Assembly: GCA_027459645.1 (NCBI GenBank)
Contig: DAIDHQ010000030.1
Location: 62,001 to 126,000 of the forward strand
DNA from: Vulcanimicrobiota bacterium
GTDB lineage: Bacteria > Vulcanimicrobiota > Vulcanimicrobiia > Vulcanimicrobiales > Vulcanimicrobiaceae
Length of the DNA stretch: 64,000 nt
Reading direction: 5' to 3'
In this document: positions 1 through 64,000 of the stretch, piece after piece
How the letters are laid out: the number at the start of each line of letters is the position of its first letter
How positions within the stretch are numbered: the first letter of the stretch is position 1
The notes under the pieces: model-generated
Seen by the model: only the letters and a program-made list of their open reading frames with translations
What the model was told of the DNA's origin: nothing
Database searches by the model: none
Made by a program: the position numbers and the translations under genes

Positions 1-488
1 TCGGAAACCAATACACGCAGTTTTCGACCATCGACGGCGGCTATGCGGCAACGCCGGTCTTTCTCGGAAAGCAAACAAGTCTCGACGCGCGTTTGGAATA
101 TCAGATTGCGGATCCGCGTATCTACGTTGGCCTCGGCTATCTCCAAACGAGCACCAATTACGGCTATCCGTCCTTGCGCGGCCTCGGCGCAGGCGTAGAA
201 AAGCTCCCCGAGCTACGCCCCGGCATCAGCTACTTTGGGTCGGTATTCTATTATCCGACGGCGAGCGGAAACTTCACGGTCGCGAGCCCCGGCAGTTCGA
301 ACAACGGAAGGACCTATCGCCAGCAGTATGCGGTAACGAAAGTTGACGTCGGGCTCGCCTTAGTTTTCCGAAAGTTCCCCGTCTTTCTCTACGGTGGCTA
401 TAGCGGCGACGAATACGCCGCAAAGCAGCATGCACCCGTCGGCCAGACGCACAACGGGCCGTACCTCGGCCTCGGCATAAAGCTCTAA
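1..488 (+). CDS. Outer-membrane-like protein, 3' fragment
   Basis: The reading frame is open from base 3 to the stop at 488, so the gene begins before the window and only the last ~161 residues are seen. The fragment is rich in Gly, Tyr, Phe and alternating short hydrophobic stretches (for example YVGLGYLQT and FLYGGYSGDEY) and ends GPYLGLGIKL, a terminal strand pattern typical of outer-membrane beta-barrels. That points to an exported or outer-membrane protein. The family is not recognised and no catalytic motif is visible. It lies 22 bp upstream of the lipoprotein at 511, with which it may be co-transcribed. Confidence 0.6.
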   Translation, partial: GNQYTQFSTIDGGYAATPVFLGKQTSLDARLEYQIADPRIYVGLGYLQTSTNYGYPSLRGLGAGVEKLPELRPGISYFGSVFYYPTASGNFTVASPGSSNNGRTYRQQYAVTKVDVGLALVFRKFPVFLYGGYSGDEYAAKQHAPVGQTHNGPYLGLGIKL

Positions 489-510
489 CGTGCTAGAAAG
501 GACTTCTTTC

Positions 511-1005
511 ATGCGTAAATATCTCGCGTTCTTTCCGGTACGATTGATCGCTCCGGTAGCCGCTATCATTCTCCTCGCATCGTGCAGCGGGGGATGCCCA
601 AGCTGCAACGTGCCCTCGTTCCACAGTCCGACGCTCGCGCCCGGGGCTACGCCGACACCGCCGGGATTCATCCCGCCTCCCGCGACGCCCACCCCGGCTC
701 CGACCGCGACGCCGAGTCCGATTCCGGCGCTGGCGTGCAGCCAAGGTGGGCCGTCCACGATCGCGCTCGGCGCCGCAGCTCCGTTCGCGCTTCTCGGAGC
801 CGGCGGAATAACGAACACGGGCAACACATTCGTCAACTTTGCAACGGGCGCCGTGAGTGTCGTGCCGCCCTTTGGAACGTTCAACGACGATCTGATCGGC
901 GCGTATCCGACGACGACAGTCGCCGGTATCACCGAGGGCGGAGCCGGCATAACGATCTCGTCCCCTGTCACCGGGTTGACCATTACCAACCCCGGTGGAA
1001 ATTAA
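511..1005 (+). CDS. Lipoprotein with a short DUF3494-like domain
   Basis: A 164-residue protein. ATG 511 is chosen over an upstream GTG at 490 because AGAAAGGA sits just upstream and the N-terminus becomes a proper signal peptide. The h-region ends in a lipobox-like LASC at about residue 28, predicting a lipid-anchored envelope protein. Residues 45-75 are a Pro/Thr/Ala linker. From about residue 85 the sequence (LGAAAPFALLGAGGITNTGN) resembles the start of the DUF3494 ice-binding-like fold. However, only ~85 residues follow instead of the usual ~180, so the domain is truncated or diverged. Ice binding cannot be claimed. Confidence 0.65.
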   Translation: MRKYLAFFPVRLIAPVAAIILLASCSGGCPSCNVPSFHSPTLAPGATPTPPGFIPPPATPTPAPTATPSPIPALACSQGGPSTIALGAAAPFALLGAGGITNTGNTFVNFATGAVSVVPPFGTFNDDLIGAYPTTTVAGITEGGAGITISSPVTGLTITNPGGN

Positions 1006-1017
1006 CGGAAACGCTTT

Positions 1018-1359
1018 ATGAAAAAACACATCGCGCTGGCACTCGCAACCGTGCTGAGTACTCTAGCACTCTCGACCGGCTCCGCGTTTGCAGCTTCGAC
1101 CTTTTACGGTATCGTTCGCCACATCGCGGTCAACAGCATCAAGGTTGAGAATCCGCGAACGCATCAGACGCTCGGATTCGAAATCGTGCCGCATTTCGAC
1201 CGCCTGTTCTCGGCAAACGGCAAGACAACGTACCAAATGAGAGAACTGCGACCCGGCCGGTACGTTGGAATCGTGTACGATCAGCGGGCGTTCGGCATCC
1301 GTCACGCGGATAAGGTCTACTTGCTGCGCAACGGAAATCAGCGAATCAGCCAGCCGTAA
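1018..1359 (+). CDS. Small exported protein, DUF5666-like
   Basis: A 113-residue protein with a clear Sec signal peptide (MKKHIALALA..., cleavage near GSAFA-AS). The mature part is ~90 residues of short strands with the pattern STFYGIVRHIAVNSIKVEN ... RELRPGRYVGIVYD. It resembles DUF5666-type OB-like exported domains, and the same pattern recurs in the proteins at 24824 and 44089. The function is unknown. It starts 12 bp after the lipoprotein and probably shares its transcript. It runs convergently into the PDZ gene. Confidence 0.7.
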   Translation: MKKHIALALATVLSTLALSTGSAFAASTFYGIVRHIAVNSIKVENPRTHQTLGFEIVPHFDRLFSANGKTTYQMRELRPGRYVGIVYDQRAFGIRHADKVYLLRNGNQRISQP

Positions 1360-1386
1360 CGGCATCCAAAGAAAACAGGTTCGGGG

Positions 1387-2613
1387 TTACGGTCGCGGCG
1401 TTGCCGGCGGCACGAACCCCGGACCGATCACCGGCGGCTTCCAGGATGACGTCTGGCTCGAGAGCGTGACGTTTTGGCCGTTACGATAGAGCGAGAACTG
1501 CAGTCCGTCTTGAAACTCGGCGATCAGTTGCAGAAACGCCTGAACCGTCGTGAACGAACGCCCGTTGACAGCCCATACCACGTCCTGAGATTGGAAACCG
1601 GCTGACGACGCCCAGCTCTGGGGTGCCACATTCATAATAATGACGCCGTGCACGTCCGCATAACGCGAAGGATCGGGCATGAGATCCACGAGCTGCTGAG
1701 TCACCGGAAGCACGTTCATGCCGAGCGAGGGCACCGCCACAATCCACGAGCGCACCAATGCCTTTCCTTGCGGCGAATTCCACGTCGCATGCGTCGAGTT
1801 CGAGAGCGCGCCGTTTGATTGCGAACCGAAATACACGATGCGGCCCCGACGGAGGACCGCGAGACGCAGGCCGGCTGTCGACTGTTCGACGCGAACGATG
1901 TCGTCGATCGAATGAACGAGGCGACCGTTGATACCCAGGATCACATCGCCGGCTCGAAGACCCCAACGCGCCGCGCTCCCACCCGGCCATAACGCGAGCA
2001 CGACGACACCGTGCGCCTTCACATTGCGGACGCGGGCAGTTCTTAAGAGCGCCGGCGTGATCGCCTGGCCGAAGACGCCGAGTTTCGGCTGTGGGGCACT
2101 TCCCGGACCGGTATAATGCGGAGATCCGGGCGTGAGCATCGGCGCGCTGATGACGTATTTCTGCGTGTGCTGGCGGCTGACGAAAATGCGTCCGACCCAG
2201 AACTTGTCGCCCATGGAGTCGCTGACGACCACGTCGTACATGTGCCCCGGGCGCGCGTCTTTGCGCGAATGGAAATACGACTCGATCGTGGTGCCCCCGG
2301 TTTTTACCGCGATGGACATGCACTCGTGCGCGCCGGAACTCACCGGCTCCAGCATCGTCATCTCGATATTATCGAGGCCGGTCTGAGACGCCGGAAACAC
2401 CAATCGCACATCCACTTCCGGGCCGGTCCCTCTGTCGGGAAGGATGCCGTATTGGGCGAGCGCCGCGCGCGCAAGTTCGTTCTGCTGCGACGCGGTGATA
2501 TAATCGTGAATCGTTTGGTCGTATGACGTCTGCGCGGGCGCCGGCGTGGGGCTGAAGCACAGGGCCGCACACAGCCATAATGGCGCAGCAAAATATCGTG
2601 CTTTCATAGCCAT
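1387..2613 (-). CDS. Exported protein with two PDZ domains
   Basis: 408 residues with an N-terminal signal peptide (cleavage near PAPAQ). Residues ~30-190 match nothing I recognise. Residues ~205-285 form one PDZ domain (VVLALWPGGSAARWGLRAGDVILGINGR) and residues ~315-395 a second (QSWASSAGFQSQDVVWAVNGR). No protease Ser/His/Asp module precedes the PDZs, so this is not a DegP/HtrA protease in the usual sense. It is more likely a periplasmic peptide-binding or scaffold protein. ATG 2613 is followed two codons later by a second ATG (2607); either could be used. Confidence 0.8.
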   Translation of the reverse strand: MAMKARYFAAPLWLCAALCFSPTPAPAQTSYDQTIHDYITASQQNELARAALAQYGILPDRGTGPEVDVRLVFPASQTGLDNIEMTMLEPVSSGAHECMSIAVKTGGTTIESYFHSRKDARPGHMYDVVVSDSMGDKFWVGRIFVSRQHTQKYVISAPMLTPGSPHYTGPGSAPQPKLGVFGQAITPALLRTARVRNVKAHGVVVLALWPGGSAARWGLRAGDVILGINGRLVHSIDDIVRVEQSTAGLRLAVLRRGRIVYFGSQSNGALSNSTHATWNSPQGKALVRSWIVAVPSLGMNVLPVTQQLVDLMPDPSRYADVHGVIIMNVAPQSWASSAGFQSQDVVWAVNGRSFTTVQAFLQLIAEFQDGLQFSLYRNGQNVTLSSQTSSWKPPVIGPGFVPPATPRP

Positions 2614-2628
2614 ATAATCGGATTGGAC

Positions 2629-2665
2629 GTAACCAAACGTTACCGCCGGGCCTCTTCCGCCCGGC
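2629..2665. promoter_or_regulatory. Inverted repeats upstream of the PDZ gene
   Basis: Two adjacent dyads lie in the 120-bp gap between the DoxX-like gene and the PDZ gene: GTAAC/GTTAC around a 5-nt centre (2629-2643) and GCCGGGC/GCCCGGC around a 7-nt loop (2645-2665). The GC-rich one could end the upstream ECF42 unit, although no T-tract follows it on the minus strand. The AT-richer one could be an operator for the PDZ gene. Function is inferred from position only. Confidence 0.3.
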
Positions 2666-2733
2666 GTCGGCAGTCCGGGGCGGATCGTCGGGCACGGAGC
2701 GCCGGGTGCGCCTGGCGCCGCAATGCTCTTGCT

Positions 2734-3105
2734 CTAGTCTTTGAAAAACGTGGCAAAACTCGCGCGTCTGGGCAGCGAGACCAGTACCCACAGCACGAAC
2801 GCGCCTAGCGCAAAAGGCAGCCCGCTCGGCGCCATCGTTATATGGAAGGCGAAGCTGTTGTAGAAGAAGCCCGCCAAAATCACGAGCGCGAGATTCACGT
2901 AGCGATTGATCAGCAAGAGCGCGCCGGAGACGATCTGCGCGGCGCTAACGAACAGGGTCCAGCGCGACTCCGCAAAGACGCGCATGAATTCACCGGCGAG
3001 TCCGGGCAGTGGGGCTGGGTTATTGATGAAAACGATGCCGGCAATGCCGCCGGCGAGCATGAGCAGCCCGAGCAGGATGCGGGCGATAAGCGATGCGATC
3101 TTCAT
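2734..3105 (-). CDS. DoxX-like inner-membrane protein
   Basis: A 123-residue protein with four predicted transmembrane helices (about residues 5-27, 48-66, 70-90 and 95-112), matching the size and layout of the DoxX family of small membrane proteins. A GGAG Shine-Dalgarno precedes the ATG. It starts 20 bp after the ECF sigma stop and looks like the last gene of that operon. DoxX proteins have been linked to redox stress and membrane oxidoreductase complexes in other bacteria. Nothing here fixes the substrate. Confidence 0.75.
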   Translation of the reverse strand: MKIASLIARILLGLLMLAGGIAGIVFINNPAPLPGLAGEFMRVFAESRWTLFVSAAQIVSGALLLINRYVNLALVILAGFFYNSFAFHITMAPSGLPFALGAFVLWVLVSLPRRASFATFFKD

Positions 3106-3125
3106 ATCTACTCCTCGAACGGCGG

Positions 3126-4376
3126 CTAGCGATTTCGACAGAACGCGGCGCGACGATGTAAGAACATTCGATCGCGCTCGTTCTTTGCGAGCGTCGCCGC
3201 CCGCTCGAACGCGAGTGCGGCTTCGCTATAGCGCATCATGCGTTCCAACGCGTCAGCGCGAACGGCGGGCAGCAGGTGGTACTCACGAAGCGCGCCCTCG
3301 TCCTCCAGTTCGTCGATCAGCGGCAGCGCGGCCTCCGGCCCAAAGGCCATGCCGACGGCGACCGCGCGATTGAGCCGGACGACGGGCGTAGGCATCATTT
3401 CGGCAAGTGCGTCATAGAGCGCCGCAATTCCGTGCCAATCCGTTTGTTCGAAGGTCGCCGCGCGTGCATGAACGGCCGCGATAGCCGCCTGCAAACCATA
3501 TGGCCCAAGCGAACCACGTTCGTGCGCGCGCTCCAGTTCGCTCAGACCGCGGCGGATCGACGATCGGTTCCAACGCGAGCGATCCTGATCCGCCAGAAGC
3601 ACCGGTGTGCCGTCCGTCTGCGCGCGCGCGGCGGAACGCGACGACTGCAGTTCCATGAGCGCCACCAATGCGTGCACCTCGCCGGACTCCGGCGCAAGGT
3701 GCGTCAAGGCCCGCCCCAAACGCAGCGCGTCCTCGCACAGCGCCGGCCGCACCACATCGGCGCCGGTTGTAGCCGAGTAACCCTCGTTGAAGACGAGGTA
3801 GATCACTTCCATAACCGTTGAAAGCCGGCCCATCCGCTCGGCCTGCGACGGCAGCTCGAAGGGAATGCGGGCTTCGGCAAGCATCCGTTTCGCGCGAACG
3901 ATGCGCTGCGCGATCGTCGGTTCGGACGTGAGAAATGCGCGGGCGATCTCCGCCGTCGTTAGCCCTGCGACCAGGCGCAACGTCAGTGCGACGCGTGCCT
4001 CCCGCGAGAGAAGCGGATGACAGGCGATGAACATCAAGCGGAGCATATCGTCACCTACGTCTTGATCGAGCATCTCGATCTCCGACTCAATCGAGATCGA
4101 ATGCGCCGTCGAGCGCTGGAGTTCGCCCGTTTTTGCTCGCAGCGTGTCTTCACGCCTGAACCGATCGATCGCGCGCCGCTTTGCGATAGTCATCAGCCAC
4201 GCGCCGGGATTCTCCGGCACGCCGCCGTCGCGCCATCGGTCGAGCGCAGCGACGAATGCATCTTGCGCGATATCTTCGGCGAGCGCGAGGTCGCGCGTCA
4301 CCCGTGCCAGTGCGGCGATGAGCCGCGGCGACTCGATGCGCCAAATCGTATCGAGCCGCCGTTCGAAGTCCCCCAT
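3126..4376 (-). CDS. ECF42-type RNA polymerase sigma factor
   Basis: A 416-residue sigma factor. Region 2 occupies about residues 10-80 (LAEDIAQDAFVAALDRW), region 4 about 110-170 (LTLRLVAGLTTAEIARAF), and a ~230-residue helical C-terminal extension follows. This long extension, together with the adjacent DGPF/YCII proteins, is the signature of the ECF42 group. That group is known to lack an anti-sigma factor and to depend on the TPR-like extension. It lies 62 bp downstream of the two DGPF genes and 20 bp upstream of the DoxX gene, all on the same strand. The target promoters are probably in this operon, but that is not demonstrated. Confidence 0.88.
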   Translation of the reverse strand: MGDFERRLDTIWRIESPRLIAALARVTRDLALAEDIAQDAFVAALDRWRDGGVPENPGAWLMTIAKRRAIDRFRREDTLRAKTGELQRSTAHSISIESEIEMLDQDVGDDMLRLMFIACHPLLSREARVALTLRLVAGLTTAEIARAFLTSEPTIAQRIVRAKRMLAEARIPFELPSQAERMGRLSTVMEVIYLVFNEGYSATTGADVVRPALCEDALRLGRALTHLAPESGEVHALVALMELQSSRSAARAQTDGTPVLLADQDRSRWNRSSIRRGLSELERAHERGSLGPYGLQAAIAAVHARAATFEQTDWHGIAALYDALAEMMPTPVVRLNRAVAVGMAFGPEAALPLIDELEDEGALREYHLLPAVRADALERMMRYSEAALAFERAATLAKNERDRMFLHRRAAFCRNR

Positions 4377-4438
4377 CCGTTCAGTCGAGCGCGCCGCTCA
4401 CCTCGATGAGTTCGCGCGTTCGCGCGACGGCACGTTCT

Positions 4439-4858
4439 TCATGTTCCCAGGCCTCCGATCCGAAGGCGCGCTTCCTGTTCGCGCAACTCGGGGGTAATGT
4501 TCTCGCCGAAGTCTTCGGCCTCGAATATCTGACGGATCTCGAGCGTACCGCCGTTATTGAAACAGGGCGCCTGCCGGAACCATTCGATCGCCTCTTCTTT
4601 TGATTGCATCTTGACGATCCAATAGCCGGCAATGAGCTCTTTCGTTTCGGCGAAGGGGCCGTCGATCACGCGACGATTCTCACCATCGAATCGAATGCGC
4701 GCGCCTTTGGAACTGGGGTGCAGACCCTCGCCTTCGAGCAGCAGGCCCGCTTTAGCGAGACGCTCGTTGAATTCGCCCATGGCCGTCAGCTCTTCGGTCG
4801 TCGGGAGTACGCCGGCCTCGATATCCGGCGTCGAGCGCACCATCACCATGAATCGCAT
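4439..4858 (-). CDS. DGPF/YCII-domain protein, copy 1
   Basis: 139 residues starting at the internal ATG 4858 (MRFMVMVRSTPD), not at the longer upstream reading. It carries the diagnostic motif VIDGPFAETKELIAGYW and an EAIEWFRQAPCF segment. This is a YCII-related ferredoxin-like fold of the type encoded beside ECF42 sigma factors. Only 2 bp separate its start from the stop of a second copy. The two share most of their length (RFMV, GEFNxRLxKAGxLLE, SSKGARIxF), so this is a tandem duplication. The C-terminus is ~18 residues longer than copy 2. Biochemical function is unknown in the family. Confidence 0.88.
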   Translation of the reverse strand: MRFMVMVRSTPDIEAGVLPTTEELTAMGEFNERLAKAGLLLEGEGLHPSSKGARIRFDGENRRVIDGPFAETKELIAGYWIVKMQSKEEAIEWFRQAPCFNNGGTLEIRQIFEAEDFGENITPELREQEARLRIGGLGT

Positions 4859-4860
4859 CG

Positions 4861-5220
4861 TTACACGGCCTCCGCAAAATCTTCGGCTTCGTGCAGTTCG
4901 CGGATCTCGAGCGTGTCGCCGTTGTCGAAACAGGGCGCTTGCCGGAACCACTCAATCGCTTCGTCTTTGGATTTCATCTCGACGATCCAGAAGCCGCAAA
5001 CCAGCTCCTTCGTTTCAGCGAACGGACCGTCGATCACGGTTCGCTGGTCGCCGTTGAACGTGATGCGCGCACCTTTGGACGTGGGCTTGAGCCCGTCGGC
5101 CTCGAGCAGAACGCCCGCTTTAGAAAGGCGGTCGTTGAATTCTCCCATTTCTGCCAAGTCGGCTCGGGTCGGAACGGCGGCGGGTTCCTTCGCCAAGCGG
5201 ACGATCACCATGAATCGCAT
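4861..5220 (-). CDS. DGPF/YCII-domain protein, copy 2
   Basis: 119 residues. ATG 5220 is preceded by a good AAGGAGA Shine-Dalgarno, so it is preferred to the ORF extension to 5292. The motif VIDGPFAETKELVCG is the DGPF hallmark. It is the promoter-proximal gene of the unit DGPF2-DGPF1-ECF42-DoxX. One copy differs from the other mainly at surface-type positions and in the tail, so they may form a heteromer. That is an inference. Confidence 0.88.
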   Translation of the reverse strand: MRFMVIVRLAKEPAAVPTRADLAEMGEFNDRLSKAGVLLEADGLKPTSKGARITFNGDQRTVIDGPFAETKELVCGFWIVEMKSKDEAIEWFRQAPCFDNGDTLEIRELHEAEDFAEAV

Positions 5221-5312
5221 GCTGTCTCCTTGCGTAGGTCGTGTTCTACAAGTGACGTCGAACGGGCGGCGGCGATCTCGACACGCGGGCAAAAAAAGCC
5301 CGGGCGCTGCGG

Positions 5313-6185
5313 TCAGGAAGAAACCAGGCGGGCCGACGGCTTCGGCCGCAGGTCCGGCAGCGAGCGCAGCTTTCGCTCGTCGACCGATCCCGGTTCAGCG
5401 GTGTAAACCACCATCTCCATGTCGGGATGATCGGGCACGGCGAGTACGGTGAATTCCAAGCGCATGTCGCCGAGTTGCGGATGACGCAGCAGCTTAAAGC
5501 CTTCGCTTTGATGGTTGACGTCGTGCTCCGACCAGTACTGCCGAAACTCGGCGCTGCTTTCGAGCAGCTCGTCGATCAATTCCCGGAAACACGGGTCGTC
5601 CGGATAACGCGCGGCGCGCGCGCGGAACTTCGCGACGAGGCCGCGCGCGGAATGCTCCCAGCGCGGAAAGAACGTGCTGCATTCGCCGGAACGCATGAAA
5701 AAACGCCAGATCAAATTCCGGTGCTTGACGTCCATCGCGTCGTAGTTGCCGAAGAGATCGAGCGCGGCTTGATTCCACGCGAGAATATCGTAACGGCGCC
5801 CGCGGATGCTCGCCGGGTTCGGGTCGAGCTGATCCAGCACGCGTTGGAAGAGCGGGCTCACCGATTCCGTCGCCGCTACGATCGGCTGATCGGGCCGGTG
5901 ACCCGCGAGTAAGAAGAGGTGCTCGCGCTCGCGTTCGGTGAGCTGCAGCGCTTTGGCGATATTGCGCAGCACGTCGACCGAAACGTTGATCGGCGCCCCT
6001 TGCTCGAGGCGCGTATACCACGTTACACCGATGTTCGCAAGCAGCGCGACCTCTTCGCGGCGCAGGCCGGGCGTACGTCGGCGCCCCCCTCCGGCGAGGC
6101 CCACGTCGCTGGGCATAACGCGCGCGCGGCGGTTCCGCAGAAAGTCGGCAAGTTCGTCGCGCTGGGCGAGTTCGGAAGCGATCAT
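5313..6185 (-). CDS. XRE-family regulator with MmyB-like ligand domain
   Basis: 290 residues from ATG 6185 (MIASELAQRDELADFLR). The ORF extends further upstream, but that part crosses the intergenic repeats and the divergent gene. Residues ~30-90 are an XRE helix-turn-helix (LRREEVALLANIGVTWYTRLEQG). Residues ~105-275 match the MmyB-like ligand-binding domain that follows such HTHs (DILAWNQAALDLFGNY ... HDVNHQSEGFKLLRHPQLGDMRLEF). Regulators of this class usually sit divergent from the gene they control, here the MFS exporter at 6283. The ATAGGAT repeats in between are the likely binding sites. Confidence 0.87.
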   Translation of the reverse strand: MIASELAQRDELADFLRNRRARVMPSDVGLAGGGRRRTPGLRREEVALLANIGVTWYTRLEQGAPINVSVDVLRNIAKALQLTEREREHLFLLAGHRPDQPIVAATESVSPLFQRVLDQLDPNPASIRGRRYDILAWNQAALDLFGNYDAMDVKHRNLIWRFFMRSGECSTFFPRWEHSARGLVAKFRARAARYPDDPCFRELIDELLESSAEFRQYWSEHDVNHQSEGFKLLRHPQLGDMRLEFTVLAVPDHPDMEMVVYTAEPGSVDERKLRSLPDLRPKPSARLVSS

Positions 6186-6196
6186 GGCATTCTCAG

Positions 6197-6249
6197 TGAT
6201 AGGATAAAGAGGCGTCTGGTAATAGGATTCTTCGCGGTTTATCCTATCA
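6197..6249. promoter_or_regulatory. Three-copy ATAGGAT operator between divergent genes
   Basis: A perfect 12-bp inverted repeat, TGATAGGATAAA at 6197-6208 and its complement at 6238-6249, flanks a third, direct copy of ATAGGAT at 6222-6228. The direct copies are 23 bp apart, close to two helical turns. The array lies between the regulator start (6185) and the exporter start (6283), so it is well placed to be the regulator's binding site for autoregulation and exporter control. Confidence 0.7.
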
Positions 6250-6282
6250 CACAACGCTTCCCTGGAGTAGTACCACAAGCCA

Positions 6283-7833
6283 ATGTTAACGGCACCCCGG
6301 CCGGCCGCGGCAACGTCGCACGGCTCTATTCCCGCCATGCCTCCCGCTGCACCCGTTTCGCTGGTCGAACACGGCACGCGCCGCATGCTCATCGTCGCCG
6401 GCGTTATGCTGGCAGCGCTGCTGCAAATGATCGACACGACGATCGTGAACGTCTCCCTGCCCACGATTCAGGGCAATCTCGGCGCGACCGTCGACGAAGC
6501 GATCTGGATCGTCACGGCGTTCGTGGTTGCGAACGTCGTCGTGATCCCGATCACGCCGTGGCTGCAGCGCCGCCTCGGCCGCAAACGCTATTTTCTGATC
6601 TCTATCGCCGGATTCACGCTCACGTCGCTGCTCTGCGGCCTGGCGACCTCGCTCGATGCATTGATTCTCTTTCGCATCGCGCAGGGTGCCTTCGGCGGCG
6701 GCCTGCTTTCGACGGCGCAAGTGATCATGCGCGATACGTTCGGCCCGAAAGAGCTCGGGTTGAGTCAATCGATCTTCGCGTTTTCGACGGTGCTCGGCCC
6801 GTCGATCGGCCCGACGCTCGGCGGCATCATCACCGATAATTGGTCGTGGCCGTGGATCTTCGACGTCAATATCGTGCCGGGCATCGTCGCGTTTTTCTTG
6901 GTGTGGCGGTTCCTGCGTGACGGCGATGCGCCCAAGCGCGAACCGCTCGACGGCGTCGCTCTCGCGCTCTTGATCGCCGCGCTTGCGTCTTTGCAGTTCG
7001 TGCTCGATCAAGGTCAGCAGTACGATTGGTTTTCGGATTCCCGCATCGCATGGGCAACGCTCATCAGCGTGAGTTCGGGGGTGGCGTTTGTCTGGTGGGA
7101 ATTGCGGCAACGCGCTCCTATCGTCGATTTGCGCGTCCTCCGCTATCGGGCGGTATCCGTGGCGGTCCTCTGCATCATCGCCAACGCCGTCGGTGTCTTC
7201 GGCGGTGCGCTGCTCCTGCCGCAATTTACGGTGAACATGCTCGGCTTCACCTCGACGCAGACCGGGATACTCATCGGTTTGCGCGCGCTGCCGGTCGTCT
7301 TTTTGACGCTTCCGATGGGGCGCCTGACGAACAACCCGCGCGTCGATTTGCGCATGTTGATCGGTTTCGGGCTGCTCGGCAACGGTGCCGGCGCGATCTG
7401 GCTCGCGCATGCCATAAATTCCGGCGCGACCTTCGCATCGTTCGTCGGGCCGCAGTTGCTCGCCGGGCTCGGAATCGCATTCGTCTACTCGCCGCTGCTC
7501 GTGGCCGTGCTGCGCGCCGTGCCGCACGAGGCAGCGAAAGCGTCGTCGTTCATCATTCTCGCCTTTCAGATGGGCGGATCGGTCACCGCCGCGGTGCTCG
7601 TGACGCTGCTCGACCGGCGGGAAGCCTTTCATCAATCGATCCTGGCCGGATCGATCACCTTGCACAGCGAGGCCGTCACGCAGTTTCTGCAGACGCACCC
7701 GCCCGCGCAGTTGCTCGCCCTCGTGACGCAACAAGCGACCGTGCTCGCCTATGCCGACGTGTTGCTCGCGGGCGGCGTCGCTGTCTGCGTCCTCGCACCG
7801 CTCGTCATTCTGTTAAAGAGGAAACCCGCATGA
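6283..7833 (+). CDS. DHA2-family (14-TM) multidrug MFS exporter
   Basis: 516 residues. The N-terminal segment LLQMIDTTIVNVSLPTIQ, the motif WIVTAFVVANVVVIP, the motif-C stretch LGPSIGPTLGG and the predicted ~14 helices place it in the EmrB/QacA drug:H+ antiporter branch. It is a paralogue of the exporter at 47098; both end with LLDRRxAFHQ near the C-terminus. No strong Shine-Dalgarno precedes ATG 6283, and ATG 6337 would give a protein 18 residues shorter that still has the first helix intact. It is probably controlled by the divergent XRE/MmyB-like regulator. Substrate unknown. Confidence 0.9.
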   Translation: MLTAPRPAAATSHGSIPAMPPAAPVSLVEHGTRRMLIVAGVMLAALLQMIDTTIVNVSLPTIQGNLGATVDEAIWIVTAFVVANVVVIPITPWLQRRLGRKRYFLISIAGFTLTSLLCGLATSLDALILFRIAQGAFGGGLLSTAQVIMRDTFGPKELGLSQSIFAFSTVLGPSIGPTLGGIITDNWSWPWIFDVNIVPGIVAFFLVWRFLRDGDAPKREPLDGVALALLIAALASLQFVLDQGQQYDWFSDSRIAWATLISVSSGVAFVWWELRQRAPIVDLRVLRYRAVSVAVLCIIANAVGVFGGALLLPQFTVNMLGFTSTQTGILIGLRALPVVFLTLPMGRLTNNPRVDLRMLIGFGLLGNGAGAIWLAHAINSGATFASFVGPQLLAGLGIAFVYSPLLVAVLRAVPHEAAKASSFIILAFQMGGSVTAAVLVTLLDRREAFHQSILAGSITLHSEAVTQFLQTHPPAQLLALVTQQATVLAYADVLLAGGVAVCVLAPLVILLKRKPA

Positions 7834-8126
7834 ATTTGTTTTTCGATCCCGATCTTGCCGCGTCGTATCGAGAGATCGCGCTACGTTTGGAACGCTGCGC
7901 GCGGCGCGACGAAGCGCTCGCGCATCTCGGCACAACGGCGAGGGCCCGCTATGCGTCGGCGCTGCGGTCGAATTCGTCCAATCGCGACCGCGCCTGGCGC
8001 GACTTCATCGGCGCGCTCGACGCCTTCGTATCGCTCTGCGATCGTCCGAGCACCGATCTGTACGTCTTGCGCGATATCGTCGCCGAAAACCGCGATCTCT
8101 TGGAGACGGCACGTCCGGCGGCATGA
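7830..8126 (+). CDS. Small helical hypothetical protein coupled to the exporter
   Basis: 98 residues from ATG 7830, which overlaps the exporter stop (ATGA) and has AAAGAGGAA a few bases upstream. It is therefore very likely translated by coupling. The sequence is strongly helical and charged (ASYREIALRLERCARRDEAL), with no signal peptide or membrane segment. No family recognised. Its position suggests a role with the exporter, but nothing in the sequence says what. Confidence 0.65.
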   Translation: MNLFFDPDLAASYREIALRLERCARRDEALAHLGTTARARYASALRSNSSNRDRAWRDFIGALDAFVSLCDRPSTDLYVLRDIVAENRDLLETARPAA

Positions 8127-8194
8127 CGTTCTGAAGACTTTTTGAGCTCCGATGTCATAGAGTAGTTCGAACTGCTGCTTTCGGAGGAGCTCCG

Positions 8195-11100
8195 TTGTTC
8201 GCCATCGTCTTTGCCGCGGCCGTCGCCGCCTCTGCATCTCCCTCTGCTTCCCCTTCGCCGACGCCGATTCCGACCGCGAAACCCGTGTATCAAAGCATGT
8301 CTTGGCGAGAGATCGGTCCGGGTGTTCCGGGCGGACGCGCCGCCAACGTCACGGGCTCGATCAAAAACCCGAACCTGTACTACGTTGCCGCGGCCGGCGG
8401 CGGCGTCTGGAAGACGACCGACGGCGGCGAGACGTGGGATCCCGTTTTTCAAAAAGAACCCGTCGCGTCGATCGGCGACGTGACGATCGATCCGAACGAC
8501 GACAACACCGTGTGGGTCGGCACCGGCGAAGGTAATCCGCGCAACGACGTCATTCCGGGTGCGGGCGTCTATAAGTCGACCGATGGCGGCAAGAACTGGA
8601 AGTTGATGGGACTCGACCGGACGCGCACGATCACGCGCGTGCTGGTCGATCCGAAAGATTCCAATCACGTCATCGTCGGTGCGCTCGGCGACATCTTTAA
8701 GCGGAGCGTGCATCGCGGCGTGTACGTGACCTACGACGGGGGCAAGACGTGGAAGAAGACGCTCTATTTGAGCGACCGCAGCGGCGCCTCCGAGATCGCG
8801 ATGGATCCGAACAATCCGAACGTGCTCTATGCGGGCATGTGGCACTTCGAACGCAAACCGTGGACGACGCGCAGCGGCGGGAGCGACGACGGCCTCTTCA
8901 AATCGACCGACGGCGGTAAGACCTGGACGAAGCTGAGCGGGCATGGGCTTCCGGAAGGAACGCTCGGGCGCATCGCGATTGCGGTCGCCCCTTCGAATTC
9001 CAAGCGCGTGTACGCGCTGATCGAAGCGGCGAAGGGCATCATGTGGCGCAGCGACGATGCCGGCGCAAGCTGGACGCTCGTCACGAGCGATAGCGCCGTC
9101 AATCAGCGTCCGTTCTATTTCTCGCACGTCTACGTGGATCCGAAGAACGAAAATCACGTCTATACGACGTCGCTGGAATTACAACAATCGATGGACGGCG
9201 GCAAGACGTGGCACGCGATGGGCAATGCGCCGCACGGAGATTTTCACGGCATGTGGATCGCGTCGAACGATCCCAAGCGCTTCATCGTCGCCGAAGACGG
9301 CGGCGTGGGCCGCACGCTCGACGGCGGCCACACGTGGTTCTTCGGCCGCAATCTGCCGATCGGCGAAGTCTATCACGTCGGACTGGGCACGAGCGGCAAT
9401 CCATATTGGATCTGCGGAGGCTGGCAAGATAACCTCGCGTGGTGCGGGCCGTCGTTCACGACCGACCCCAGCGGCATCCTCAACAAGTATTGGGTGAACG
9501 TCAACGGCGGAGACGGTCAGTGGGCCATCCCCGACCCGCTCGATCCAAACCTGATGTGGTCCGATACGCAAGCCGGCTCGCTCGTCATCTATAACAAAGC
9601 GACGCGCGATTCGTACTTTGCGCAGCCGTATCTTGCCACTGGCGTTCCGACGTTCGATATTCGCCTGGCGAAGTATCGCTTCAATTGGGATTCGCCGATC
9701 GCGTTCGCGCCTTGGAATCCGCACGTCGCGTGGCTTGGCGGCAACGTCGTCTTTCAGACGGCCGATCGCGGCCGCCACTGGACCGTGATCAGCCCCGATC
9801 TGACGTTGGATGAAAAGGCGCATCAGAAACCGCCGGGCGGTCCGATCGTGCACGACGTGACGAGCGCCGAAAATTATAACACCATCCTCGACATCGAGGG
9901 CTCGACGCTGCATCGCGGCGAGATCTGGGTCGGGACCGACGACGGCCAGGTGCAGTACACGCTCGACGGCGGCAAGCATTGGAAGAACGTCTCGCCGAAG
10001 ATCGTGCCCGACCACGGCGCGGTGGAAACGGTTGCACCGTCGACGACGCAGGACGGCACCGTGTACACGAGCATCGACCGTCACTTGCTCGGCGACTATA
10101 CGCCGTATCTGCTGGTGACGCACGATTTCGGCGCGACCTGGACGAACATTGCGAAGACGTTGCCGGCGAACACGTGGTACGCGCGCTCGGTGCGGCAAGA
10201 TCTGCACAACCCCAATATCGTCTACGCCGGCACCGAAACGGGGATGTACATCTCGTGCGACGGCGGAACCCATTGGGCGAATTTCAAAAATAACTTGCCG
10301 ACGGTGGCTGTTCGCGACATTCGCTTCCAACCGAAGTGGGACGACATGGCGATCGCGACGCACGGCCGAGCGCTCTATATCATGGACGATTTGCGTCCGC
10401 TGCAGCAGTATAGCTGCACGACGCCGGGTAAGCCGTTTGCGATCGGCCCTCGCACGTCGTACGAATACACGCTGCACAGCGACGACGAAGGAACGTTCAC
10501 CGACTTCTCCGGCCAGAACAAGCCATACGGGGCGACCTTCTGGTATTACCAGCCCAAGCCCGGTGCCAAGCCGCCGTCTCTCGATATCATCGACGCACGC
10601 GGACGCGTCGTGCGCAGCTACCACGGCAACGTAGAGGGTTCGCCCTTTGCACCGCCCGGAACGCCGTTTGCGAAGCCGCATCCGGCGATTCCCAACCTCG
10701 CGGGGCTGCATACGTTCAGTTGGGATTTCAACGATAACGGTCCGGTGAAGTGGAACGGCGCGCATCCGTTCTTCCGCGGACCCGATACCGGCGTGCAGAT
10801 GCCGCCGGGCACGTACCGGTATCGCATGACCGTCGACGGCGCGACCTTCACGGGCAGCTTTGCCGTGAAGGCGGATCCGGACACGAAGTTCACGCAGGCC
10901 GATTTCGTACAGTCCTATCGCTTCGGAGAACGCGCGCTAGCCAAGTTCTCCGCTCTCGATGGCGGGTTGAATGCACTCGACGACGTCAAGAAGGCGCTCG
11001 ACGCCGACCGGGCGGCGGCGCAGAAGAAAAACGATGCGGCAACCGTCGCGGCGATCGACGCAGCCTTGCAAAGTCGCGATGCGCTGCAAGACCGGCTGAC

Positions 11101-11350
11101 GGCGAACTTCAATTCGTTCGAAGATTTCGTGCAGCGACCGGGCAAGCTGCGCGAGGATCTTCAGCAGCTCACCTTCAGCGGCGGCGAACTCAGCCCGGCG
11201 TTCCTCGATCTCGGTAGACGGGTCGATGCCGAGTGGCGCGAGGGCGTAACGGCATACGCGCGCTACGCCGGGACGCTTGCCGGGCTGAATGCAAAGCTGC
11301 AAGCGGCAGGCTACGCCGCGGTTCCGGTTCCAAAACCGATCGCACCGTAG
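8195..11350 (+). CDS. Secreted Asp-box (sortilin/BNR-like) beta-propeller protein
   Basis: 1051 residues from TTG 8195, supported by GGAGGAGC just upstream and a signal-peptide-like N-terminus followed by a Ser/Pro linker. Eleven Asp-box motifs of the form xDGGxTW are visible (for example TDGGETW, YDGGKTW, LDGGHTW, HDFGATW, CDGGTHW) between about residues 70 and 700, indicating one or two multi-bladed propellers like VPS10/sortilin and BNR proteins. From ~residue 760 there is a beta-sandwich-like segment, and the last ~150 residues are helical. Homologues are often annotated as glycosyl hydrolases, but no sialidase arginine triad or catalytic residue can be assigned. The hairpin at 11365 follows the stop. 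Confidence 0.85.
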
Positions 11351-11364
11351 CTCAACCATCGGCA

Positions 11365-11414
11365 GCCTCCGTGGGTATAGGGAAATGCACCTATACCTTC
11401 GGAGGCTTTTCTTT
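11365..11414 (+). terminator. Terminator-like hairpin containing the next gene's Shine-Dalgarno
   Basis: Arms 11365-11380 and 11391-11406 pair over 16 positions with two mismatches around a 10-nt loop, and TTTTCTTT follows immediately, the layout of an intrinsic terminator for the Asp-box gene. The 3' arm ends GGAGG (11401-11405), placed 9 nt before the ATG at 11415. If read-through occurs, the same stem would hide the ribosome binding site of the aldo/keto reductase gene. Confidence 0.6.
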
Positions 11415-12284
11415 ATGGTCGGCAACCCAACTGCAGCTTCGTCCGGGCAGTATACGCTCGGCGACATCACGATCAATCGCCTTGGTTTTGGCGCCATGCG
11501 CGTCACCGGAGAGGGCGTTTGGGGCGATCCGAAGGATCCAAAGAGCGCTCGCGAGACGCTCGGTATGTTGCGCGAGTTGCAGATCGACTTCGTCGATACC
11601 GCGGATAGCTATGGCCCGTTCGTCAGTGAAAACCTGATTCGTGAGGTGCTCTATCCTTACGACGGGATGCTTATCGCAACAAAAGGCGGATTTTTGCGGA
11701 CCGGACCGGGCGATTGGACGATCGACGGTAAGCCGGAATATCTGCGGCAATGCGTGCTCATGAGTCTGCGCCGGTTGGGCGTCGAGCGGATCGATCTGTG
11801 GCAACTGCATCGCATCGATCCCGACTATCCGCGGGAAGAGCAGTTCGGCGTCATCGCCGACATGCAAAAAGAGGGGCTCGTTCGCCACGTCGGCTTGAGT
11901 GAAGTGAGCGTCGCCGATATCGAAGAGGCGCAGAAATATTTCCCGGTCGTCTCGGTACAGAACATGTACAATCTGGTCGAACGCAAGAGCGAAGACGTTC
12001 TCGACTATTGCGAACGCAACGGCATCGGCTTCATTCCGTGGTTCCCGCTTGCGGCGGGCGATCTAGCCGAAGGGAATTCTCCGTTCTCGCAAATCGCGAA
12101 GCGGTTGCAGATCTCGCCATCGCAACTCGCGCTCGCCTGGATGCTCAAGCGCTCGCCCGTGATGCTGCCGATTCCCGGCACGTCGAACCCGCGGCATCTG
12201 CGCGAGAACGTCGAAGCAGCCGGGGTCGCGTTATCGGATGATGACTTTGCCGCAATCGACGAACAAGCGAAGGTCAAGCGCTAA
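11415..12284 (+). CDS. Aldo/keto reductase
   Basis: 289 residues from ATG 11415, which follows GGAGG; the longer ORF runs back into the Asp-box gene in another frame. A cytosolic NAD(P)H-dependent (beta/alpha)8-barrel oxidoreductase. The tetrad is visible as Asp and Tyr in [10 protein letters not shown], Lys in MLIATKGG and His in LWQLHRID. The cofactor-binding end is [15 protein letters not shown]. It is close to the general AKR families that include oxidoreductases of unknown substrate. The last four bases overlap the convergent small gene. Confidence 0.93.
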
Positions 12285-12634
12285 GTCGCGGGTTCGCGGC
12301 TCGCGGTGAAGATATAAAGGGTCGTGCTGCTCCCCGAAAGGGGGCTGCCGAAGCCGTCGATGTCGCCGTTGGGTTCGACGTGACCGGTAACGTGCAGGCG
12401 TCCGAGCGTAGGAAGATCCAGGTAGATCGTCGAGCCCTTGATGCTGCCTTGCACGCTCTGGGGGATGGCGCCGTTAGCATCGCGATAGGTGCCGTTGATG
12501 ATGCCGTTGCCGGCGAAGCGCAACGTCAGCGTTCCGGCATAACCGAAGGCCTCGAAGCGCGGGCGAATGTACACGTTGTACGTGGCGGGTGGCTGCGAGA
12601 TTGCCACGAGCAGCGAGAGCACCATCGATACCAT
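12281..12634 (-). CDS. Small exported beta-rich protein
   Basis: 117 residues. Residues 1-14 ([14 protein letters not shown]) look like a short signal peptide, followed by alternating strands ([20 protein letters not shown] ... [18 protein letters not shown]). This could be a small exported beta-barrel or lipocalin-like fold. No family recognised. It overlaps the aldo/keto reductase stop by 4 bp and sits 17 bp after the PilZ gene on the same strand, so it may be part of that transcript. Confidence 0.55.
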
Positions 12635-12651
12635 GAACGCCTCCTATCCGC

Positions 12652-13320
12652 TCACTCGTCCATCGAGACGTTCGAGCCGTCGTCTTCGAAGTAAAAGCGC
12701 GTGTCGAATGCCCGCGTTTCGCCGGTGGCAAGATCGTTGACGCGCGAATGAATCGACAAGCGGTGAACGGCTTTTCCAGCGCGTTTTATGACGCCGCCGT
12801 AGGAGTACTGAACGAGCGGCGTCTTCTCATCGAGCGGCGCGAGGCGCCCGCGGCGCACGAGCATCGAAAGCATCTGATCTTGCAACTTCTTCGGGATCAA
12901 GCGTGCGACGTCGTCCGCCTTGAGCTTGACGAGTTCGAGATCTTTTTGCGCCTTGTTCTCGATCACGACTTGGTCGTTGTTGCAGAAGCGCACCACGGCG
13001 TCCCAGTCGTCGGCGCTGATGCCGGTGAAGGACAGACCGTAGCGCCAGGCCGGCTTGCCCTGCGCCGTCCCCGGCTGCTGCCACACGCGCTTGGCGCGAA
13101 TGACGACGTTCTTGCTCTCGAGCTGAACGCGAAGGTTCACCTCTTCGGGCAGTGACATCGCGATAATCAGTCCGAGGCCGCTGCCGGAAATATCAAGGCA
13201 GGTGCAGTTCTGCCACTGCGAACCGATTGCTACCCATGCCTGAAACGGCCCCGCACGGCGCGGATACTTTCGCCGGTTTTGAGGTGCGCCGGTGAAAAAC
13301 GTGATGAGGTCGTTGAACAT
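12652..13320 (-). CDS. PilZ-domain c-di-GMP-binding protein
   Basis: 222 residues. The two PilZ ligand motifs are present: RRKYPRR at about residues 17-23 (RxxxR) and CLDISGSGLGL at about 41-51 (D/NxSxxG). Together they predict c-di-GMP binding. The PilZ barrel takes up residues ~15-115. The rest, rich in Lys and Asp, ends in a beta-rich region (YFEDDGSNVSMDE) without a known domain. It is cytosolic, with no membrane segment. It lies 6 bp downstream of the membrane protein at 13327 on the same strand. Confidence 0.85.
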   Translation of the reverse strand: MFNDLITFFTGAPQNRRKYPRRAGPFQAWVAIGSQWQNCTCLDISGSGLGLIIAMSLPEEVNLRVQLESKNVVIRAKRVWQQPGTAQGKPAWRYGLSFTGISADDWDAVVRFCNNDQVVIENKAQKDLELVKLKADDVARLIPKKLQDQMLSMLVRRGRLAPLDEKTPLVQYSYGGVIKRAGKAVHRLSIHSRVNDLATGETRAFDTRFYFEDDGSNVSMDE

Positions 13321-13326
13321 CGCTCA

Positions 13327-14481
13327 TTATAGTCTTCGGTTTCCAACCGGAATGACCTCATGGGCGGTGATCCACGCGGCGGGTCCGCTGGCGGAGACGA
13401 TATAGTCGCCGAAATACCGGCCTTGCGGGCTATCGATCACGACTTGGACCTTGGCGTTTTTCTTGTCGCTGAGGGCGGCGTGGACGATGCGGAATTCCGT
13501 CGCCCCGGCAAGTATCGGCGCCTCCGTCAGGTTCGAGGTGCCGGCGCTAGCCGAGAGGCCAAGATTCCCCAATGCGGCACTCGCGTCGCCGCGCATGAGC
13601 GAGTCCAAATACGACATGACGATGAGCCGCGCACGTTGGACGAGGTGCGGTTCGCCGGCGGGAATTGGCGGCGCGGCCGCCACCTTTAGGACCTTCCGGT
13701 GCACGCTACGTACCGGCGCGGCGGCGAGGCGCACGCGCCGGCGCCGCGGGGCCACAGTGGGCGACGGCGTGGGTGCCTGCGTGGGCCGCGGCCGCACCGC
13801 AACGGCGCGGTGAACGACGATTTGCCGGTGCGGGGCCGGGGCGCGCACGGGCGCGCGTTTCGCGGGCCGGATCCGCGGTGCCGCGCGCGGGGCGATGTGC
13901 GGCGGCCGGGACGGCCTGGCCGTCGCAAGGGCGACGTGGGCGGCATGGGCGGCATGGGCCGGGGCGGCCGGCGGCGCCGGACCGGCCGGTGCCAAGAGCA
14001 TGCGCATGCCGAAGAGCCCGATGAGCACGCCGGCCAAGCCGCAGGCTGCAATCGCAACCGCCGTCAGGCCCGCGCGTGCGCCTCGCGAGGCGGCGTCGGC
14101 GTAGCGCAACAGCGGGTCGCGCAACCTTCGCCATGCCGTCGCGTGCGACGGAGCCGGAAGGGCGTTGCGAAGGTGCGAGACCAGCGCTTCGCCCGGTTCG
14201 CTTGCGATCACGGGCAGTAGAATGGCGCGCAGGGCGTCGGCATCGAGCGTCCGCAGCGAGCGCCGGTGTTGCTCCAGAAACGTCACCAAATCGGCCGCCA
14301 TGGCCAGAGACGCGCGTTCGTCGTCGTCCATCCGCGCGGTGCTGTGCGCGACGAGCGTGTCGAGTTCTTCAGGCGAGAGCGCCTCGATATACCGGCGCGT
14401 TGAAATCGCGACCTCGCGCGGGCTCAACACCGACAGCAGATAATCGACCGAGCGCGAGCTGCGCTTTGCCCGCGGATACAT
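13327..14481 (-). CDS. Membrane protein with zinc-finger-like N-terminus and Pro/Ala/Arg-rich linker
   Basis: 384 residues. Residues 1-145 are helical and cytoplasmic. One transmembrane helix lies at ~147-170 (LTAVAIAACGLAGVLIGLFG). A long Pro/Ala/Arg/His-rich linker follows to ~270, and a C-terminal ~100-residue alpha/beta domain (LIVMSYLDSLMRGDASAALG ... VQVVIDSPQGRYFGDYIVS) resembles an NTF2-like export domain. Topology suggests a cytoplasmic sensor part and a periplasmic domain. Function unknown; the gene is not recognised. Its ATG overlaps the ATG of the divergent mannosyltransferase gene within CATG at 14479-14482. Confidence 0.7.
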   Translation of the reverse strand: MYPRAKRSSRSVDYLLSVLSPREVAISTRRYIEALSPEELDTLVAHSTARMDDDERASLAMAADLVTFLEQHRRSLRTLDADALRAILLPVIASEPGEALVSHLRNALPAPSHATAWRRLRDPLLRYADAASRGARAGLTAVAIAACGLAGVLIGLFGMRMLLAPAGPAPPAAPAHAAHAAHVALATARPSRPPHIAPRAAPRIRPAKRAPVRAPAPHRQIVVHRAVAVRPRPTQAPTPSPTVAPRRRRVRLAAAPVRSVHRKVLKVAAAPPIPAGEPHLVQRARLIVMSYLDSLMRGDASAALGNLGLSASAGTSNLTEAPILAGATEFRIVHAALSDKKNAKVQVVIDSPQGRYFGDYIVSASGPAAWITAHEVIPVGNRRL

Positions 14482-15547
14482 GACGAGGATACTCTACCCC
14501 CTTTCCGCAAGACGCGCTGCCATGCGGTTCGTCGTTTTCGCGTGGGCGGTTTCCCGGGCGATCGTCTTTGCGTCGATCTTTGCCGCCGGGGCGCACGCCG
14601 GTGCGCTTGCGAATTGGGACGGAGCCTGGTACGCATCGATTGCGGAACACGGCTACGGGTTCGCTCGCGACGGCGCCCAACACAACGTCGCGTTCTTCCC
14701 GTTATACCCGCTTGCCGTCTGGCCGCTGCTTCGGATCGGAATCGCTTGGCCGGTTGCCGCCGCGATCGTTTCGAACGCCTGCTACCTTGTGATGCTGCTG
14801 GTCGTCTTTTCGCTTGCGCGCCGTGCGTTTGACGAAGGCACCGCACGCTGGACGATCGCACTCGCCTGTTTGCTTCCGCCTTCGCTGTTCTGCTCCGTCG
14901 CATATCCGCAAAGCCTTTTCATGTTGTTGAGCGCTCTGGCGCTCGCCGCAACGCTCGCGCGTGCGCAAACGCGTGCGTCGCTCGCCGGCGCGTTCGCGAG
15001 CGCGACGAGCGGACTTGGAATTCCGCTGGCAATCGGCATGCTGGCCGGCGGCATCTTGCAGCGCCGCCGCGCGGCGCTGGTTGCGGGGATCGTCGCTTTT
15101 GCGGGCGTCGCGGCTTTCGCGTTGTTTTGCTACGTGCGCTTCGGCGACGCGCTGGCTTTTCTGCACGCGCAGCGCGCGTGGCGGCACGGCGCCGGCTTCG
15201 ATGCATCCGCGTGGCTTACGATTCTGCGCTCGTTCGGAACGTTCGACGGCTGGCGGCAGAATGCCATGATGCTGCTGGTGCCGTTCGGTCTCGTTGCGGT
15301 CGCTTTAGAAGCGCGCCGTCTTGGAGCGGTCTGCACGCTCTACGCGCTTTTCGCGCTCGCCGTGTTGATTTTTTCGGGCACGCCGTTCTCCGTCGACCGC
15401 AACGCGTACGCCATCGTGCCCGTGCTTATCGCGCTGGGAGCGCTGTTGCGGCGCGTGCCGCCCGCGGGATATGCCGTGCTCGCCGCATCGGCGTTGCTTC
15501 TCGCAATCGATTCCGCGCGCTTCGCGCGCTTCCAGTGGGTCGCATGA
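14480..15547 (+). CDS. PIG-V-like membrane mannosyltransferase
   Basis: 355 residues with about nine transmembrane helices. The first periplasmic loop contains NWDGAWYASIAEHGYGF and FFPLYPL, which match the PIG-V / GT-C mannosyltransferase family. Members use a polyprenyl-phosphate-linked sugar and act on the outer face of the membrane. ATG 14480 overlaps the divergent start. ATG 14522 (MRFVVFAWAV) would place the first helix directly at the N-terminus and leave 40 bp of promoter space, so it may be the real start. The stop overlaps the FkbM gene (ATGA), pointing to joint glycan assembly. Confidence 0.82.
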   Translation: MTRILYPLSARRAAMRFVVFAWAVSRAIVFASIFAAGAHAGALANWDGAWYASIAEHGYGFARDGAQHNVAFFPLYPLAVWPLLRIGIAWPVAAAIVSNACYLVMLLVVFSLARRAFDEGTARWTIALACLLPPSLFCSVAYPQSLFMLLSALALAATLARAQTRASLAGAFASATSGLGIPLAIGMLAGGILQRRRAALVAGIVAFAGVAAFALFCYVRFGDALAFLHAQRAWRHGAGFDASAWLTILRSFGTFDGWRQNAMMLLVPFGLVAVALEARRLGAVCTLYALFALAVLIFSGTPFSVDRNAYAIVPVLIALGALLRRVPPAGYAVLAASALLLAIDSARFARFQWVA

Positions 15548-16374
15548 AGCGCGCGTTGCGCGGCGTCGCCGACCGGTTGCAGCGCGTGGCCGGCCGTTCT
15601 GCGTTGCTGGTTCGTTTGGCCGTACTCGTGCGAAATCAAGCCCGGTGCGTGATCAAATATCACCTCGCCGAGAGCCCCGACGTCAATGAAACGGGTGAAG
15701 TCTGGTTGCGTGAGGCCGTTGCCGCGACGGCGACGCGCTTCGTCGACGTGGGTGCGAACGTCGGCGACTGGACGGCGGGCATCGCGCGTCTCAAAGGCGA
15801 CCAGGCGTTCGAAGCGATCGCGCTCGAACCGTCGCAGAGTGCGCTTGCGGTGTTGCGCGAGCGTTTTGGCGGCGAGCGCCGCATACGGGTGATAGACGCC
15901 GCGGCCGGCGACGCGCCCGGCATGATGTCGTTTCACGAAGAGGATGACGCGGGACGCGGAAGCACGCTGGTTCCGGGTTTTGGAGCGACCGGTGGAACGA
16001 CGCGATCTGTTGTCGTCACGACGATCGACCGCGTGCTCGCCGAGCAGGGCTGGGAAAAGGTGGACATGCTCAAGATCGATGCCGAGGGATTCGACGCGCG
16101 CGTCGTCCGCGGAGCGCGCGGTGTGTTGGACCGCGCGGCGGCCGGGGTCGTGCAGTTCGAATACAATCGCGCGTGGCAGCTCGCGGGCGAAACCCTCTAC
16201 GGCACGATGCGGTTTTTCGAAGAGCGCGGTTACCGCGTCTATCTGCTCAAACGCGAGGGCCTGTTCGTGCTCGATTACGAGCGTTACGAAGAATATTACG
16301 AGTACTCGAACTTCGTTGCGCTGAGCGATGTCTGGTCCGCGCGGCTCGCGTCGCGCCTGTGCGGAACGATCTAA
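15544..16374 (+). CDS. FkbM-family methyltransferase
   Basis: 276 residues from ATG 15544, which overlaps the preceding stop. The SAM-binding motif I is FVDVGANVGDWTAGIA at about residues 66-81. The FkbM pattern continues with IALEPSQSAL, VTTIDRVL and DMLKIDAEGFDARVVRGA. Such enzymes O-methylate sugars or polyketides. Coupling to a PIG-V-like glycosyltransferase suggests methylation of a surface glycan. The substrate is inferred from context only. Confidence 0.9.
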   Translation: MKRALRGVADRLQRVAGRSALLVRLAVLVRNQARCVIKYHLAESPDVNETGEVWLREAVAATATRFVDVGANVGDWTAGIARLKGDQAFEAIALEPSQSALAVLRERFGGERRIRVIDAAAGDAPGMMSFHEEDDAGRGSTLVPGFGATGGTTRSVVVTTIDRVLAEQGWEKVDMLKIDAEGFDARVVRGARGVLDRAAAGVVQFEYNRAWQLAGETLYGTMRFFEERGYRVYLLKREGLFVLDYERYEEYYEYSNFVALSDVWSARLASRLCGTI

Positions 16375-17099
16375 GCGCCGTACAACTTGGGCTCTTTGGC
16401 CTGCGCGATCCCGTGACGATCGTGGACGACGAAAGCGGCCGCATCGTGTATTATCCCGACGTGCTCGACGTGGCGGAAGCCCACGCGCTCTTCGAGTGGC
16501 TGCTCGAGCATGCGGCGTGGAACAACGAGACGATGTGGATGTACGACCGCATGGTCGACGTGCCGCGAATGGTCGCCCGATATCGCATTGACGAGTTGCC
16601 GAAGGAACTCGAGTTCGCGCATGCGCGTGTCGCCGCGCTGCTCGGAGCGAGCTTTAGCAGCGCCGGGTTGAATCTCTACCGGAGCGGGCGCGACAGCGTC
16701 GCCTGGCACAACGATCACTTGGCCGGCATGCCGCCTCGCCCGACGATCGCGCTCTTGAGCTTGGGAGCGACGCGAAAGATGCAGCTCCGCACGAAGCGCC
16801 GGCCGCGAACGACCCACGCGATCGATCTCGAAGCCGGGAGCGTCCTCGAAATGAGCGGCCGCTCGCAAGAGTTTTGGGAACACACGATCCCGAAGACGCC
16901 GCGTCCCGTTTCCACGCGGATCAGCATCGCGTTTCGCCCGCGCTCGATCGAGGGAACGCATAGCGGCATGGACGATTCACCAAAATACGAACGCGACGTG
17001 GAAAGCGACCGCCCCTACGAAGAAGACGCCTCCGTTCCTGGAGACAACGATCCGAAAACGGCGCTGGATCCCGAAGAAGAGCGTGAGGCCGAACGATAA
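16359..17099 (+). CDS. alkB: AlkB-like 2-oxoglutarate/Fe(II) dioxygenase
   Basis: 246 residues if GTG 16359 is used. That start keeps the QLGLFG stretch often seen at AlkB N-termini and overlaps the FkbM stop by 16 bp; GTG 16413 is an alternative. The iron ligands are in SVAWHNDHLAGM (HxD) and WEHTIPKT (His), with the 2-oxoglutarate-binding RPVSTRISIAFRPR near residue 190. It is a DNA/RNA alkylation-damage demethylase by family. Unusually, ~40 highly acidic residues (rich in Asp/Glu, ending EEEREAER) extend beyond the conserved core. Confidence 0.87.
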   Translation: MRNDLSAVQLGLFGLRDPVTIVDDESGRIVYYPDVLDVAEAHALFEWLLEHAAWNNETMWMYDRMVDVPRMVARYRIDELPKELEFAHARVAALLGASFSSAGLNLYRSGRDSVAWHNDHLAGMPPRPTIALLSLGATRKMQLRTKRRPRTTHAIDLEAGSVLEMSGRSQEFWEHTIPKTPRPVSTRISIAFRPRSIEGTHSGMDDSPKYERDVESDRPYEEDASVPGDNDPKTALDPEEEREAER

Positions 17100-17118
17100 A
17101 AATCTGCGGACCTTCAGG

Positions 17119-17511
17119 TAAAACCTTCGTCCGGCCCCTCGTGCCCCATTCGCCGGCGGAATGGTGACCCATGACGGGACCGCAAGTTCGAGTCTGCTCG
17201 CAATCGCGCCCGGTCTCGGTGTAACGGTGCCTAACTCGACGCTGCCCGGCGCCACTTTGAAAAATCACGTAGTTCCCTTACCGGGAAAGTTCTCGCCGCA
17301 AGAGCGCGGCGCACGCGAGAGAGAGAGACAATCGTCTATGTTAAAGGCCAATCGCCGATCACCGCAAAACGATCGCGTCCTTCAAGGCCGAGATCGCTCG
17401 CGCAGGCAACCCGTAGATCGTCGCGTTCGTGAAGCAAACGTTGCCCGTATTCAAACCGCCTCTGTGTCTCGTGCAAAGGATCTCAAAGAAGAAGAAAGTC
17501 ACCGCCGGTAG
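17119..17511 (+). pseudogene. Decayed DUF4142 (ferritin-like) gene
   Basis: No intact gene fills this 430-bp gap, but three frame pieces line up with the DUF4142 domain in the right order. Frame 1 from ~17119 gives APRAPFAGGMVTHDG and LLAIAPGLGVTVP, matching the central MVxDHxxA...LxALAxxxGVxLP segment. Frame 3 gives YVKG at 17337. Frame 2 gives IADHRKTIASFKAEIARAGNP, a TAG at 17414-17416, then IVAFVKQTLPVFK and SKKKK, matching the C-terminal half. At least two frameshifts and one nonsense codon break it. The match is by eye; a profile search would settle it. Confidence 0.6.
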
Positions 17512-17521
17512 ATTGTCGTAC

Positions 17522-17542
17522 TACCTCGCGTGCAGCGAGGTA
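17522..17542 (+). promoter_or_regulatory. Hairpin with the start codon in its loop
   Basis: TACCTCGC (17522-17529) and GCGAGGTA (17535-17542) form a perfect 8-bp stem. The 5-nt loop GTGCA contains the GTG start at 17530 of the alpha/beta hydrolase. No good Shine-Dalgarno is present upstream. The structure could present or limit initiation; a chance dyad is also possible. Confidence 0.4.
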
Positions 17543-18312
17543 CTCTCACCATCGCCGGCCGTCGCCTGGAAGTGGCAACGATCCCGGCCGCCTGTCCTCA
17601 GGCACCCGTGCTCGTGTTCTTGCACGAGGGGCTGGGATCGGTCGACCTGTGGCGCGGATTCCCGCAAGCGCTCGCGCAGCGCTCGGGTTTTGGCGCGGTC
17701 GTCTATTCACGCTACGGGAACGGGTTTTCCGAGGTGCTACAGGAGCCGCGCCGCGTGGAATACATGCACGATGAAGCGCTTGTCGCGCTTCCGGAGCTGT
17801 TGAGCGCGCTCGGCATAGAACGGCCGGTATTGGTCGGGCACAGCGACGGCGCGTCGATCGCGCTCATTTTCGCGGGAGCCTTTCCAGGCCGCGTCCGCGC
17901 CCTCGTCCTGGAAGCGCCGCACGTCTTGGTCGAAGAGCTCTCGGTACGAAGCATCGCTCAGATCGCGGAAACGTACGCGCGCACGAACTTGCGCGAGCGC
18001 ATGCAGAAATATCACGCCGATGCCGAGGCGACGTTTCGAGGTTGGAACGACATCTGGCTGAATCCGGAGTTCAGGGCGTGGTCGATCCTCGAGTCGTTAC
18101 CGTCGATCTTGGCGCCGGCGTTCGTGGTGCAAGGCGCCGGCGACGAATATGGCACGCTCGCGCAGCTCGACGAGATCGCTCGGCGCAGCGGCGGCCGCGT
18201 CGACAGACTGATCCTCGATGCCTGCGGTCACTCGCCCCACCTAGACCGTCGGGATATCGTCGAACCGGCAGCGGCAGCATGGCTCGCCGCCGCGCTTGAA
18301 GAACGGGTTTAG
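17530..18312 (+). CDS. Alpha/beta hydrolase
   Basis: 260 residues. The fold is clear: oxyanion strand VLVFLHEGLGSVD, nucleophile elbow VLVGHSDGASIAL (Ser near residue 105), acid in VQGAGDEYGT and His in LDACGHSPHLD near the C-terminus. Cytosolic, with no signal peptide. It resembles carboxylesterase / C-C hydrolase-like members, but the substrate cannot be read from the sequence. GTG 17530 is chosen because the first strand (TLTIAGRRLEVATIPA) begins immediately after it. It ends 23 bp before the sensor kinase gene. Confidence 0.88.
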   Translation: MQRGTLTIAGRRLEVATIPAACPQAPVLVFLHEGLGSVDLWRGFPQALAQRSGFGAVVYSRYGNGFSEVLQEPRRVEYMHDEALVALPELLSALGIERPVLVGHSDGASIALIFAGAFPGRVRALVLEAPHVLVEELSVRSIAQIAETYARTNLRERMQKYHADAEATFRGWNDIWLNPEFRAWSILESLPSILAPAFVVQGAGDEYGTLAQLDEIARRSGGRVDRLILDACGHSPHLDRRDIVEPAAAAWLAAALEERV

Positions 18313-18335
18313 ACTGCCGAAAGGGGGCTTCCTCA

Positions 18336-20255
18336 ATGGCGGACACCTCGGTCTTGCGTCCCGATCTTTCGCTCGTACTCGAGCGCATTACCGACGGATT
18401 CTTTGCGCTCGACGGCGAGTGGAACATCGCGTATATGAACGCGGAAGCGCGCAAGCTGCTTCATGCCGTCGACGACTGCCTGGGACAATCGTGGCTGACC
18501 GCGTTTCCGAAAGCGCGCGGAACCCTCTTCGAACGTGAATACGGTCGCGCCATGCGCGATCAGCAGCCCGTGCAGTTCGTGGAGTATTCTAAAACCGCAA
18601 ACGCGTGGTTCGAAGTCAAGGCCTATCCCTCTCCGGACGGCTTGTCAGTATATTTTCGCGACGTTTCGTCGCGCATCGAAGCGCAACGTGAGATCGAACG
18701 CAACGCGCGCCGCCAGCAGGCGCTGATCGACTTCGGCCGCGGCGCGCTTGGAGGCGTATCGCTGCATCAGCTCTTTCTCGATGCGATGGATCTGCTGCGC
18801 GAGGTGCTGGAGGCGCCGATCGTTGAAATCCACGAATACGATCGCGAAAGCGAACGCTTCACGGTGCGTTATGTTTCCGGATGGCCCCCATATGCGATGC
18901 TTAAGACCGTCGAACCGCTGTTGGCGCACGTCGCCTACGTCGTGCGCACCGGGGAACCGTTCGTGTGTCCGGACGTTCGCATTGATTCGCGCGCACGGTC
19001 CCTGGCGCAGTTGGCCAAAACCGACGTCCTATCGTGCTTGACGGTGCCGATTGGCACGCCGTTGGAGCCGATCGGCGCGATTTCGATCTATTTCCCGCAC
19101 ACGCGCACGTACTCGGTCGGCGACGTACGCTTCATGCAGTCCGTCGCGCAGACCGTCGCCGAAAGCGTCAACGCGTTCGAATCCAACCGGCGCATGGCCC
19201 AGGTACTCGAATCGATCCGCGACGCTTTTGTGGCGGTGGACCGCAATCTCGTCATCACCTACGTCAATTCGCAGATGGCGCGCTACTTCGACGTGAAACC
19301 GGAAGACGTCGTAGGAAAACCCATCGAGCAGTACATGAAGATGTTCGACGTCACGGGCATGGCGTTACGAAGTTTTAAAGAAGCGCTGGCGCACGAGAGG
19401 CCGGTCACCTACGATCAGGAACTCAACGGACGCTGGTACGAGACGCGCCTCTACCCGTTCTCCAACGGCGTCGCCGCCTATACGCGCGACGTCACGCGGC
19501 GTCGCACCGAAGAGCAGCGCATCCTCGAACTCAACGAGCAATTGGAACGGCGCGTGCAAGAACGCACGAAGCAGCTGGAGGTCGCGAACAAGGAGCTCGA
19601 ATCGTTCTCGTATTCCGTTTCGCACGATTTGCGCGCGCCGCTACGAGCGATCGACGGGTTTTCGCAGGCGCTCTCCGAGGATTACGGCGCGTCGCTCGAC
19701 GAGCGCGGGCAGAACTATCTGCAGCGCGTCCGCAAGGCGGCGCAACGAATGGCCGATTTGATCGACGCGCTGCTGCGCCTGGCCAAGGTTGCGCGGGCGA
19801 CGATCACGATGAGCCGGGTCGACGTGACGGCGGCGGCGTTGACCGTGATCGGCGAACTGCGCGCGGCCGAACCGGAGCGCCAGGTCGAAACCGTGGTCGC
19901 GCCGGGCATGTGGGCCGTCGGGGAGCCGCATTTGGTAGAGGTCGTGCTGCAGAATCTCATCGGTAATGCTTGGAAATTCACTCGGCACACAGCCGCGCCC
20001 CGAATCGAGGTTGGGCGGAACGGGGAAGGAGAGTTCTACGTACGGGACAATGGCGCCGGGTTCGACATGGCCTACGTCAATAAGCTCTTCGGTGCGTTCC
20101 AGCGGCTGCATTCGACCGATGACTATGAGGGGACCGGAATCGGGCTCGCCACGGTGGCGCGGATCGTCCACCGTCACGGGGGATCGATCCGGGCCGAAGG
20201 AGCACTCGAACGGGGGGCGTCGTTCTATTTCACCCTCCCGTCCGCAAAGGAATAA
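18336..20255 (+). CDS. PAS-GAF-PAS sensor histidine kinase
   Basis: 639 residues. PAS at ~8-120 (ITDGFFALDGEWNIAYMNAEA), GAF at ~135-290, second PAS at ~290-390, coiled coil ~395-425, HisKA with phospho-acceptor His430 (SYSVSHDLRAPLRAIDGFS), HATPase_c at ~530-639 with NLIGNAWKF, DNGAGFD and GTGIGLATV. The kinase part is of the phytochrome-like type that pairs with Rcp1-like regulators. Here the bilin-binding PHY module is absent and the GAF shows no obvious chromophore Cys. No transmembrane segment, so it senses a cytoplasmic signal. It is followed 12 bp later by its likely partner. Confidence 0.93.
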   Translation: MADTSVLRPDLSLVLERITDGFFALDGEWNIAYMNAEARKLLHAVDDCLGQSWLTAFPKARGTLFEREYGRAMRDQQPVQFVEYSKTANAWFEVKAYPSPDGLSVYFRDVSSRIEAQREIERNARRQQALIDFGRGALGGVSLHQLFLDAMDLLREVLEAPIVEIHEYDRESERFTVRYVSGWPPYAMLKTVEPLLAHVAYVVRTGEPFVCPDVRIDSRARSLAQLAKTDVLSCLTVPIGTPLEPIGAISIYFPHTRTYSVGDVRFMQSVAQTVAESVNAFESNRRMAQVLESIRDAFVAVDRNLVITYVNSQMARYFDVKPEDVVGKPIEQYMKMFDVTGMALRSFKEALAHERPVTYDQELNGRWYETRLYPFSNGVAAYTRDVTRRRTEEQRILELNEQLERRVQERTKQLEVANKELESFSYSVSHDLRAPLRAIDGFSQALSEDYGASLDERGQNYLQRVRKAAQRMADLIDALLRLAKVARATITMSRVDVTAAALTVIGELRAAEPERQVETVVAPGMWAVGEPHLVEVVLQNLIGNAWKFTRHTAAPRIEVGRNGEGEFYVRDNGAGFDMAYVNKLFGAFQRLHSTDDYEGTGIGLATVARIVHRHGGSIRAEGALERGASFYFTLPSAKE

Positions 20256-20267
20256 CGAAAACAATAG

Positions 20268-20717
20268 ATGTCCAAACCATATATACTGCTGGTCGAGGAC
20301 AATCCCGATGACGTCGAGCTGACGCAGCGGGCCTTTGCAAAAAATCACATTGCGAACGACGTCGTCGTCTTACGAGACGGTGCCGAGGCATGCGACTTTC
20401 TCTTCGACAATTCGAAGGCGCGAAACGGGCGCGCTTTGCCGCAGGTGATCTTGCTCGATTTGAAACTGCCGAAGATTTCGGGCCTCGAAGTGCTCGAACG
20501 CATCCGTGCCGATGCCGAGACGCGCTTGATTCCGACCGTTATTCTGACGTCGAGCAAACAGGAAGAAGATCTGCTCGAAGGCTATAGGCTCGGCGTCAAC
20601 AGCTATGTCCGCAAGCCCGTCGATTTCAACGAATTCGTCGAGGCGGTCCGGCAAGTGGGATTGTACTGGCTGGTGCTCAACGAGCCGCCACCCGGGGTCG
20701 GCGGAGGGGGCATGTAA
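20268..20717 (+). CDS. Rcp1-like single-domain response regulator
   Basis: 149 residues, receiver domain only. Acidic pocket EDNPDD near the N-terminus, phospho-acceptor Asp64 in VILLDLKLPKISGLEV, switch Thr/Ser in VILTSSKQEED and Lys in YVRKPVDFNEF. The N-terminal EDNPDDxELTxRA form is typical of Rcp1-type regulators paired with phytochrome-like kinases. It has no output domain, so it probably passes phosphate on or acts by protein contact, perhaps with the multidomain protein encoded next. A short Gly/Pro tail is present. Confidence 0.93.
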   Translation: MSKPYILLVEDNPDDVELTQRAFAKNHIANDVVVLRDGAEACDFLFDNSKARNGRALPQVILLDLKLPKISGLEVLERIRADAETRLIPTVILTSSKQEEDLLEGYRLGVNSYVRKPVDFNEFVEAVRQVGLYWLVLNEPPPGVGGGGM

Positions 20718-20733
20718 TGGCGGAACGCTGCTG

Positions 20734-22797
20734 ATGCGGCTCCGTGTGCTCTGCGTTGACGATTCCGCCGACGATGCGGAGCTGAATCTGCTCGCGCTTC
20801 AACGCCACGGTTTTGCGGTCGAAAGCGTTCGCGTCGATACCCGCGACGATGCCATTGCGGCCATGACGGGCCAGACGTGGGATTTGATCCTGTGCGATTA
20901 CTCGATGCCCGCGTTCAGTGCTCCCGACATGCTGCAGTTGCTCAAAGGGACCGACATGGACGTGCCGTGTTTGATCGTCTCGGGCGCAATCGGCGAAGAG
21001 GCTGCGGTCGAAACGATCCGCCTTGGCGCCTACGACTATATCTTCAAGAACAATCTCAAGCGCCTGGGACCCGCGGCGGAACGGGCGCTGCGCGACGCCG
21101 AACTGCGGCGCGCCCGAGCGCTGATGGAAGTGCAGCTGCGCGAGCGCGAAACGCGGCTGCGTCTGCTCTTCGAACAACTCCCGGCCCTCGTGATTTCGTG
21201 CGATACCAGTTTGACGGTGACGTCGGTCGAAGGCGCGCAACTCGCGCAGGTGCCCGACGATCCGGCCTCGCTCATCGGCATGCACGTTGCCAGCTCTGCG
21301 CTTCTCGCGGATGAATCGCGCTTCCCGATCCGTCACGCGCACCTGCAAGCGCTTCAAGGCGGCGCCGCGGAGTACGAGATGATCTGGGGCGGCAAGACGT
21401 TTCGCGGTCACGTCGAGCCGCTGCGCGACGTCGACGCCCGCATCGTCGGCACGATCGCGGTCGCGTTCGATATCACCGAGCGCAAGATCGCCGAACAGCG
21501 CATTGCGTATTTCGCGCAGTACGACCCGCTGACCGATCTTCCCAACCGCGCGCTCTTCGAAGACCGTCTCTCGCAAGCGATCGTTATGGCGCAGCGGCAC
21601 CGCAACTCGATCGCGCTCTGCACCTTCGATCTCGACGCGTTCCGCGAGGTGAACGAACTCTACGGCAGTTCGAACGGTGACGAGGTGCTTCGCCAGGTCG
21701 CCGGACGTCTGCGCCGGCTCGTGGACGCGGACGCGACGGTGTCGCGCGTCGGCGAAGATCAATTCATGATCTTGCTCGTCGACATTTCCTCTCAAGCGCA
21801 GGGGCGCGTCTTCCTGGAACGCTTGACGGCGCTGTTCGAAGCGCCGTTTACCGTGGGCGACATCGACGTCTATGTGAACGCGAGCAGCGGGTTGAGCGTC
21901 TTTCCGGACGACGGCGCCGACACGCAGACGTTGATCCGCTCCTCCGAAGCGGCCATGCAGGCGGCAAAGCAGGCCGGCGGGCACGGGTGGCGCGTCTTCG
22001 TTCCCACGATGATCGCGTCGTCGTCGGAACGCCTCTCGCTGAAACGGGATTTACGCGTTGCGGCGAGCGAAGGGCAATACGTTCTGTACTATCAGCCGAT
22101 CTTTCGCTCGCACGACCTGGTGTTCGCGGGATACGAAGCGCTCGTGCGTTGGCAGCATCCGCTGCTCGGTCTGGTGCCGCCCGATCACTTCATTCCGCTC
22201 GCCGAGGAATCCGGCGCGATCGACGAACTGGGTTCGTTCGTGCTGCGCGAAGTGTGCCGGCAGCTCGAGGAATGGGATCGCGCCGGCCTCGACGTTCCAC
22301 GCGTGTGCGTGAACATCTCCGCGCGCCAGTTCGAACGCTCGGGGCTGCGTGAATCGATCGCCTCGGCGCTATCCACGTACAGCATCCAGCCGCAGCGTCT
22401 GGAGCTGGAACTCACCGAGAGTTCGATCATGCGCGACATTTCGGGCGGCATCGCGTTGCTGCACGACCTCAAAGCGCTCGGCGTGCGCCTCTCGGTCGAC
22501 GACTTCGGCACGGGTTACACTAGTTTAAGCTATTTGCGCCGCTTCCCGATCGACGTCCTGAAGATCGACAAGAGCTTCTTACGCGACATGCTCCCCGGTT
22601 CGCAAGACGAAGCAATCGTCAAGGCGATCGTGACGCTCGCGGAAAATCTCGGCCTCGCGTCAATCGCGGAAGGAATCGAGTCGCGCGTGACGCTCGAACA
22701 GATCCGCGCGATCGGCGCATCGGAAGTGCAGGGCTTTTTCCTGGGCGAGCCGAGCCCCGCGAGCGAAGCGCTCAGCTTCGTCGGAGCCGTTCGCTAA
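20734..22797 (+). CDS. REC-PAS-GGDEF-EAL protein, probable c-di-GMP phosphodiesterase
   Basis: 687 residues from ATG 20734 (MRLRVLCVDDSADD), 16 bp after the response-regulator stop. Receiver with Asp55 (LCDYSMP), PAS ~145-255, GGDEF ~265-420, EAL ~435-680. The cyclase signature reads VGEDQF instead of GGDEF/GGEEF, so cyclase activity is probably lost. The phosphodiesterase residues look complete: YEALVRW (Glu468), NISARQF, ELTESSIM, DDFGTGYTSLSYL, LKIDKSF, EGIES. It should therefore lower c-di-GMP under control of the receiver and/or PAS input, downstream of the preceding kinase and regulator. It ends 4 bp into the convergent DUF167 gene. Confidence 0.92.
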   Translation: MRLRVLCVDDSADDAELNLLALQRHGFAVESVRVDTRDDAIAAMTGQTWDLILCDYSMPAFSAPDMLQLLKGTDMDVPCLIVSGAIGEEAAVETIRLGAYDYIFKNNLKRLGPAAERALRDAELRRARALMEVQLRERETRLRLLFEQLPALVISCDTSLTVTSVEGAQLAQVPDDPASLIGMHVASSALLADESRFPIRHAHLQALQGGAAEYEMIWGGKTFRGHVEPLRDVDARIVGTIAVAFDITERKIAEQRIAYFAQYDPLTDLPNRALFEDRLSQAIVMAQRHRNSIALCTFDLDAFREVNELYGSSNGDEVLRQVAGRLRRLVDADATVSRVGEDQFMILLVDISSQAQGRVFLERLTALFEAPFTVGDIDVYVNASSGLSVFPDDGADTQTLIRSSEAAMQAAKQAGGHGWRVFVPTMIASSSERLSLKRDLRVAASEGQYVLYYQPIFRSHDLVFAGYEALVRWQHPLLGLVPPDHFIPLAEESGAIDELGSFVLREVCRQLEEWDRAGLDVPRVCVNISARQFERSGLRESIASALSTYSIQPQRLELELTESSIMRDISGGIALLHDLKALGVRLSVDDFGTGYTSLSYLRRFPIDVLKIDKSFLRDMLPGSQDEAIVKAIVTLAENLGLASIAEGIESRVTLEQIRAIGASEVQGFFLGEPSPASEALSFVGAVR

Positions 22798-23012
22798 GTC
22801 GAAACCTCGAAGACCTTTTCGCGCGAGCGCGCGCCGTGGACGAGCGTCACGCACGACGGCGCGACGCCGAAGTGTTCGGCAAGCGCTCGAGCGCACGCGG
22901 CCGTGGCCGCCCCTTCGATTGCGCGCTCGCGCACCCGAACCACCAATCCGCGGGCGGCGTTCTCGATTCCCGGCCGTTTCGCACCCGGTTTGACCGTTAC
23001 CGAAACGCGCAC
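22794..23012 (-). CDS. DUF167 (YggU-like) protein
   Basis: 72 residues from GTG 23012. The pattern VSVTVKPGAKRPGI ... AIEGAATAACARALAEHFG ... VTLVHGARSREKVFEV is that of the UPF0235/DUF167 family, small alpha/beta proteins of unknown function; length is slightly short of the usual 75-100. Its start shares one base with the stop of the aspartic protease gene, so the two are probably co-translated. It overlaps the EAL gene convergently by 4 bp. Confidence 0.85.
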   Translation of the reverse strand: MRVSVTVKPGAKRPGIENAARGLVVRVRERAIEGAATAACARALAEHFGVAPSCVTLVHGARSREKVFEVST

Positions 23013-24475
23013 TACGGCGTTGGCGAGGGCGTGGGCGTCGGAACGAAGTGCACGGCTTGGGCCGCATAATCGATCACGACGTTGAAGTGTTGCAAGAAGG
23101 CCGCGCCGAGATGGCCGAACGCGGTTCCGTGCAGCGTCTGCGTGGTTCCGATCGTCTGCGAACCCATCGCGATGCCGCCGATGCGTACGTCGGGGATTTT
23201 GCCGATCAACTCCACGCTCGTACCGCCGACGCCCGCGACCGAGCGACTCTCTGTCGCATCGAAGAGCCCGGGATGTGCCTGGTAGAAGCCGTACGCGAGA
23301 TTGATGTTCGACTCATCGCCGGTATCGAGCGCGAGTTGCGTGCCGAGCGACCCGAGCTGCACCATGAGGACGGGAACGAAGTTCTGGAAAACGAGCGGTA
23401 CGCTCGTTCCCCGCTGCGGCACGCGCGCATCGAAAGTGATCTCGTGGTGGATCGGATCGAGGCCGATCGTGGTTGACGCAAGGACGTCGGCCCCGAGGAC
23501 CACGTCGTAGCCGAAACGGTGGATGTCGGTGAGCACGACGTAGTTCGCCGGCGGAAACGTCGCATTTCCCACTTCGAGATTGCCGCCGCGTACCACTTCG
23601 GTGGCGTAATTTCCGAGCCCGCGCACGACGAACGATCCGACCGATGGCGCGTGCAATTGCTCGGCGAGTTCGAGGCTCATGGAAAGCCCGGAGTTTCCGC
23701 TGTCGAGCAGGCAACGCGTCGCGATGCCGCCGAGCGTACACGGGAAGATGGGGATGGAGAGATTGGGATCGGTCGCGACCGGCAAAGGCGCGCCGCGAAA
23801 GACGGGCTTGGGGCCGTGCGGCGGCGTGAATGCGTCGCTCGTCGACGAGCGCGAGTCGTAGCGTTCCAGCACGCTGCCGTTGCGCAGAACGAGGAACGGC
23901 AGGTAAAAGCCGCCGGGAACCGTGCGATAGTCGCGATACTCGATCGTCTGGTCGCCGTTCACGTCGCTCATGTAGCGTACGATGGCCCTGCGCACGTCGA
24001 CGAAAACCTTCATCGGCGTTGCGTCGCCGTTGGTTACCACGAAGGTGTGATAGGAGACGCCGTCGATCGTCGTGATGCCGCGGTCGTCGACGGTCCCCGT
24101 AAACGCGGGATCCAAGAACGCGAGCGACGCGACCGTTCGTTCGGCTCGCAAAAACCGGTCCGGCGAATCGGACTCGGGAAGCGTGGTGCCGTTGATGTTG
24201 ATCGAATAGACGCGCTCGCCGTCGAAATAGGTGCCGCTGCACAGATTCGTTTGGCAGTCGTAGCTCGCAAAACGCACGCCCAGCGCCTCGCTGTGGATGT
24301 CGAAGCTCTCGCGTCCGAAGTCGATGTGCGAGACGGAGGTCAGATTGGAATGCCAGACGGGGCCGCTTCGCTCCCGCATCCGCGCGAACAGCGCGCTCAG
24401 GTCTTCGCCCCGTGCGACGCCGGCCGTCGCAGCCAAGACGGCAAAGATCAACGCAACGCGCGCGGCGAAGAACAT
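23012..24475 (-). CDS. Exported protein with two retropepsin-like aspartic protease lobes
   Basis: 487 residues with a Sec signal peptide (cleavage near GVARGE). Residues ~25-225 form an N-terminal domain with no family assignment. Two pepsin-type half-sites follow: CLLDSGNSGLSMS at about 264 and LALDTGDESNIN at about 378, each with a downstream hydrophobic-hydrophobic-Gly turn (VVLGADVL and HLGAAFLQ). Retropepsins usually dimerise from single lobes, whereas pepsins carry two lobes in one chain. This chain supplies both Asp residues itself. The tail is Pro/Thr-rich. It is expected in the periplasm or at the surface. Confidence 0.8.
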   Translation of the reverse strand: MFFAARVALIFAVLAATAGVARGEDLSALFARMRERSGPVWHSNLTSVSHIDFGRESFDIHSEALGVRFASYDCQTNLCSGTYFDGERVYSININGTTLPESDSPDRFLRAERTVASLAFLDPAFTGTVDDRGITTIDGVSYHTFVVTNGDATPMKVFVDVRRAIVRYMSDVNGDQTIEYRDYRTVPGGFYLPFLVLRNGSVLERYDSRSSTSDAFTPPHGPKPVFRGAPLPVATDPNLSIPIFPCTLGGIATRCLLDSGNSGLSMSLELAEQLHAPSVGSFVVRGLGNYATEVVRGGNLEVGNATFPPANYVVLTDIHRFGYDVVLGADVLASTTIGLDPIHHEITFDARVPQRGTSVPLVFQNFVPVLMVQLGSLGTQLALDTGDESNINLAYGFYQAHPGLFDATESRSVAGVGGTSVELIGKIPDVRIGGIAMGSQTIGTTQTLHGTAFGHLGAAFLQHFNVVIDYAAQAVHFVPTPTPSPTP

Positions 24476-24478
24476 AGT

Positions 24479-24784
24479 ATGAAGTTCGAGTTGCTCGACC
24501 GGTACCTTCTCGACGGCGCGCCTCCAAAAGCCGACGTCGTCAAAACGCTGCTCGCCGGACGTGCCGACGTTCCGGCTGCCGCGCCCTTTTACGAGGGAAT
24601 GCGCATGCTCGGGGCTCGGACGCCCGACCTGACGCTGCTCGCGCTACGCTTGGTCCTGGCCGGAAAACGAGCGGACGACGAATCGGTGGTCGAGCTGCGG
24701 ATCTTGAGCGAGCGCGCCCGGGCGGGCGACCGCTCTGCCCGGCAAGGCTATCTGCGGCTGCTCGGTGACTCGGACGGGGAATAG
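24479..24784 (+). CDS. Small hypothetical protein at the head of the recycling operon
   Basis: 101 residues from ATG 24479, only 3 bp from the divergent protease start at 24475. The sequence is helical and Leu/Ala/Arg-rich (LDRYLLDGAPPKADVVKTLLAG ends at Gly, then EGMRMLGARTPDLTLLALRL), with no signal peptide or membrane segment. No family recognised. Codon use matches its neighbours. It is separated by 39 bp from the next exported gene, so it may or may not share the transcript. Confidence 0.55.
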   Translation: MKFELLDRYLLDGAPPKADVVKTLLAGRADVPAAAPFYEGMRMLGARTPDLTLLALRLVLAGKRADDESVVELRILSERARAGDRSARQGYLRLLGDSDGE

Positions 24785-24823
24785 CCGCCGGGAAACGGAA
24801 AGGGTCGGCATCACGTTCTACCG

Positions 24824-25165
24824 ATGCACATGATCCGAACACTCATCTCCGCCGTGATGCTCGCCGCCGCACTAACTGCGACGCTTCCCGCGCTCGCGCA
24901 ACAGGGAAACGTCTATCGTTCGCTTGAGGCCGGAAGAGCGCGCCCTGCCGGCGTGCTTCACGGAACGATCGCATCGATCGATTATTCGGCGGGCACGCTC
25001 GTGCTCAACAACGGCGCGCGTATCCTCGTGACGCCCAGCACGACGATCTCGTCGGGAAGAGGTTACCGCGCATTTTCGGATCTTCGCCGCGGCCAGCATG
25101 TCGCCGTCGACGTCTCTAAAGTCGACGGAGCGCTCGTCGCGCAGTCCATCATCGTCAGAGAGTGA
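24824..25165 (+). CDS. Small exported protein, DUF5666-like
   Basis: 113 residues (or 111 from ATG 24830) with a Sec signal peptide ending near LPALAQQ. The mature core GVLHGTIASIDYSAGTLVLNNG, ILVTPSTTI and FSDLRRGQHVAVD is the DUF5666-type OB-like pattern seen also at 1018 and 44089. Its stop overlaps the GTG start of the ABC ATPase (GTGA). Function unknown. Confidence 0.72.
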   Translation: MHMIRTLISAVMLAAALTATLPALAQQGNVYRSLEAGRARPAGVLHGTIASIDYSAGTLVLNNGARILVTPSTTISSGRGYRAFSDLRRGQHVAVDVSKVDGALVAQSIIVRE

Positions 25166-26160
25166 CGTTCGGCGCGGGAGCCGCTACGGGGCTCGACGTC
25201 CGCGATCTCACGCTCACCTATCCCCACGCTGCCCAGCCCGCCGTCGACGGCGTCACGTTTTACGTCGCGCCGGGACGAACGCTCTCGCTCGTCGGCCCTT
25301 CGGGTGCCGGAAAGAGCACGATCTTGCGTGCAATCTGCGGCTTGGTGAAACCCGATAGCGGTCAGATTCGATGCGGTGAGCGCGTGCTCGACGGGCTCTC
25401 TCCGCAAGCGCGCCGGACGGCCATGGTCTTTGCCTCCGACGCGCTCGTGCGCACGATGAGCGTGCGCGAGAATCTGGAATTGGTTGCAGGCGCCGCGCGA
25501 GGCCGGGCCTTGGAGCTCGCGCGAGCGCTCGACGTCGCACAGCATCTGGAAAAACGTCCCGCGATGCTTTCCACAGGCGAGCGCCAGCGCGTATCGATTG
25601 CGCGCGCCGTGCTTTCGAATCCCGACGTTCTCTTGTTGGACGAACCGCTCGCACCGCTCGATCCCGATCTGCGGCTGCGCGTGCGCGAGGAGATTCTCAG
25701 CGTGCGCGGGCGCTTTTCCGGCCCAATCGTCTTCGTCACGCACGATCACTCCGATGCAATGGCGGTCGGAGACGATCTCGCGGTGCTCATGGACGGCCGA
25801 ATCGAAGACGCCGGCCATCCGCAACGCGTCTACGACCGGCCGGCGACGCTGCGCGCCGCGCGCTTTCTCGGCGCGCGCCCGATGAACGTCGTCGGCGGAG
25901 CGGCCTTCGGTTCGCCCGAACGATTCGTCGCATTCCGCCCGGAACGCGCGTTCATCGGCGGCGACACGCTCGGCGGGACGGTCGAGCGCATAGAACGGGC
26001 CGGCGCCGACGCGTACGTTCACGTGCGCGCGGGCGACGAAACGGTGGCCGTGCGCGTCCCCGTGGAAGCGATCCCGGCGCCGGGAGCGCGGATATCGGTC
26101 GGCGTGCGCGAAACCGACCGCTGCTATTACGATCGCAACACGGGAGGCCTTGTAGGATGA
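25162..26160 (+). CDS. MalK/UgpC-like ABC transporter ATPase with altered Q-loop
   Basis: 332 residues from GTG 25162. Walker A GPSGAGKST, signature LSTGERQRVSIARA, Walker B DVLLLDEPLAPLD, H-loop VTHDHSD, and a C-terminal TOBE/OB region from ~240 as in carbohydrate importers. Two deviations: the Q-loop Gln expected in MVFQS is Ala (TAMVFASDAL), and the signature is LSTGE rather than LSGGQ. No permease or binding protein is encoded nearby, so it is either a shared sugar-import ATPase (as MsiK is in actinobacteria) or part of a split transporter. Its stop overlaps nagZ (ATGA), tying it to amino-sugar recycling. Confidence 0.88.
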   Translation: MTFGAGAATGLDVRDLTLTYPHAAQPAVDGVTFYVAPGRTLSLVGPSGAGKSTILRAICGLVKPDSGQIRCGERVLDGLSPQARRTAMVFASDALVRTMSVRENLELVAGAARGRALELARALDVAQHLEKRPAMLSTGERQRVSIARAVLSNPDVLLLDEPLAPLDPDLRLRVREEILSVRGRFSGPIVFVTHDHSDAMAVGDDLAVLMDGRIEDAGHPQRVYDRPATLRAARFLGARPMNVVGGAAFGSPERFVAFRPERAFIGGDTLGGTVERIERAGADAYVHVRAGDETVAVRVPVEAIPAPGARISVGVRETDRCYYDRNTGGLVG

Positions 26161-27575
26161 CGACGCGCGAACTCGCTGCCGGCGTGGTAATGACCGGTTT
26201 CGAAGGAACCACGACGGGCGACGCGCGTGCGCTGCTGGCAAGTGCGCCGTTCGCGGGCTTTATTCTCTTCGCGCGTAACGTCGAATCGCTCGCGCAAGCG
26301 CGTGCGCTGACCGACGAACTTCGAGCCCTGAGCGAGACGGCGCCGTTGATCGCGATCGATCAAGAGGGCGGCCGCGTCGCGCGCATTCGCGACGGCGTAA
26401 CCGAGATTCCATCGATGATGGCCCTGGGAGCAACGCGCTCGCCGGAGCTTGGGCGGGCGGCCGGAGAACAACTTGCCTTCGACCTGCGACGCGCCGGCTT
26501 CAATATCGATTTTGCCCCGGTGCTCGATCTGGCGCTGCAGCGCGGAAACATCGTTATCGGCACTCGTGCGTTCGGATCGGCGCCGAAACTCGTTGCGGAT
26601 CTTGGAGGAGCGGTCGCGTCGGGGATGCGTACCGGCGGCATTGCATCGTGCGGAAAACACTTTCCGGGCCACGGCGCGACGTCGGTCGATTCCCACGAAG
26701 CGCTGCCGCGCCTCGAGGTGGACGAGCGCACGATGATGGAACGCGACTTCGTGCCGTTCGCGCGCAACGTCGACGTCGTATCTTCGATGATGGTCGCGCA
26801 CGTCGTCGTGCCGGACCTCGATCCCGAACTCCCCGCTTCGATCTCGCCGCGCATTTTAACCGGGCTCCTTCGCGACACGATGCATTACGACGGCGTATGC
26901 TTTACCGACTGCATGCAGATGGAGGCGATTGCGGGCGGAATAGGTTCGGTCGAAGGCGTCGCCGCCGCCATTGCTGCAGGCGCCGACTGCGCGATCATCA
27001 GCGACGATCCGGCGCTCGCGCTGCGTGCCGTCGATCATCTCGTTACGCGGGTCGAGCGCGGCGAGTTGTCCCTGGAGCGACTGCGCGAAGCGCATGCGCG
27101 CGTCAAGCGTTTGCGTGCATCGCTGGGCGCCCCTTTGCCGTTCGATGCGCAGCCGCCGCATCCGTCGATCGGACGCGAAATCGCGCGCCGCGCCGTGACG
27201 CTCGTGCGCGGCACGGCGCATGCCGATGCAACCGCGTGCGCGGTCGTGTCATTTGCGCCGCAGGGGCGCCTGACCGCCCAAGTCGCCGCGCTCGTAAACG
27301 CAGACGCATCGGCGCCCGAACCGCGTCGCCGTACCATCGTCCTTTCGTACCGAGCCCATCTCGATTCCGGCCAGCAGCGCGCGATCGAAGCGATGCTTGC
27401 CGAGCGGCCCGATACGATCGTCGTTTCGACCGCCGAACCGTACGACGTCACGCTCTTTCCGCAAGCGCGTCACTTGCTCGCCTGTTACGGTGACGGGGAC
27501 GCAAGCATGGCGGGCCTAGCCGACGTGCTCTTTAGCGCCCATCCCGCGGAGGGACGGATGCCCGTTGATCTCTGA
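26157..27575 (+). CDS. nagZ: Beta-N-acetylhexosaminidase (GH3)
   Basis: 472 residues. Removes GlcNAc from GlcNAc-(anhydro)MurNAc muropeptides. GH3 markers: LIAIDQEGGRVARI, SCGKHFPGHGATSVDSHEALP with the catalytic His/Asp loop of the NagZ type, and nucleophile Asp251 in VCFTDCMQM. There is no signal peptide, so it works in the cytoplasm as in Gram-negative recycling. The final ~130 residues form a second domain beyond the ~340-residue barrel, as in longer NagZ/YbbD relatives. It overlaps the ATPase gene by 4 bp and the serine hydrolase gene by 11 bp. Confidence 0.92.
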   Translation: MTTRELAAGVVMTGFEGTTTGDARALLASAPFAGFILFARNVESLAQARALTDELRALSETAPLIAIDQEGGRVARIRDGVTEIPSMMALGATRSPELGRAAGEQLAFDLRRAGFNIDFAPVLDLALQRGNIVIGTRAFGSAPKLVADLGGAVASGMRTGGIASCGKHFPGHGATSVDSHEALPRLEVDERTMMERDFVPFARNVDVVSSMMVAHVVVPDLDPELPASISPRILTGLLRDTMHYDGVCFTDCMQMEAIAGGIGSVEGVAAAIAAGADCAIISDDPALALRAVDHLVTRVERGELSLERLREAHARVKRLRASLGAPLPFDAQPPHPSIGREIARRAVTLVRGTAHADATACAVVSFAPQGRLTAQVAALVNADASAPEPRRRTIVLSYRAHLDSGQQRAIEAMLAERPDTIVVSTAEPYDVTLFPQARHLLACYGDGDASMAGLADVLFSAHPAEGRMPVDL

Positions 27576-28578
27576 GCTCCTTCGCGACGCGGAGCGAACC
27601 TGGTGCACCGCCGCCGTGGCACGCATCCAACGCCGCGGACGCCTGGTGTGGGAAGGCGCGTTCGGCACGACGCGCGACGACGAATTTGCGCAGCCGGTCT
27701 TTGTCGACACGCGTTTCGATCTCGCATCGATTACGAAAATCGTCGTCTCCACGCTCGCGCTCGCCCTGGTCTCACAGGGACGCATCGAGCTCGACGAACC
27801 GCTCCTTGCATGGATTCCAGAGTGGCGGGGAAGCGCGCATGCGCCGATTACGCTGCGCATGCTCCTCGCGCACACCTCGGGAATGAATTCCGGCGCGGAT
27901 TATCGCACGCTCTTCGATCGTAACGTCGAACACTTTGCGCTCACGCGCGAGCTCATTGCAACTCCGGGCGAGCGCGTCATCTACAGCGATCTCGGGATGA
28001 TCGCGCTCGGCGTCTTTCTAGAACGCATTCAAGGCCGCTCGCTGCCCGCACAGGTGGCGGCGCTCGAGCGTCCCAGCCTCCAATTCGTGCCGTCGCAAAC
28101 GGAGCGTAGCCGCATTCCCGCGACCGAAGACGACGGCTGGCGCGGCCGCGTGCAGGGCGTCGTGCACGACGAGAAGGCGTACTTGATGAACGGCATCGCC
28201 GGTCACGCCGGACTCTTCGGAACGGCTGCCGACGTTGCATGGCTTGCCGAAGGATATCTCGCCGCGCTCTACGCGCGCCCGCACGCGCTTTTGCCCGAAA
28301 CGCTCGCGCGCGAGGCGGTGCGCGAGGCCGCGTACGATCCGGTATTGCGCCGTGGACTCGGATGGGCGTTGAAGACGAGCGACGACAACTCGTGCGGACG
28401 ATGGTTTTCGATGGAGAGCTTCGGCCACACCGGATTTACGGGTACCTGCGTGTGGGCCGATCCGGTTCGCGATCTCACCGGCGTCCTGCTGACGAACACC
28501 GTCTACTTCGGACGCATCGATTCCCGCCCGTTGCGAGCGGCGTTTTTCGAAGCACTCGTCGAACGCTACGGCCGATGA
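27565..28578 (+). CDS. Beta-lactamase-fold serine hydrolase, AmiE-like
   Basis: 337 residues from TTG 27565, which lies inside the end of nagZ. Class C/penicillin-binding fold: SITK (nucleophile Ser and Lys) at about residue 54, YSDLG in place of YxN, and HTGFTG as the KTG-like element. No signal peptide. In Bacillus subtilis a protein of this fold (AmiE/YbbE), encoded beside NagZ, cleaves the MurNAc-L-Ala amide. The same neighbourhood makes that role likely here, in the cytoplasm. A D-amino-peptidase or esterase is the alternative. Confidence 0.78.
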   Translation: MISELLRDAERTWCTAAVARIQRRGRLVWEGAFGTTRDDEFAQPVFVDTRFDLASITKIVVSTLALALVSQGRIELDEPLLAWIPEWRGSAHAPITLRMLLAHTSGMNSGADYRTLFDRNVEHFALTRELIATPGERVIYSDLGMIALGVFLERIQGRSLPAQVAALERPSLQFVPSQTERSRIPATEDDGWRGRVQGVVHDEKAYLMNGIAGHAGLFGTAADVAWLAEGYLAALYARPHALLPETLAREAVREAAYDPVLRRGLGWALKTSDDNSCGRWFSMESFGHTGFTGTCVWADPVRDLTGVLLTNTVYFGRIDSRPLRAAFFEALVERYGR

Positions 28579-29726
28579 TTGCTATCGGGTTGATGAGCGG
28601 GACGTCGCTCGACGGCATCGATGCCGCCCTCGTGCGGCTCGAGCCCGACGCCGGCACCTATACCTTCGAACTGCTCGCGTTCGTCACGCAGCCGTTTTCT
28701 GACACGCTTTCGGCATCGCTGCGTGCCGTGTTGCCTCCGCACGTGACGGACGCTCGAGCGGTGGCCGAACTCAATCGCGAGCTCGGGCTCGCCTTTGCGC
28801 GCGCGGCGCGCGTCGTCGCGGGGGCGCTTCCGATCGACTACGTCGCCTGTCACGGTCAGACGGTCTTTCACGACGGCGCTGGTCACGTGACGCTGCAATT
28901 GGGCGATCCGTTCGTGTTGCGCGAAGCACTCAACGCTACGGTCTGCTTCGATTTTCGCAGCGCCGATTGCGCGGCGGGCGGACACGGTGCACCGCTCGTG
29001 CCGTATGTCGATGCGCTGCTGCTCGGTTCGCCAGAGGAAGATCGCATCGCCGTAAACCTCGGCGGCATCGCGAATCTCACCGCGCTTCCGAAGAATAGTA
29101 ACGGCAACGACGTGGTCGGCTTCGATTGCGGCCCGGGCGTAATGCTCGTCGACGCCGTCGTCAACCGCCGCACCAACGGCGAGATGTCGATGGACTTCGA
29201 CGGTCTCTTCGCCGCCGCCGGCGCGATAGACGAAGTGCTTCTCGAGGCGATGCTCGCCGATCCGTACTTCTCGCTCGCGCCGCCGAAATCGACGGGCCGT
29301 GAATATTTCGGCGAGCCTTTTCTCGCGCAGCACGGCGCGGCGCTCGAGCGGTTATCGGTCGAGGACGCAGCGGCGACGCTGACGGAGCTGACGGCGCGAA
29401 CGGTGGCACGCGCGATCGACTCCGTGGGCATGAAACGCGCGCGCATTTTGTGCAGCGGCGGCGGCGCGCGCAACCCGGCGATGCTGGGGCGAATTGGAGC
29501 GCTCTTGCCGCACGCCTCGGTTGAAACGACCGATTGCCTGGGCATGCCGGCGGATGCAAAGGAGGCCATTGCCTTTGCGGTCCTCGGATACGAAACCCTT
29601 CGCGAGCGCGCCGCAAACGTGCCGCGCGTCACCGGAGCGGCCCGCGCCGTTCCACTCGGAGCAATTGCGCCGCACGGATTGGCGGCGCTCCTCGCAGAAG
29701 TCGAGTCCGAATGTCAGTCATCGTAG
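28575..29726 (+). CDS. anmK: Anhydro-N-acetylmuramic acid kinase
   Basis: 383 residues from ATG 28575 (ATGA overlap with the serine hydrolase). Converts 1,6-anhydroMurNAc to MurNAc 6-phosphate. Family motifs are IGLMSGTSLDGIDAAL, ACHGQTVFHD, VNLGGIANLT, VGFDCGPGVMLVDAV and CSGGGARNP, and length is typical. Presence of AnmK implies that anhydro-muropeptides, products of lytic transglycosylases, are recovered. Confidence 0.95.
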   Translation: MIAIGLMSGTSLDGIDAALVRLEPDAGTYTFELLAFVTQPFSDTLSASLRAVLPPHVTDARAVAELNRELGLAFARAARVVAGALPIDYVACHGQTVFHDGAGHVTLQLGDPFVLREALNATVCFDFRSADCAAGGHGAPLVPYVDALLLGSPEEDRIAVNLGGIANLTALPKNSNGNDVVGFDCGPGVMLVDAVVNRRTNGEMSMDFDGLFAAAGAIDEVLLEAMLADPYFSLAPPKSTGREYFGEPFLAQHGAALERLSVEDAAATLTELTARTVARAIDSVGMKRARILCSGGGARNPAMLGRIGALLPHASVETTDCLGMPADAKEAIAFAVLGYETLRERAANVPRVTGAARAVPLGAIAPHGLAALLAEVESECQSS

Positions 29727-30607
29727 GCGTCGACGCAGGCGGAACCTCGACACGCATCGTGGCCGAGCGCGACGGCAACCTCGTGGGCCGGTTCGACGCC
29801 GCGGCTGCGAACGTGCGCCGGTTGGGCGTCGATGAAGCCGCGTCGATCATCGCGCGCGGAATCGAAAGCGCGCTCGGCGGAGCGCTGCCCGACGCCGTCA
29901 TGGTGGGGGCGGCCGGTGCCGGCAGCGCGCACGTGTCGTCGGCATTGCGAGCCGCGCTTCAAACGTATCTTCCCGGCGCGCGCATCGCCGTCGATGCGGA
30001 TGCATTTATTGCGCTGCGCGCGGGCGTTGCCGAAGGCGACGGTATCGTGTTAATCGCGGGCACCGGTTCGCTCGCCCTCGCCGTGAGCGGGACGCAGCGC
30101 GTTCGCGCCGGCGGTCACGGCTATGTGCTCGACGACGCGGGTTCCGGCGCCGCGATCGGCGCGGCCGCCGTTCGAGCGCTTCTGCGAATGTACGACGGCC
30201 GGCAGCCTGCGAGCGAAATGCTGGAGGCACTCGCGCAGAATCTTCATGCGGCGTCGATCGACGACGTGCACGACGCGATCTACGGTGAGGACGATCCCGT
30301 GCGCACGCTCGCGGCGCTTGCGCCGCTCGTCATCGAGGCGGCCTCGCGCGGCGACCGCGTCGCGACGCGCATCGTTCAAGGCGCGGCGCTCGATCTCGCC
30401 GAGATGGTGCGCACCGTCGCGCGGCGGGCGAAGCTCGATGCGAACGACGCAAAGATTGTGTTCGCGGGTGGCTTGCTGCGCGAAAACTCCTTGCTGAGTT
30501 ATTTGATCGAAACCCGCATCGCAAACGAACTGCCGCACGCGCACGTACGCAAAGGTCTGGATCCGGCCGACGGCGCGCTCGCGCTCGCGCGCGGATTGTT
30601 GTCGTGA
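29711..30607 (+). CDS. BadF/BcrA-type amino-sugar kinase (GlcNAc/MurNAc kinase)
   Basis: 298 residues from ATG 29711, overlapping anmK by 16 bp. ASKHA-fold kinase: phosphate-1 GVDAGGTSTRIVAE, phosphate-2 LIAGTGSLALAV, adenosine/hinge FAGGLLREN. Members of this branch phosphorylate GlcNAc, and the clostridial MurK phosphorylates both GlcNAc and MurNAc at O6. Placement between anmK and murQ supports feeding GlcNAc-6-P and MurNAc-6-P to recycling. Which sugar it prefers is not visible. Confidence 0.85.
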   Translation: MSVIVGVDAGGTSTRIVAERDGNLVGRFDAAAANVRRLGVDEAASIIARGIESALGGALPDAVMVGAAGAGSAHVSSALRAALQTYLPGARIAVDADAFIALRAGVAEGDGIVLIAGTGSLALAVSGTQRVRAGGHGYVLDDAGSGAAIGAAAVRALLRMYDGRQPASEMLEALAQNLHAASIDDVHDAIYGEDDPVRTLAALAPLVIEAASRGDRVATRIVQGAALDLAEMVRTVARRAKLDANDAKIVFAGGLLRENSLLSYLIETRIANELPHAHVRKGLDPADGALALARGLLS

Positions 30608-31485
30608 ACGGCGATCTGCCCGAAACGGAAGCGCGCAACGACGCCCATCGCGTCCTCGATACGCTCGATACCCGTGCGCTCGTAGAAACGCTCGCCGGCG
30701 ACCAGCGCCGCGCGGCGGATGCCGTCGTTGAAGCCGCACCGGCGATTGCTCGTGCCGTGGATGGAATCGCCGAGCGGCTTCGGCGCGGCGGACGCCTGCA
30801 TTACGCGGGCGCTGGGACGAGCGGACGCCTTGGCGTGCTCGATGCCTCCGAGATGCCGCCGACCTTCGGCGTCGCGCCGGAACTGGTGAACGGCCACATC
30901 GCCGGTGGCGACGCGGCATTGCGCCGCTCGGTTGAAGGCGCCGAAGATCAGGCGGAAGCGGGCGCATCGCTCGGAGAGTCACTGCGCGCGGACGACGTGC
31001 TCATCGGCATCTCCGCCAGCGGCGGCGCCGCGTATGTCGTAGGTGCGGTGGAACGCGCGCGTGCGGCCGGTGCTTTGACCGTCGCGATCGTCAACAGCAG
31101 CGGTTCGCGACTCGGTGCCGCGGCGGAGATGGAGATCGTCCTGCGTACGGGACCCGAAGCCTTGACCGGTTCGACGCGATTAAAGGCCGGGACGTCGCAG
31201 AAGATCGCGCTCAACGCCATCTCGACCGCCGTGATGGTCAAGCTCGGGAAAGTCTACGAGAACCTCATGGTCGACGTCGTCGCGAGCAACGTGAAGCTGC
31301 GTGCGCGCGCGTGTCGCCTGGTGCAGACGTTGACCGGTGTGGATGCGACCGGCGCGCAGGCGCTGCTGGATGCCGCCGGTGGTTCGGTCAAGGTGGCTGC
31401 GGTGATGCACGCACGCGGTGTCGATGCGCCGCAAGCACGCGCGTTGCTCGAACGCGAGCACGGGTTTCTGCGGCCGCTGTTGTGA
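30604..31485 (+). CDS. murQ: N-acetylmuramic acid 6-phosphate etherase
   Basis: 293 residues from GTG 30604 (GTGA overlap). A SIS-domain lyase that splits the D-lactyl ether of MurNAc-6-P to give GlcNAc-6-P. Motifs: YAGAGTSGRLGVLDASEMPPTF, ISASGGAAYVVGA, TGSTRLKAGTSQKIALN. The N-terminal ...LPETEARNDA is a form of the family's TExRN start. It completes the pathway begun by NagZ, amidase, AnmK and the amino-sugar kinase. Confidence 0.95.
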   Translation: MNGDLPETEARNDAHRVLDTLDTRALVETLAGDQRRAADAVVEAAPAIARAVDGIAERLRRGGRLHYAGAGTSGRLGVLDASEMPPTFGVAPELVNGHIAGGDAALRRSVEGAEDQAEAGASLGESLRADDVLIGISASGGAAYVVGAVERARAAGALTVAIVNSSGSRLGAAAEMEIVLRTGPEALTGSTRLKAGTSQKIALNAISTAVMVKLGKVYENLMVDVVASNVKLRARACRLVQTLTGVDATGAQALLDAAGGSVKVAAVMHARGVDAPQARALLEREHGFLRPLL

Positions 31486-32999
31486 AGTTTTTGATCGCTT
31501 TGGTGATGGCGGCGCACATCATGCTGGTGCCGCTCGACGATCGTCCGGTCACCTATCAGCTGCCCCGCTTGCTCGGAAGAATCGCGGGCGTCGACGTCGT
31601 GACGCCGCCGCATGCGCTTTTAGGCAACTATCTGCGGTTCGGGGATCCCGACGCCATCGTCGCATGGTTGAATTCGAGCAAGCCGGCAACGTCGTACGTG
31701 ATCTCGAGCGACATGCTGGTCTACGGCGGACTCGTCGCATCGCGCGTGCCCGGCGTCACCTATGATACCGCGGACCTTCGCCTGCGCGAGTTCGCGACGC
31801 TGCAGCGGCGTTCGCCGGGCGCGTGGATCGGTGCGTTCGGCACGATCATGCGCTTGGCGCCGACCGGCGTTCCGGCGCTGGGCGACGCCGCGCACTTCTT
31901 TGCAGCCTATCCCGCATGGACGTATCTTCAAGATTACGCGAACCTGCACGATCCGCCGCTTCCACGAGAAGAAGCGCGCGCGCAGAAGCTCGCCGCGCTT
32001 GCGGGCCCGCAACTGCTGCAGGCATATCTGCAGACGCGCTACCGCGATTACGCGGTCGATCATCTGTTGATCGCGCGCACCGCGCAGGGCCGCGTCGACC
32101 GGCTGGTGCTGGGGCAAGACGATGCAAAACCGTACGGCTTGCACGTCAAGGAATTGCATGCGCTGCAGGCCTTCGTCGAAGAACGCGGCGTTTCGTCGCG
32201 CGTCGCGATCGAACCCGGCGCCGACGAATTGGGCATGGCCTTTGTCGCGAGGGCGCTCGCTCGGCAAGCCCGCTGGCGCCCCCGGATCGAGGTGCGGTAT
32301 TCGCGTCCCGACGGCGGGACGTATCAAGATCCGCTCGAGTTCGCGCCGCTCGACGTCACGGTCGATAGTTTGATCCGTCTCTGCCGCGGCAAACGCGTCG
32401 AGCGCAATCCGGATTTCGTGCTCTACGTGCGCGTACCAAAGACGAACGCCGCTACCGACGACGCACTCGTCGCCGCCATGCGCGCAGACGTCGCGCGTGC
32501 GGTTCCGGTTTCGTTCGCGGACCTAAGCTTCGAAGAGAGCTACGCCGATCAAGGCGCGTTTGCGCGGCGCCTGCTGCAGAGCGGGCTTGCCGGACATTTG
32601 GAGGCATACGCCTCGTGGAATACGGGCGCGAACACGATTGGAACGGCGCTAGCCGAGGCGATTGCCGCCGGCGCGGGGCGCCGCTTGCACACTTATGACG
32701 CGCTCGCCCACCGGACGTTTACCTTCATGCGCTTCGTCGACGACGTCGATTTTCACGTGCGGGTTCGCCCCGACCTCAACGCTTGGCTGAACGCCCAGGG
32801 CGTCACCGATCATACTTATCTGCTGCCGGCGGTCGCGGCACAAACCGCCGCCCGCAATCGTGACGAGCTGTGGAACGATGCCGTGGCGACGCTGGCGCAG
32901 CTCTATCCGGGGTACCACATCGCCTCGATGCGGATCACGCTGCCCTGGGACCGTACGTTCGAAACCAGGATCGACACGGCAATCGCACCAAACCTCTGA
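31482..32999 (+). CDS. DUF4127 protein
   Basis: 505 residues from GTG 31482, with GTGA overlap to murQ, so it is translationally coupled to peptidoglycan recycling. The family signature is at the N-terminus (IMLVPLDDRPVTYQLPRLLG), preceded by a short hydrophobic stretch that may be a signal peptide. Conserved Asp, Glu and His segments follow (YVISSDMLVYGGLVASR, EPGADELGMAF, YASWNTGANTIGTALAEA). The family has no assigned function. The acidic/His pattern would suit a hydrolase or metal enzyme, but that is only a guess. It is 2 bp upstream of the protease gene. Confidence 0.85.
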   Translation: MKFLIALVMAAHIMLVPLDDRPVTYQLPRLLGRIAGVDVVTPPHALLGNYLRFGDPDAIVAWLNSSKPATSYVISSDMLVYGGLVASRVPGVTYDTADLRLREFATLQRRSPGAWIGAFGTIMRLAPTGVPALGDAAHFFAAYPAWTYLQDYANLHDPPLPREEARAQKLAALAGPQLLQAYLQTRYRDYAVDHLLIARTAQGRVDRLVLGQDDAKPYGLHVKELHALQAFVEERGVSSRVAIEPGADELGMAFVARALARQARWRPRIEVRYSRPDGGTYQDPLEFAPLDVTVDSLIRLCRGKRVERNPDFVLYVRVPKTNAATDDALVAAMRADVARAVPVSFADLSFEESYADQGAFARRLLQSGLAGHLEAYASWNTGANTIGTALAEAIAAGAGRRLHTYDALAHRTFTFMRFVDDVDFHVRVRPDLNAWLNAQGVTDHTYLLPAVAAQTAARNRDELWNDAVATLAQLYPGYHIASMRITLPWDRTFETRIDTAIAPNL

Positions 33000-33001
33000 C
33001 G

Positions 33002-35497
33002 ATGCTGCTACGCTCGTTTTTTGTCGCGCTCGCGTCATGTGCGGCGCTGATCTTTTGTTATAGTACCGCGTCCGCGCAGACCCCCGCGCCGTACGCCACT
33101 TTTGCCGCAGGCGCTCAGGCGCAGCACGGCCTCTTCACGATCCTCCGGAAGAACGGGCACGTCTATCTCGACGTGCAAGACGGTCAGTTAAACACCGACT
33201 ATCTCGAGACGATCGTGCCCGGCAACGGCATGGGCGGAAACTTTATCGTCTGGGGCAACACCGACCACCTGCCGGCGATGCTCGTGCGCTTCGAACGCGC
33301 CGGCGACGGCATTGCCATCGTCTGGCCGAACTCGTCGTTCATTTCGCCGGGCGGCGCACCGGGCCGTCTCGCAGTTCATTACAATTTTCCGCAGTCGGTC
33401 GTCGGCGTCGGAAAGATCGTCGCGCAGGGAGACGGACACATCGTTTTCGACGCGTCGCCGCTCTTCGACGACGTCCTCGATTTGGATCACATCATCAACG
33501 GATCGCTGAACACCAAACCGTTGACGGCCTACCATCTGGATAAAACGCGCACCTATTTCGGAAAGACGAAAGCCTTCCCGGAGAATGTCGTCATCGACGT
33601 CAAGCAACTGTGGGCGACCAATGCGCCACACATCGCGCCCGACACGGCGCCGGACGCGCGCAGCGTCCAGATGAACGTCGTCTATAATTTCGCACAGCTT
33701 CCCCACGACAACTACCGGCCGCGATATGCCGACGACCGCGTCGGGCTCTACGACGCGATCTACATGGATTTCTCGCCGTCGACCGATATGGCGCCGGATC
33801 GCTACCGCCGTTATCTGGTGCGCTGGAATTTCGCGCCCGCGGATCCCACGCGCCCGTCGAAGGCGACGCATCCGATGGTCTTTTACATGAGCAATACCGT
33901 GCCGGTGCAGTTCCGCCCGCAGATCGCGGCCGCCGTGTTGAAGTGGAACGCCGCGCTCGCGAAGATCGGCATTCTCGACGCGATTCAAGTCAAGCCGCAG
34001 CCGAACGATCCGAACTGGGATCCGGACGACATCCGGTACAACGTGTTGCGGTGGGTGACCGAACAGCGCCCGAGCTTCGGAGCCGATTCGCAGACGCTCT
34101 TCGATCCGCGAACGGGTGAAGAGTTTCGCACGGGAATCCTGATCTCGGCCGAAGTGCCCGGCGCCGCGGCAAACACCTGGCGTTACGTCGTCGATCCCGT
34201 TCGCTACGGCCGCAATACCGATCCCGTGCCGCAATCGTTCGTCGCCGATACGTGGCTCGCAACGATCATGCACGAAACCGGCCACAATCTCGGGATGCAG
34301 CACAACTTCATCGGCCACGACGCCTATACCGCACGAGAGCTGCAGAGCCGGGCCTTCACCAAGAAGTACGGCGTTGCATCGACGGTGATGGAGTATGCCC
34401 CGCTCAACATTTGGCCGAAGGGGACGCCGCAGGGAACCTATCACCAAACGGTGCTCGGGCCCTACGATTATTACGCGATGAAATACGCGTATGCGTATAT
34501 TCCGAACGCGCCGACACCCGAAGCGGAACTGCCCACGCTCGAACGCTGGGCGTCGGCGTGGTCGAATCCGCGCTACCGCTACGCCTCGGACGAAGACGTA
34601 TCGTGGTACGACGGCCACGCAGCCGATCCGCGCGTCGAACAAGGCGAGCTCACGAACGATCAACTCGACTGGACGGCCGTGCAACTCAAGATCGATCGCA
34701 ACCTGATGGATCGCAGCGTGCAGTTGTTGCCGCATGCGGGCGGTGCGTATGAAGAGGCGACCGACATGTTCCGGCGCGCCTTCGGATCGTATCTGTTGCT
34801 CGCCGGTAAGACGGCCCATTGGATTGGCGGACAATATCTCTCGCGCGCGCATCGCGGCGATCCCGGCGCGAAGCCGCCGATCGTTCCCGTTCCGCTTGCG
34901 AAACAGCAACAAGCCTTTTCGATTCTCACTGCCTATCTCTTCGACGACCGCTATTTAAACGTGGCGCCGTCGGTGCTCGACAAGCTGGGCTATTCGGAAT
35001 GGGCGGGTTACGGCTACGTCGGATGGGAGAATTACGGGAACTTGCCGGTGTGGGCGTACGATCCACCGCACCGGCACGATTTCCCGTACGCGCAGAGCGT
35101 GTTGCGCGCGCAGCATAATGCGATCGCGTTTATGTTCTCGCCGAGCACGCTCTCGCGTTTGGAGCAGAACCCGATGGAGTCGCAAGGCCCGACGCTCACG
35201 ATCGCGCGGCTCTTTTCGATGATGCATGCGGCGGTCTTCCGGGAACTCACCGATCGTTCGCACGGCATCTCGTTGCTTCGCCGGAACTTGCAGTTCGACT
35301 ATGAAACGACGCTCGTGCAACTTGCGACGGCGCCGAAAGCCGGCACGCCCGACGATGCGAAGGCGCTCGCGCGGGCCGAACTCGCGCGCGTGCAGTCGCA
35401 GGCGCAATCCAAACTGCGCGGCGGCAATCTCGACGAGGCGATGCGCGCGCATCTCGGCATGCTCGCCGCCGTTGCCGCCAAGGCGCTAAAACCCTAG
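33002..35497 (+). CDS. Secreted zinc metalloprotease (DUF5117-type, metzincin-like)
   Basis: 831 residues from ATG 33002 with a signal peptide ending near TASAQT. The zinc site HETGHNLGMQH (His424, Glu425, His428, His434) is the extended metzincin form, with a following Met-turn VMEYAP near residue 463. The ~400 N-terminal residues match the DUF5118/DUF5117 pro-region and barrel seen in large exported metalloproteases; the C-terminal 350 are helical. It is encoded directly after the recycling genes but acts outside the cytoplasm. Whether it works on cell-wall peptides or other proteins is open. Confidence 0.88.
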   Translation: MLLRSFFVALASCAALIFCYSTASAQTPAPYATFAAGAQAQHGLFTILRKNGHVYLDVQDGQLNTDYLETIVPGNGMGGNFIVWGNTDHLPAMLVRFERAGDGIAIVWPNSSFISPGGAPGRLAVHYNFPQSVVGVGKIVAQGDGHIVFDASPLFDDVLDLDHIINGSLNTKPLTAYHLDKTRTYFGKTKAFPENVVIDVKQLWATNAPHIAPDTAPDARSVQMNVVYNFAQLPHDNYRPRYADDRVGLYDAIYMDFSPSTDMAPDRYRRYLVRWNFAPADPTRPSKATHPMVFYMSNTVPVQFRPQIAAAVLKWNAALAKIGILDAIQVKPQPNDPNWDPDDIRYNVLRWVTEQRPSFGADSQTLFDPRTGEEFRTGILISAEVPGAAANTWRYVVDPVRYGRNTDPVPQSFVADTWLATIMHETGHNLGMQHNFIGHDAYTARELQSRAFTKKYGVASTVMEYAPLNIWPKGTPQGTYHQTVLGPYDYYAMKYAYAYIPNAPTPEAELPTLERWASAWSNPRYRYASDEDVSWYDGHAADPRVEQGELTNDQLDWTAVQLKIDRNLMDRSVQLLPHAGGAYEEATDMFRRAFGSYLLLAGKTAHWIGGQYLSRAHRGDPGAKPPIVPVPLAKQQQAFSILTAYLFDDRYLNVAPSVLDKLGYSEWAGYGYVGWENYGNLPVWAYDPPHRHDFPYAQSVLRAQHNAIAFMFSPSTLSRLEQNPMESQGPTLTIARLFSMMHAAVFRELTDRSHGISLLRRNLQFDYETTLVQLATAPKAGTPDDAKALARAELARVQSQAQSKLRGGNLDEAMRAHLGMLAAVAAKALKP

Positions 35498-35614
35498 CTC
35501 CAACGGGCGCCGGGACATTTCGCCTACCGTCCGGTAGACGCGATATGCCCCGGCGTTCGTGAGTTCGCCCTCGCTATCGCCGATCAGGGTTCCGTCGAGA
35601 TCGAAGGCTGGCAT
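35486..35614 (-). CDS. Possible 42-residue protein after the epimerase
   Basis: A short ATG-initiated frame on the minus strand overlapping the end of the epimerase gene by 31 bp and, convergently, the end of the metalloprotease gene by 12 bp. The peptide ([19 protein letters not shown]..., then AGAYRVYRTVGEM) has ordinary composition and codon use for this genome. It looks protein-like, but I recognise no family. It could be a real small protein or a relic of a longer gene. Confidence 0.35.
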   Translation of the reverse strand: MPAFDLDGTLIGDSEGELTNAGAYRVYRTVGEMSRRPLELGF

Positions 35615-35994
35615 AGTTCGATCAGTACCCCTTGCGTCGACTTCGGATGCAAGAAGGCGATCGTATTGCCGTGGGCGCCGCGACGCGGCTCTTCGTCGAT
35701 CAAGCGCACGCCCTTGCTCTTGAGGTCGGCCAGCTTCGCGCGAATGTCGTCGACGCGATAGGCTGTGTGGTGAAGCTTCGTGTCCGCATCGCCGCGGTAT
35801 TTTGCGATCGGCGAGTTTTCGTCGAGCGGGCGCAGGAGTTCGATGATCGAATCGCCCGCTTGCAGCCCGACCGCTTCGATGCCCTGATCCGCGACGATCT
35901 CGCGATAGGCTTGGCGAAATCCGAGCGTTTGAGTGTAAAGAGCGATGGTCGCGTCGAGATCCTTGACGACGATGGCGATGTGATCGATCTTCAT
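35584..35994 (-). CDS. mce: Methylmalonyl-CoA epimerase
   Basis: 136 residues, VOC/glyoxalase fold. Interconverts (S)- and (R)-methylmalonyl-CoA. Metal ligands are in [13 protein letters not shown] (His), [12 protein letters not shown] (His) and GVLIELCQP (Glu), with the usual length. Its ATG overlaps the stop of the mutase gene (35991-35994), so the two are co-translated and act in sequence. Confidence 0.93.
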
Positions 35995-37568
35995 GCGACC
36001 ACCTCCTTGGCGCGATAGACCCCGAAGACATCCCGGAGCACGTTGCAGATCTCGCCGAGCGTAGCGCCGCCGTCGACGGCCTCGATGAAGTGCGGCATCA
36101 GATTCTCGCGCGTCGCCGCGGCGGCTCGAATCTTCTCGAGGCGCGCGGCCACCGCCGTCGCGTCGCGCGCCGCGCGGAAGCGCTGCAAGCGATCGACTTG
36201 CTCGCGTTCGACGCGTGCTTCGATGCGCTGTAGCGGGATCGTCGGGCCAGCCTCACCTTCGGCGAAGCGGTTGACGCCGACGACCACGGCGTCGCCGCGC
36301 TCGATATCTTGCTGCGCGCGATAGGCCGACTCCGCGACGCGGCTTTGCATCCAGCCGCTCTCGATTGCGGCGACGCTTCCGCCGAGTTGATCGACCTCGG
36401 CGATGAGCGTGCGCGCGCGTTCCGCGAGCGCGTTCGTCAGCGACTCGACGTAGTACGAACCCGCGAGCGGATCGACGACGTCGGCGACGCCCGATTCATA
36501 GCCGATGATCTGCTGCGTGCGAAGCGCAAGCTTGGCGCTCTCCGCCGTCGGGAGCGCGAGGGCTTCATCCTTTCCGTTCGTGTGCAAGGATTGCGTGCCG
36601 CCCAGCACCGCGGCGAGCGCCTGCAGGGTCACGCGTACGACGTTGTTGTCGGGCTCCTGCGCGGTGAGCGTCGAGCCGGCCGTCTGCGTATGGAATCGCA
36701 GCATCTGCGATTTGGGGTCCTTACAGCCGAACTCGTCGCGGGTGATGTGCGCCCACAGCAGGCGCGCCGCGCGAAACTTGGCGATTTCTTCGAAGAAATC
36801 GTTGTGCGCGTTCCAAAAGAAGGAGATGCGCGGAGCGACGAGGTCGAGATCGATCCCAGCGGCACGAGCGGCGTGCAGGTATGCCTTCGCATTTGAGAGC
36901 GTGAAGCCGATCTCTTCGGCGGCCGTCGAACCGGCTTCGCGAATGTGATAGCCCGAGATCGAAATCGTGTTCCATTGAGGCACGTGGTGCGCGCAGTAGC
37001 TCATGACGTCGGTCACCAGGCGCATCGACGGTTCCGGCGGATAGATATAGGTTCCGCGCGCGACATATTCTTTGAGGACGTCGTTCTGCACGGTGCCGCC
37101 CAGCCGGTCGAACGGAATGCCGCGCCGCCGCGCCACCGCGAGCAGCATAGCGAGCAGGATCGACGCGGGCGCGTTGATCGTCATAGAAACCGTGACGCGA
37201 TCGAGCGGGATCGCATCGAAGAGCGTCTCCATGTCCTCGATGGAATCGATCGCGACGCCCACCTTGCCGACTTCACCGCGAGCGAGCGGCGCATCGGAGT
37301 CGTGACCGAGCTGCGTCGGAAGGTCGAAGGCGACCGAAAGTCCTGTCGTTCCGCGTTCCAAGAGATAGCGGTAACGTGCGTTCGATTCCGCGGCGGTCGC
37401 GAAGCCGGCGTACTGCCGCATGGTCCAAAGACGGCCGCGGTACATGTCTTTGCGAATGCCGCGCGCGAACGGAAAGGCTCCCGGCTCGCCTAGCTCGAGT
37501 TCGGCACCCTCGATCCGGTCGTAATGCGGCTTTAGCGGGATACCGCTGCTGTTGTACTCGCGAGGCAT
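35991..37568 (-). CDS. mcmA1: Methylmalonyl-CoA mutase, large (catalytic) subunit
   Basis: 525 residues from ATG 37568 ([14 protein letters not shown]). TIM-barrel catalytic domain: [68 protein letters not shown]. It ends at ~525 residues and lacks the C-terminal cobalamin-binding domain (no DxHxxG), so it is the separate alpha-type subunit and needs a small B12 subunit not seen in this window. Isobutyryl-CoA mutase large subunits look similar, but the adjacent epimerase favours methylmalonyl-CoA. Its start is 2 bp from the start of the divergent MFS gene. Confidence 0.92.
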
Positions 37569-37570
37569 GC

Positions 37571-38788
37571 GTGGCTGCTTCGTCGCAAGGGTCGCCGCGC
37601 CTCGCTCCGAACGCGAGAGGGCCGGTGTTCTATCTGTATCTCGGGCGCATCGTGCGCAGCTTGACCCAGAGCTATCTGGCCGTGCTCGTTCCGCTCTATC
37701 TCTTGCAGCGCGGCGCGAGTCCCACGACGGTCGGGCTCTTGGTGGCGTGCTGGTCGGGCGGCGCGGCATTGCTTGCGGTGCTCGCGGGCTTCGTTGCAGA
37801 CCGGTTCGGGAGAAAGCTCGTACTCGCAATCTTCGGCGCCTTTACGGCGGTCGGCGCGGTTGCGTTTGCGCTCGACGCACCGTTCTGGATACTTGCGTTT
37901 GCCGGTGCGCTCGGGACGATCGGCCGCGGGGGAAGCCCTGCATCCGGCGGCGCGTTCGGACCATACTTTTCCGCGGAGCAGGCGCTGGTTGCGGAACTCT
38001 CCGAGGGCCATCATCGGACCACGGCGTTCGCGCGGTTGGGCTCGATCGGCTCGTTCGCCGGAGCATTCGGGTTCTTGGTGGCAAGCGCGCACATCGCTCC
38101 TCACGATATCTTTTATGCAACGTCGGTTGCCGGCGTCGTGCTCGCGCTCATCGCGCTGCCGATACCGGAGCGCCGCGCGCCGCCACAAGAGCGGCGAGCG
38201 GTTCGCTTGAGCCGCGACTCCCTGAAAATTCTCGTGCGTCTGGCCATAACGAACGCGACCAACGGTTTGGCGGTCGGTTTTTTGGGCTCGATGCTCGTGC
38301 TGTTCCTGCATTTGCGCTATGGCGCGACGCAGGCCCAGATCGGCATGTTGTATTTCGTCATCGCACTCGCGGTGTCGTTGAACTTTCTCGTCGTTGCGGG
38401 GATCGTGCGGCGCATCGGCGGCGCGGTACGCACCGTCGTCGCCCTGCGCACCGCATCGTGCGCGCTCCTGGCGCTGATGCCGTTCATGCCCACCTTTGCG
38501 TTGTGCGGTGTGGTGTATCTGCTGCGCATGATGCTCAACGCGGTGACGATCTCGGTGCGCCAGTCCTACGTGATGGGCGTCGTCGCGCCGCAAGAACGCT
38601 CGCGCGTCTCAAGCCTCTCGAACCTGCCGTCGCAGGTTTCGTCGATGGTCGCGCCCGCGGTTGCAGGCATCATCATCGAGCATCTCTGGATCGGCACGAT
38701 GCTGGAGGCTGCCGCGACGCTGCAATTGCTCAACGCCGCGCTCTATCAGTACTTCTTCGCATCGCTCAAACCGCCTGAGGAAAAATAA
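37571..38788 (+). CDS. MFS transporter
   Basis: 405 residues from GTG 37571; GTG 37625 ([12 protein letters not shown]), with GAGAGG nearby, is an alternative that leaves some room for divergent promoters. About 12 transmembrane helices. The motif-A-like loop is [17 protein letters not shown], and a central hydrophilic loop ([16 protein letters not shown]) joins two six-helix halves. Substrate unknown; it is not of the DHA2 type found elsewhere in this window. Confidence 0.87.
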
Positions 38789-38812
38789 ACCTTCCGGCGA
38801 AACGGGCGACCG

Positions 38813-40462
38813 ATGAAACGCGTCCTCACGGCTTTATTGATCGCCGGTCTAGTATTTCCGGCACCCGTTTTTGCGGCAACGCCTGAATCGGCGCTGCAGA
38901 GCGAGATCGATGCGCGGGTAGCGAAGGCTCCCGCTGGAACCGGTATTATTGCGGCCACCGTCGACTCAACCGGCGTGCAGTACTATCAGGCGGGCAACTC
39001 CGGAACGGCACGCCCGCTCGACAAACACACCCTCTTCGAAATCGGATCGGTCACGAAGACGTTTACCGCGACGATTCTCGCCCGGATGGTGCTCGCGCAT
39101 CGCGTCTCGCTCGACGATCCCGTTGCGAAGTATCTCCCGGCAAGCGTGCACGTGCCCTCGCGCGACGGCAAGCAGATCACGCTTGGAAATCTCGCGACGC
39201 AGCATTCGGGGCTGCCGCGGTTGCCCACGAACTTCAAGCCGGCGAACCCGGCGAATCCCTATGCCGATTACACGGTCGCCGATCTGTACGCGTTTCTCAA
39301 TACCTATAAGCTTACGCGCGACCCTGGGGCGAAGTTCGAATACTCGAATGTCGGCGTCGGCTTGCTCGGCCTCGCGCTCGCAAACGCCGCACACACGAAC
39401 TATACGTCGCTCGTGCGGTCGTACGTTTGGAAACCGCTCGGGATGACCGAGACGCGTATCGCCCTCGGACCTACGGCGCAGGCGCGCTTTGCCGCCGGTC
39501 ACGACGATCTAGGCCCGGTGCATTCGTGGGAAATGACCGATGCCATCGCGGGCGCGGGCGCAATTCGTTCCGATGCCGTCGACATGGTGAAGTATCTGCG
39601 CGCGGCAATGGGGCACGGCCCTCTGGGCCGCGCGATGCTCTTCGCTCAGAGACCGCGCGCGACGATGCTGCCCGGGTATAAGATCGGGCTCATCTGGTGG
39701 ACCGACGGCATCCATCACGTGATCCAACACGGTGGCGATACGGCAGGCTACCACGCCATGATCGCGATGACCGCGGACCGCTCGCGCGGCATCGTCATGC
39801 TGAGCAACGGTCCCGAGATCGAGGATATCGCCCTGCACGCGCTCGTGCCCTCGATCGACATCGTGGTTCATCACGATTTGAAACTGACCGACGCGCAGCT
39901 CGATGCGTATGACGGTGAGTACGCCAATCTGCAGGTCGGCCTGCGTGGTTCGATTTCCCGGGTCGGGCACGCGCTCGTCGCCGATATCGTCGGCCAGGGG
40001 AAAGTGCGTCTGTATCCATCGAGCCCGGATCACTTTTATCTGCGGGTAACGAACGCATACATTCAATTCATCCGCAAGGACGGCAAGATCGTGGGTCTCG
40101 TGCTTACGCAGGGTGGCCAAACGATCGGCCTTCCGAAATTAGGTCCCGGCGAAAAACCGCTCGCGCTCCACTTGCAACCGGAGTATCCGCCGGTCGTCCC
40201 GCTCGATGCCGCAACGATGAAGCAATACGTGGGGACGTACGTCGACAACGGCTTGGCGTTCGCGTTTTTGCTAAAGGAAGGGCAGCTCTTCGCGAAGCTC
40301 GGAGCACAGAAAGCCTATCCGGTCTTTGCGTCGGCGAAGGACCATTTTTACCTCAAGGTCGTCGATGCATATCTGACGTTCAACAGGGATGCATCGGGAA
40401 AAATCGCGTCGGTTACGCTCGAGCAGAACGCCGTACGCAGTACCTACGTGAAGAAGCCGTGA
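38813..40462 (+). CDS. Exported beta-lactamase-family serine hydrolase
   Basis: 549 residues with a Sec signal peptide (cleavage near PVFAAT). Residues ~30-360 are the class C/PBP fold with GSVTKTFTA (Ser-x-x-Lys), YSNVG (Tyr-Ser-Asn) and QHGGDTAG (KTG position). Residues ~365-549 hold two beta-rich repeats (DGEYANLQVGLRG and VGTYVDNGLAFAF), like the DUF3471 domains attached to such esterases and peptidases. A periplasmic D-amino peptidase or esterase is more likely than a beta-lactamase. It is coupled to the GNAT gene by a GTGA overlap. Confidence 0.88.
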   Translation: MKRVLTALLIAGLVFPAPVFAATPESALQSEIDARVAKAPAGTGIIAATVDSTGVQYYQAGNSGTARPLDKHTLFEIGSVTKTFTATILARMVLAHRVSLDDPVAKYLPASVHVPSRDGKQITLGNLATQHSGLPRLPTNFKPANPANPYADYTVADLYAFLNTYKLTRDPGAKFEYSNVGVGLLGLALANAAHTNYTSLVRSYVWKPLGMTETRIALGPTAQARFAAGHDDLGPVHSWEMTDAIAGAGAIRSDAVDMVKYLRAAMGHGPLGRAMLFAQRPRATMLPGYKIGLIWWTDGIHHVIQHGGDTAGYHAMIAMTADRSRGIVMLSNGPEIEDIALHALVPSIDIVVHHDLKLTDAQLDAYDGEYANLQVGLRGSISRVGHALVADIVGQGKVRLYPSSPDHFYLRVTNAYIQFIRKDGKIVGLVLTQGGQTIGLPKLGPGEKPLALHLQPEYPPVVPLDAATMKQYVGTYVDNGLAFAFLLKEGQLFAKLGAQKAYPVFASAKDHFYLKVVDAYLTFNRDASGKIASVTLEQNAVRSTYVKKP

Positions 40463-41052
40463 AGCTGCCCGACGGGTACGCCGATCTTCCCGCGGGCAAG
40501 CTTGCGAACGTCGTAACCTGTCTGGAGATGCAGGAACGACCGGCGCCTCGTGCGGAGCCGTCAGGCTTTGCCGCTGAGTTGGAGCGCTTGAAGGGTGCCG
40601 ACGCAGAACGATACCGTGCGCTCTTTCACTACGTCGGCGACGCATATCTTTGGTTCTCACGCCTCGCGTTGCCCGACGGGCGCCTGCGCGAGATTCTCGA
40701 CGACGCGCGCGTCGAAGCCTACGCGCTCGTCGTCGACGGGCGCGACGAAGGTTTGCTGGAGCTGGATTTCCGCGCAGGTAACGAGTGCGAGATCACCTTC
40801 TTCGGCGTCGGCGATGGCCTCGTCGGCACGGGCGCCGGACGCTGGCTGATGAATCGCGCGCTCGAACTCGCGTGGGCGCATCCCATCGGGCGCCTGTGGG
40901 TACACACGTGCACGCTCGACCATCCCGCCGCCGTGGCGTTTTACGTGCGTTCGGGATTCACGCCGTTCAAACGGCAGATCGAGATTTGCGACGATCCGCG
41001 TTTGCTCGGGCTCGTACCGCGCGACGCGGCGCCCGGCGTGCCCTTGCTCTAA
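40459..41052 (+). CDS. GNAT-family N-acetyltransferase
   Basis: 197 residues from GTG 40459. The acetyl-CoA site is FFGVGDGLVGTGAGRWLMNRAL and the C-terminal HTCTLDHPAAVAFYVRSGF completes the GNAT fold. The first ~60 residues are an extra N-terminal segment with charged helices. Substrate unknown. It ends 4 bp into the convergent carboxylase gene. Confidence 0.88.
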   Translation: MKLPDGYADLPAGKLANVVTCLEMQERPAPRAEPSGFAAELERLKGADAERYRALFHYVGDAYLWFSRLALPDGRLREILDDARVEAYALVVDGRDEGLLELDFRAGNECEITFFGVGDGLVGTGAGRWLMNRALELAWAHPIGRLWVHTCTLDHPAAVAFYVRSGFTPFKRQIEICDDPRLLGLVPRDAAPGVPLL

Positions 41053-42806
41053 GCGAGTGTCACGAGTGGCGCGTGTGCCTCGACCGTCTCGCCCGGCTTC
41101 GCGGCGACCGATGCGATCGTTCCCTTGCGGTGAGCGCGAATCTCGTTCATCATCTTCATCGCTTCAACGACCGCGACGACCTGTTTATCTTCCACGGCAT
41201 CGCCCGGTTGAACTTTGATCTCCACTACCACGCCGTGCATCGGTGAAACGATGTCGTTGCCGTGCGCGGCCGCCGACGCCTTTTTCAAGGTGCCACGACG
41301 CGGCGCGGCTTTTGCCGTCGCCGAAGTTGCGGCTGCGACGCCGTGCGGCAGATCGAGCAAACGCACGCGATAGAGTTTGTCGTTGATCTCGACGCGGATC
41401 GTCTGCACAGGCTCGGCGGAGCGTTCGACCGGCGGGTGAACCTCACCGTTGGTGGCGTCGGCGAAATGCCGTGCTGCGAACGGTTCCAGGGTCGCGGTTC
41501 CGTACGTGCCGTCGCGCACCGGTTCGTCATCGCACAGGGCGCGCAGCAACGGAATCGTCGTGGGTACGCCTTCGATCTCGTATTCGTCGAGCGCGCGTGC
41601 GAGCCGCGCGATCGCCTGACCGCGCGTCGGCGCCCACACGACGAGTTTTGCGATCATCGAATCATAATCGGGCGAGATCGTGTACCCGGCATATGCAGCC
41701 GAATCGATGCGTACGCCCAAGCCCGCGGGCTCGCGATAGCGAACGATAGTCCCCGGCGCGGGCCGAAAGTTGGCCGCCGGGTCTTCGGCGTTGATGCGCC
41801 CTTCGATCGCGTGTCCGCGAAACTCGACGTCGTCTTGCGTGAAGCCGAGCGGCTCGCCGGCGGCAACGCGAATCTGTTCGCGAATCAAGTCGAGACCGGA
41901 AACCATTTCGGTGACGGTGTGCTCCACTTGAATGCGCGTGTTCATCTCGAGGAAGAAGAACTCGTTGCCGCTCACCAGGCATTCGATCGTGCCGACCGAG
42001 TCATACGCGATCGCTTGCGCGGCGCGGACGCCGGCTTCGCGCATGGCTTTGCGCACTTTGAGCGGAATCTGCGCGGGCGCTTCCTCCCACAGCTTCTGGT
42101 GGCGTCGCTGCAGCGAGCAGTCTCGCTCGCCGACGTGCAGCACGGTCCCGTGCTTATCGGCGAGGATCTGCAGTTCGACGTGCTTTGGGTTTTCGAGATA
42201 GCGTTCGGCGTAGATCGTGCCGTTCTTGAAATACGCTTCGGCTTCGCGCTTGGCCGTGGAAAACGCGGACTCCAATTCGTCCGCGGTCCGCGCGACTTTT
42301 AACCCTTTGCCGCCGCCTCCGCCCGACGCTTTGAGCGCCAGGGGTAGGCCGTAGGCTTCCGCAGCTCGCCGCGCACCCGCGACGTCTTCGATCGCTTCCG
42401 TGCCGCCCGGTACGAAAGGTACCTCCGCTCGCTGCATCGCTTGACGCGCGCGCAGCTTGTCGCCCATCGCATCGATCGCGTCGGGATGCGGACCGATCCA
42501 CGTCAAGCCGGCAGCGATGACGCGTCGCGCGAACGCAGAGTTCTCCGCGAGAAACCCATATCCGGGGTGCACGGCGTCGGCTCCGGAACGAGCCGCCACG
42601 TCGAGCAGTTTGTCGACGTCGAGGTAGCTTAGCGATGCGGCGGCCGGCCCGATCAGATAGGCCTCGTCCGCCATGCGCACGTGAATGCCGTCGCGGTCCG
42701 GTTCGGAATACACGGCGACGGTCGCAATGCCCATCTCTCGCGCGGTGCGAATGATGCGAACGGCGATCTCGCCGCGATTGGCGATCAAGATCTTCTTAAA
42801 GAGCAC
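41049..42806 (-). CDS. pccA: Acetyl/propionyl-CoA carboxylase alpha subunit (biotin carboxylase + BCCP)
   Basis: 585 residues from GTG 42806 (MLFKKILIANRGEIAVR), with GGAAGAA upstream. Biotin carboxylase N-domain, ATP-grasp (ASGGGGGKGLKVA, FLEMNTRIQVEHTVTE) and C-domain to ~445. A BT-like linker follows, then a C-terminal biotinyl domain with Lys551 in VEAMKMMNE. It partners the carboxyltransferase at 45340, which lies 2.5 kb away. Together with mce and mcmA it makes the propionyl-CoA to succinyl-CoA route. Acetyl-CoA may also be used. Confidence 0.93.
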   Translation of the reverse strand: MLFKKILIANRGEIAVRIIRTAREMGIATVAVYSEPDRDGIHVRMADEAYLIGPAAASLSYLDVDKLLDVAARSGADAVHPGYGFLAENSAFARRVIAAGLTWIGPHPDAIDAMGDKLRARQAMQRAEVPFVPGGTEAIEDVAGARRAAEAYGLPLALKASGGGGGKGLKVARTADELESAFSTAKREAEAYFKNGTIYAERYLENPKHVELQILADKHGTVLHVGERDCSLQRRHQKLWEEAPAQIPLKVRKAMREAGVRAAQAIAYDSVGTIECLVSGNEFFFLEMNTRIQVEHTVTEMVSGLDLIREQIRVAAGEPLGFTQDDVEFRGHAIEGRINAEDPAANFRPAPGTIVRYREPAGLGVRIDSAAYAGYTISPDYDSMIAKLVVWAPTRGQAIARLARALDEYEIEGVPTTIPLLRALCDDEPVRDGTYGTATLEPFAARHFADATNGEVHPPVERSAEPVQTIRVEINDKLYRVRLLDLPHGVAAATSATAKAAPRRGTLKKASAAAHGNDIVSPMHGVVVEIKVQPGDAVEDKQVVAVVEAMKMMNEIRAHRKGTIASVAAKPGETVEAHAPLVTLA

Positions 42807-42957
42807 GCAGTTCTTCCAATTCCAGTTCCGGCCGGCGCCCGGCGGCCTTCCAGCGCGACGGCCGCGAGGGCACTTCATCGGACGCGCGCTGCGGCGTGGA
42901 GGAACCGAGCGCGACCTCCAGGGCTACCGCAAGCGCGGCGATCTCGTCGTCGTTCAT
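42796..42957 (-). CDS. Tiny acyl-CoA carboxylase epsilon-like subunit
   Basis: 53 residues. Its ATG overlaps the fabI stop (TGATG) and its stop overlaps the alpha-subunit start by 11 bp. The N-terminal helix MNDDEIAALAVALEVAL and the C-terminal SRWKAAGRRPELE, separated by a Ser/Pro linker, match the layout of epsilon subunits and similar small proteins encoded beside acyl-CoA carboxylases. In actinobacteria these stabilise the alpha-beta complex. Similarity is by pattern only, but the tight overlaps strongly support translation. Confidence 0.62.
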   Translation of the reverse strand: MNDDEIAALAVALEVALGSSTPQRASDEVPSRPSRWKAAGRRPELELEELRAL

Positions 42958-43745
42958 CACTTCATCGTAAAATCGGGCGGAAGCATTCCGACCGCATGAT
43001 ACCCGGCATCGACGAAGTGCACGTCGGCGGTGATTGCGGAGGAGAGATCCGAGACCAGATAGACCGCGGTGTTGCCGACGTCGTCGGCGGTCACGTTGCG
43101 ATGCAGCGGCGCCATCTGCGGAACGACGTCCAGCATCTTCGTCGCACCCGAAACCTGCCGCATGCTCGCAGTCTTGATCGGGCCGGCCGAAATCGCGTTG
43201 ACGCGGATTCCGCGCGCGCCGAGATCGTAAGCGAGGTACCGTACCGACGACTCGAGCGCCGCTTTCGCAATGCCCATCAAATTATAGTTGGGCACGATCG
43301 ACGTTGCGCCGAGATACGTGAGCGCGAGGATCGACGCGTTGTCGTTGAATCGGTCGCGCAGCGTCGAGACCATCGCGATCAGGGAAAACGCCGAGATGTC
43401 GAGCGAAAGCGCAAACCCCGCCCGCGTCGTGTCATAGACGGTTCCGCGCAGGTCGTTCTTGTCCGCGAAAGCGATCGAGTGCACGAGACCGTCGAGGTTC
43501 CCGAACGGTCGCAGAGCTTCGGCCATGGCGCTCAGCGACGCATCGTTAGCAACGTCGCACTCGACCACCGGGCCGCCGCCGAGCTCCCCCGCAAGCTTTT
43601 CGACTTCGTCTCGCACGCGCTCGCCCTGATACGTGAACGCGAGTTGCGCCCCATGATCGTGCATGCGCTTTGCAATGCCGGTAGCGATGGACCATCGATT
43701 GGCGACGCCCGTGACCAGGACGCGCTTTCCTTCAAGCAGCTTCAC
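42957..43745 (-). CDS. fabI: Enoyl-[acyl-carrier-protein] reductase (NADH)
   Basis: 262 residues. Last reduction step of type II fatty acid elongation. SDR fold of the FabI type: VTGVANRWSIATGIAKRM (modified nucleotide loop), VHSIAFADK, and the catalytic YNLMGIAK (Tyr-x6-Lys). Typical length. It is the first gene of a minus-strand unit fabI, epsilon-like, pccA, so malonyl-CoA or methylmalonyl-CoA supply and fatty-acid synthesis may be co-regulated. A 53-bp gap separates it from the divergent YCII gene. Confidence 0.95.
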   Translation of the reverse strand: MKLLEGKRVLVTGVANRWSIATGIAKRMHDHGAQLAFTYQGERVRDEVEKLAGELGGGPVVECDVANDASLSAMAEALRPFGNLDGLVHSIAFADKNDLRGTVYDTTRAGFALSLDISAFSLIAMVSTLRDRFNDNASILALTYLGATSIVPNYNLMGIAKAALESSVRYLAYDLGARGIRVNAISAGPIKTASMRQVSGATKMLDVVPQMAPLHRNVTADDVGNTAVYLVSDLSSAITADVHFVDAGYHAVGMLPPDFTMK

Positions 43746-43798
43746 GTTCGCTTAGATAGTCGCCAGGGGCGTCCCGCTCCTTCGCGTACCGTAGCCCT

Positions 43799-44092
43799 AT
43801 GTTCTTACTGCTCTCGCGCTACCTCAAGCCCGTCGAGGAGATCGACCGCGTCCTCCCCGCCCACCGGGAGTTTCTCGACCGCCAGTACGCCGCCGGCCGC
43901 TTCATGGTTTCCGGCCCGCTCGAGCCGCGCACGGGCGGCGTCATCGTGACGTTTCCGATGTCGCGAGAAACGCTGGAAAGCATCCTGGCGGAAGATCCAT
44001 TCGTGCGTGAAGAAATCTCTGCATATCAGGTACTCGAATTCAAACCGACCAAGCGAACCGGAGTTCTTGCGGAATACGTTCCGTTACCATGA
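43799..44092 (+). CDS. YCII-family protein
   Basis: 97 residues with the YCII dimeric alpha+beta-barrel pattern: FLLLSRYLKPVEEIDRVLPAHREFLDRQ, GRFMVSGPLEPRTGG, EDPFVREEISAYQVLEF. The conserved Arg/His/Asp region suggests a small enzyme or ligand binder, as proposed for YciI. It is not of the DGPF type found at 4439-5220. Its stop overlaps the next gene's ATG. Confidence 0.88.
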   Translation: MFLLLSRYLKPVEEIDRVLPAHREFLDRQYAAGRFMVSGPLEPRTGGVIVTFPMSRETLESILAEDPFVREEISAYQVLEFKPTKRTGVLAEYVPLP

Positions 44093-44634
44093 AGTATGTA
44101 CTAGGATTCCTCATCGCACTACTCGCCGGATTTGCCGCGGTACCGTCGGCCGCGCAGGCCGCGCCTAGCTGCCGCTATGCGGCGCGAACGAGTTACTTCG
44201 GCCAAATCATCAACGTGCATCCGTCGTTCTTCACGCTTAGAACGAATCAATCAATCGGACGCGTGCACGTCTTTGCGCGCGGCGCGCGCGTGAATTACGG
44301 CGGATTGCCGTTGCGGCCCGGCGTCTACGCCGGCGTCTATGGCTGCCGTGCAGGCAACGGTTTGGTTGCCGAGCAGATCACGCTCGCACAGTCGCCGCAG
44401 GCTTTTCCGGGCATGTGGTACGGGACGAGTAACGACCGTCAGGTGATCGGCCGGATCGACGCCGTGCGCGGCAACCGGATCTTGATCGAGAGCAACAACG
44501 GGCACGGAGCCGTCTGGGTCATCACGCGCCAGTATGGTTTCGGCGTCGGGCAGGTCATCGTCGCAAACGGCTATTTCTCGCCGAACGATCGCGCGTTCGT
44601 CGCATCGAACGTGGCGCCGTACCGGCCGTACTAG
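44089..44634 (+). CDS. Exported protein with two DUF5666-like repeats
   Basis: 181 residues, Sec signal peptide ending near AAQAAPS. Two ~65-residue OB-like units are visible: YFGQIINVHPSFFTLRTNQ ... GVYAGVYG and VIGRIDAVRGNRILIESNN ... VIVANGYF. The same pattern occurs singly at 1018 and 24824, so this is a tandem version. Two Cys residues (SCRY and YGCRAG) could form a disulphide. Function unknown. Confidence 0.72.
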   Translation: MKYVLGFLIALLAGFAAVPSAAQAAPSCRYAARTSYFGQIINVHPSFFTLRTNQSIGRVHVFARGARVNYGGLPLRPGVYAGVYGCRAGNGLVAEQITLAQSPQAFPGMWYGTSNDRQVIGRIDAVRGNRILIESNNGHGAVWVITRQYGFGVGQVIVANGYFSPNDRAFVASNVAPYRPY

Positions 44635-44643
44635 CGGCTGCCG

Positions 44644-45327
44644 CTACGACGATTGCAACAACGTATATTTGTGCTCTTGAATCGCGTGGACGGCCCACAC
44701 TCCGGCGGGAACCAGCATCGAGTTCGGAATTAGATGGGCCGCCCACTCGTTTCGCACGGTCGCGGGATCGAGTTTCATACGCTTTGCAAGTGCATGCGCG
44801 AAGCCCGTCAACGCGTTGTTGCAGATGAAGAAGCGCGTGTCTGCCAGAGCGGTTAGGGTCGGGATAGACGAATCCCATTCGCCGCTCTTTTTTTCCATGA
44901 ACGGATTTCCGCGCGTCTTCGGCGATACGAGCTTGAGGAGATCCGCCGGGGCTTCCTTCGGTGCTTTTGCCGTCGCCGGCAGGACGTACCGATTCCACAT
45001 CGCGTCGTCCAGCCCGAGCAGCATGGCTTCGTGATATAAAACGACGACCGGCGCGACGTTGGAGAGAGGCGTTCCGGAGGCCGTATAGGCGTTGAGCGTC
45101 GCGCGAACGTTGGTGAAGACGTCGCCGCCCGAGATATATTTCGCCCCAAAGAGATGCTTGTGGGGAACGTCGCGATCGAGGGCGGCGGCAAAGGCCGCCG
45201 GATCGAAGTGCAGTTTCTCCGAGCTGGATCGGGCGGGCGAAGCTTTTGGTGCAGGCGCCGCCGAAACCGCAGCCGGCGCGGCCGCAAGCGCCGCGGTTGC
45301 CGCCAAAAAATCCTTGCGAGTCGACAT
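44644..45327 (-). CDS. DsrE-like exported protein
   Basis: 227 residues. The N-terminus STRKDFLAATAALAAAPAAV resembles a twin-arginine-type signal with RK instead of RR. The mature part has the DsrE/F-like alpha/beta pattern: VVVLYHEAMLLGLDDAMWNRY, FFICNNALTGFAHALAKR and the closing MLVPAGVWAVHAIQEHKYTLL. The Cys in FICNNAL is where DsrE family members often have a Cys; whether it is redox active is unknown. It ends 9 bp from the convergent exported gene and begins 12 bp after pccB. Confidence 0.75.
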   Translation of the reverse strand: MSTRKDFLAATAALAAAPAAVSAAPAPKASPARSSSEKLHFDPAAFAAALDRDVPHKHLFGAKYISGGDVFTNVRATLNAYTASGTPLSNVAPVVVLYHEAMLLGLDDAMWNRYVLPATAKAPKEAPADLLKLVSPKTRGNPFMEKKSGEWDSSIPTLTALADTRFFICNNALTGFAHALAKRMKLDPATVRNEWAAHLIPNSMLVPAGVWAVHAIQEHKYTLLQSS

Positions 45328-45339
45328 GCTCGTTTCTCC

Positions 45340-46893
45340 TTAGAGCGGAATGTTGCCGTGCTTGCGCTTGGGACGCTCGACGCGTTTGTTTTCCAGCATC
45401 TCGAGAGCGGTCGCGATCGATCCCCGGGTGCGGTGCGCTTCGATCACGTCGTCGACGTAACCGCGCTGCGCCGCGACGTACGGATTGGCGAAACGCTCGG
45501 TGTATTCGTCGATCAACTCTTGCGTCTTCGCGTTCGCATCGTTTGCCGCGGCGATCTCGCGGCGGTTGATGACCTTGACGGCGCCCTCCGCACCCATGAC
45601 GGCAATCTCGGCGGTCGGCCACGCGAGATTGACGTCGGCGCGGATGTGCTTCGACGCCATGACGTCGTAGGCGCCGCCGTAGGCTTTGCGCGTGATGACG
45701 GTAATCTTCGGTACCGTTGCTTCGGCAAACGCGTAGAGCAGCTTGGCGCCGTGCAGGATGATGCCACCGTACTCCTGATCGGTGCCGGGCAGGAAGCCCG
45801 GCACGTCGACGAAGGTTAGCAGCGGGATGTTGAAGGCATCGCAGAAGCGCACGAAGCGCGCCGCTTTGATCGACGATTTAATGTCGAGGACGCCGGCGAG
45901 CACGCTCGGTTGATTCGCGACGACGCCGATGCTGCGCCCGGCGATTCGGCCGAATCCCACGATCATGTTCTGCGCGTAGAGCGGTTGAATTTCGAAGAAC
46001 TCGCCGTAATCCAGCACGCCGGCGAGCACTTCGTGCATGTCGTACGGCTTGTTCGGCGAGTCGGGAACGATCTCGTCGAGATCCGGATTCTCGCGCTGGG
46101 GATCGTCGTCACATGCATAGCGCGGCGGATCGTCGAGATTGTTCTGCGGAACGTACGAAAGCAGCGTCTTGGTCTGTTCGACCAGTTCGTCTTCGTCGGA
46201 TGCGACGAGATGGGCGACGCCGCTCTTGCTTGCGTGCGTCTGCGCGCCGCCGAGTTGTTCGAAGGTGACGTCCTCGCCGGTGACCGTCTTAATGATCTCC
46301 GGGCCGGTGATAAACATCTGGGAGATGCCTTCGGTCATGAGGACGAAGTCGGTGATGGCGGGGGAATATACGGCGCCGCCCGCGCAGGGCCCGGCGATCA
46401 AACTCAGCTGCGGGATGACGCCGCTCGCTTGCACGTTGCGCCAGAAAATTTCCGCGTAACCGCCGAGCGATACGACCCCTTCCTGAATTCGCGCGCCGCC
46501 GGAGTCGTTGATACCGATCATGGGCGAGCCCGTGCGCACCGCAAGGTCCATCACCTTGCAGATCTTTTCGGCGAATGCTTCGCCGAGCGAACCGCCCAGC
46601 ACCGTGAAATCTTGCGAGAAGAGAAAGACTTGCCGTCCGTCGATCGTCGCACGGCCGGTGACGACGCCGTCGCCGAGGAACTCTTTTTCGTCCATCCCGA
46701 ACGCGTTGGTGCGATGGACGACGAACTGATCGAGTTCGGTGAACGAGCCTTCGTCGACCAGCGCTTCGATACGCTCGCGCGCCGTTCGCTTTCCCCGCGC
46801 GTGCTGCTTGTCGATCGCGTCGGCTCCGGCCGGCGCATGCGAAAGCGCGCGCTTGCGCGCCAGTTCCTCGTATTTTTCCCCGTGCGTTTTCAC
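45340..46893 (-). CDS. pccB: Acyl-CoA (propionyl-CoA) carboxylase beta subunit
   Basis: 517 residues. Carboxyltransferase of the crotonase fold: two oxyanion regions, [22 protein letters not shown] and [35 protein letters not shown] and the Asp-Gln pair of the second half ([16 protein letters not shown]) also fit. Propionyl-CoA versus acetyl-CoA specificity depends on one residue in the second half that I cannot assign safely; the mutase and epimerase favour propionyl-CoA. It follows a small acidic gene by 11 bp. Confidence 0.93.
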
Positions 46894-46904
46894 GGGGAGA
46901 AGCG

Positions 46905-47081
46905 TTAGGCCCGGGGTTCCTCCCCGCCTTCACCCGCTTCCGTGTCGAGTTCCGTTTCGATCAGGGTCCGTTGCGTGCCGACCATGCCGGTGTCGTCGGC
47001 GCCGATCACCGCTTCTTCGCCGCCGTGGTCCTCGAAGATCTGCTCCATCGAATCCTTGGAATCGTTGTCGTTGCGTTCCAT
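46905..47081 (-). CDS. Small acidic hypothetical protein
   Basis: 58 residues from ATG 47081 (a longer reading starts at 47117 inside the exporter gene). About a quarter of the residues are Asp/Glu ([21 protein letters not shown]...). No hydrophobic core segment, so it is likely disordered. It sits between the exporter gene and pccB on the same strand with 11-17 bp gaps, which argues for real coding. Function unknown. Confidence 0.45.
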
Positions 47082-47097
47082 GAGCGGATCGTACCCA

Positions 47098-48630
47098 CTA
47101 TTCGATAGCGATCGCATGGGGCGCGGCGCCGGTCTTTGCCGGACGCAGCAGCAACACGAGCGGGGTGAATATCAGCGTGATGGCGCCCAGCACGTAAAAC
47201 GCGTCGCCGAAGGCCATCGTGGCTGCCTGTTGCTGCACGAGTGCCGCGATCTGGGCTAGCGGTGCGTGCTCCGCCAGCGCACGCTGGACCGCCGGGCGCG
47301 TGAGGTTGATGGACGCGGCCAGCCGGTCTTGGTGAAACGCCCCGCGGCGGTCGAGCAGCGTTACGAGGATCGCCGTCGAGATCGAGCCGCCGAGCTGTTG
47401 GCAGAGGCTCAACAGCGAGGTTGCTTTCTGCGTGTCCGCGCCCTGTACCGACGTCAAGACCGATACGGCGAGCGGCACGAAGAGCATGCCGAAACCGATG
47501 CCGCCCAAGACCAACGGAAACAAAAAGGTCTTGAAATCGCTGTTCGTAGTGAGCACCTGCGCGGTCATGATGTTCGCGACGGCGACGATGATAAAACCGA
47601 TTCCGAGCAGCAATTGCGGCTTTAACTTGAGCCGGTTCAGCATAAAGAGCGTCACGAAGGTCATGACCATGATGCCGAGCGCACGCGAGAGGATCGACAA
47701 GCCGGAGAGCGTTGCGGTAAAGTTCAACAGGTTTTGCTGAAATTGCGGAGCCAGAATGACGCCGCCGAAGAGCGAGAACGCCAGCAGCATGCCGAGCAGA
47801 CATCCGAAGCGCACCGTGCGATTCTTCACGAGGATGCGCAGATCGACGATCGGATTCTTCACGACGCGCAGTTCCCAATACACAAACGTGGCAAGCGATG
47901 CAACGGCTACAAAGCTGGTCGCGACGATGTTGCGGTCGCTGAACCAGTCGTAGCGTTCGCCTTCGTCCAACACGTATTGCAGGCAGCCCAAACCCATCGC
48001 CATGAGCCCCAGCCCGATTCCGTCGACGGAAGGACGTCCGCGGCGAGCCGGATCGCGCAAGAGCGACGCGCAGAGCAACGCGCTTATCACGCCGGGCACG
48101 ATGTTGACGAAGAATATCCAATTCCACGAGAGCTGGTCGGTCAGGACGCCGCCGAGCGTCGGACCGATCGACGGACCGACGACCGCGCCGAGCGAGGTGA
48201 GCGCTTGACTCAAGCCGAGCTGTTTGGGTGGAAACGTATCGCGCATGATCGCCTGACCCGTCGCGATAAGTCCACCGCCGCACAAGCCTTGCAGCACGCG
48301 ATAAAAAACCAGCTGCTGGAGCGAGGTGGCGGTGCCGCAGAGTCCCGAGGTGATCGTGAAGCCCACGATTGCCGCTACGTAGTAGTTGCGGCGTCCCATC
48401 AACTGCTGCAACCAGGGCGTAAGCGGAATAACGATGACGGCCGCGATGATATAGCCCGTGACGACCCACGCCGCTTCGTCGAAGTTCGCGCCCATGTTGC
48501 CCTGGATCGTCGGCAGCGCGACGTTGACGATCGTGGCGTCGAGCACTTGCAGCAGCGTCGCCATCATAACGCCCACGACGATCAGCCAGCGGCGGGTACC
48601 GTATTCGACGAGCTCCTCGTGTCCGTGCAT
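47098..48630 (-). CDS. DHA2-family (14-TM) multidrug MFS exporter under TetR control
   Basis: 510 residues. EmrB/QacA markers: LLQVLDATIVNVALPTIQ, WVVTGYIIAAVIVIPL, motif C VGPSIGPTLGG. Paralogue of the exporter at 6283. Divergent from the TetR gene at 48685 with a perfect palindrome between them, so expression is probably induced by whatever ligand TetR binds. No periplasmic adaptor (EmrA-like) gene is next to it. Confidence 0.92.
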   Translation of the reverse strand: MHGHEELVEYGTRRWLIVVGVMMATLLQVLDATIVNVALPTIQGNMGANFDEAAWVVTGYIIAAVIVIPLTPWLQQLMGRRNYYVAAIVGFTITSGLCGTATSLQQLVFYRVLQGLCGGGLIATGQAIMRDTFPPKQLGLSQALTSLGAVVGPSIGPTLGGVLTDQLSWNWIFFVNIVPGVISALLCASLLRDPARRGRPSVDGIGLGLMAMGLGCLQYVLDEGERYDWFSDRNIVATSFVAVASLATFVYWELRVVKNPIVDLRILVKNRTVRFGCLLGMLLAFSLFGGVILAPQFQQNLLNFTATLSGLSILSRALGIMVMTFVTLFMLNRLKLKPQLLLGIGFIIVAVANIMTAQVLTTNSDFKTFLFPLVLGGIGFGMLFVPLAVSVLTSVQGADTQKATSLLSLCQQLGGSISTAILVTLLDRRGAFHQDRLAASINLTRPAVQRALAEHAPLAQIAALVQQQAATMAFGDAFYVLGAITLIFTPLVLLLRPAKTGAAPHAIAIE

Positions 48631-48664
48631 TGGTTCCTAAAAGGCGGGAAGGCGGATCAGGGTT

Positions 48665-48686
48665 ACAGACCGAACGGTCGGTCTGT
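48665..48686. promoter_or_regulatory. TetR operator palindrome
   Basis: ACAGACCGA (48665-48673) and TCGGTCTGT (48678-48686) form a perfect 9-bp inverted repeat around ACGG. Spacing and sequence are typical of operators for TetR/AcrR repressors. It overlaps the first two bases of the TetR GTG start (48685) and lies 35 bp from the exporter ATG, so bound repressor would block both promoters. Confidence 0.85.
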
Positions 48687-49272
48687 GAAGAGTTCGAACC
48701 GTCGCCAAGCGATCCTGGCGTCCGCCGCTCCGATCTTCAACCGGTACGGCTTCTCGGGAACCTCGATCAACGACATTCTCGAGGCGACGGAGCTCGAAAA
48801 GGGCGGCCTCTATAACCACTTTGCCAGCAAAGAAGAACTGGCCCTCGCGTCATTCGATTATGCCTACAAGCAGGTCGACGCCTATTTCACCAAGGCGCTC
48901 GCCGGCACGGAATCGGGATTGCCGCGGTTACTTGCGTATCTGCATGCATTCGAGCGGTACATCGAACGCCCGGTCGTCACCGGCGGTTGCCCGATCGCCA
49001 ACGGCGTCGTCGAAGCGGACGACGCGTTGCCGTTTCTGCGCGAACGCGTGACGCAAGCGCTGTCGCGGATGCGCACGCACGTAGTGCGCAACCTAGAGCG
49101 GGGCCGAGAGAAGGGACACTTCGCGGCAGAGCTCGACGCGGAGAGCGCGGCCGACTTTATCATCGCGGCACTCGAAGGCGCGCTACTGGTCTCACGCGGT
49201 TTGCGTTCCCGACTCCACGCGCGCCGGGTCGTCGGTACGCTGCGCGCGTGGATCGAAGGTTTGCGTCCGTGA
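48685..49272 (+). CDS. TetR/AcrR-family repressor
   Basis: 195 residues from GTG 48685. HTH at about residues 22-48 (GTSINDILEATELEKGGLYNHFASKEEL), followed by a helical ligand domain with GGCPIANGVVEADD, a segment common in the branch that controls efflux and aromatic-stress genes. The start codon lies inside its own operator. Its stop overlaps the hydrolase gene (GTGA), so regulator, hydrolase and thioesterase are one transcript divergent from the exporter. Confidence 0.9.
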   Translation: MKSSNRRQAILASAAPIFNRYGFSGTSINDILEATELEKGGLYNHFASKEELALASFDYAYKQVDAYFTKALAGTESGLPRLLAYLHAFERYIERPVVTGGCPIANGVVEADDALPFLRERVTQALSRMRTHVVRNLERGREKGHFAAELDAESAADFIIAALEGALLVSRGLRSRLHARRVVGTLRAWIEGLRP

Positions 49273-50147
49273 TAGCTTCGCAAACGCTTACCGTTGCGGG
49301 CATCGACGGCTACGCATTGCCGGCGACGCTATGGGAACCCGAAGATCCGCGCAGCGCGATCGTCGTGAGCCCTGCGACGGCGACGCCGCGCGGATTCTAT
49401 CGCTCCTTTTGCGAGTATCTCGCCGTACTCGGCGCTGCGGTCGTGACCTACGACTATCGCGGGACGTTCGAAGCGCCTGAGGTGTTACGCCGCTCGCCGG
49501 CGCGCATGCGCGATTGGGGTACGCTCGATTTTGCGGGCGTCGTCGAATGGGCGCGCGCGCGCTATCCCGGGCTGCCGATCGACGCCGTCGGACATTCCGT
49601 CGGCGGTCACGTCTTGCTGATGACGCCCTCGGCCGCCGAACTTCGCAGCGCGGTTACCGTTGCGTCGCAGTCGGGGTATTGGCGGCTCTACCGCGGTGTC
49701 GAACGCTATCGCGTGTACGCGTTCGTCAAAGCGATCATGCCGCTGCTCACGCGGACGTGGGGATATTTTCCGGGCGAACGCGTCGTCTTCGGAACGAATC
49801 TCGCGCCCGGCGTGCTCTACGAGTGGAGCCGGTGGTGTACGTCGCCGCGGTACTTCTTCGCCGATCCGTCGATGCGAGAGGTTCTCGAACACGATCGCGC
49901 GTTCGGCGGCGACGTGTTGATGATCGGCATCACGGACGATCCGTGGGCGACGCCGAGAGCGATCTCCGCCTTGGTTCCCGGCTTTACTTCCGCGCGCGTC
50001 TCGCGCCGGGAGATCCACCCCGGCGACTACGGGCTTGCGGCGGTGGGACACATGGGATTTTTCCGTTCGAACTCTCGCGTGCTGTGGAGCATTGCCGCAC
50101 GCGCGCTGCATCTGGATGCGACCCTGGAAAAGGAAACGATATCATGA
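49269..50147 (+). CDS. Alpha/beta hydrolase (COG4757-like)
   Basis: 292 residues from GTG 49269. Strand/turn pattern AIVVSPATATPRGFYRSF, nucleophile elbow IDAVGHSVGGHVLL (Ser ~110), acid in IGITDDPWATP and His in AAVGHMGFFRS. This layout fits the COG4757 'predicted alpha/beta hydrolase' group. No signal peptide. Coupling to a TetR repressor and exporter suggests detoxification or modification of the inducing compound; substrate unknown. Confidence 0.85.
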   Translation: MIASQTLTVAGIDGYALPATLWEPEDPRSAIVVSPATATPRGFYRSFCEYLAVLGAAVVTYDYRGTFEAPEVLRRSPARMRDWGTLDFAGVVEWARARYPGLPIDAVGHSVGGHVLLMTPSAAELRSAVTVASQSGYWRLYRGVERYRVYAFVKAIMPLLTRTWGYFPGERVVFGTNLAPGVLYEWSRWCTSPRYFFADPSMREVLEHDRAFGGDVLMIGITDDPWATPRAISALVPGFTSARVSRREIHPGDYGLAAVGHMGFFRSNSRVLWSIAARALHLDATLEKETIS

Positions 50148-50659
50148 AAGAACTCGCGCGCGAGCGCACCTTCACGTGGGATCCTCCGCAGGCGACGGCG
50201 CGCGCGATCTTAGGGCGCGATCCGATGGCGTGGTTGGAAGAGATGCGCGTCGGCACGGTGCCCTCTCCGCCTGCGGCGCGTTTGATGGGCTTCGAGATCG
50301 AACGCTTCGAGGAAGGGCGCGTCGTCTTTTCGATGAGCGTCGAAGAGTGGACGTCGAATCCAACCGGCGTCGTTCACGGAGGCATCACGTCGGCGTTGCT
50401 CGACACGGTGCTAACGCTTGCCGTGCAAACGAAGTTACCGCCGGAGCGCTACGGAACCACGCTCGATCTCCACGTGCACTTCATACGCCCCATCGCGCCG
50501 GATGGCGGCAAGATCACGGCGGAAGGCGTCGCGGTGCACGTCGGCACGACGGTCGGAACCGCCGAAGGGCGCGCGTATAATGCAAACGGTACGTTGGTTG
50601 CGCACGCGACCGCCACGCTCGCAATCTTGGACGCTACCAGATCCCGAGGGTCGCTTTGA
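50144..50659 (+). CDS. PaaI-like hotdog thioesterase
   Basis: 171 residues from ATG 50144 (ATGA overlap). Hotdog fold with SNPTGVVHGGITSALLDTVLTLAV, the HGG active-site helix of PaaI thioesterases, and TTLDLHVHFIRPI. The ~40-residue N-terminal helix before the domain is usual for the group. It would hydrolyse an acyl-CoA in the TetR-controlled unit. The last 26 bp overlap the convergent DUF59 gene. Confidence 0.9.
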   Translation: MKELARERTFTWDPPQATARAILGRDPMAWLEEMRVGTVPSPPAARLMGFEIERFEEGRVVFSMSVEEWTSNPTGVVHGGITSALLDTVLTLAVQTKLPPERYGTTLDLHVHFIRPIAPDGGKITAEGVAVHVGTTVGTAEGRAYNANGTLVAHATATLAILDATRSRGSL

Positions 50660-50945
50660 CGTCGTCGGTTGCCATCGTCGTCGGATCCCATGGCGGTGAA
50701 AACGTGATGTCCACCTGCACGGTCTTGACGCCTTCGATGCCGAGCACGTTGTCTTCGACCGATTTCTTGAAGAGCGGACCCACCGGGCACATCGGTGAGG
50801 TCAAGGTCATAACGACGTTAACATGTTCCTGCTGGTCCCCTTCGACGTTGATGTCGTAGACGAGGCCGAGATCCAGGATGCCGAGATTGAGCTCGGGATC
50901 GTTGACGTTTTTGAGTGAGGTCCGGACTTGTTCGACGGTAGGCAT
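50634..50945 (-). CDS. DUF59 / MIP18-family protein (SufT-like)
   Basis: 103 residues from ATG 50945; the longer ORF to 51293 runs under the clpC start and is not supported. DUF59 pattern: LKNVNDPELNLGILDLGLVYDI, LTSPMCPVGPLFKKSV (conserved Cys), VQVDITFSPPWDP. The family helps assemble iron-sulphur clusters (SufT) or phenylacetyl-CoA oxygenase (PaaD). The standalone form beside housekeeping genes favours Fe-S assembly. Confidence 0.9.
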   Translation of the reverse strand: MPTVEQVRTSLKNVNDPELNLGILDLGLVYDINVEGDQQEHVNVVMTLTSPMCPVGPLFKKSVEDNVLGIEGVKTVQVDITFSPPWDPTTMATDDVKATLGIW

Positions 50946-51249
50946 GACGTTCTTAATCTCTCGGATGGAAGGGGCGGCGCAACGGCGTACTGCCCCGGAA
51001 ATGTCGCAACTTTCGCAAGCGGCTTGGAGTTCTACCGTCTGTAACCCTTTGCGAACCGGAAGCGCCGCGGATCCCCGCTTGGTCGCCCGGCCCCCTGCCC
51101 TTGTGCCCAACCGTACCGATGCGTCTCGTCCCTGTAAAGCTAGGGGCGAATGCTCGCCGTTGGCGTCACGAAACTGGAATGCGACGGGTAGAGTTAAATA
51201 GAGACCTGTTCCCGAAGCGGGATTAAGGTACCGGAGGAAGAGCCTAGTC
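50946..51249. other. Intergenic region between DUF59 gene and clpC
   Basis: 304 bp with no supported gene. It must carry the divergent promoters of the DUF59 gene and clpC. A strong GGAGGAAG Shine-Dalgarno (51233-51240) serves clpC. I find no CtsR direct repeats, no CIRCE element and no convincing sigma-70 boxes; one reading frame on the minus strand stays open through it but has no protein-like character. Confidence 0.5.
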
Positions 51250-53748
<2,499 letters not shown>

Positions 53749-53796
53749 GTGACGCCCTTCCGCCGCAATGCGGAAGAACATCGTACCAATGCCTCG

Positions 53797-53838
53797 GGCG
53801 GGTCGGCGAAGCCGAGCCCCCGGGGCTTTTTTCTTTTG
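53797..53838 (+). terminator. Intrinsic terminator after clpC
   Basis: GGGTCGGC / GCCGAGCCC pair around a GAA loop with one bulged base. A second GC-rich dyad (AGCC...GGCT) runs into TTTTTTCTTTT, ending about 20 bp before the next ATG. It is placed to stop clpC transcription ahead of the NadR gene. Confidence 0.6.
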
Positions 53839-53856
53839 AAGTCGTAGTGTGCGGCA

Positions 53857-54825
53857 ATGACTGGATTGATCGTCGGGAAGTTCGATCCGCCGCATCGCGG
53901 CCATGCCATGCTGATCGACGTGGCGCGGTCGTTGGTCGACCGGCTGATCATTCAGTTATGGGATTATCCCGAACAGCAAACGCCGGCGGCGTTGCGCGCG
54001 CGATGGATGCGTGAGATTCACCCCGACGTCGACGTACGGATCGTTGCCGACGATCCCACCGTCGCATCGGCCGACATGGTGGCGCAGGCCAATCACGCGC
54101 GCCGCTTTCTCGACGACGCACGCGTCGACGTGCTCTTTTCGTCCGAGACCTATGGCGAGGCGCTCGCGCGAGAGCTCGGCGCGCGTCATTACATCGTCGA
54201 CCGCGACCGCCGGTTCGTACCCATTACCGGCACGGCCGTGCGCCGCAACCCGCTCGCACACTTGGAATGGCTCGAACCGGTCGTTCGCGCGCATTTCGTG
54301 AAGCGCGTCGCCGTGGTCGGAGCCGAGTCGACCGGAAAATCGACGCTCTGTTCTCGACTTGCGGAGCGTTACCAAACGACGTGCGTCGGTGAATACGGGC
54401 GCGATTACACGTTCGTCAAGCTCGAAGCCGGCGCGCTCGGCCGCTGGTCGGCCGACGAGTTCGTGCACATCGCGTGGGAACAGCAGCGTCAAGAAGACGA
54501 AGCCGCGCGCCACGCCAACAAAGTGCTCCTCTGCGATACCGACGCGTTTGCGACCGAGATTTGGCACGAGCGCTATCTAGAGCAGCCGCCGGTGTGGACG
54601 GCACCGCCTTCCAAGATCGCTCTCTATCTCGTGCCGTTCCCCGACGTTCCGTTCGTCGCCGACGAGATCCGCGACGGCGAGCACTTGCGCTATTGGATGT
54701 ACGAGCGCTTCCTCGAGGAATTGACCAAACGGGAACGCCGGTACGTCGTGCTCGAGGGAGATTACGCGGAACGCGACGCGCAAGCGATCGCCGCAATCGA
54801 CGAACTGCTGCTCCCGAACGCTTAA
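53857..54825 (+). CDS. nadR: NadR-type NMN adenylyltransferase / nicotinamide riboside kinase
   Basis: 322 residues in two enzymes. Residues ~1-145 are a nucleotidyltransferase with GKFDPPHRGH (HxGH) and PITGTAVRRNP (the ISxxxR equivalent). Residues ~150-320 are a P-loop kinase with VVGAESTGKSTL and EYGRDY. It makes NAD from nicotinamide riboside via NMN. The N-terminal DNA-binding domain of enterobacterial NadR is missing, so it is an enzyme only. The stop overlaps the pseudogene stop on the other strand. Confidence 0.93.
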   Translation: MTGLIVGKFDPPHRGHAMLIDVARSLVDRLIIQLWDYPEQQTPAALRARWMREIHPDVDVRIVADDPTVASADMVAQANHARRFLDDARVDVLFSSETYGEALARELGARHYIVDRDRRFVPITGTAVRRNPLAHLEWLEPVVRAHFVKRVAVVGAESTGKSTLCSRLAERYQTTCVGEYGRDYTFVKLEAGALGRWSADEFVHIAWEQQRQEDEAARHANKVLLCDTDAFATEIWHERYLEQPPVWTAPPSKIALYLVPFPDVPFVADEIRDGEHLRYWMYERFLEELTKRERRYVVLEGDYAERDAQAIAAIDELLLPNA

Positions 54826-55490
54826 GCGGTTTCCGGGTGCACGAAGGTGTGGGAGCGCACCACGCTTCCTCCGTCGCCTTTTGCCGCGTAGAGTGCCGCG
54901 CGGCATCTGCAAGCAGCACGTCGACGCCCGCGAACGGGCCGCCTTCGTTCTGCACCGCGAGTTCGAGCGACGCTCCGGGTAAAATGACGGCGAACTCCTC
55001 GCCGCCGTAACGCGCGAAGATCTCGTCGGCACGCTGCGCTTGCGCTCGGCACGTGCGTGCGAGCAGTTTTAAACAATCGTCGCCCGCGAGATGCCCCCGC
55101 ACGTCGTTGTAGACCTTGAAGCGATCGACGTCGAGCATGATCACCGCGAGCGGCGCGCTATGACGCACGGCGCGATTCCATTCAGCTAGAAGCCGCTCGT
55201 CGAAGAGTCGGCGGTTCGCTACGCCGGTGAGCGCGTCGGTTCGCGCCAGGCGTGAGGCTTCGGCGGTGAGTACTTCGGCACGCTCGCGTTCGGCTTGCGC
55301 CCGGCGAATCTGGTCGGCAAGCCCGAACGCCAGCACGACCGCGTCGATGCAGACGCCGGCCTCGATGCCGTAGAAGTGCGCGCCGGATCGAATGTGTCCC
55401 GTGTCGGTGCGGTGCCGGGGTGGTCGATGCGCGCCTGCAGCACGACGGAGCCGCTTTGGGGCACCGTGAGCGGCGGCCCGGTTATAGTCA
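54822..55490 (-). pseudogene. Broken membrane-anchored diguanylate cyclase
   Basis: On the minus strand a GGDEF domain begins well (RTDALTGVANRRLFDERLL, MLDVDRFKVYNDVRGH, active site RYGGEEFAVILPGA with an I-site-like RADE). After GGEEF only ~30 residues remain before the closing VLLADA, instead of about 65, so a stretch is deleted. There is then a one-base frameshift near 54895-54905, in the run GCCGCGCGGC, after which ALYAAKGDGG and the tail continue in another frame to a stop at 54822. Upstream (to ~55490) pieces of a membrane-helix end (IEAGVCIDAVVLAFGLADQI) and a sensor-like region lie in two frames. The 5' limit is approximate. Confidence 0.75.
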
Positions 55491-55542
55491 GCGCCGGGCC
55501 GGGAAATGCTTCTGGCGCTTGCTCGTTCGGCCTGGGCCGAGG

Positions 55543-56241
55543 CTACCGTTCGACCTCGATTCCGTCGAACGACGCGACCGAGGTATGGCGCGTCGAGGGA
55601 CGGGTACCGTCCTGCGGCCGCGCGAGCTGCACGGTGATAACGCCGGCCTCGGCGGCGGCGTCGAGTTCGGCTTCGTTGTCCGAAAAGAAGATCACCTCGT
55701 TCGGCGGCAGGCCGAGTTCGCGTAGGATCGCTTCGTACGACGACGCTTCGCGTTTGTTGCCGATCGTCGTATCGTAAAAGCCGGCGAAGAGCGGCAGCAT
55801 GTCGCCCGCAACGGTGTGACCGAAGAGCAGCTTCTGCGCTGCGATCGAACCGGACGAGTACACGTAGAGTGCGACGCCCGCCGCATAATAGCGGTTGAGC
55901 GCGTCCACCGCATCGGGATAGAGAGGGCCGCGAATGTCGCTCGATTCAAAACCGTCGCGCCAGATGTGTCCTTGCAATTCTTTGAGCGGCGTCACCTTGA
56001 CGTCGTTGTCCGACCAGGTATGGAGCGCGCGCAGGATCGCGTGCAGATCGTGCACGTCCACCGCCGCGTCGCGCGCCGCAGCGTCGAGAATCGCTCGCAT
56101 GAACGGCTCTTCCGCGTGGGCGAAGACGTACGCGTCCATGCGCGTCTTGGCGTACGGAAAGAGCACGTCGCGAACGAACGCGATCGAACCGACCGTGCCT
56201 TCGATGTCGATGAGTGCGGCCTTCGCGCGAAATCGCGTCAT
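55543..56241 (-). CDS. mtnC: Enolase-phosphatase E1 (methionine salvage)
   Basis: 232 residues from ATG 56241. HAD superfamily: nucleophile motif LIDIEGTVGSI, YVYSSGSIAAQKLLFGHT, and FFSDNEAELDAAAEAG. It enolises and dephosphorylates 2,3-diketo-5-methylthiopentyl-1-phosphate to acireductone, the substrate of MtnD, whose gene lies 16 bp upstream. Length is typical. Confidence 0.95.
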   Translation of the reverse strand: MTRFRAKAALIDIEGTVGSIAFVRDVLFPYAKTRMDAYVFAHAEEPFMRAILDAAARDAAVDVHDLHAILRALHTWSDNDVKVTPLKELQGHIWRDGFESSDIRGPLYPDAVDALNRYYAAGVALYVYSSGSIAAQKLLFGHTVAGDMLPLFAGFYDTTIGNKREASSYEAILRELGLPPNEVIFFSDNEAELDAAAEAGVITVQLARPQDGTRPSTRHTSVASFDGIEVER

Positions 56242-56257
56242 GCGTAGCGTTTCGAGG

Positions 56258-56815
56258 TCAGTCGAGCTTTGGAAAGCCCGCGGCAATCGCGTCGCCGGTA
56301 AAGTTGGCGACCCAGCCGTCGGGATTGATGAACAGGCGGATCGCCGTGAATTCGGGATCGGCGCCCATATCGAACCAGTGTTTCGTGCCGGCGGGAACGC
56401 CGATCAAGTCGCCCTTGACGCAGATCGTCTGATAGACCTTGTCGCCGACGTGAAGGTAGAACGCGCCGCGGCCTTCGACGAAGAAGCGCACCTCGTCTTC
56501 CGAGTGCCGGTGTTCGTCGAGAAATTTCTTGCGCATCGGTTCCGTGTTCGGCGTACCGCGCTCCAGACGAATGACGTCGACCGATTGGTAGCCGCCGGTT
56601 TCCATGAGCCGGTCGATCGACGAGCGGTACGCAGCGATGACCGCGTCCTGATCGGCGCCGGCCGGAAGCTGCGCGTCGGCGTCCCAGCGTTCGAAGTGTA
56701 CGCCGGCTTTTGCTAATTCGGCGGCGATGCGTTCGCCGTCGCTCGTCTCGAGCACGGGAGTGCCGGGATCGGTGTCGTCGAACACCCGCAGGGTCGTCGT
56801 TGCTACGGCGGTCAT
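56258..56815 (-). CDS. mtnD: Acireductone dioxygenase
   Basis: 185 residues from ATG 56815. Cupin with metal ligands in DEHRHSEDEVRFFVEG (two His and a Glu) and TKHWFDMG (His). Oxidises acireductone to the methionine precursor keto-acid and formate with Fe, or off-pathway with Ni. Its ATG overlaps the mtnB stop by 4 bp. Confidence 0.95.
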   Translation of the reverse strand: MTAVATTTLRVFDDTDPGTPVLETSDGERIAAELAKAGVHFERWDADAQLPAGADQDAVIAAYRSSIDRLMETGGYQSVDVIRLERGTPNTEPMRKKFLDEHRHSEDEVRFFVEGRGAFYLHVGDKVYQTICVKGDLIGVPAGTKHWFDMGADPEFTAIRLFINPDGWVANFTGDAIAAGFPKLD

Positions 56816-57432
56816 CGAATTCGCCTCTCTTCTAACGAGCATTGGAGCAAGAACTCTAGTCCTTCGAGGTGACGGCGCGCATCGTCCATTGTCGCACCCC
56901 ACGCGTACAACCCGTGTCCGCTCAAAAGGTATCCCGGAACGGGCGGATCGTCGGGTAATGCGGCTTCGACGCGTCGCGCGAGCGCTTCGGTATCTTGACC
57001 GTTCGAAAAGATCGGCAGTTGCACGTCGGTTTCGTGCGACGTGAAGCCGTGCAACGCCTTATGCATCTCGAAGCCGTGAAGGGTGACGCTGCCTTGCCCT
57101 TCGTCGGCGCGCGAGAGAACGGTCGCCGCGACGGAATGCACGTGTACGATCGCGCCGATCGCGGGATTGCGCCGGTAACGCGCGACGTGCAGCGGCGTTT
57201 CGGCCGAGACGCCGGCGGGCAGCGGTTCGTCGAGCGCGACGACGATCAGATCGGAAGCACCGATCGCGCCCTTGTCGATTCCCGAGCGCGTGATCGCGAT
57301 GTGTCCGGCATCCACGCGGCGCGAGAAGTTGCCGCTGGTTGCGGGCACCCATCCGCGGGCCGCTGCGAAGCGCCCGATCGCGGCTAGATCCCCGGTCACG
57401 GCGTCGGGAATGGACGGGAGGTGAAGCGTCAT
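56812..57432 (-). CDS. mtnB: Methylthioribulose-1-phosphate dehydratase
   Basis: 206 residues from ATG 57432; an in-frame ATG at 57444 is possible. Class II aldolase fold with WVPATSGNFSRRV, zinc ligands in AIVHVHSVAATVL, and LSGHGLYAWG. First gene of the mtnBDC order. The start lies 23 bp from the divergent exported gene. MtnA and MtnK/MtnN are not in the window. Confidence 0.94.
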   Translation of the reverse strand: MTLHLPSIPDAVTGDLAAIGRFAAARGWVPATSGNFSRRVDAGHIAITRSGIDKGAIGASDLIVVALDEPLPAGVSAETPLHVARYRRNPAIGAIVHVHSVAATVLSRADEGQGSVTLHGFEMHKALHGFTSHETDVQLPIFSNGQDTEALARRVEAALPDDPPVPGYLLSGHGLYAWGATMDDARRHLEGLEFLLQCSLEERRIR

Positions 57433-57455
57433 CGGGACCACCATAACATGCGACG

Positions 57456-58943
57456 ATGCTGATCGACATCGTTTTTGCCGCGTTGCTTGCCGCGCCACAA
57501 AGCCTCGGCATCCACCCCGGCGCCACGGCGACCGTCACGATCTCCGGCGCGACCGCCCCGGTGCAGGTGACGCCGTCCGGCACGCTTGCACGCGTGACGG
57601 TCGATCAGCAAACCGGCACGATCACCGTGACGGCAGGGCAGACGGCCGGATACGAGACGCTGCACGTCGTGGATGCAAGCGGCGCGACGCTGGACGTTCC
57701 GCTGCTCGTAGCACCCGACGCTGCGGTCGTTCCGCCCTCGATCGATCTCAACGTGACCGGCAATCCGCTCGATCCGGCGTGGCTTGCCGCGCAGATCGCC
57801 CGGGCGGTAACGCGGGCGATTGCCGTACAGCCGGGGGCCGCGCTGACCGTCGGCGCCGTTGCCCCGTTCTCGCTGGACCCGGGCTCTACCACCGGCGTGT
57901 CGGTGCCGGTTGCCGTCGACGGGCGCGGACGCTTTCTCGACGTGGCGGCGCAAGTGAACGTCAACGTCACGAACGTCGCGCAAGAGCCCGTCGCGCCGCC
58001 GTTCCTCATGTACGACGACGATCCCGAACATCTCAATGCCGACGGCGTTTCCTATCGCGGTACGGTCGCCGCCGGTTCGCCGGCGCGGCTGTATCTCTAT
58101 CATGACGACCAGGGCGCCCCGCATCGGGTTGTTGTGGTCTTGAGCGCCGCCGTTCCGACGACCGTGCAGGTGATCGACGCGGCGGCCGGCCCGAACATCG
58201 ACGTGCTCAGCGTCGGTCACGCGGTCGCGCGTTCGTTTCTCGCGCAGAAGGGCCGCAACGAAGGCGTCATATACACGATCGATCCCGCTTCGCCGCTCGT
58301 ACTCGACGACATGACCGAGACGAACAAGCAACTCGTTGCCGCCAGCATCGAACTCAACGTGCTGGAAGGCGGTCCGCTTACGGCTAGCGTCGTATCGGCC
58401 TCCCCCGGCGTCGATCCGCTCACGCTGCTGGGCGGTCCGATGCTCGCGCGTGACGGCCACCATCGCACGGGCGTCTTCTCGATCACGAATTTCGGCACGG
58501 ACTCCTTGACGTTTACCGTCGGAGGTCCGCACGTCGCATCGACGTTCGGTAATAAGAATGAAACGCCGCCGAACGCGGATCCCGGAAGCGACGGGACCGA
58601 TTACGGTGACTATGGGGTGCTGCACACGTTTCTCTTTAACGTCAACAACCCGGGGGACGCGCCGGCGACCGTGTACCTGTACGAGCGCCCCGCCGGCGGC
58701 TACGTGCGGTCGAGCTTCCTCGTGAACGGCAACTTGATCGACGTCGGTTGCGTGCGCGATTCGTTTCTGCGCTACCAAATCGCCGCCTACGATCTGGCCC
58801 CGCGGCAGCAGTATCTTTTTACCGTGCAGACGATGACCGAAGGCGGCTCGAACTATCCGCTCGAGGTCGGGATGACGACGAAACCCCCGCAGCCGTCGGC
58901 GCCGCCGATGAGCGCTCCCGAAGGCTGCTTTCCGAAACGCTGA
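57456..58943 (+). CDS. Large exported beta-rich protein of unknown function
   Basis: 495 residues. Residues 1-16 are a probable signal peptide (MLIDIVFAALLAAPQS). The rest is dominated by beta strands and Thr/Val/Ala: an Ig-like opening (HPGATATVTISGATAPVQV, TVTAGQTAGYETLHVVD), then VSVPVAVDGRGRFLDV and LYLYERPAGGYVRSSF. Two C-terminal Cys (VGCVRDS, EGCFPK) may pair. No catalytic motif and no family recognised. The stop overlaps the next gene's ATG (TGATG), so it is co-translated with a WYL regulator, an unusual partnership. Confidence 0.75.
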   Translation: MLIDIVFAALLAAPQSLGIHPGATATVTISGATAPVQVTPSGTLARVTVDQQTGTITVTAGQTAGYETLHVVDASGATLDVPLLVAPDAAVVPPSIDLNVTGNPLDPAWLAAQIARAVTRAIAVQPGAALTVGAVAPFSLDPGSTTGVSVPVAVDGRGRFLDVAAQVNVNVTNVAQEPVAPPFLMYDDDPEHLNADGVSYRGTVAAGSPARLYLYHDDQGAPHRVVVVLSAAVPTTVQVIDAAAGPNIDVLSVGHAVARSFLAQKGRNEGVIYTIDPASPLVLDDMTETNKQLVAASIELNVLEGGPLTASVVSASPGVDPLTLLGGPMLARDGHHRTGVFSITNFGTDSLTFTVGGPHVASTFGNKNETPPNADPGSDGTDYGDYGVLHTFLFNVNNPGDAPATVYLYERPAGGYVRSSFLVNGNLIDVGCVRDSFLRYQIAAYDLAPRQQYLFTVQTMTEGGSNYPLEVGMTTKPPQPSAPPMSAPEGCFPKR

Positions 58944-59944
58944 TGGAACGCGCAACGAACGAACCGCGCATCGTGTTGCTGGTGCGCCTGCTCAATGCAA
59001 TCGACGAAGGACGTCATTCTTTCGAAGATCTCAAAGACCGGCTGGCCGACGGCTCTAAACGCCCCAGCACCCGCAGCTTGCGCCGCTATCTCGCCGTGCT
59101 CTCCGAGGCGGGCTTTCCTTGGTTCTTCGACCGGACGACGAACACGTACCGGTTTGCGGAAGGGTATAGTCTCAAGCGCTTGGATCTCTCGCCGGGGGAA
59201 TTGTTCGGATTGGTCGCGCTTCGCTCGTTCGGGGCTTCCATCGGCGGCGCGATCGGCGGTTCGATCAACGAAATTACCGAGAAGCTCGTCGTCTCTTCGA
59301 GCAACGCGCGCACGCGGACCGCGACCCCGACGCCGATGGCGTTTCGTCTTTCGGAGATTCGCTTGGACGAAACCGGCGAAGAGGCGCTGCGCGTCTTTTC
59401 GGCGGCCGAGCGCGCGTCGCGCAGCGTGAGTTTTCTGTATTCCGACAAAGAAGGAAAGCACACCAGCCGTACGGCCGACCCTTACGGATTCATCGTGAGC
59501 ACCGGGCGCATCTACTGCGTGGCCTACGACCACGCGCGGCGCGACAAACGCGTCTTCGCCGTAGATAACGTGAGCGAACCGCGAATGCTCGCGAAAACGT
59601 TCGTGAAACCGTCGGATTTCGATGTGGAAGCGTACGCGGCCGCATCGATCAGCGGCGTGATGCACGGCGTCGACGTTACGGCGGTTCGCGTGCATTTCGC
59701 ATCGCGCGTGGCCAAAGCGGCGGTCGCCGCCCGCGTCGTCGCGGAGCGGCAGATTACGCGCAACGCCGATGGTTCGGCGTTGATCGAGTACCGCGTTGCC
59801 GACGTGGACGAACTCGTGCGCTGGGTGCTCGGTTGGGGCGCGCAAGCCGAGATCGTCGAACCGGCGGAGGTGCGGGAACGCATCGCGGCGCTTTCGCTAG
59901 AGATCTCCGGCAAGTACGCGGAAAACCAAAACCCGCCGGTATGA
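58943..59944 (+). CDS. WYL-domain transcriptional regulator
   Basis: 333 residues from ATG 58943. N-terminal HTH (~1-65; EPRIVLLVRLLNAIDEGRH, RPSTRSLRRYLAVLSEAGF), WYL domain ~155-240 (SRTADPYGFIVSTGRIYCVAYD, where the WYL core reads IYC), and the WCX C-terminal extension to ~325. WYL proteins bind nucleotides or other ligands and act as one-component regulators. The terminator at 59929 begins within its last codons. Confidence 0.87.
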   Translation: MERATNEPRIVLLVRLLNAIDEGRHSFEDLKDRLADGSKRPSTRSLRRYLAVLSEAGFPWFFDRTTNTYRFAEGYSLKRLDLSPGELFGLVALRSFGASIGGAIGGSINEITEKLVVSSSNARTRTATPTPMAFRLSEIRLDETGEEALRVFSAAERASRSVSFLYSDKEGKHTSRTADPYGFIVSTGRIYCVAYDHARRDKRVFAVDNVSEPRMLAKTFVKPSDFDVEAYAAASISGVMHGVDVTAVRVHFASRVAKAAVAARVVAERQITRNADGSALIEYRVADVDELVRWVLGWGAQAEIVEPAEVRERIAALSLEISGKYAENQNPPV

Positions 59945-59956
59945 GCCGGCGGGTTT
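59929..59956 (+). terminator. Hairpin at the end of the WYL gene
   Basis: AAACCCGCCGG (59929-59939) and CCGGCGGGTTT (59946-59956) form a perfect 11-bp stem with a 6-nt loop carrying the TGA stop codon. The T-run is only three bases, so termination may be partial. Confidence 0.65.
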
Positions 59957-60042
59957 AGACGTATTCGCATGCCAGCCTCGCCTGTCTGACTCCCGGGTGG
60001 GAGAGCCTTACTGACGTCGAGTGGCGGTTCGATCGACGCCGC

Positions 60043-60122
60043 GTGATTGCTGCCAGCGCAGCGATCACGAGTCTGCATTCGATCGCGCCGATACGTGCGT
60101 CGCCCTTCGATAGTGATCGAAG
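60043..60122. promoter_or_regulatory. Two inverted repeats upstream of hutH
   Basis: GTGATTGCTG (60043-60052) with CAGCGATCAC (60059-60068) is a 10-bp dyad with one G-T mismatch. CTTCGAT (60105-60111) with ATCGAAG (60116-60122) is a perfect 7-bp dyad. They lie 100-180 bp before the hutH start in a 270-bp gap that otherwise shows no gene. They could be operators for hutH or the WYL regulator; no sequence match to known Hut operators is claimed. Confidence 0.35.
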
Positions 60123-60225
60123 TTTCGACATCGTACCACTGCGACAAAACGCGCTTCAAGGCGCGCCGGCCGCAATTCACAACGTATCCACAAGATTTTC
60201 GAGTTATTCACGGGAACTCTACAGC

Positions 60226-61764
60226 ATGACCACAACGGTGCGCCCGCAGCAGCCGATCGAATTGGACGGCCGCCACTTGACCCTCGAAGCCGTCGAAGCC
60301 ATCGCCGACGGTGCGCCCGTCGCCATAACGGCGGACGCGCGCGAACGCGTCGCGCGCGCGCGCGCATTCGTCGACGAACGTTTTGCCGACGGGCACGCGA
60401 TCTACGGCGTGACGACCGGCTTCGGCCGGCTCGCCAACGTGCCCGTCGAGCCCAAAGACGCAGCGCAACTGCAATTGAACCTCGTGCGCAGCCATGCAAG
60501 CGGCACGGGTGCGCCGCTCGACGTGCGCTTCGTGCGCGCGGCAGGCGCGTTGCGCGTCAACTCGCTCGCGGCCGGCCACTCCGGCGTGAAGCTCGAGACA
60601 TTGGAATTGCTGGCGGAGATCCTCAATCGCGGCGTAACGCCCGTCGTGCCGTCGCAGGGTTCGGTCGGTGCAAGCGGCGACCTCGCGCCGCTCGCGCATA
60701 TGTCGCTCACGCTCATCGGCGAGGGCGAGGCATTCCATCGCGGCGAGCGGCTTCCGAGCGCCGTTGCCTTGGAACGCGCGGGACTGAAGCCGGTCACGCT
60801 TGGACCGAAAGAAGGGCTTGCGCTCATTAACGGCACGCAGATGATGACTGCCGTTGCGGCGCTCGGCATTCTCGCCGCGGAGCGTCTCGCCGACGCCGCC
60901 GACGTCATCGGCGCGATGTCGCTCGAAGCGTTTCTCGGAACCGATCGCGTGTTCGACCGGCGCATCAACGACCTGCGTCCGCATCCCGGTCAAACGCAGG
61001 TAGCGGATCGTCTGCGCGCACTCTTGAGCGGTTCGGAGATCATGCTCTCGCACCGCGAATGCGGCCGCGTGCAAGATCCGTATTCGTTCCGCTGTATTCC
61101 CGTCGTGCACGGCGCCGTTCGCGATTCGATCGCGCACGCCCGCCGCGTTTGCGAGACCGAAGCCAATAGCGTGACCGATAATCCGCTGGTCTTTCCCGAG
61201 GACGGCGAATTTCTGTCCGGTGGCAATTTTCACGGCGAACCGATCGCACTGGCGATCGATTTTCTGAAGATGGCGATCTGCGAACTCGCGTCCATTTCGG
61301 AACGGCGCTTGTATCTGCTGCTCAACGCAGAAGATCGCGGCTTGCCGCTCTTTCTCACCGGCCGGTCGGGCCTGCAGTCGGGCTTGATGATCGTGCAATA
61401 TGCGGCCGCTGCCGTCGTAAACGACAACAAGGGCCTCGCGTGGCCTTCCGTCGTTGATTCGATTCCCACCTCGGCCGGGCAAGAGGATCACGTCAGTATG
61501 GGGATGACGTCGGCGAACAATCTGGTACGCGTGCTCAATAACGTCGAAGGCGCGCTCGCGTGCGAATTGCTCGGCGCGCTCGCCGCAACGGATTTCCGGC
61601 GCCCGCTCAAGTCCGGAGTCGGAACGCAGGCCGCGTATGACGTCGCGCGGGCGTGCATCGCCCCCTGGACCGAAGATCGCATACCGGCGCCCGACATCGA
61701 AGCTGCGCGCGAATTGATTCGCACCGCCGCGCTGGCCGGCGCCGCCGAACGTGCGTCGGCGTAG
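60226..61764 (+). CDS. hutH: Histidine ammonia-lyase
   Basis: 512 residues from ATG 60226. Converts L-histidine to urocanate. The MIO cofactor tripeptide Ala149-Ser150-Gly151 is in GSVGASGDLAPLAHMS; YGVTTGFGRLAN supplies the conserved Tyr, and NGTQMMTA, SSGNF-like SGGNFHGEP and SAGQEDHVSMGM complete the family markers. No hutU, hutI or hutG adjoins. Instead, the next gene overlaps it by 14 bp and encodes a glycosidase. Confidence 0.95.
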   Translation: MTTTVRPQQPIELDGRHLTLEAVEAIADGAPVAITADARERVARARAFVDERFADGHAIYGVTTGFGRLANVPVEPKDAAQLQLNLVRSHASGTGAPLDVRFVRAAGALRVNSLAAGHSGVKLETLELLAEILNRGVTPVVPSQGSVGASGDLAPLAHMSLTLIGEGEAFHRGERLPSAVALERAGLKPVTLGPKEGLALINGTQMMTAVAALGILAAERLADAADVIGAMSLEAFLGTDRVFDRRINDLRPHPGQTQVADRLRALLSGSEIMLSHRECGRVQDPYSFRCIPVVHGAVRDSIAHARRVCETEANSVTDNPLVFPEDGEFLSGGNFHGEPIALAIDFLKMAICELASISERRLYLLLNAEDRGLPLFLTGRSGLQSGLMIVQYAAAAVVNDNKGLAWPSVVDSIPTSAGQEDHVSMGMTSANNLVRVLNNVEGALACELLGALAATDFRRPLKSGVGTQAAYDVARACIAPWTEDRIPAPDIEAARELIRTAALAGAAERASA

Positions 61765-63118
61765 CTTTATCCACGGAGTAGGCGCGGCGGCGGCGTTGCC
61801 GCTGCTCGGCGCGCTCCCCGCGCCAAAGACGATCGCCGCGCAGGTGCGCGACGAATTCCTTCACGTGTGGAACGGATACAAACGCTTCGCCTGGGGATAC
61901 GACGAACTGCGCCCGCTCTCGGGGAGCGGTTCGAACTTTTTCATCCCCTCGCATTCGTTCGGACTCTCGATCATCGAAGCGCTCGATACGCTCTACGTCA
62001 TGGAACTCGACGACGAGCTAGAAGCGTGCGTGACGTGGTTGCGTTCGCACGTCGACTTCGACGTCGACGGCAACGTGCAGATGTTCGAAGCGGTGATCCG
62101 CATGGTCGCGGGATTGCTTTCGGGGTATTACGCGACGGGCGAGCGCTTCTTACTCGATGCGTCGCGCGATCTCGCCGACCGTTTGCTGCCGTGCTTTACC
62201 AAATCGCCGAGCGGAGCGCCCTATCGCTTTGCGAACCTGCGCACCGGAGCCGTCTCCGATCCGAAGAGCAATCTTGCCGAGATCGGAAGCAACGTGCTCG
62301 AATTCGGCGACCTCAGCCGCCTGACCGGCGATCCGAAATATCTTCAGGCCTCGATGCGCGCCTACGAAGCCGTCATGAAGAACGTCTCGCCGATCGGTTT
62401 GCTCGGCACGAACTTCGATGTAGAGAAGGGCGCGTTTATCGGAACCGATGACGTTGCGCCGGACGAACCGGCCGATTCGTTCTACGAATATCTTTGGGGC
62501 GGCTGGCAGATGCTCGAGCTCCAACGGTGCCGCGAGTGGTACCGCCGTTGCACCGATGCAATCTTGAAATACAAGGTCGTTCGCGTCGACGGGCGGCTGT
62601 GGTTCCAAACCGTCGACTATACGACCGGCGCGCCGATGGGAAAGCCGGAATTGACCGAGCTTTCGTCATTTTATGCCGAGCTGGTCGCAAAGGGTGGAGA
62701 GCCCGGCGTCGGCGCGGCCTTTTTCGATTCGTGGAGTGCGGTGCTGGATCGCTACGCGATCATCCCGACCGTGATCGACTACCGCAATCTCTCCATCGTC
62801 GCACCGAGCAACGCGACGCGTCCAGAGTATGCGAATTCTGCATTCGATCTGTGGTTCTTGACGCGCGAGCAAAAATATCGCGCGCGCGCCTATCAATACT
62901 TCGGCAATCTGCGCGCTAACGCGCGGGTGCCCAACGGCTACGCGGACATCGGTGACGTTCGCACGAGGCCGATGACGCTGCTCGATCACTTTCCCGCCTA
63001 CTCGTTCAGCGAGAACTTCAAGTACCTGTATTTGATGTTCGCCGACTCGCCGCGTTTTGATTCGTCCTCGTATTACTTGAATACCGAAGGGAAGATTCTG
63101 CGAGGGTTCAAGCGCTGA
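61751..63118 (+). CDS. Exported GH47 alpha-mannosidase
   Basis: 455 residues from GTG 61751, inside the end of hutH. The N-terminus MRRRSFIHGVGAAAALPLLG is a twin-arginine signal, so it is exported folded. GH47 signatures: WNGYKRFAWGYDELRPLS, SFGLSIIEALDTLYVMEL, MFEAVIRMVAGLLSGYY, SNLAEIGSNVLEFGDLS, SFYEYLWGGWQML. The family hydrolyses alpha-1,2-mannose links with Ca2+; it is mainly eukaryotic and known in some bacteria. The likely target is an outside mannan or glycoprotein, or the cell's own mannosylated glycan. Confidence 0.88.
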   Translation: MRRRSFIHGVGAAAALPLLGALPAPKTIAAQVRDEFLHVWNGYKRFAWGYDELRPLSGSGSNFFIPSHSFGLSIIEALDTLYVMELDDELEACVTWLRSHVDFDVDGNVQMFEAVIRMVAGLLSGYYATGERFLLDASRDLADRLLPCFTKSPSGAPYRFANLRTGAVSDPKSNLAEIGSNVLEFGDLSRLTGDPKYLQASMRAYEAVMKNVSPIGLLGTNFDVEKGAFIGTDDVAPDEPADSFYEYLWGGWQMLELQRCREWYRRCTDAILKYKVVRVDGRLWFQTVDYTTGAPMGKPELTELSSFYAELVAKGGEPGVGAAFFDSWSAVLDRYAIIPTVIDYRNLSIVAPSNATRPEYANSAFDLWFLTREQKYRARAYQYFGNLRANARVPNGYADIGDVRTRPMTLLDHFPAYSFSENFKYLYLMFADSPRFDSSSYYLNTEGKILRGFKR

Positions 63119-63432
63119 TGTTCGTCGTGATCTATCGCTGGCGAATCGATCCGGTCTTCGAAGAACGATTTGCACGAAACTGGGCGGTTCTCACGGAACG
63201 GATCTACGCCGCGTGCGGCAGCCTGGGTTCGGCCCTGTTGCGCGATCGCGACGGCACCTACGTAGGGATCGCACGCTGGCCGGACCGGGAGTCGTGGATG
63301 CGTTGCCGGCTGGAGGCACCGGAGCTTGCGCGAGAACAGCAGGAGGCGATCGTCGAGCGGTTCGAGCCGCTCGAGCTCGAAATGCTCGACGATCGCTGGC
63401 GCGCAGGCGTGAGGAGCCTCGACGCCGGTTAG
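63118..63432 (+). CDS. ABM-like (antibiotic biosynthesis monooxygenase fold) protein
   Basis: 104 residues whose ATG overlaps the GH47 stop (TGATG). The pattern FVVIYRWRIDPVFEERFARNW, LGSALLRDRDGTYVGIARWPDRESW is that of dimeric ABM-type barrels. No specific active-site residues stand out, so it could be a small oxygenase or a binding protein. The last 4 bp overlap the convergent gene. Confidence 0.75.
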   Translation: MFVVIYRWRIDPVFEERFARNWAVLTERIYAACGSLGSALLRDRDGTYVGIARWPDRESWMRCRLEAPELAREQQEAIVERFEPLELEMLDDRWRAGVRSLDAG

Positions 63433-64000
63433 CCTGCTTTGGTGAAGTCCGAGGGAATCTGGAAGAGCGGCGGGATGTCCGGGTTGTAGAGCCACGTTAC
63501 GTGGCCGCGCTCCAGGACCGTCGTTGCGCCTTGGCCGCCGCCCGCTTCGAAGCGTACGCGACGGTACATCGCGAGCTTGTGGGGCGGAGGAGCGACGCTG
63601 CCCTTGCGCGTCACCTTCATCGTGGGCCGGCAGCCGCCGGTCACGCCATAACCCGAAGCACCTCGTGCCCCCGGTGCGGCGCTCGCAGGACAGTAGTTGC
63701 CTTGCTTGTTGATGTTGGAGACGTACTCGAGCGTATCGCTCTTGAACGAGCCGCTGCGGCACGATCCCGTGGCATTGGTCGTGGTAAGCGCGTTGCTCGA
63801 AGCGTAGCCGTGCGTCGCGATCGCTTCCACCGTTTTCGGACCGAGCGCCTTAGCCGTCGTCGTGACGTGCATCAGCGCCGTCCCGGGCTCCATCGCGCGC
63901 TGCATGTACGGATTCGACCGGGCCGCGCTCGAGGGCATGAACGAAGCGGGACGCGGCGTGGCATCCGTGTTTTCGATGCGATAGGTCTTATGCGCGAGAT
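63429..64000 (-). CDS. Exported-type protein, 5'-truncated by the window edge
   Basis: The frame is open from the window end (codons from 63998) to the stop at 63429, giving the last ~189 residues. Gly, Ser, Thr and Asn are abundant. Three Cys (GSCRS, NYCPA, GGCRP) suggest disulphides and thus an extracytoplasmic location. The final part has strands (YRRVRFEAGGGQG, GHVTWLYNPDIPPLFQIP). No family recognised. Confidence 0.6.
   Translation of the reverse strand, partial: LAHKTYRIENTDATPRPASFMPSSAARSNPYMQRAMEPGTALMHVTTTAKALGPKTVEAIATHGYASSNALTTTNATGSCRSGSFKSDTLEYVSNINKQGNYCPASAAPGARGASGYGVTGGCRPTMKVTRKGSVAPPPHKLAMYRRVRFEAGGGQGATTVLERGHVTWLYNPDIPPLFQIPSDFTKAG

Follow-up and report, generated by a model that had tools for sequence, protein, structure and literature searches.

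A candidate three-site operator in the gap that separates an MmyB-like XRE regulator from a divergent MFS exporter

Divergent pairs of a TetR-type local repressor and an exporter are common, with the repressor acting through a shared operator region and the exporter as its target. Such pairs work like the array proposed here, while the DNA-binding family and the operator differ. Within the XRE regulators, MsrR of Corynebacterium glutamicum lies divergent from an MFS exporter, binds the gap that the two genes share and represses both sides (PMC7532634). Unlike P0001, the regulator at the locus described below, MsrR is 240 aa long and senses oxidation via Cys62; the text compared here gives no site sequence for it (PMC7532634). 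A regulator that controls itself through an operator next to a divergent exporter is familiar, as MsrR shows among the XRE regulators, and the logic is ordinary.

MltR (Caur_2278, PDB 3pxp) and Streptomyces MmyB are MmyB-like regulators (Pfam PF17765) and, like P0001, combine an HTH with a PAS-like ligand-binding domain (PMC3406030). The MltR dimer described in 2012 has recognition helices with a possible span of about 10 bp that could recognise a palindrome, and this span fits the 10-bp half-site spacing of the motif in the array (PMC3406030). The same paper proposes ligand-activated activators, whereas the array here suggests a repressor of itself and of the exporter; its available text names the MmyB B-boxes and otherwise gives no operator sequence (PMC3406030). 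A 2025 survey of XRE palindromic motifs reports 223 clusters of motifs from the upstream regions of XRE regulators, with 9 of 10 tested pairs bound, and MmyB appears once in its main text (PMC12565409). The available part of a paper on an MmyB-like Streptomyces regulator contains no binding motif (PMC10717218). In the literature that we compared, to which the MmyB B-box and the supplementary motif tables of the 2025 survey (PMC12565409) do not belong, the texts available gave no operator sequence for the MmyB-like family. Published text contains at least one of six 10-mers of the motif in 208 papers, and the 20 matches listed appear unrelated by title. Provisionally, an operator code for this family would be new. 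The family has one sequence-matched solved structure, and a site with fixed spacing would allow targets to be predicted from sequence. Definition of the site would also help in choosing a convenient family member and in relating one helix residue to the choice of DNA.

The array in the regulator/exporter gap

The array lies in the 64-kb window (the whole stretch of DNA analysed) between P0001 and the exporter P0002. In the following features, matrix ranks are those of an 18-bp matrix trained on regulators from outside the window's family.

5313 to 6185, minus strand: MmyB-like (MLTR) XRE regulator P0001, 290 aa, start assumed (Pfam HTH_31 and MLTR_LBD)
6194 to 6207, minus strand: predicted operator O1, TTATCCTATCACTG, regulator-proximal, centre 6200.5, matrix rank 1
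6201 to 6206, minus strand: possible -10 box TATCCT of the regulator, within O1, placed by position
6217 to 6230, minus strand: predicted operator O2, GAATCCTATTACCA, middle site, centre 6223.5, 23 bp from O1, matrix rank 10
6239 to 6252, plus strand: predicted operator O3, TTATCCTATCACAC, exporter side, centre 6245.5, 22 bp from O2, matrix rank 2
6240 to 6245, plus strand: possible -10 box TATCCT of the exporter, within O3, a position that reads TAnnnT in 16 of 16 orthologs
6283 to 7833, plus strand: DHA2/EmrB-type MFS efflux permease P0002, 516 aa, start assumed (TIGR00711)

P0001 carries an N-terminal XRE-type HTH (HTH_31, E 1.8e-10, 41.4 bits against a cut-off of 27) and a C-terminal ligand-binding domain that matches MLTR_LBD over its full length (E 2.3e-57, profile positions 1-168 of 168); by sequence, it matches one solved structure, PDB 3pxp (E 9.1e-07). 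P0002 reaches 352.8 bits with TIGR00711, exceeding the cut-off of 230.2. The earlier note had placed a 98-bp gap between an XRE/MmyB-like regulator and a divergent drug exporter, and these domain matches bear out both genes, although the gap is 97 bp with the start codons at 6185 and 6283, both of which are assumed. The surroundings hold several further genes. A 98-aa ORF on the plus strand (7830-8126) starts in overlap with the exporter stop codon, has no Pfam match at E 0.001 and is possibly co-transcribed with the exporter, and 8195-11350 (plus strand) encodes a protein of 1051 aa that matches Sortilin-Vps10 and BNR repeats. On the minus strand, 3126-5292 encodes an ECF sigma factor with a DUF6596 tail, adjoining two neighbouring YCII-domain proteins, an arrangement known from ECF42-type sigma groups.

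A perfect dyad spans the gap, formed by GTGATAGGATAAA at 6196-6208 and its exact complement TTTATCCTATCAC at 6238-6250, and a third ATAGGAT (6222-6228) lies between the two arms. The dyad and the third copy described earlier are both present, but the arms are 13 bp rather than 12 bp long and stand 29 nt apart. The repeat unit of the array is more aptly taken as a 14-bp pseudo-palindrome, TTATMCTAGKATAA, in three copies with centre-to-centre distances of 23 and 22 bp. A promoter scan found no consensus promoters, so we infer the -10 and -35 placements in the gap, and no terminator-like site was found there.

All three copies of ATAGGAT in the window fall in this gap. The number itself is not unusual (shuffle mean 1.60, with at least three copies in 20 of 100 shuffles); what is unusual about ATAGGAT in the window is its clustering. 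When the gap was shuffled with dinucleotides preserved (n = 20,000), at least three ATAGGAT occurred in 0 shuffles and any perfect 12-bp inverted repeat in 94, which upholds the claim that chance recurrence is small. In the proposed genome scan, ATAGGAT occurs 40 times (18 + 22) in the 3.14 Mb and 47 contigs of the genome, against 39 for the reversed-pattern control, and clusters solely at this gap, the remaining 37 copies showing no clustering. The exact pattern TATCCTANYAC is found three times in the genome, twice in this gap and once on contig 26; with up to one mismatch it is found at 67 places, and three within 55 bp occur solely at this locus. A wider regulon in the genome was considered and rejected, as eleven stretches around other TAGGATAA copies and the paralog of P0001 gave a best score of 11.1 bits, which lies inside an ORF and below O1 and O3; the best score upstream of the paralog was 4.3 bits. 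At 44094-44111, near an ORF start, there is a lone AGGAATCCTAGTACATAC match (8.0 bits) that is absent from the top pairs at 22-23 bp and is probably due to chance.

Conservation of the sites and their occurrence beside related regulators

The window's family comprises 99 genomes (its own included), of which 48 have a match to the regulator. We compared 16 orthologous pairs in which regulator and exporter diverge across a readable gap (L001-L016, the window's included); a seventeenth pair, L018, is missing the regulator start and stands outside this set. The alignment shows O1 as AGT..TAGGATA in 16/16 and O2, as read from the same alignment, as CT[AG][GC]TNATAGNAT in 16/16, while much of the remaining gap is variable. 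The word itself changes within these sites, as O1 reads ACTAGGAT or GCTAGGAT rather than ATAGGAT in most rows, and O2 reads ATAGTAT or ATAGCAT in 11 of the 16 orthologs and ATAGGAT in five. O3 is retained as TATYCTANCAC in four (L001, L002, L003 and L006) and is lineage-restricted, although all 16 keep TAnnnT columns at its position, which look like a -10 box. Conservation at orthologous loci, which the earlier note had put forward for testing, is therefore found for O1 and O2 with substitutions, whereas the exact ATAGGAT is often altered and the third site mostly missing. Because the orthologs retain O1 and O2 while the second arm is mostly lost, the 12/13-bp dyad was rejected as the unit. 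With the outside-trained matrix, all 16 ortholog upstreams score at least 9 bits; in a related MmyB/MFS pair, L028, the motif is absent.

Regulators beyond the window's family came from several searches. A search of named genomes with two peptide patterns, one of them TWYTRLEQ, gave 80 loci, and paralogs were sought in 14 genomes of those loci. Searches with the MLTR domain matched 51 of 200 genomes in Pseudomonadota, 10 of 199 in Bacillota and 42 of 151 in Chloroflexota. From 217 loci, 34 were dropped for want of a usable regulator with a P0001-like HTH, including most of the distant PF17765 members from Chloroflexota. The 187 regulators were reduced to 160 by removing identical upstreams and to 95 at <70% identity, of which 18 belong to the window's family and 77 do not. 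On the regulator strand upstream of these 77, TTATCCT shows the strongest enrichment of any 7-mer (16 against 0.72 expected). The 18-bp matrix was trained on the 77 with the window's family held out, in a search that started from TTATCCT, itself part of the finding, and reads gtTTATCCTaGTATaAnn.

Scanned over both strands of the window, this matrix places O1 first (14.1 bits, 6192-6209) and O3 second (14.0 bits, 6237-6254), with the next match at 10.5 bits; O2 is tenth at 7.3 bits and, alone, is a weak site. Scoring of the 14-bp core against a flat background, in either orientation, leaves O1 tied with chance matches, O3 fourth and O2 eighteenth. Each site of the window is moderate by itself, and what is strong is the array: the triple at 22/23 bp scores 29.0, compared with 10.3 for the best other spacing tested (15 to 61 bp). 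For the reverse test, a matrix was built from the 16 orthologs; it reaches at least 6 bits in 20 of the 77 outside upstreams, where 0.65 are expected from shuffles and 0.5 from 2598 control stretches.

At a threshold of 9 bits, the motif is present upstream of 45/95 regulators (9/18 in the window's own family), and 50/95 fall below; the 36 motif-positive outside regulators are members of the matrix training set. We also scored plasmid-borne regulators, drawn as 20 loci hand-picked for variety among 60 listed of 300 records. In this set 12 of the 19 scored reach at least 9 bits, against 0.33 by shuffles, 1/19 with the reversed matrix and 2/304 control stretches, with 6/19 of the regulators 75-89% identical to members of the earlier set. 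Outside the 19, L239 has paired sites by eye (17.8 bits).

The spacing recurs as well. Same-orientation partner sites occur 22 bp upstream in 11 and 23 bp upstream in 8 of the 45 anchored upstreams, where about 0.01 each would be expected, and 15 of these 19 belong outside the window's family. The window's own O1/O2 pair has this distance but is absent from the 19 because O2 falls under the partner threshold with a flat background. The matrix is palindromic: its mean column correlation is 0.82, and permuted columns give 0.12 (P = 0.001). In 7 of 48 anchored upstreams there is an inverted partner 15 bp downstream. By eye, L046, L078, L148 and L161 show an inverted AGGAT-like copy ~15 bp downstream of the main site, before the regulator start. 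The earlier proposal of a candidate binding motif for an MmyB-like regulator gains support from O1 and O2 in all 16 pairs and from related regulators in other phyla, where the motif and the 22-23 bp spacing are again found upstream. Its form was misjudged: in place of a 12-mer dyad with a phased copy, the unit is rather a 14-bp pseudo-palindrome every 22-23 bp.

In this sample, the motif also goes with one residue of the regulator. We place the recognition helix of P0001, and hence position 56, by an assumption from general knowledge of XRE proteins. This position is W in 45/45 motif-positive regulators, whereas the motif-negative regulators with W or Y (n = 49, one other residue set aside) divide into 26 W and 23 Y (Fisher 1.3e-8). 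The sample favours W in part, since the TWYTRLEQ search peptide over-represents W56 among the 80 loci. On the tree, the Y group (24 rows, including the other-residue row) requires 3 changes and the motif 17; both are clustered, and the Y group is not one single event. Among plasmid regulators, 12/16 with W56 reach the threshold (4 miss) and 0/3 with Y56; for those <70% identical to the earlier set the counts are 6/10 and 0/3.

Proposed action of the array and competing explanations

These observations make it very probable that the array is a three-site operator of the adjacent MmyB-like XRE regulator. The best reading is an operator array of a local, autoregulating repressor, with binding and repression predicted from sequence comparison. 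Several results count against it, namely the weakness of O2 alone, the lack of the motif at half of the sampled regulators and at L028, the low score upstream of the paralog, the clustering of the W56 association on the tree and the lineage restriction of O3. Since the half-sites TTAT and ATAA of the pseudo-palindromic motif lie 10 bp apart, one dimer per 14-bp site could read two successive major grooves. At 22-23 bp, neighbouring sites are separated by about two turns of the helix, a distance at which two or three dimers could sit side by side on one helix face and perhaps cooperate. O1 and O3 would overlap the likely -10 regions of the divergent promoters and O2 a shared -35 region, and with sites over these regions the bound regulator would repress the exporter as well as its own gene. 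DNA binding would be expected to change with a ligand of the C-terminal domain, which for the MmyB-like family would be fatty-acid-like. In this lineage, the array would tie the regulator to the exporter as its likely main target.

The competing explanation that survives best, although we judge it unlikely, is that these are promoter elements alone, with TATCCT serving each divergent gene as its -10 box and the likeness between loci being that of similar promoters. The TAnnnT columns kept at the O3 position in every ortholog fit this explanation, as does a site that runs into TATAAT in several low-GC loci; in those loci, however, the conserved TTATCCT sits upstream of TATAAT. Also against it are the generic HTH_3 regulators (a control drawn from Pseudomonadota alone with no MLTR-domain screening, L277 skipped), of which 1/29 reaches the threshold upstream, and the count of ATAGGAT, which genome-wide is no commoner than its reversed control. 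The tandem 22-23 bp spacing and the association with W56 further argue against it.

That another regulator controlling the locus binds the sites is very unlikely. Association by itself cannot name the protein, but the motif accompanies the MmyB-like family in several phyla beside differing neighbours and varies with the recognition helix of that family, and a second cluster is absent from the genome. Action of the dyad at the RNA level, where a transcript across the gap would form a hairpin or attenuator, is most improbable: the perfect 13-bp dyad with its 29-nt separation would suit it, yet the second arm is present in 4 of the 16 orthologs against 16 for the direct-repeat pair O1/O2, tandem direct repeats are retained in other phyla and the gap has no terminator-like site. 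Chance recurrence can be set aside as next to impossible, for while three ATAGGAT per 64 kb are not numerically rare, none of the gap shuffles held three copies, and the ortholog conservation and the prediction from other phyla come from held-out tests.

Beyond the reading of the array as an operator of the adjacent regulator, W56 MmyB-like regulators may share one ancient operator code, in which TTATMCTAGKATAA sites often come in pairs at 22-23 bp; the code would be kept in at least four phyla (Eremiobacterota, Pseudomonadota, Bacillota and Chloroflexota) whatever gene is controlled, and Y members would have moved to another code. We regard the case for this as evenly balanced; that the sample favours W56 and omits distant family members lowers it slightly. 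The recurrence of a similar word and spacing beside related regulators in several distant bacterial groups gives this little-studied family a DNA code that can be tested.

The genes beside the motif are varied and include exporters, reductases and ketoacyl synthases. A divergent neighbour is present at 42 motif-positive loci, 6 of which are window-type orthologs; it matches MFS_1 in 14, adh_short, Epimerase and NmrA in 6 each and ketoacyl synthase in 3, with overlap between the families. For the MmyB-like family, neighbours of the SDR/MDR or antibiotic-related kind would be expected; P0001 itself has an exporter next to it. The divergent neighbour at L242, on a Priestia megaterium plasmid, is the beta-ketoacyl synthase fabF, which recalls the fatty acid in the MltR structure. 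By eye, actinobacterial MmyB-like regulators (L074, L076, L077 and L093) have upstream runs of a CTGTCACTGATAGTC-like unit with a period of ~15 bp, unlike the 22-23 bp pattern.
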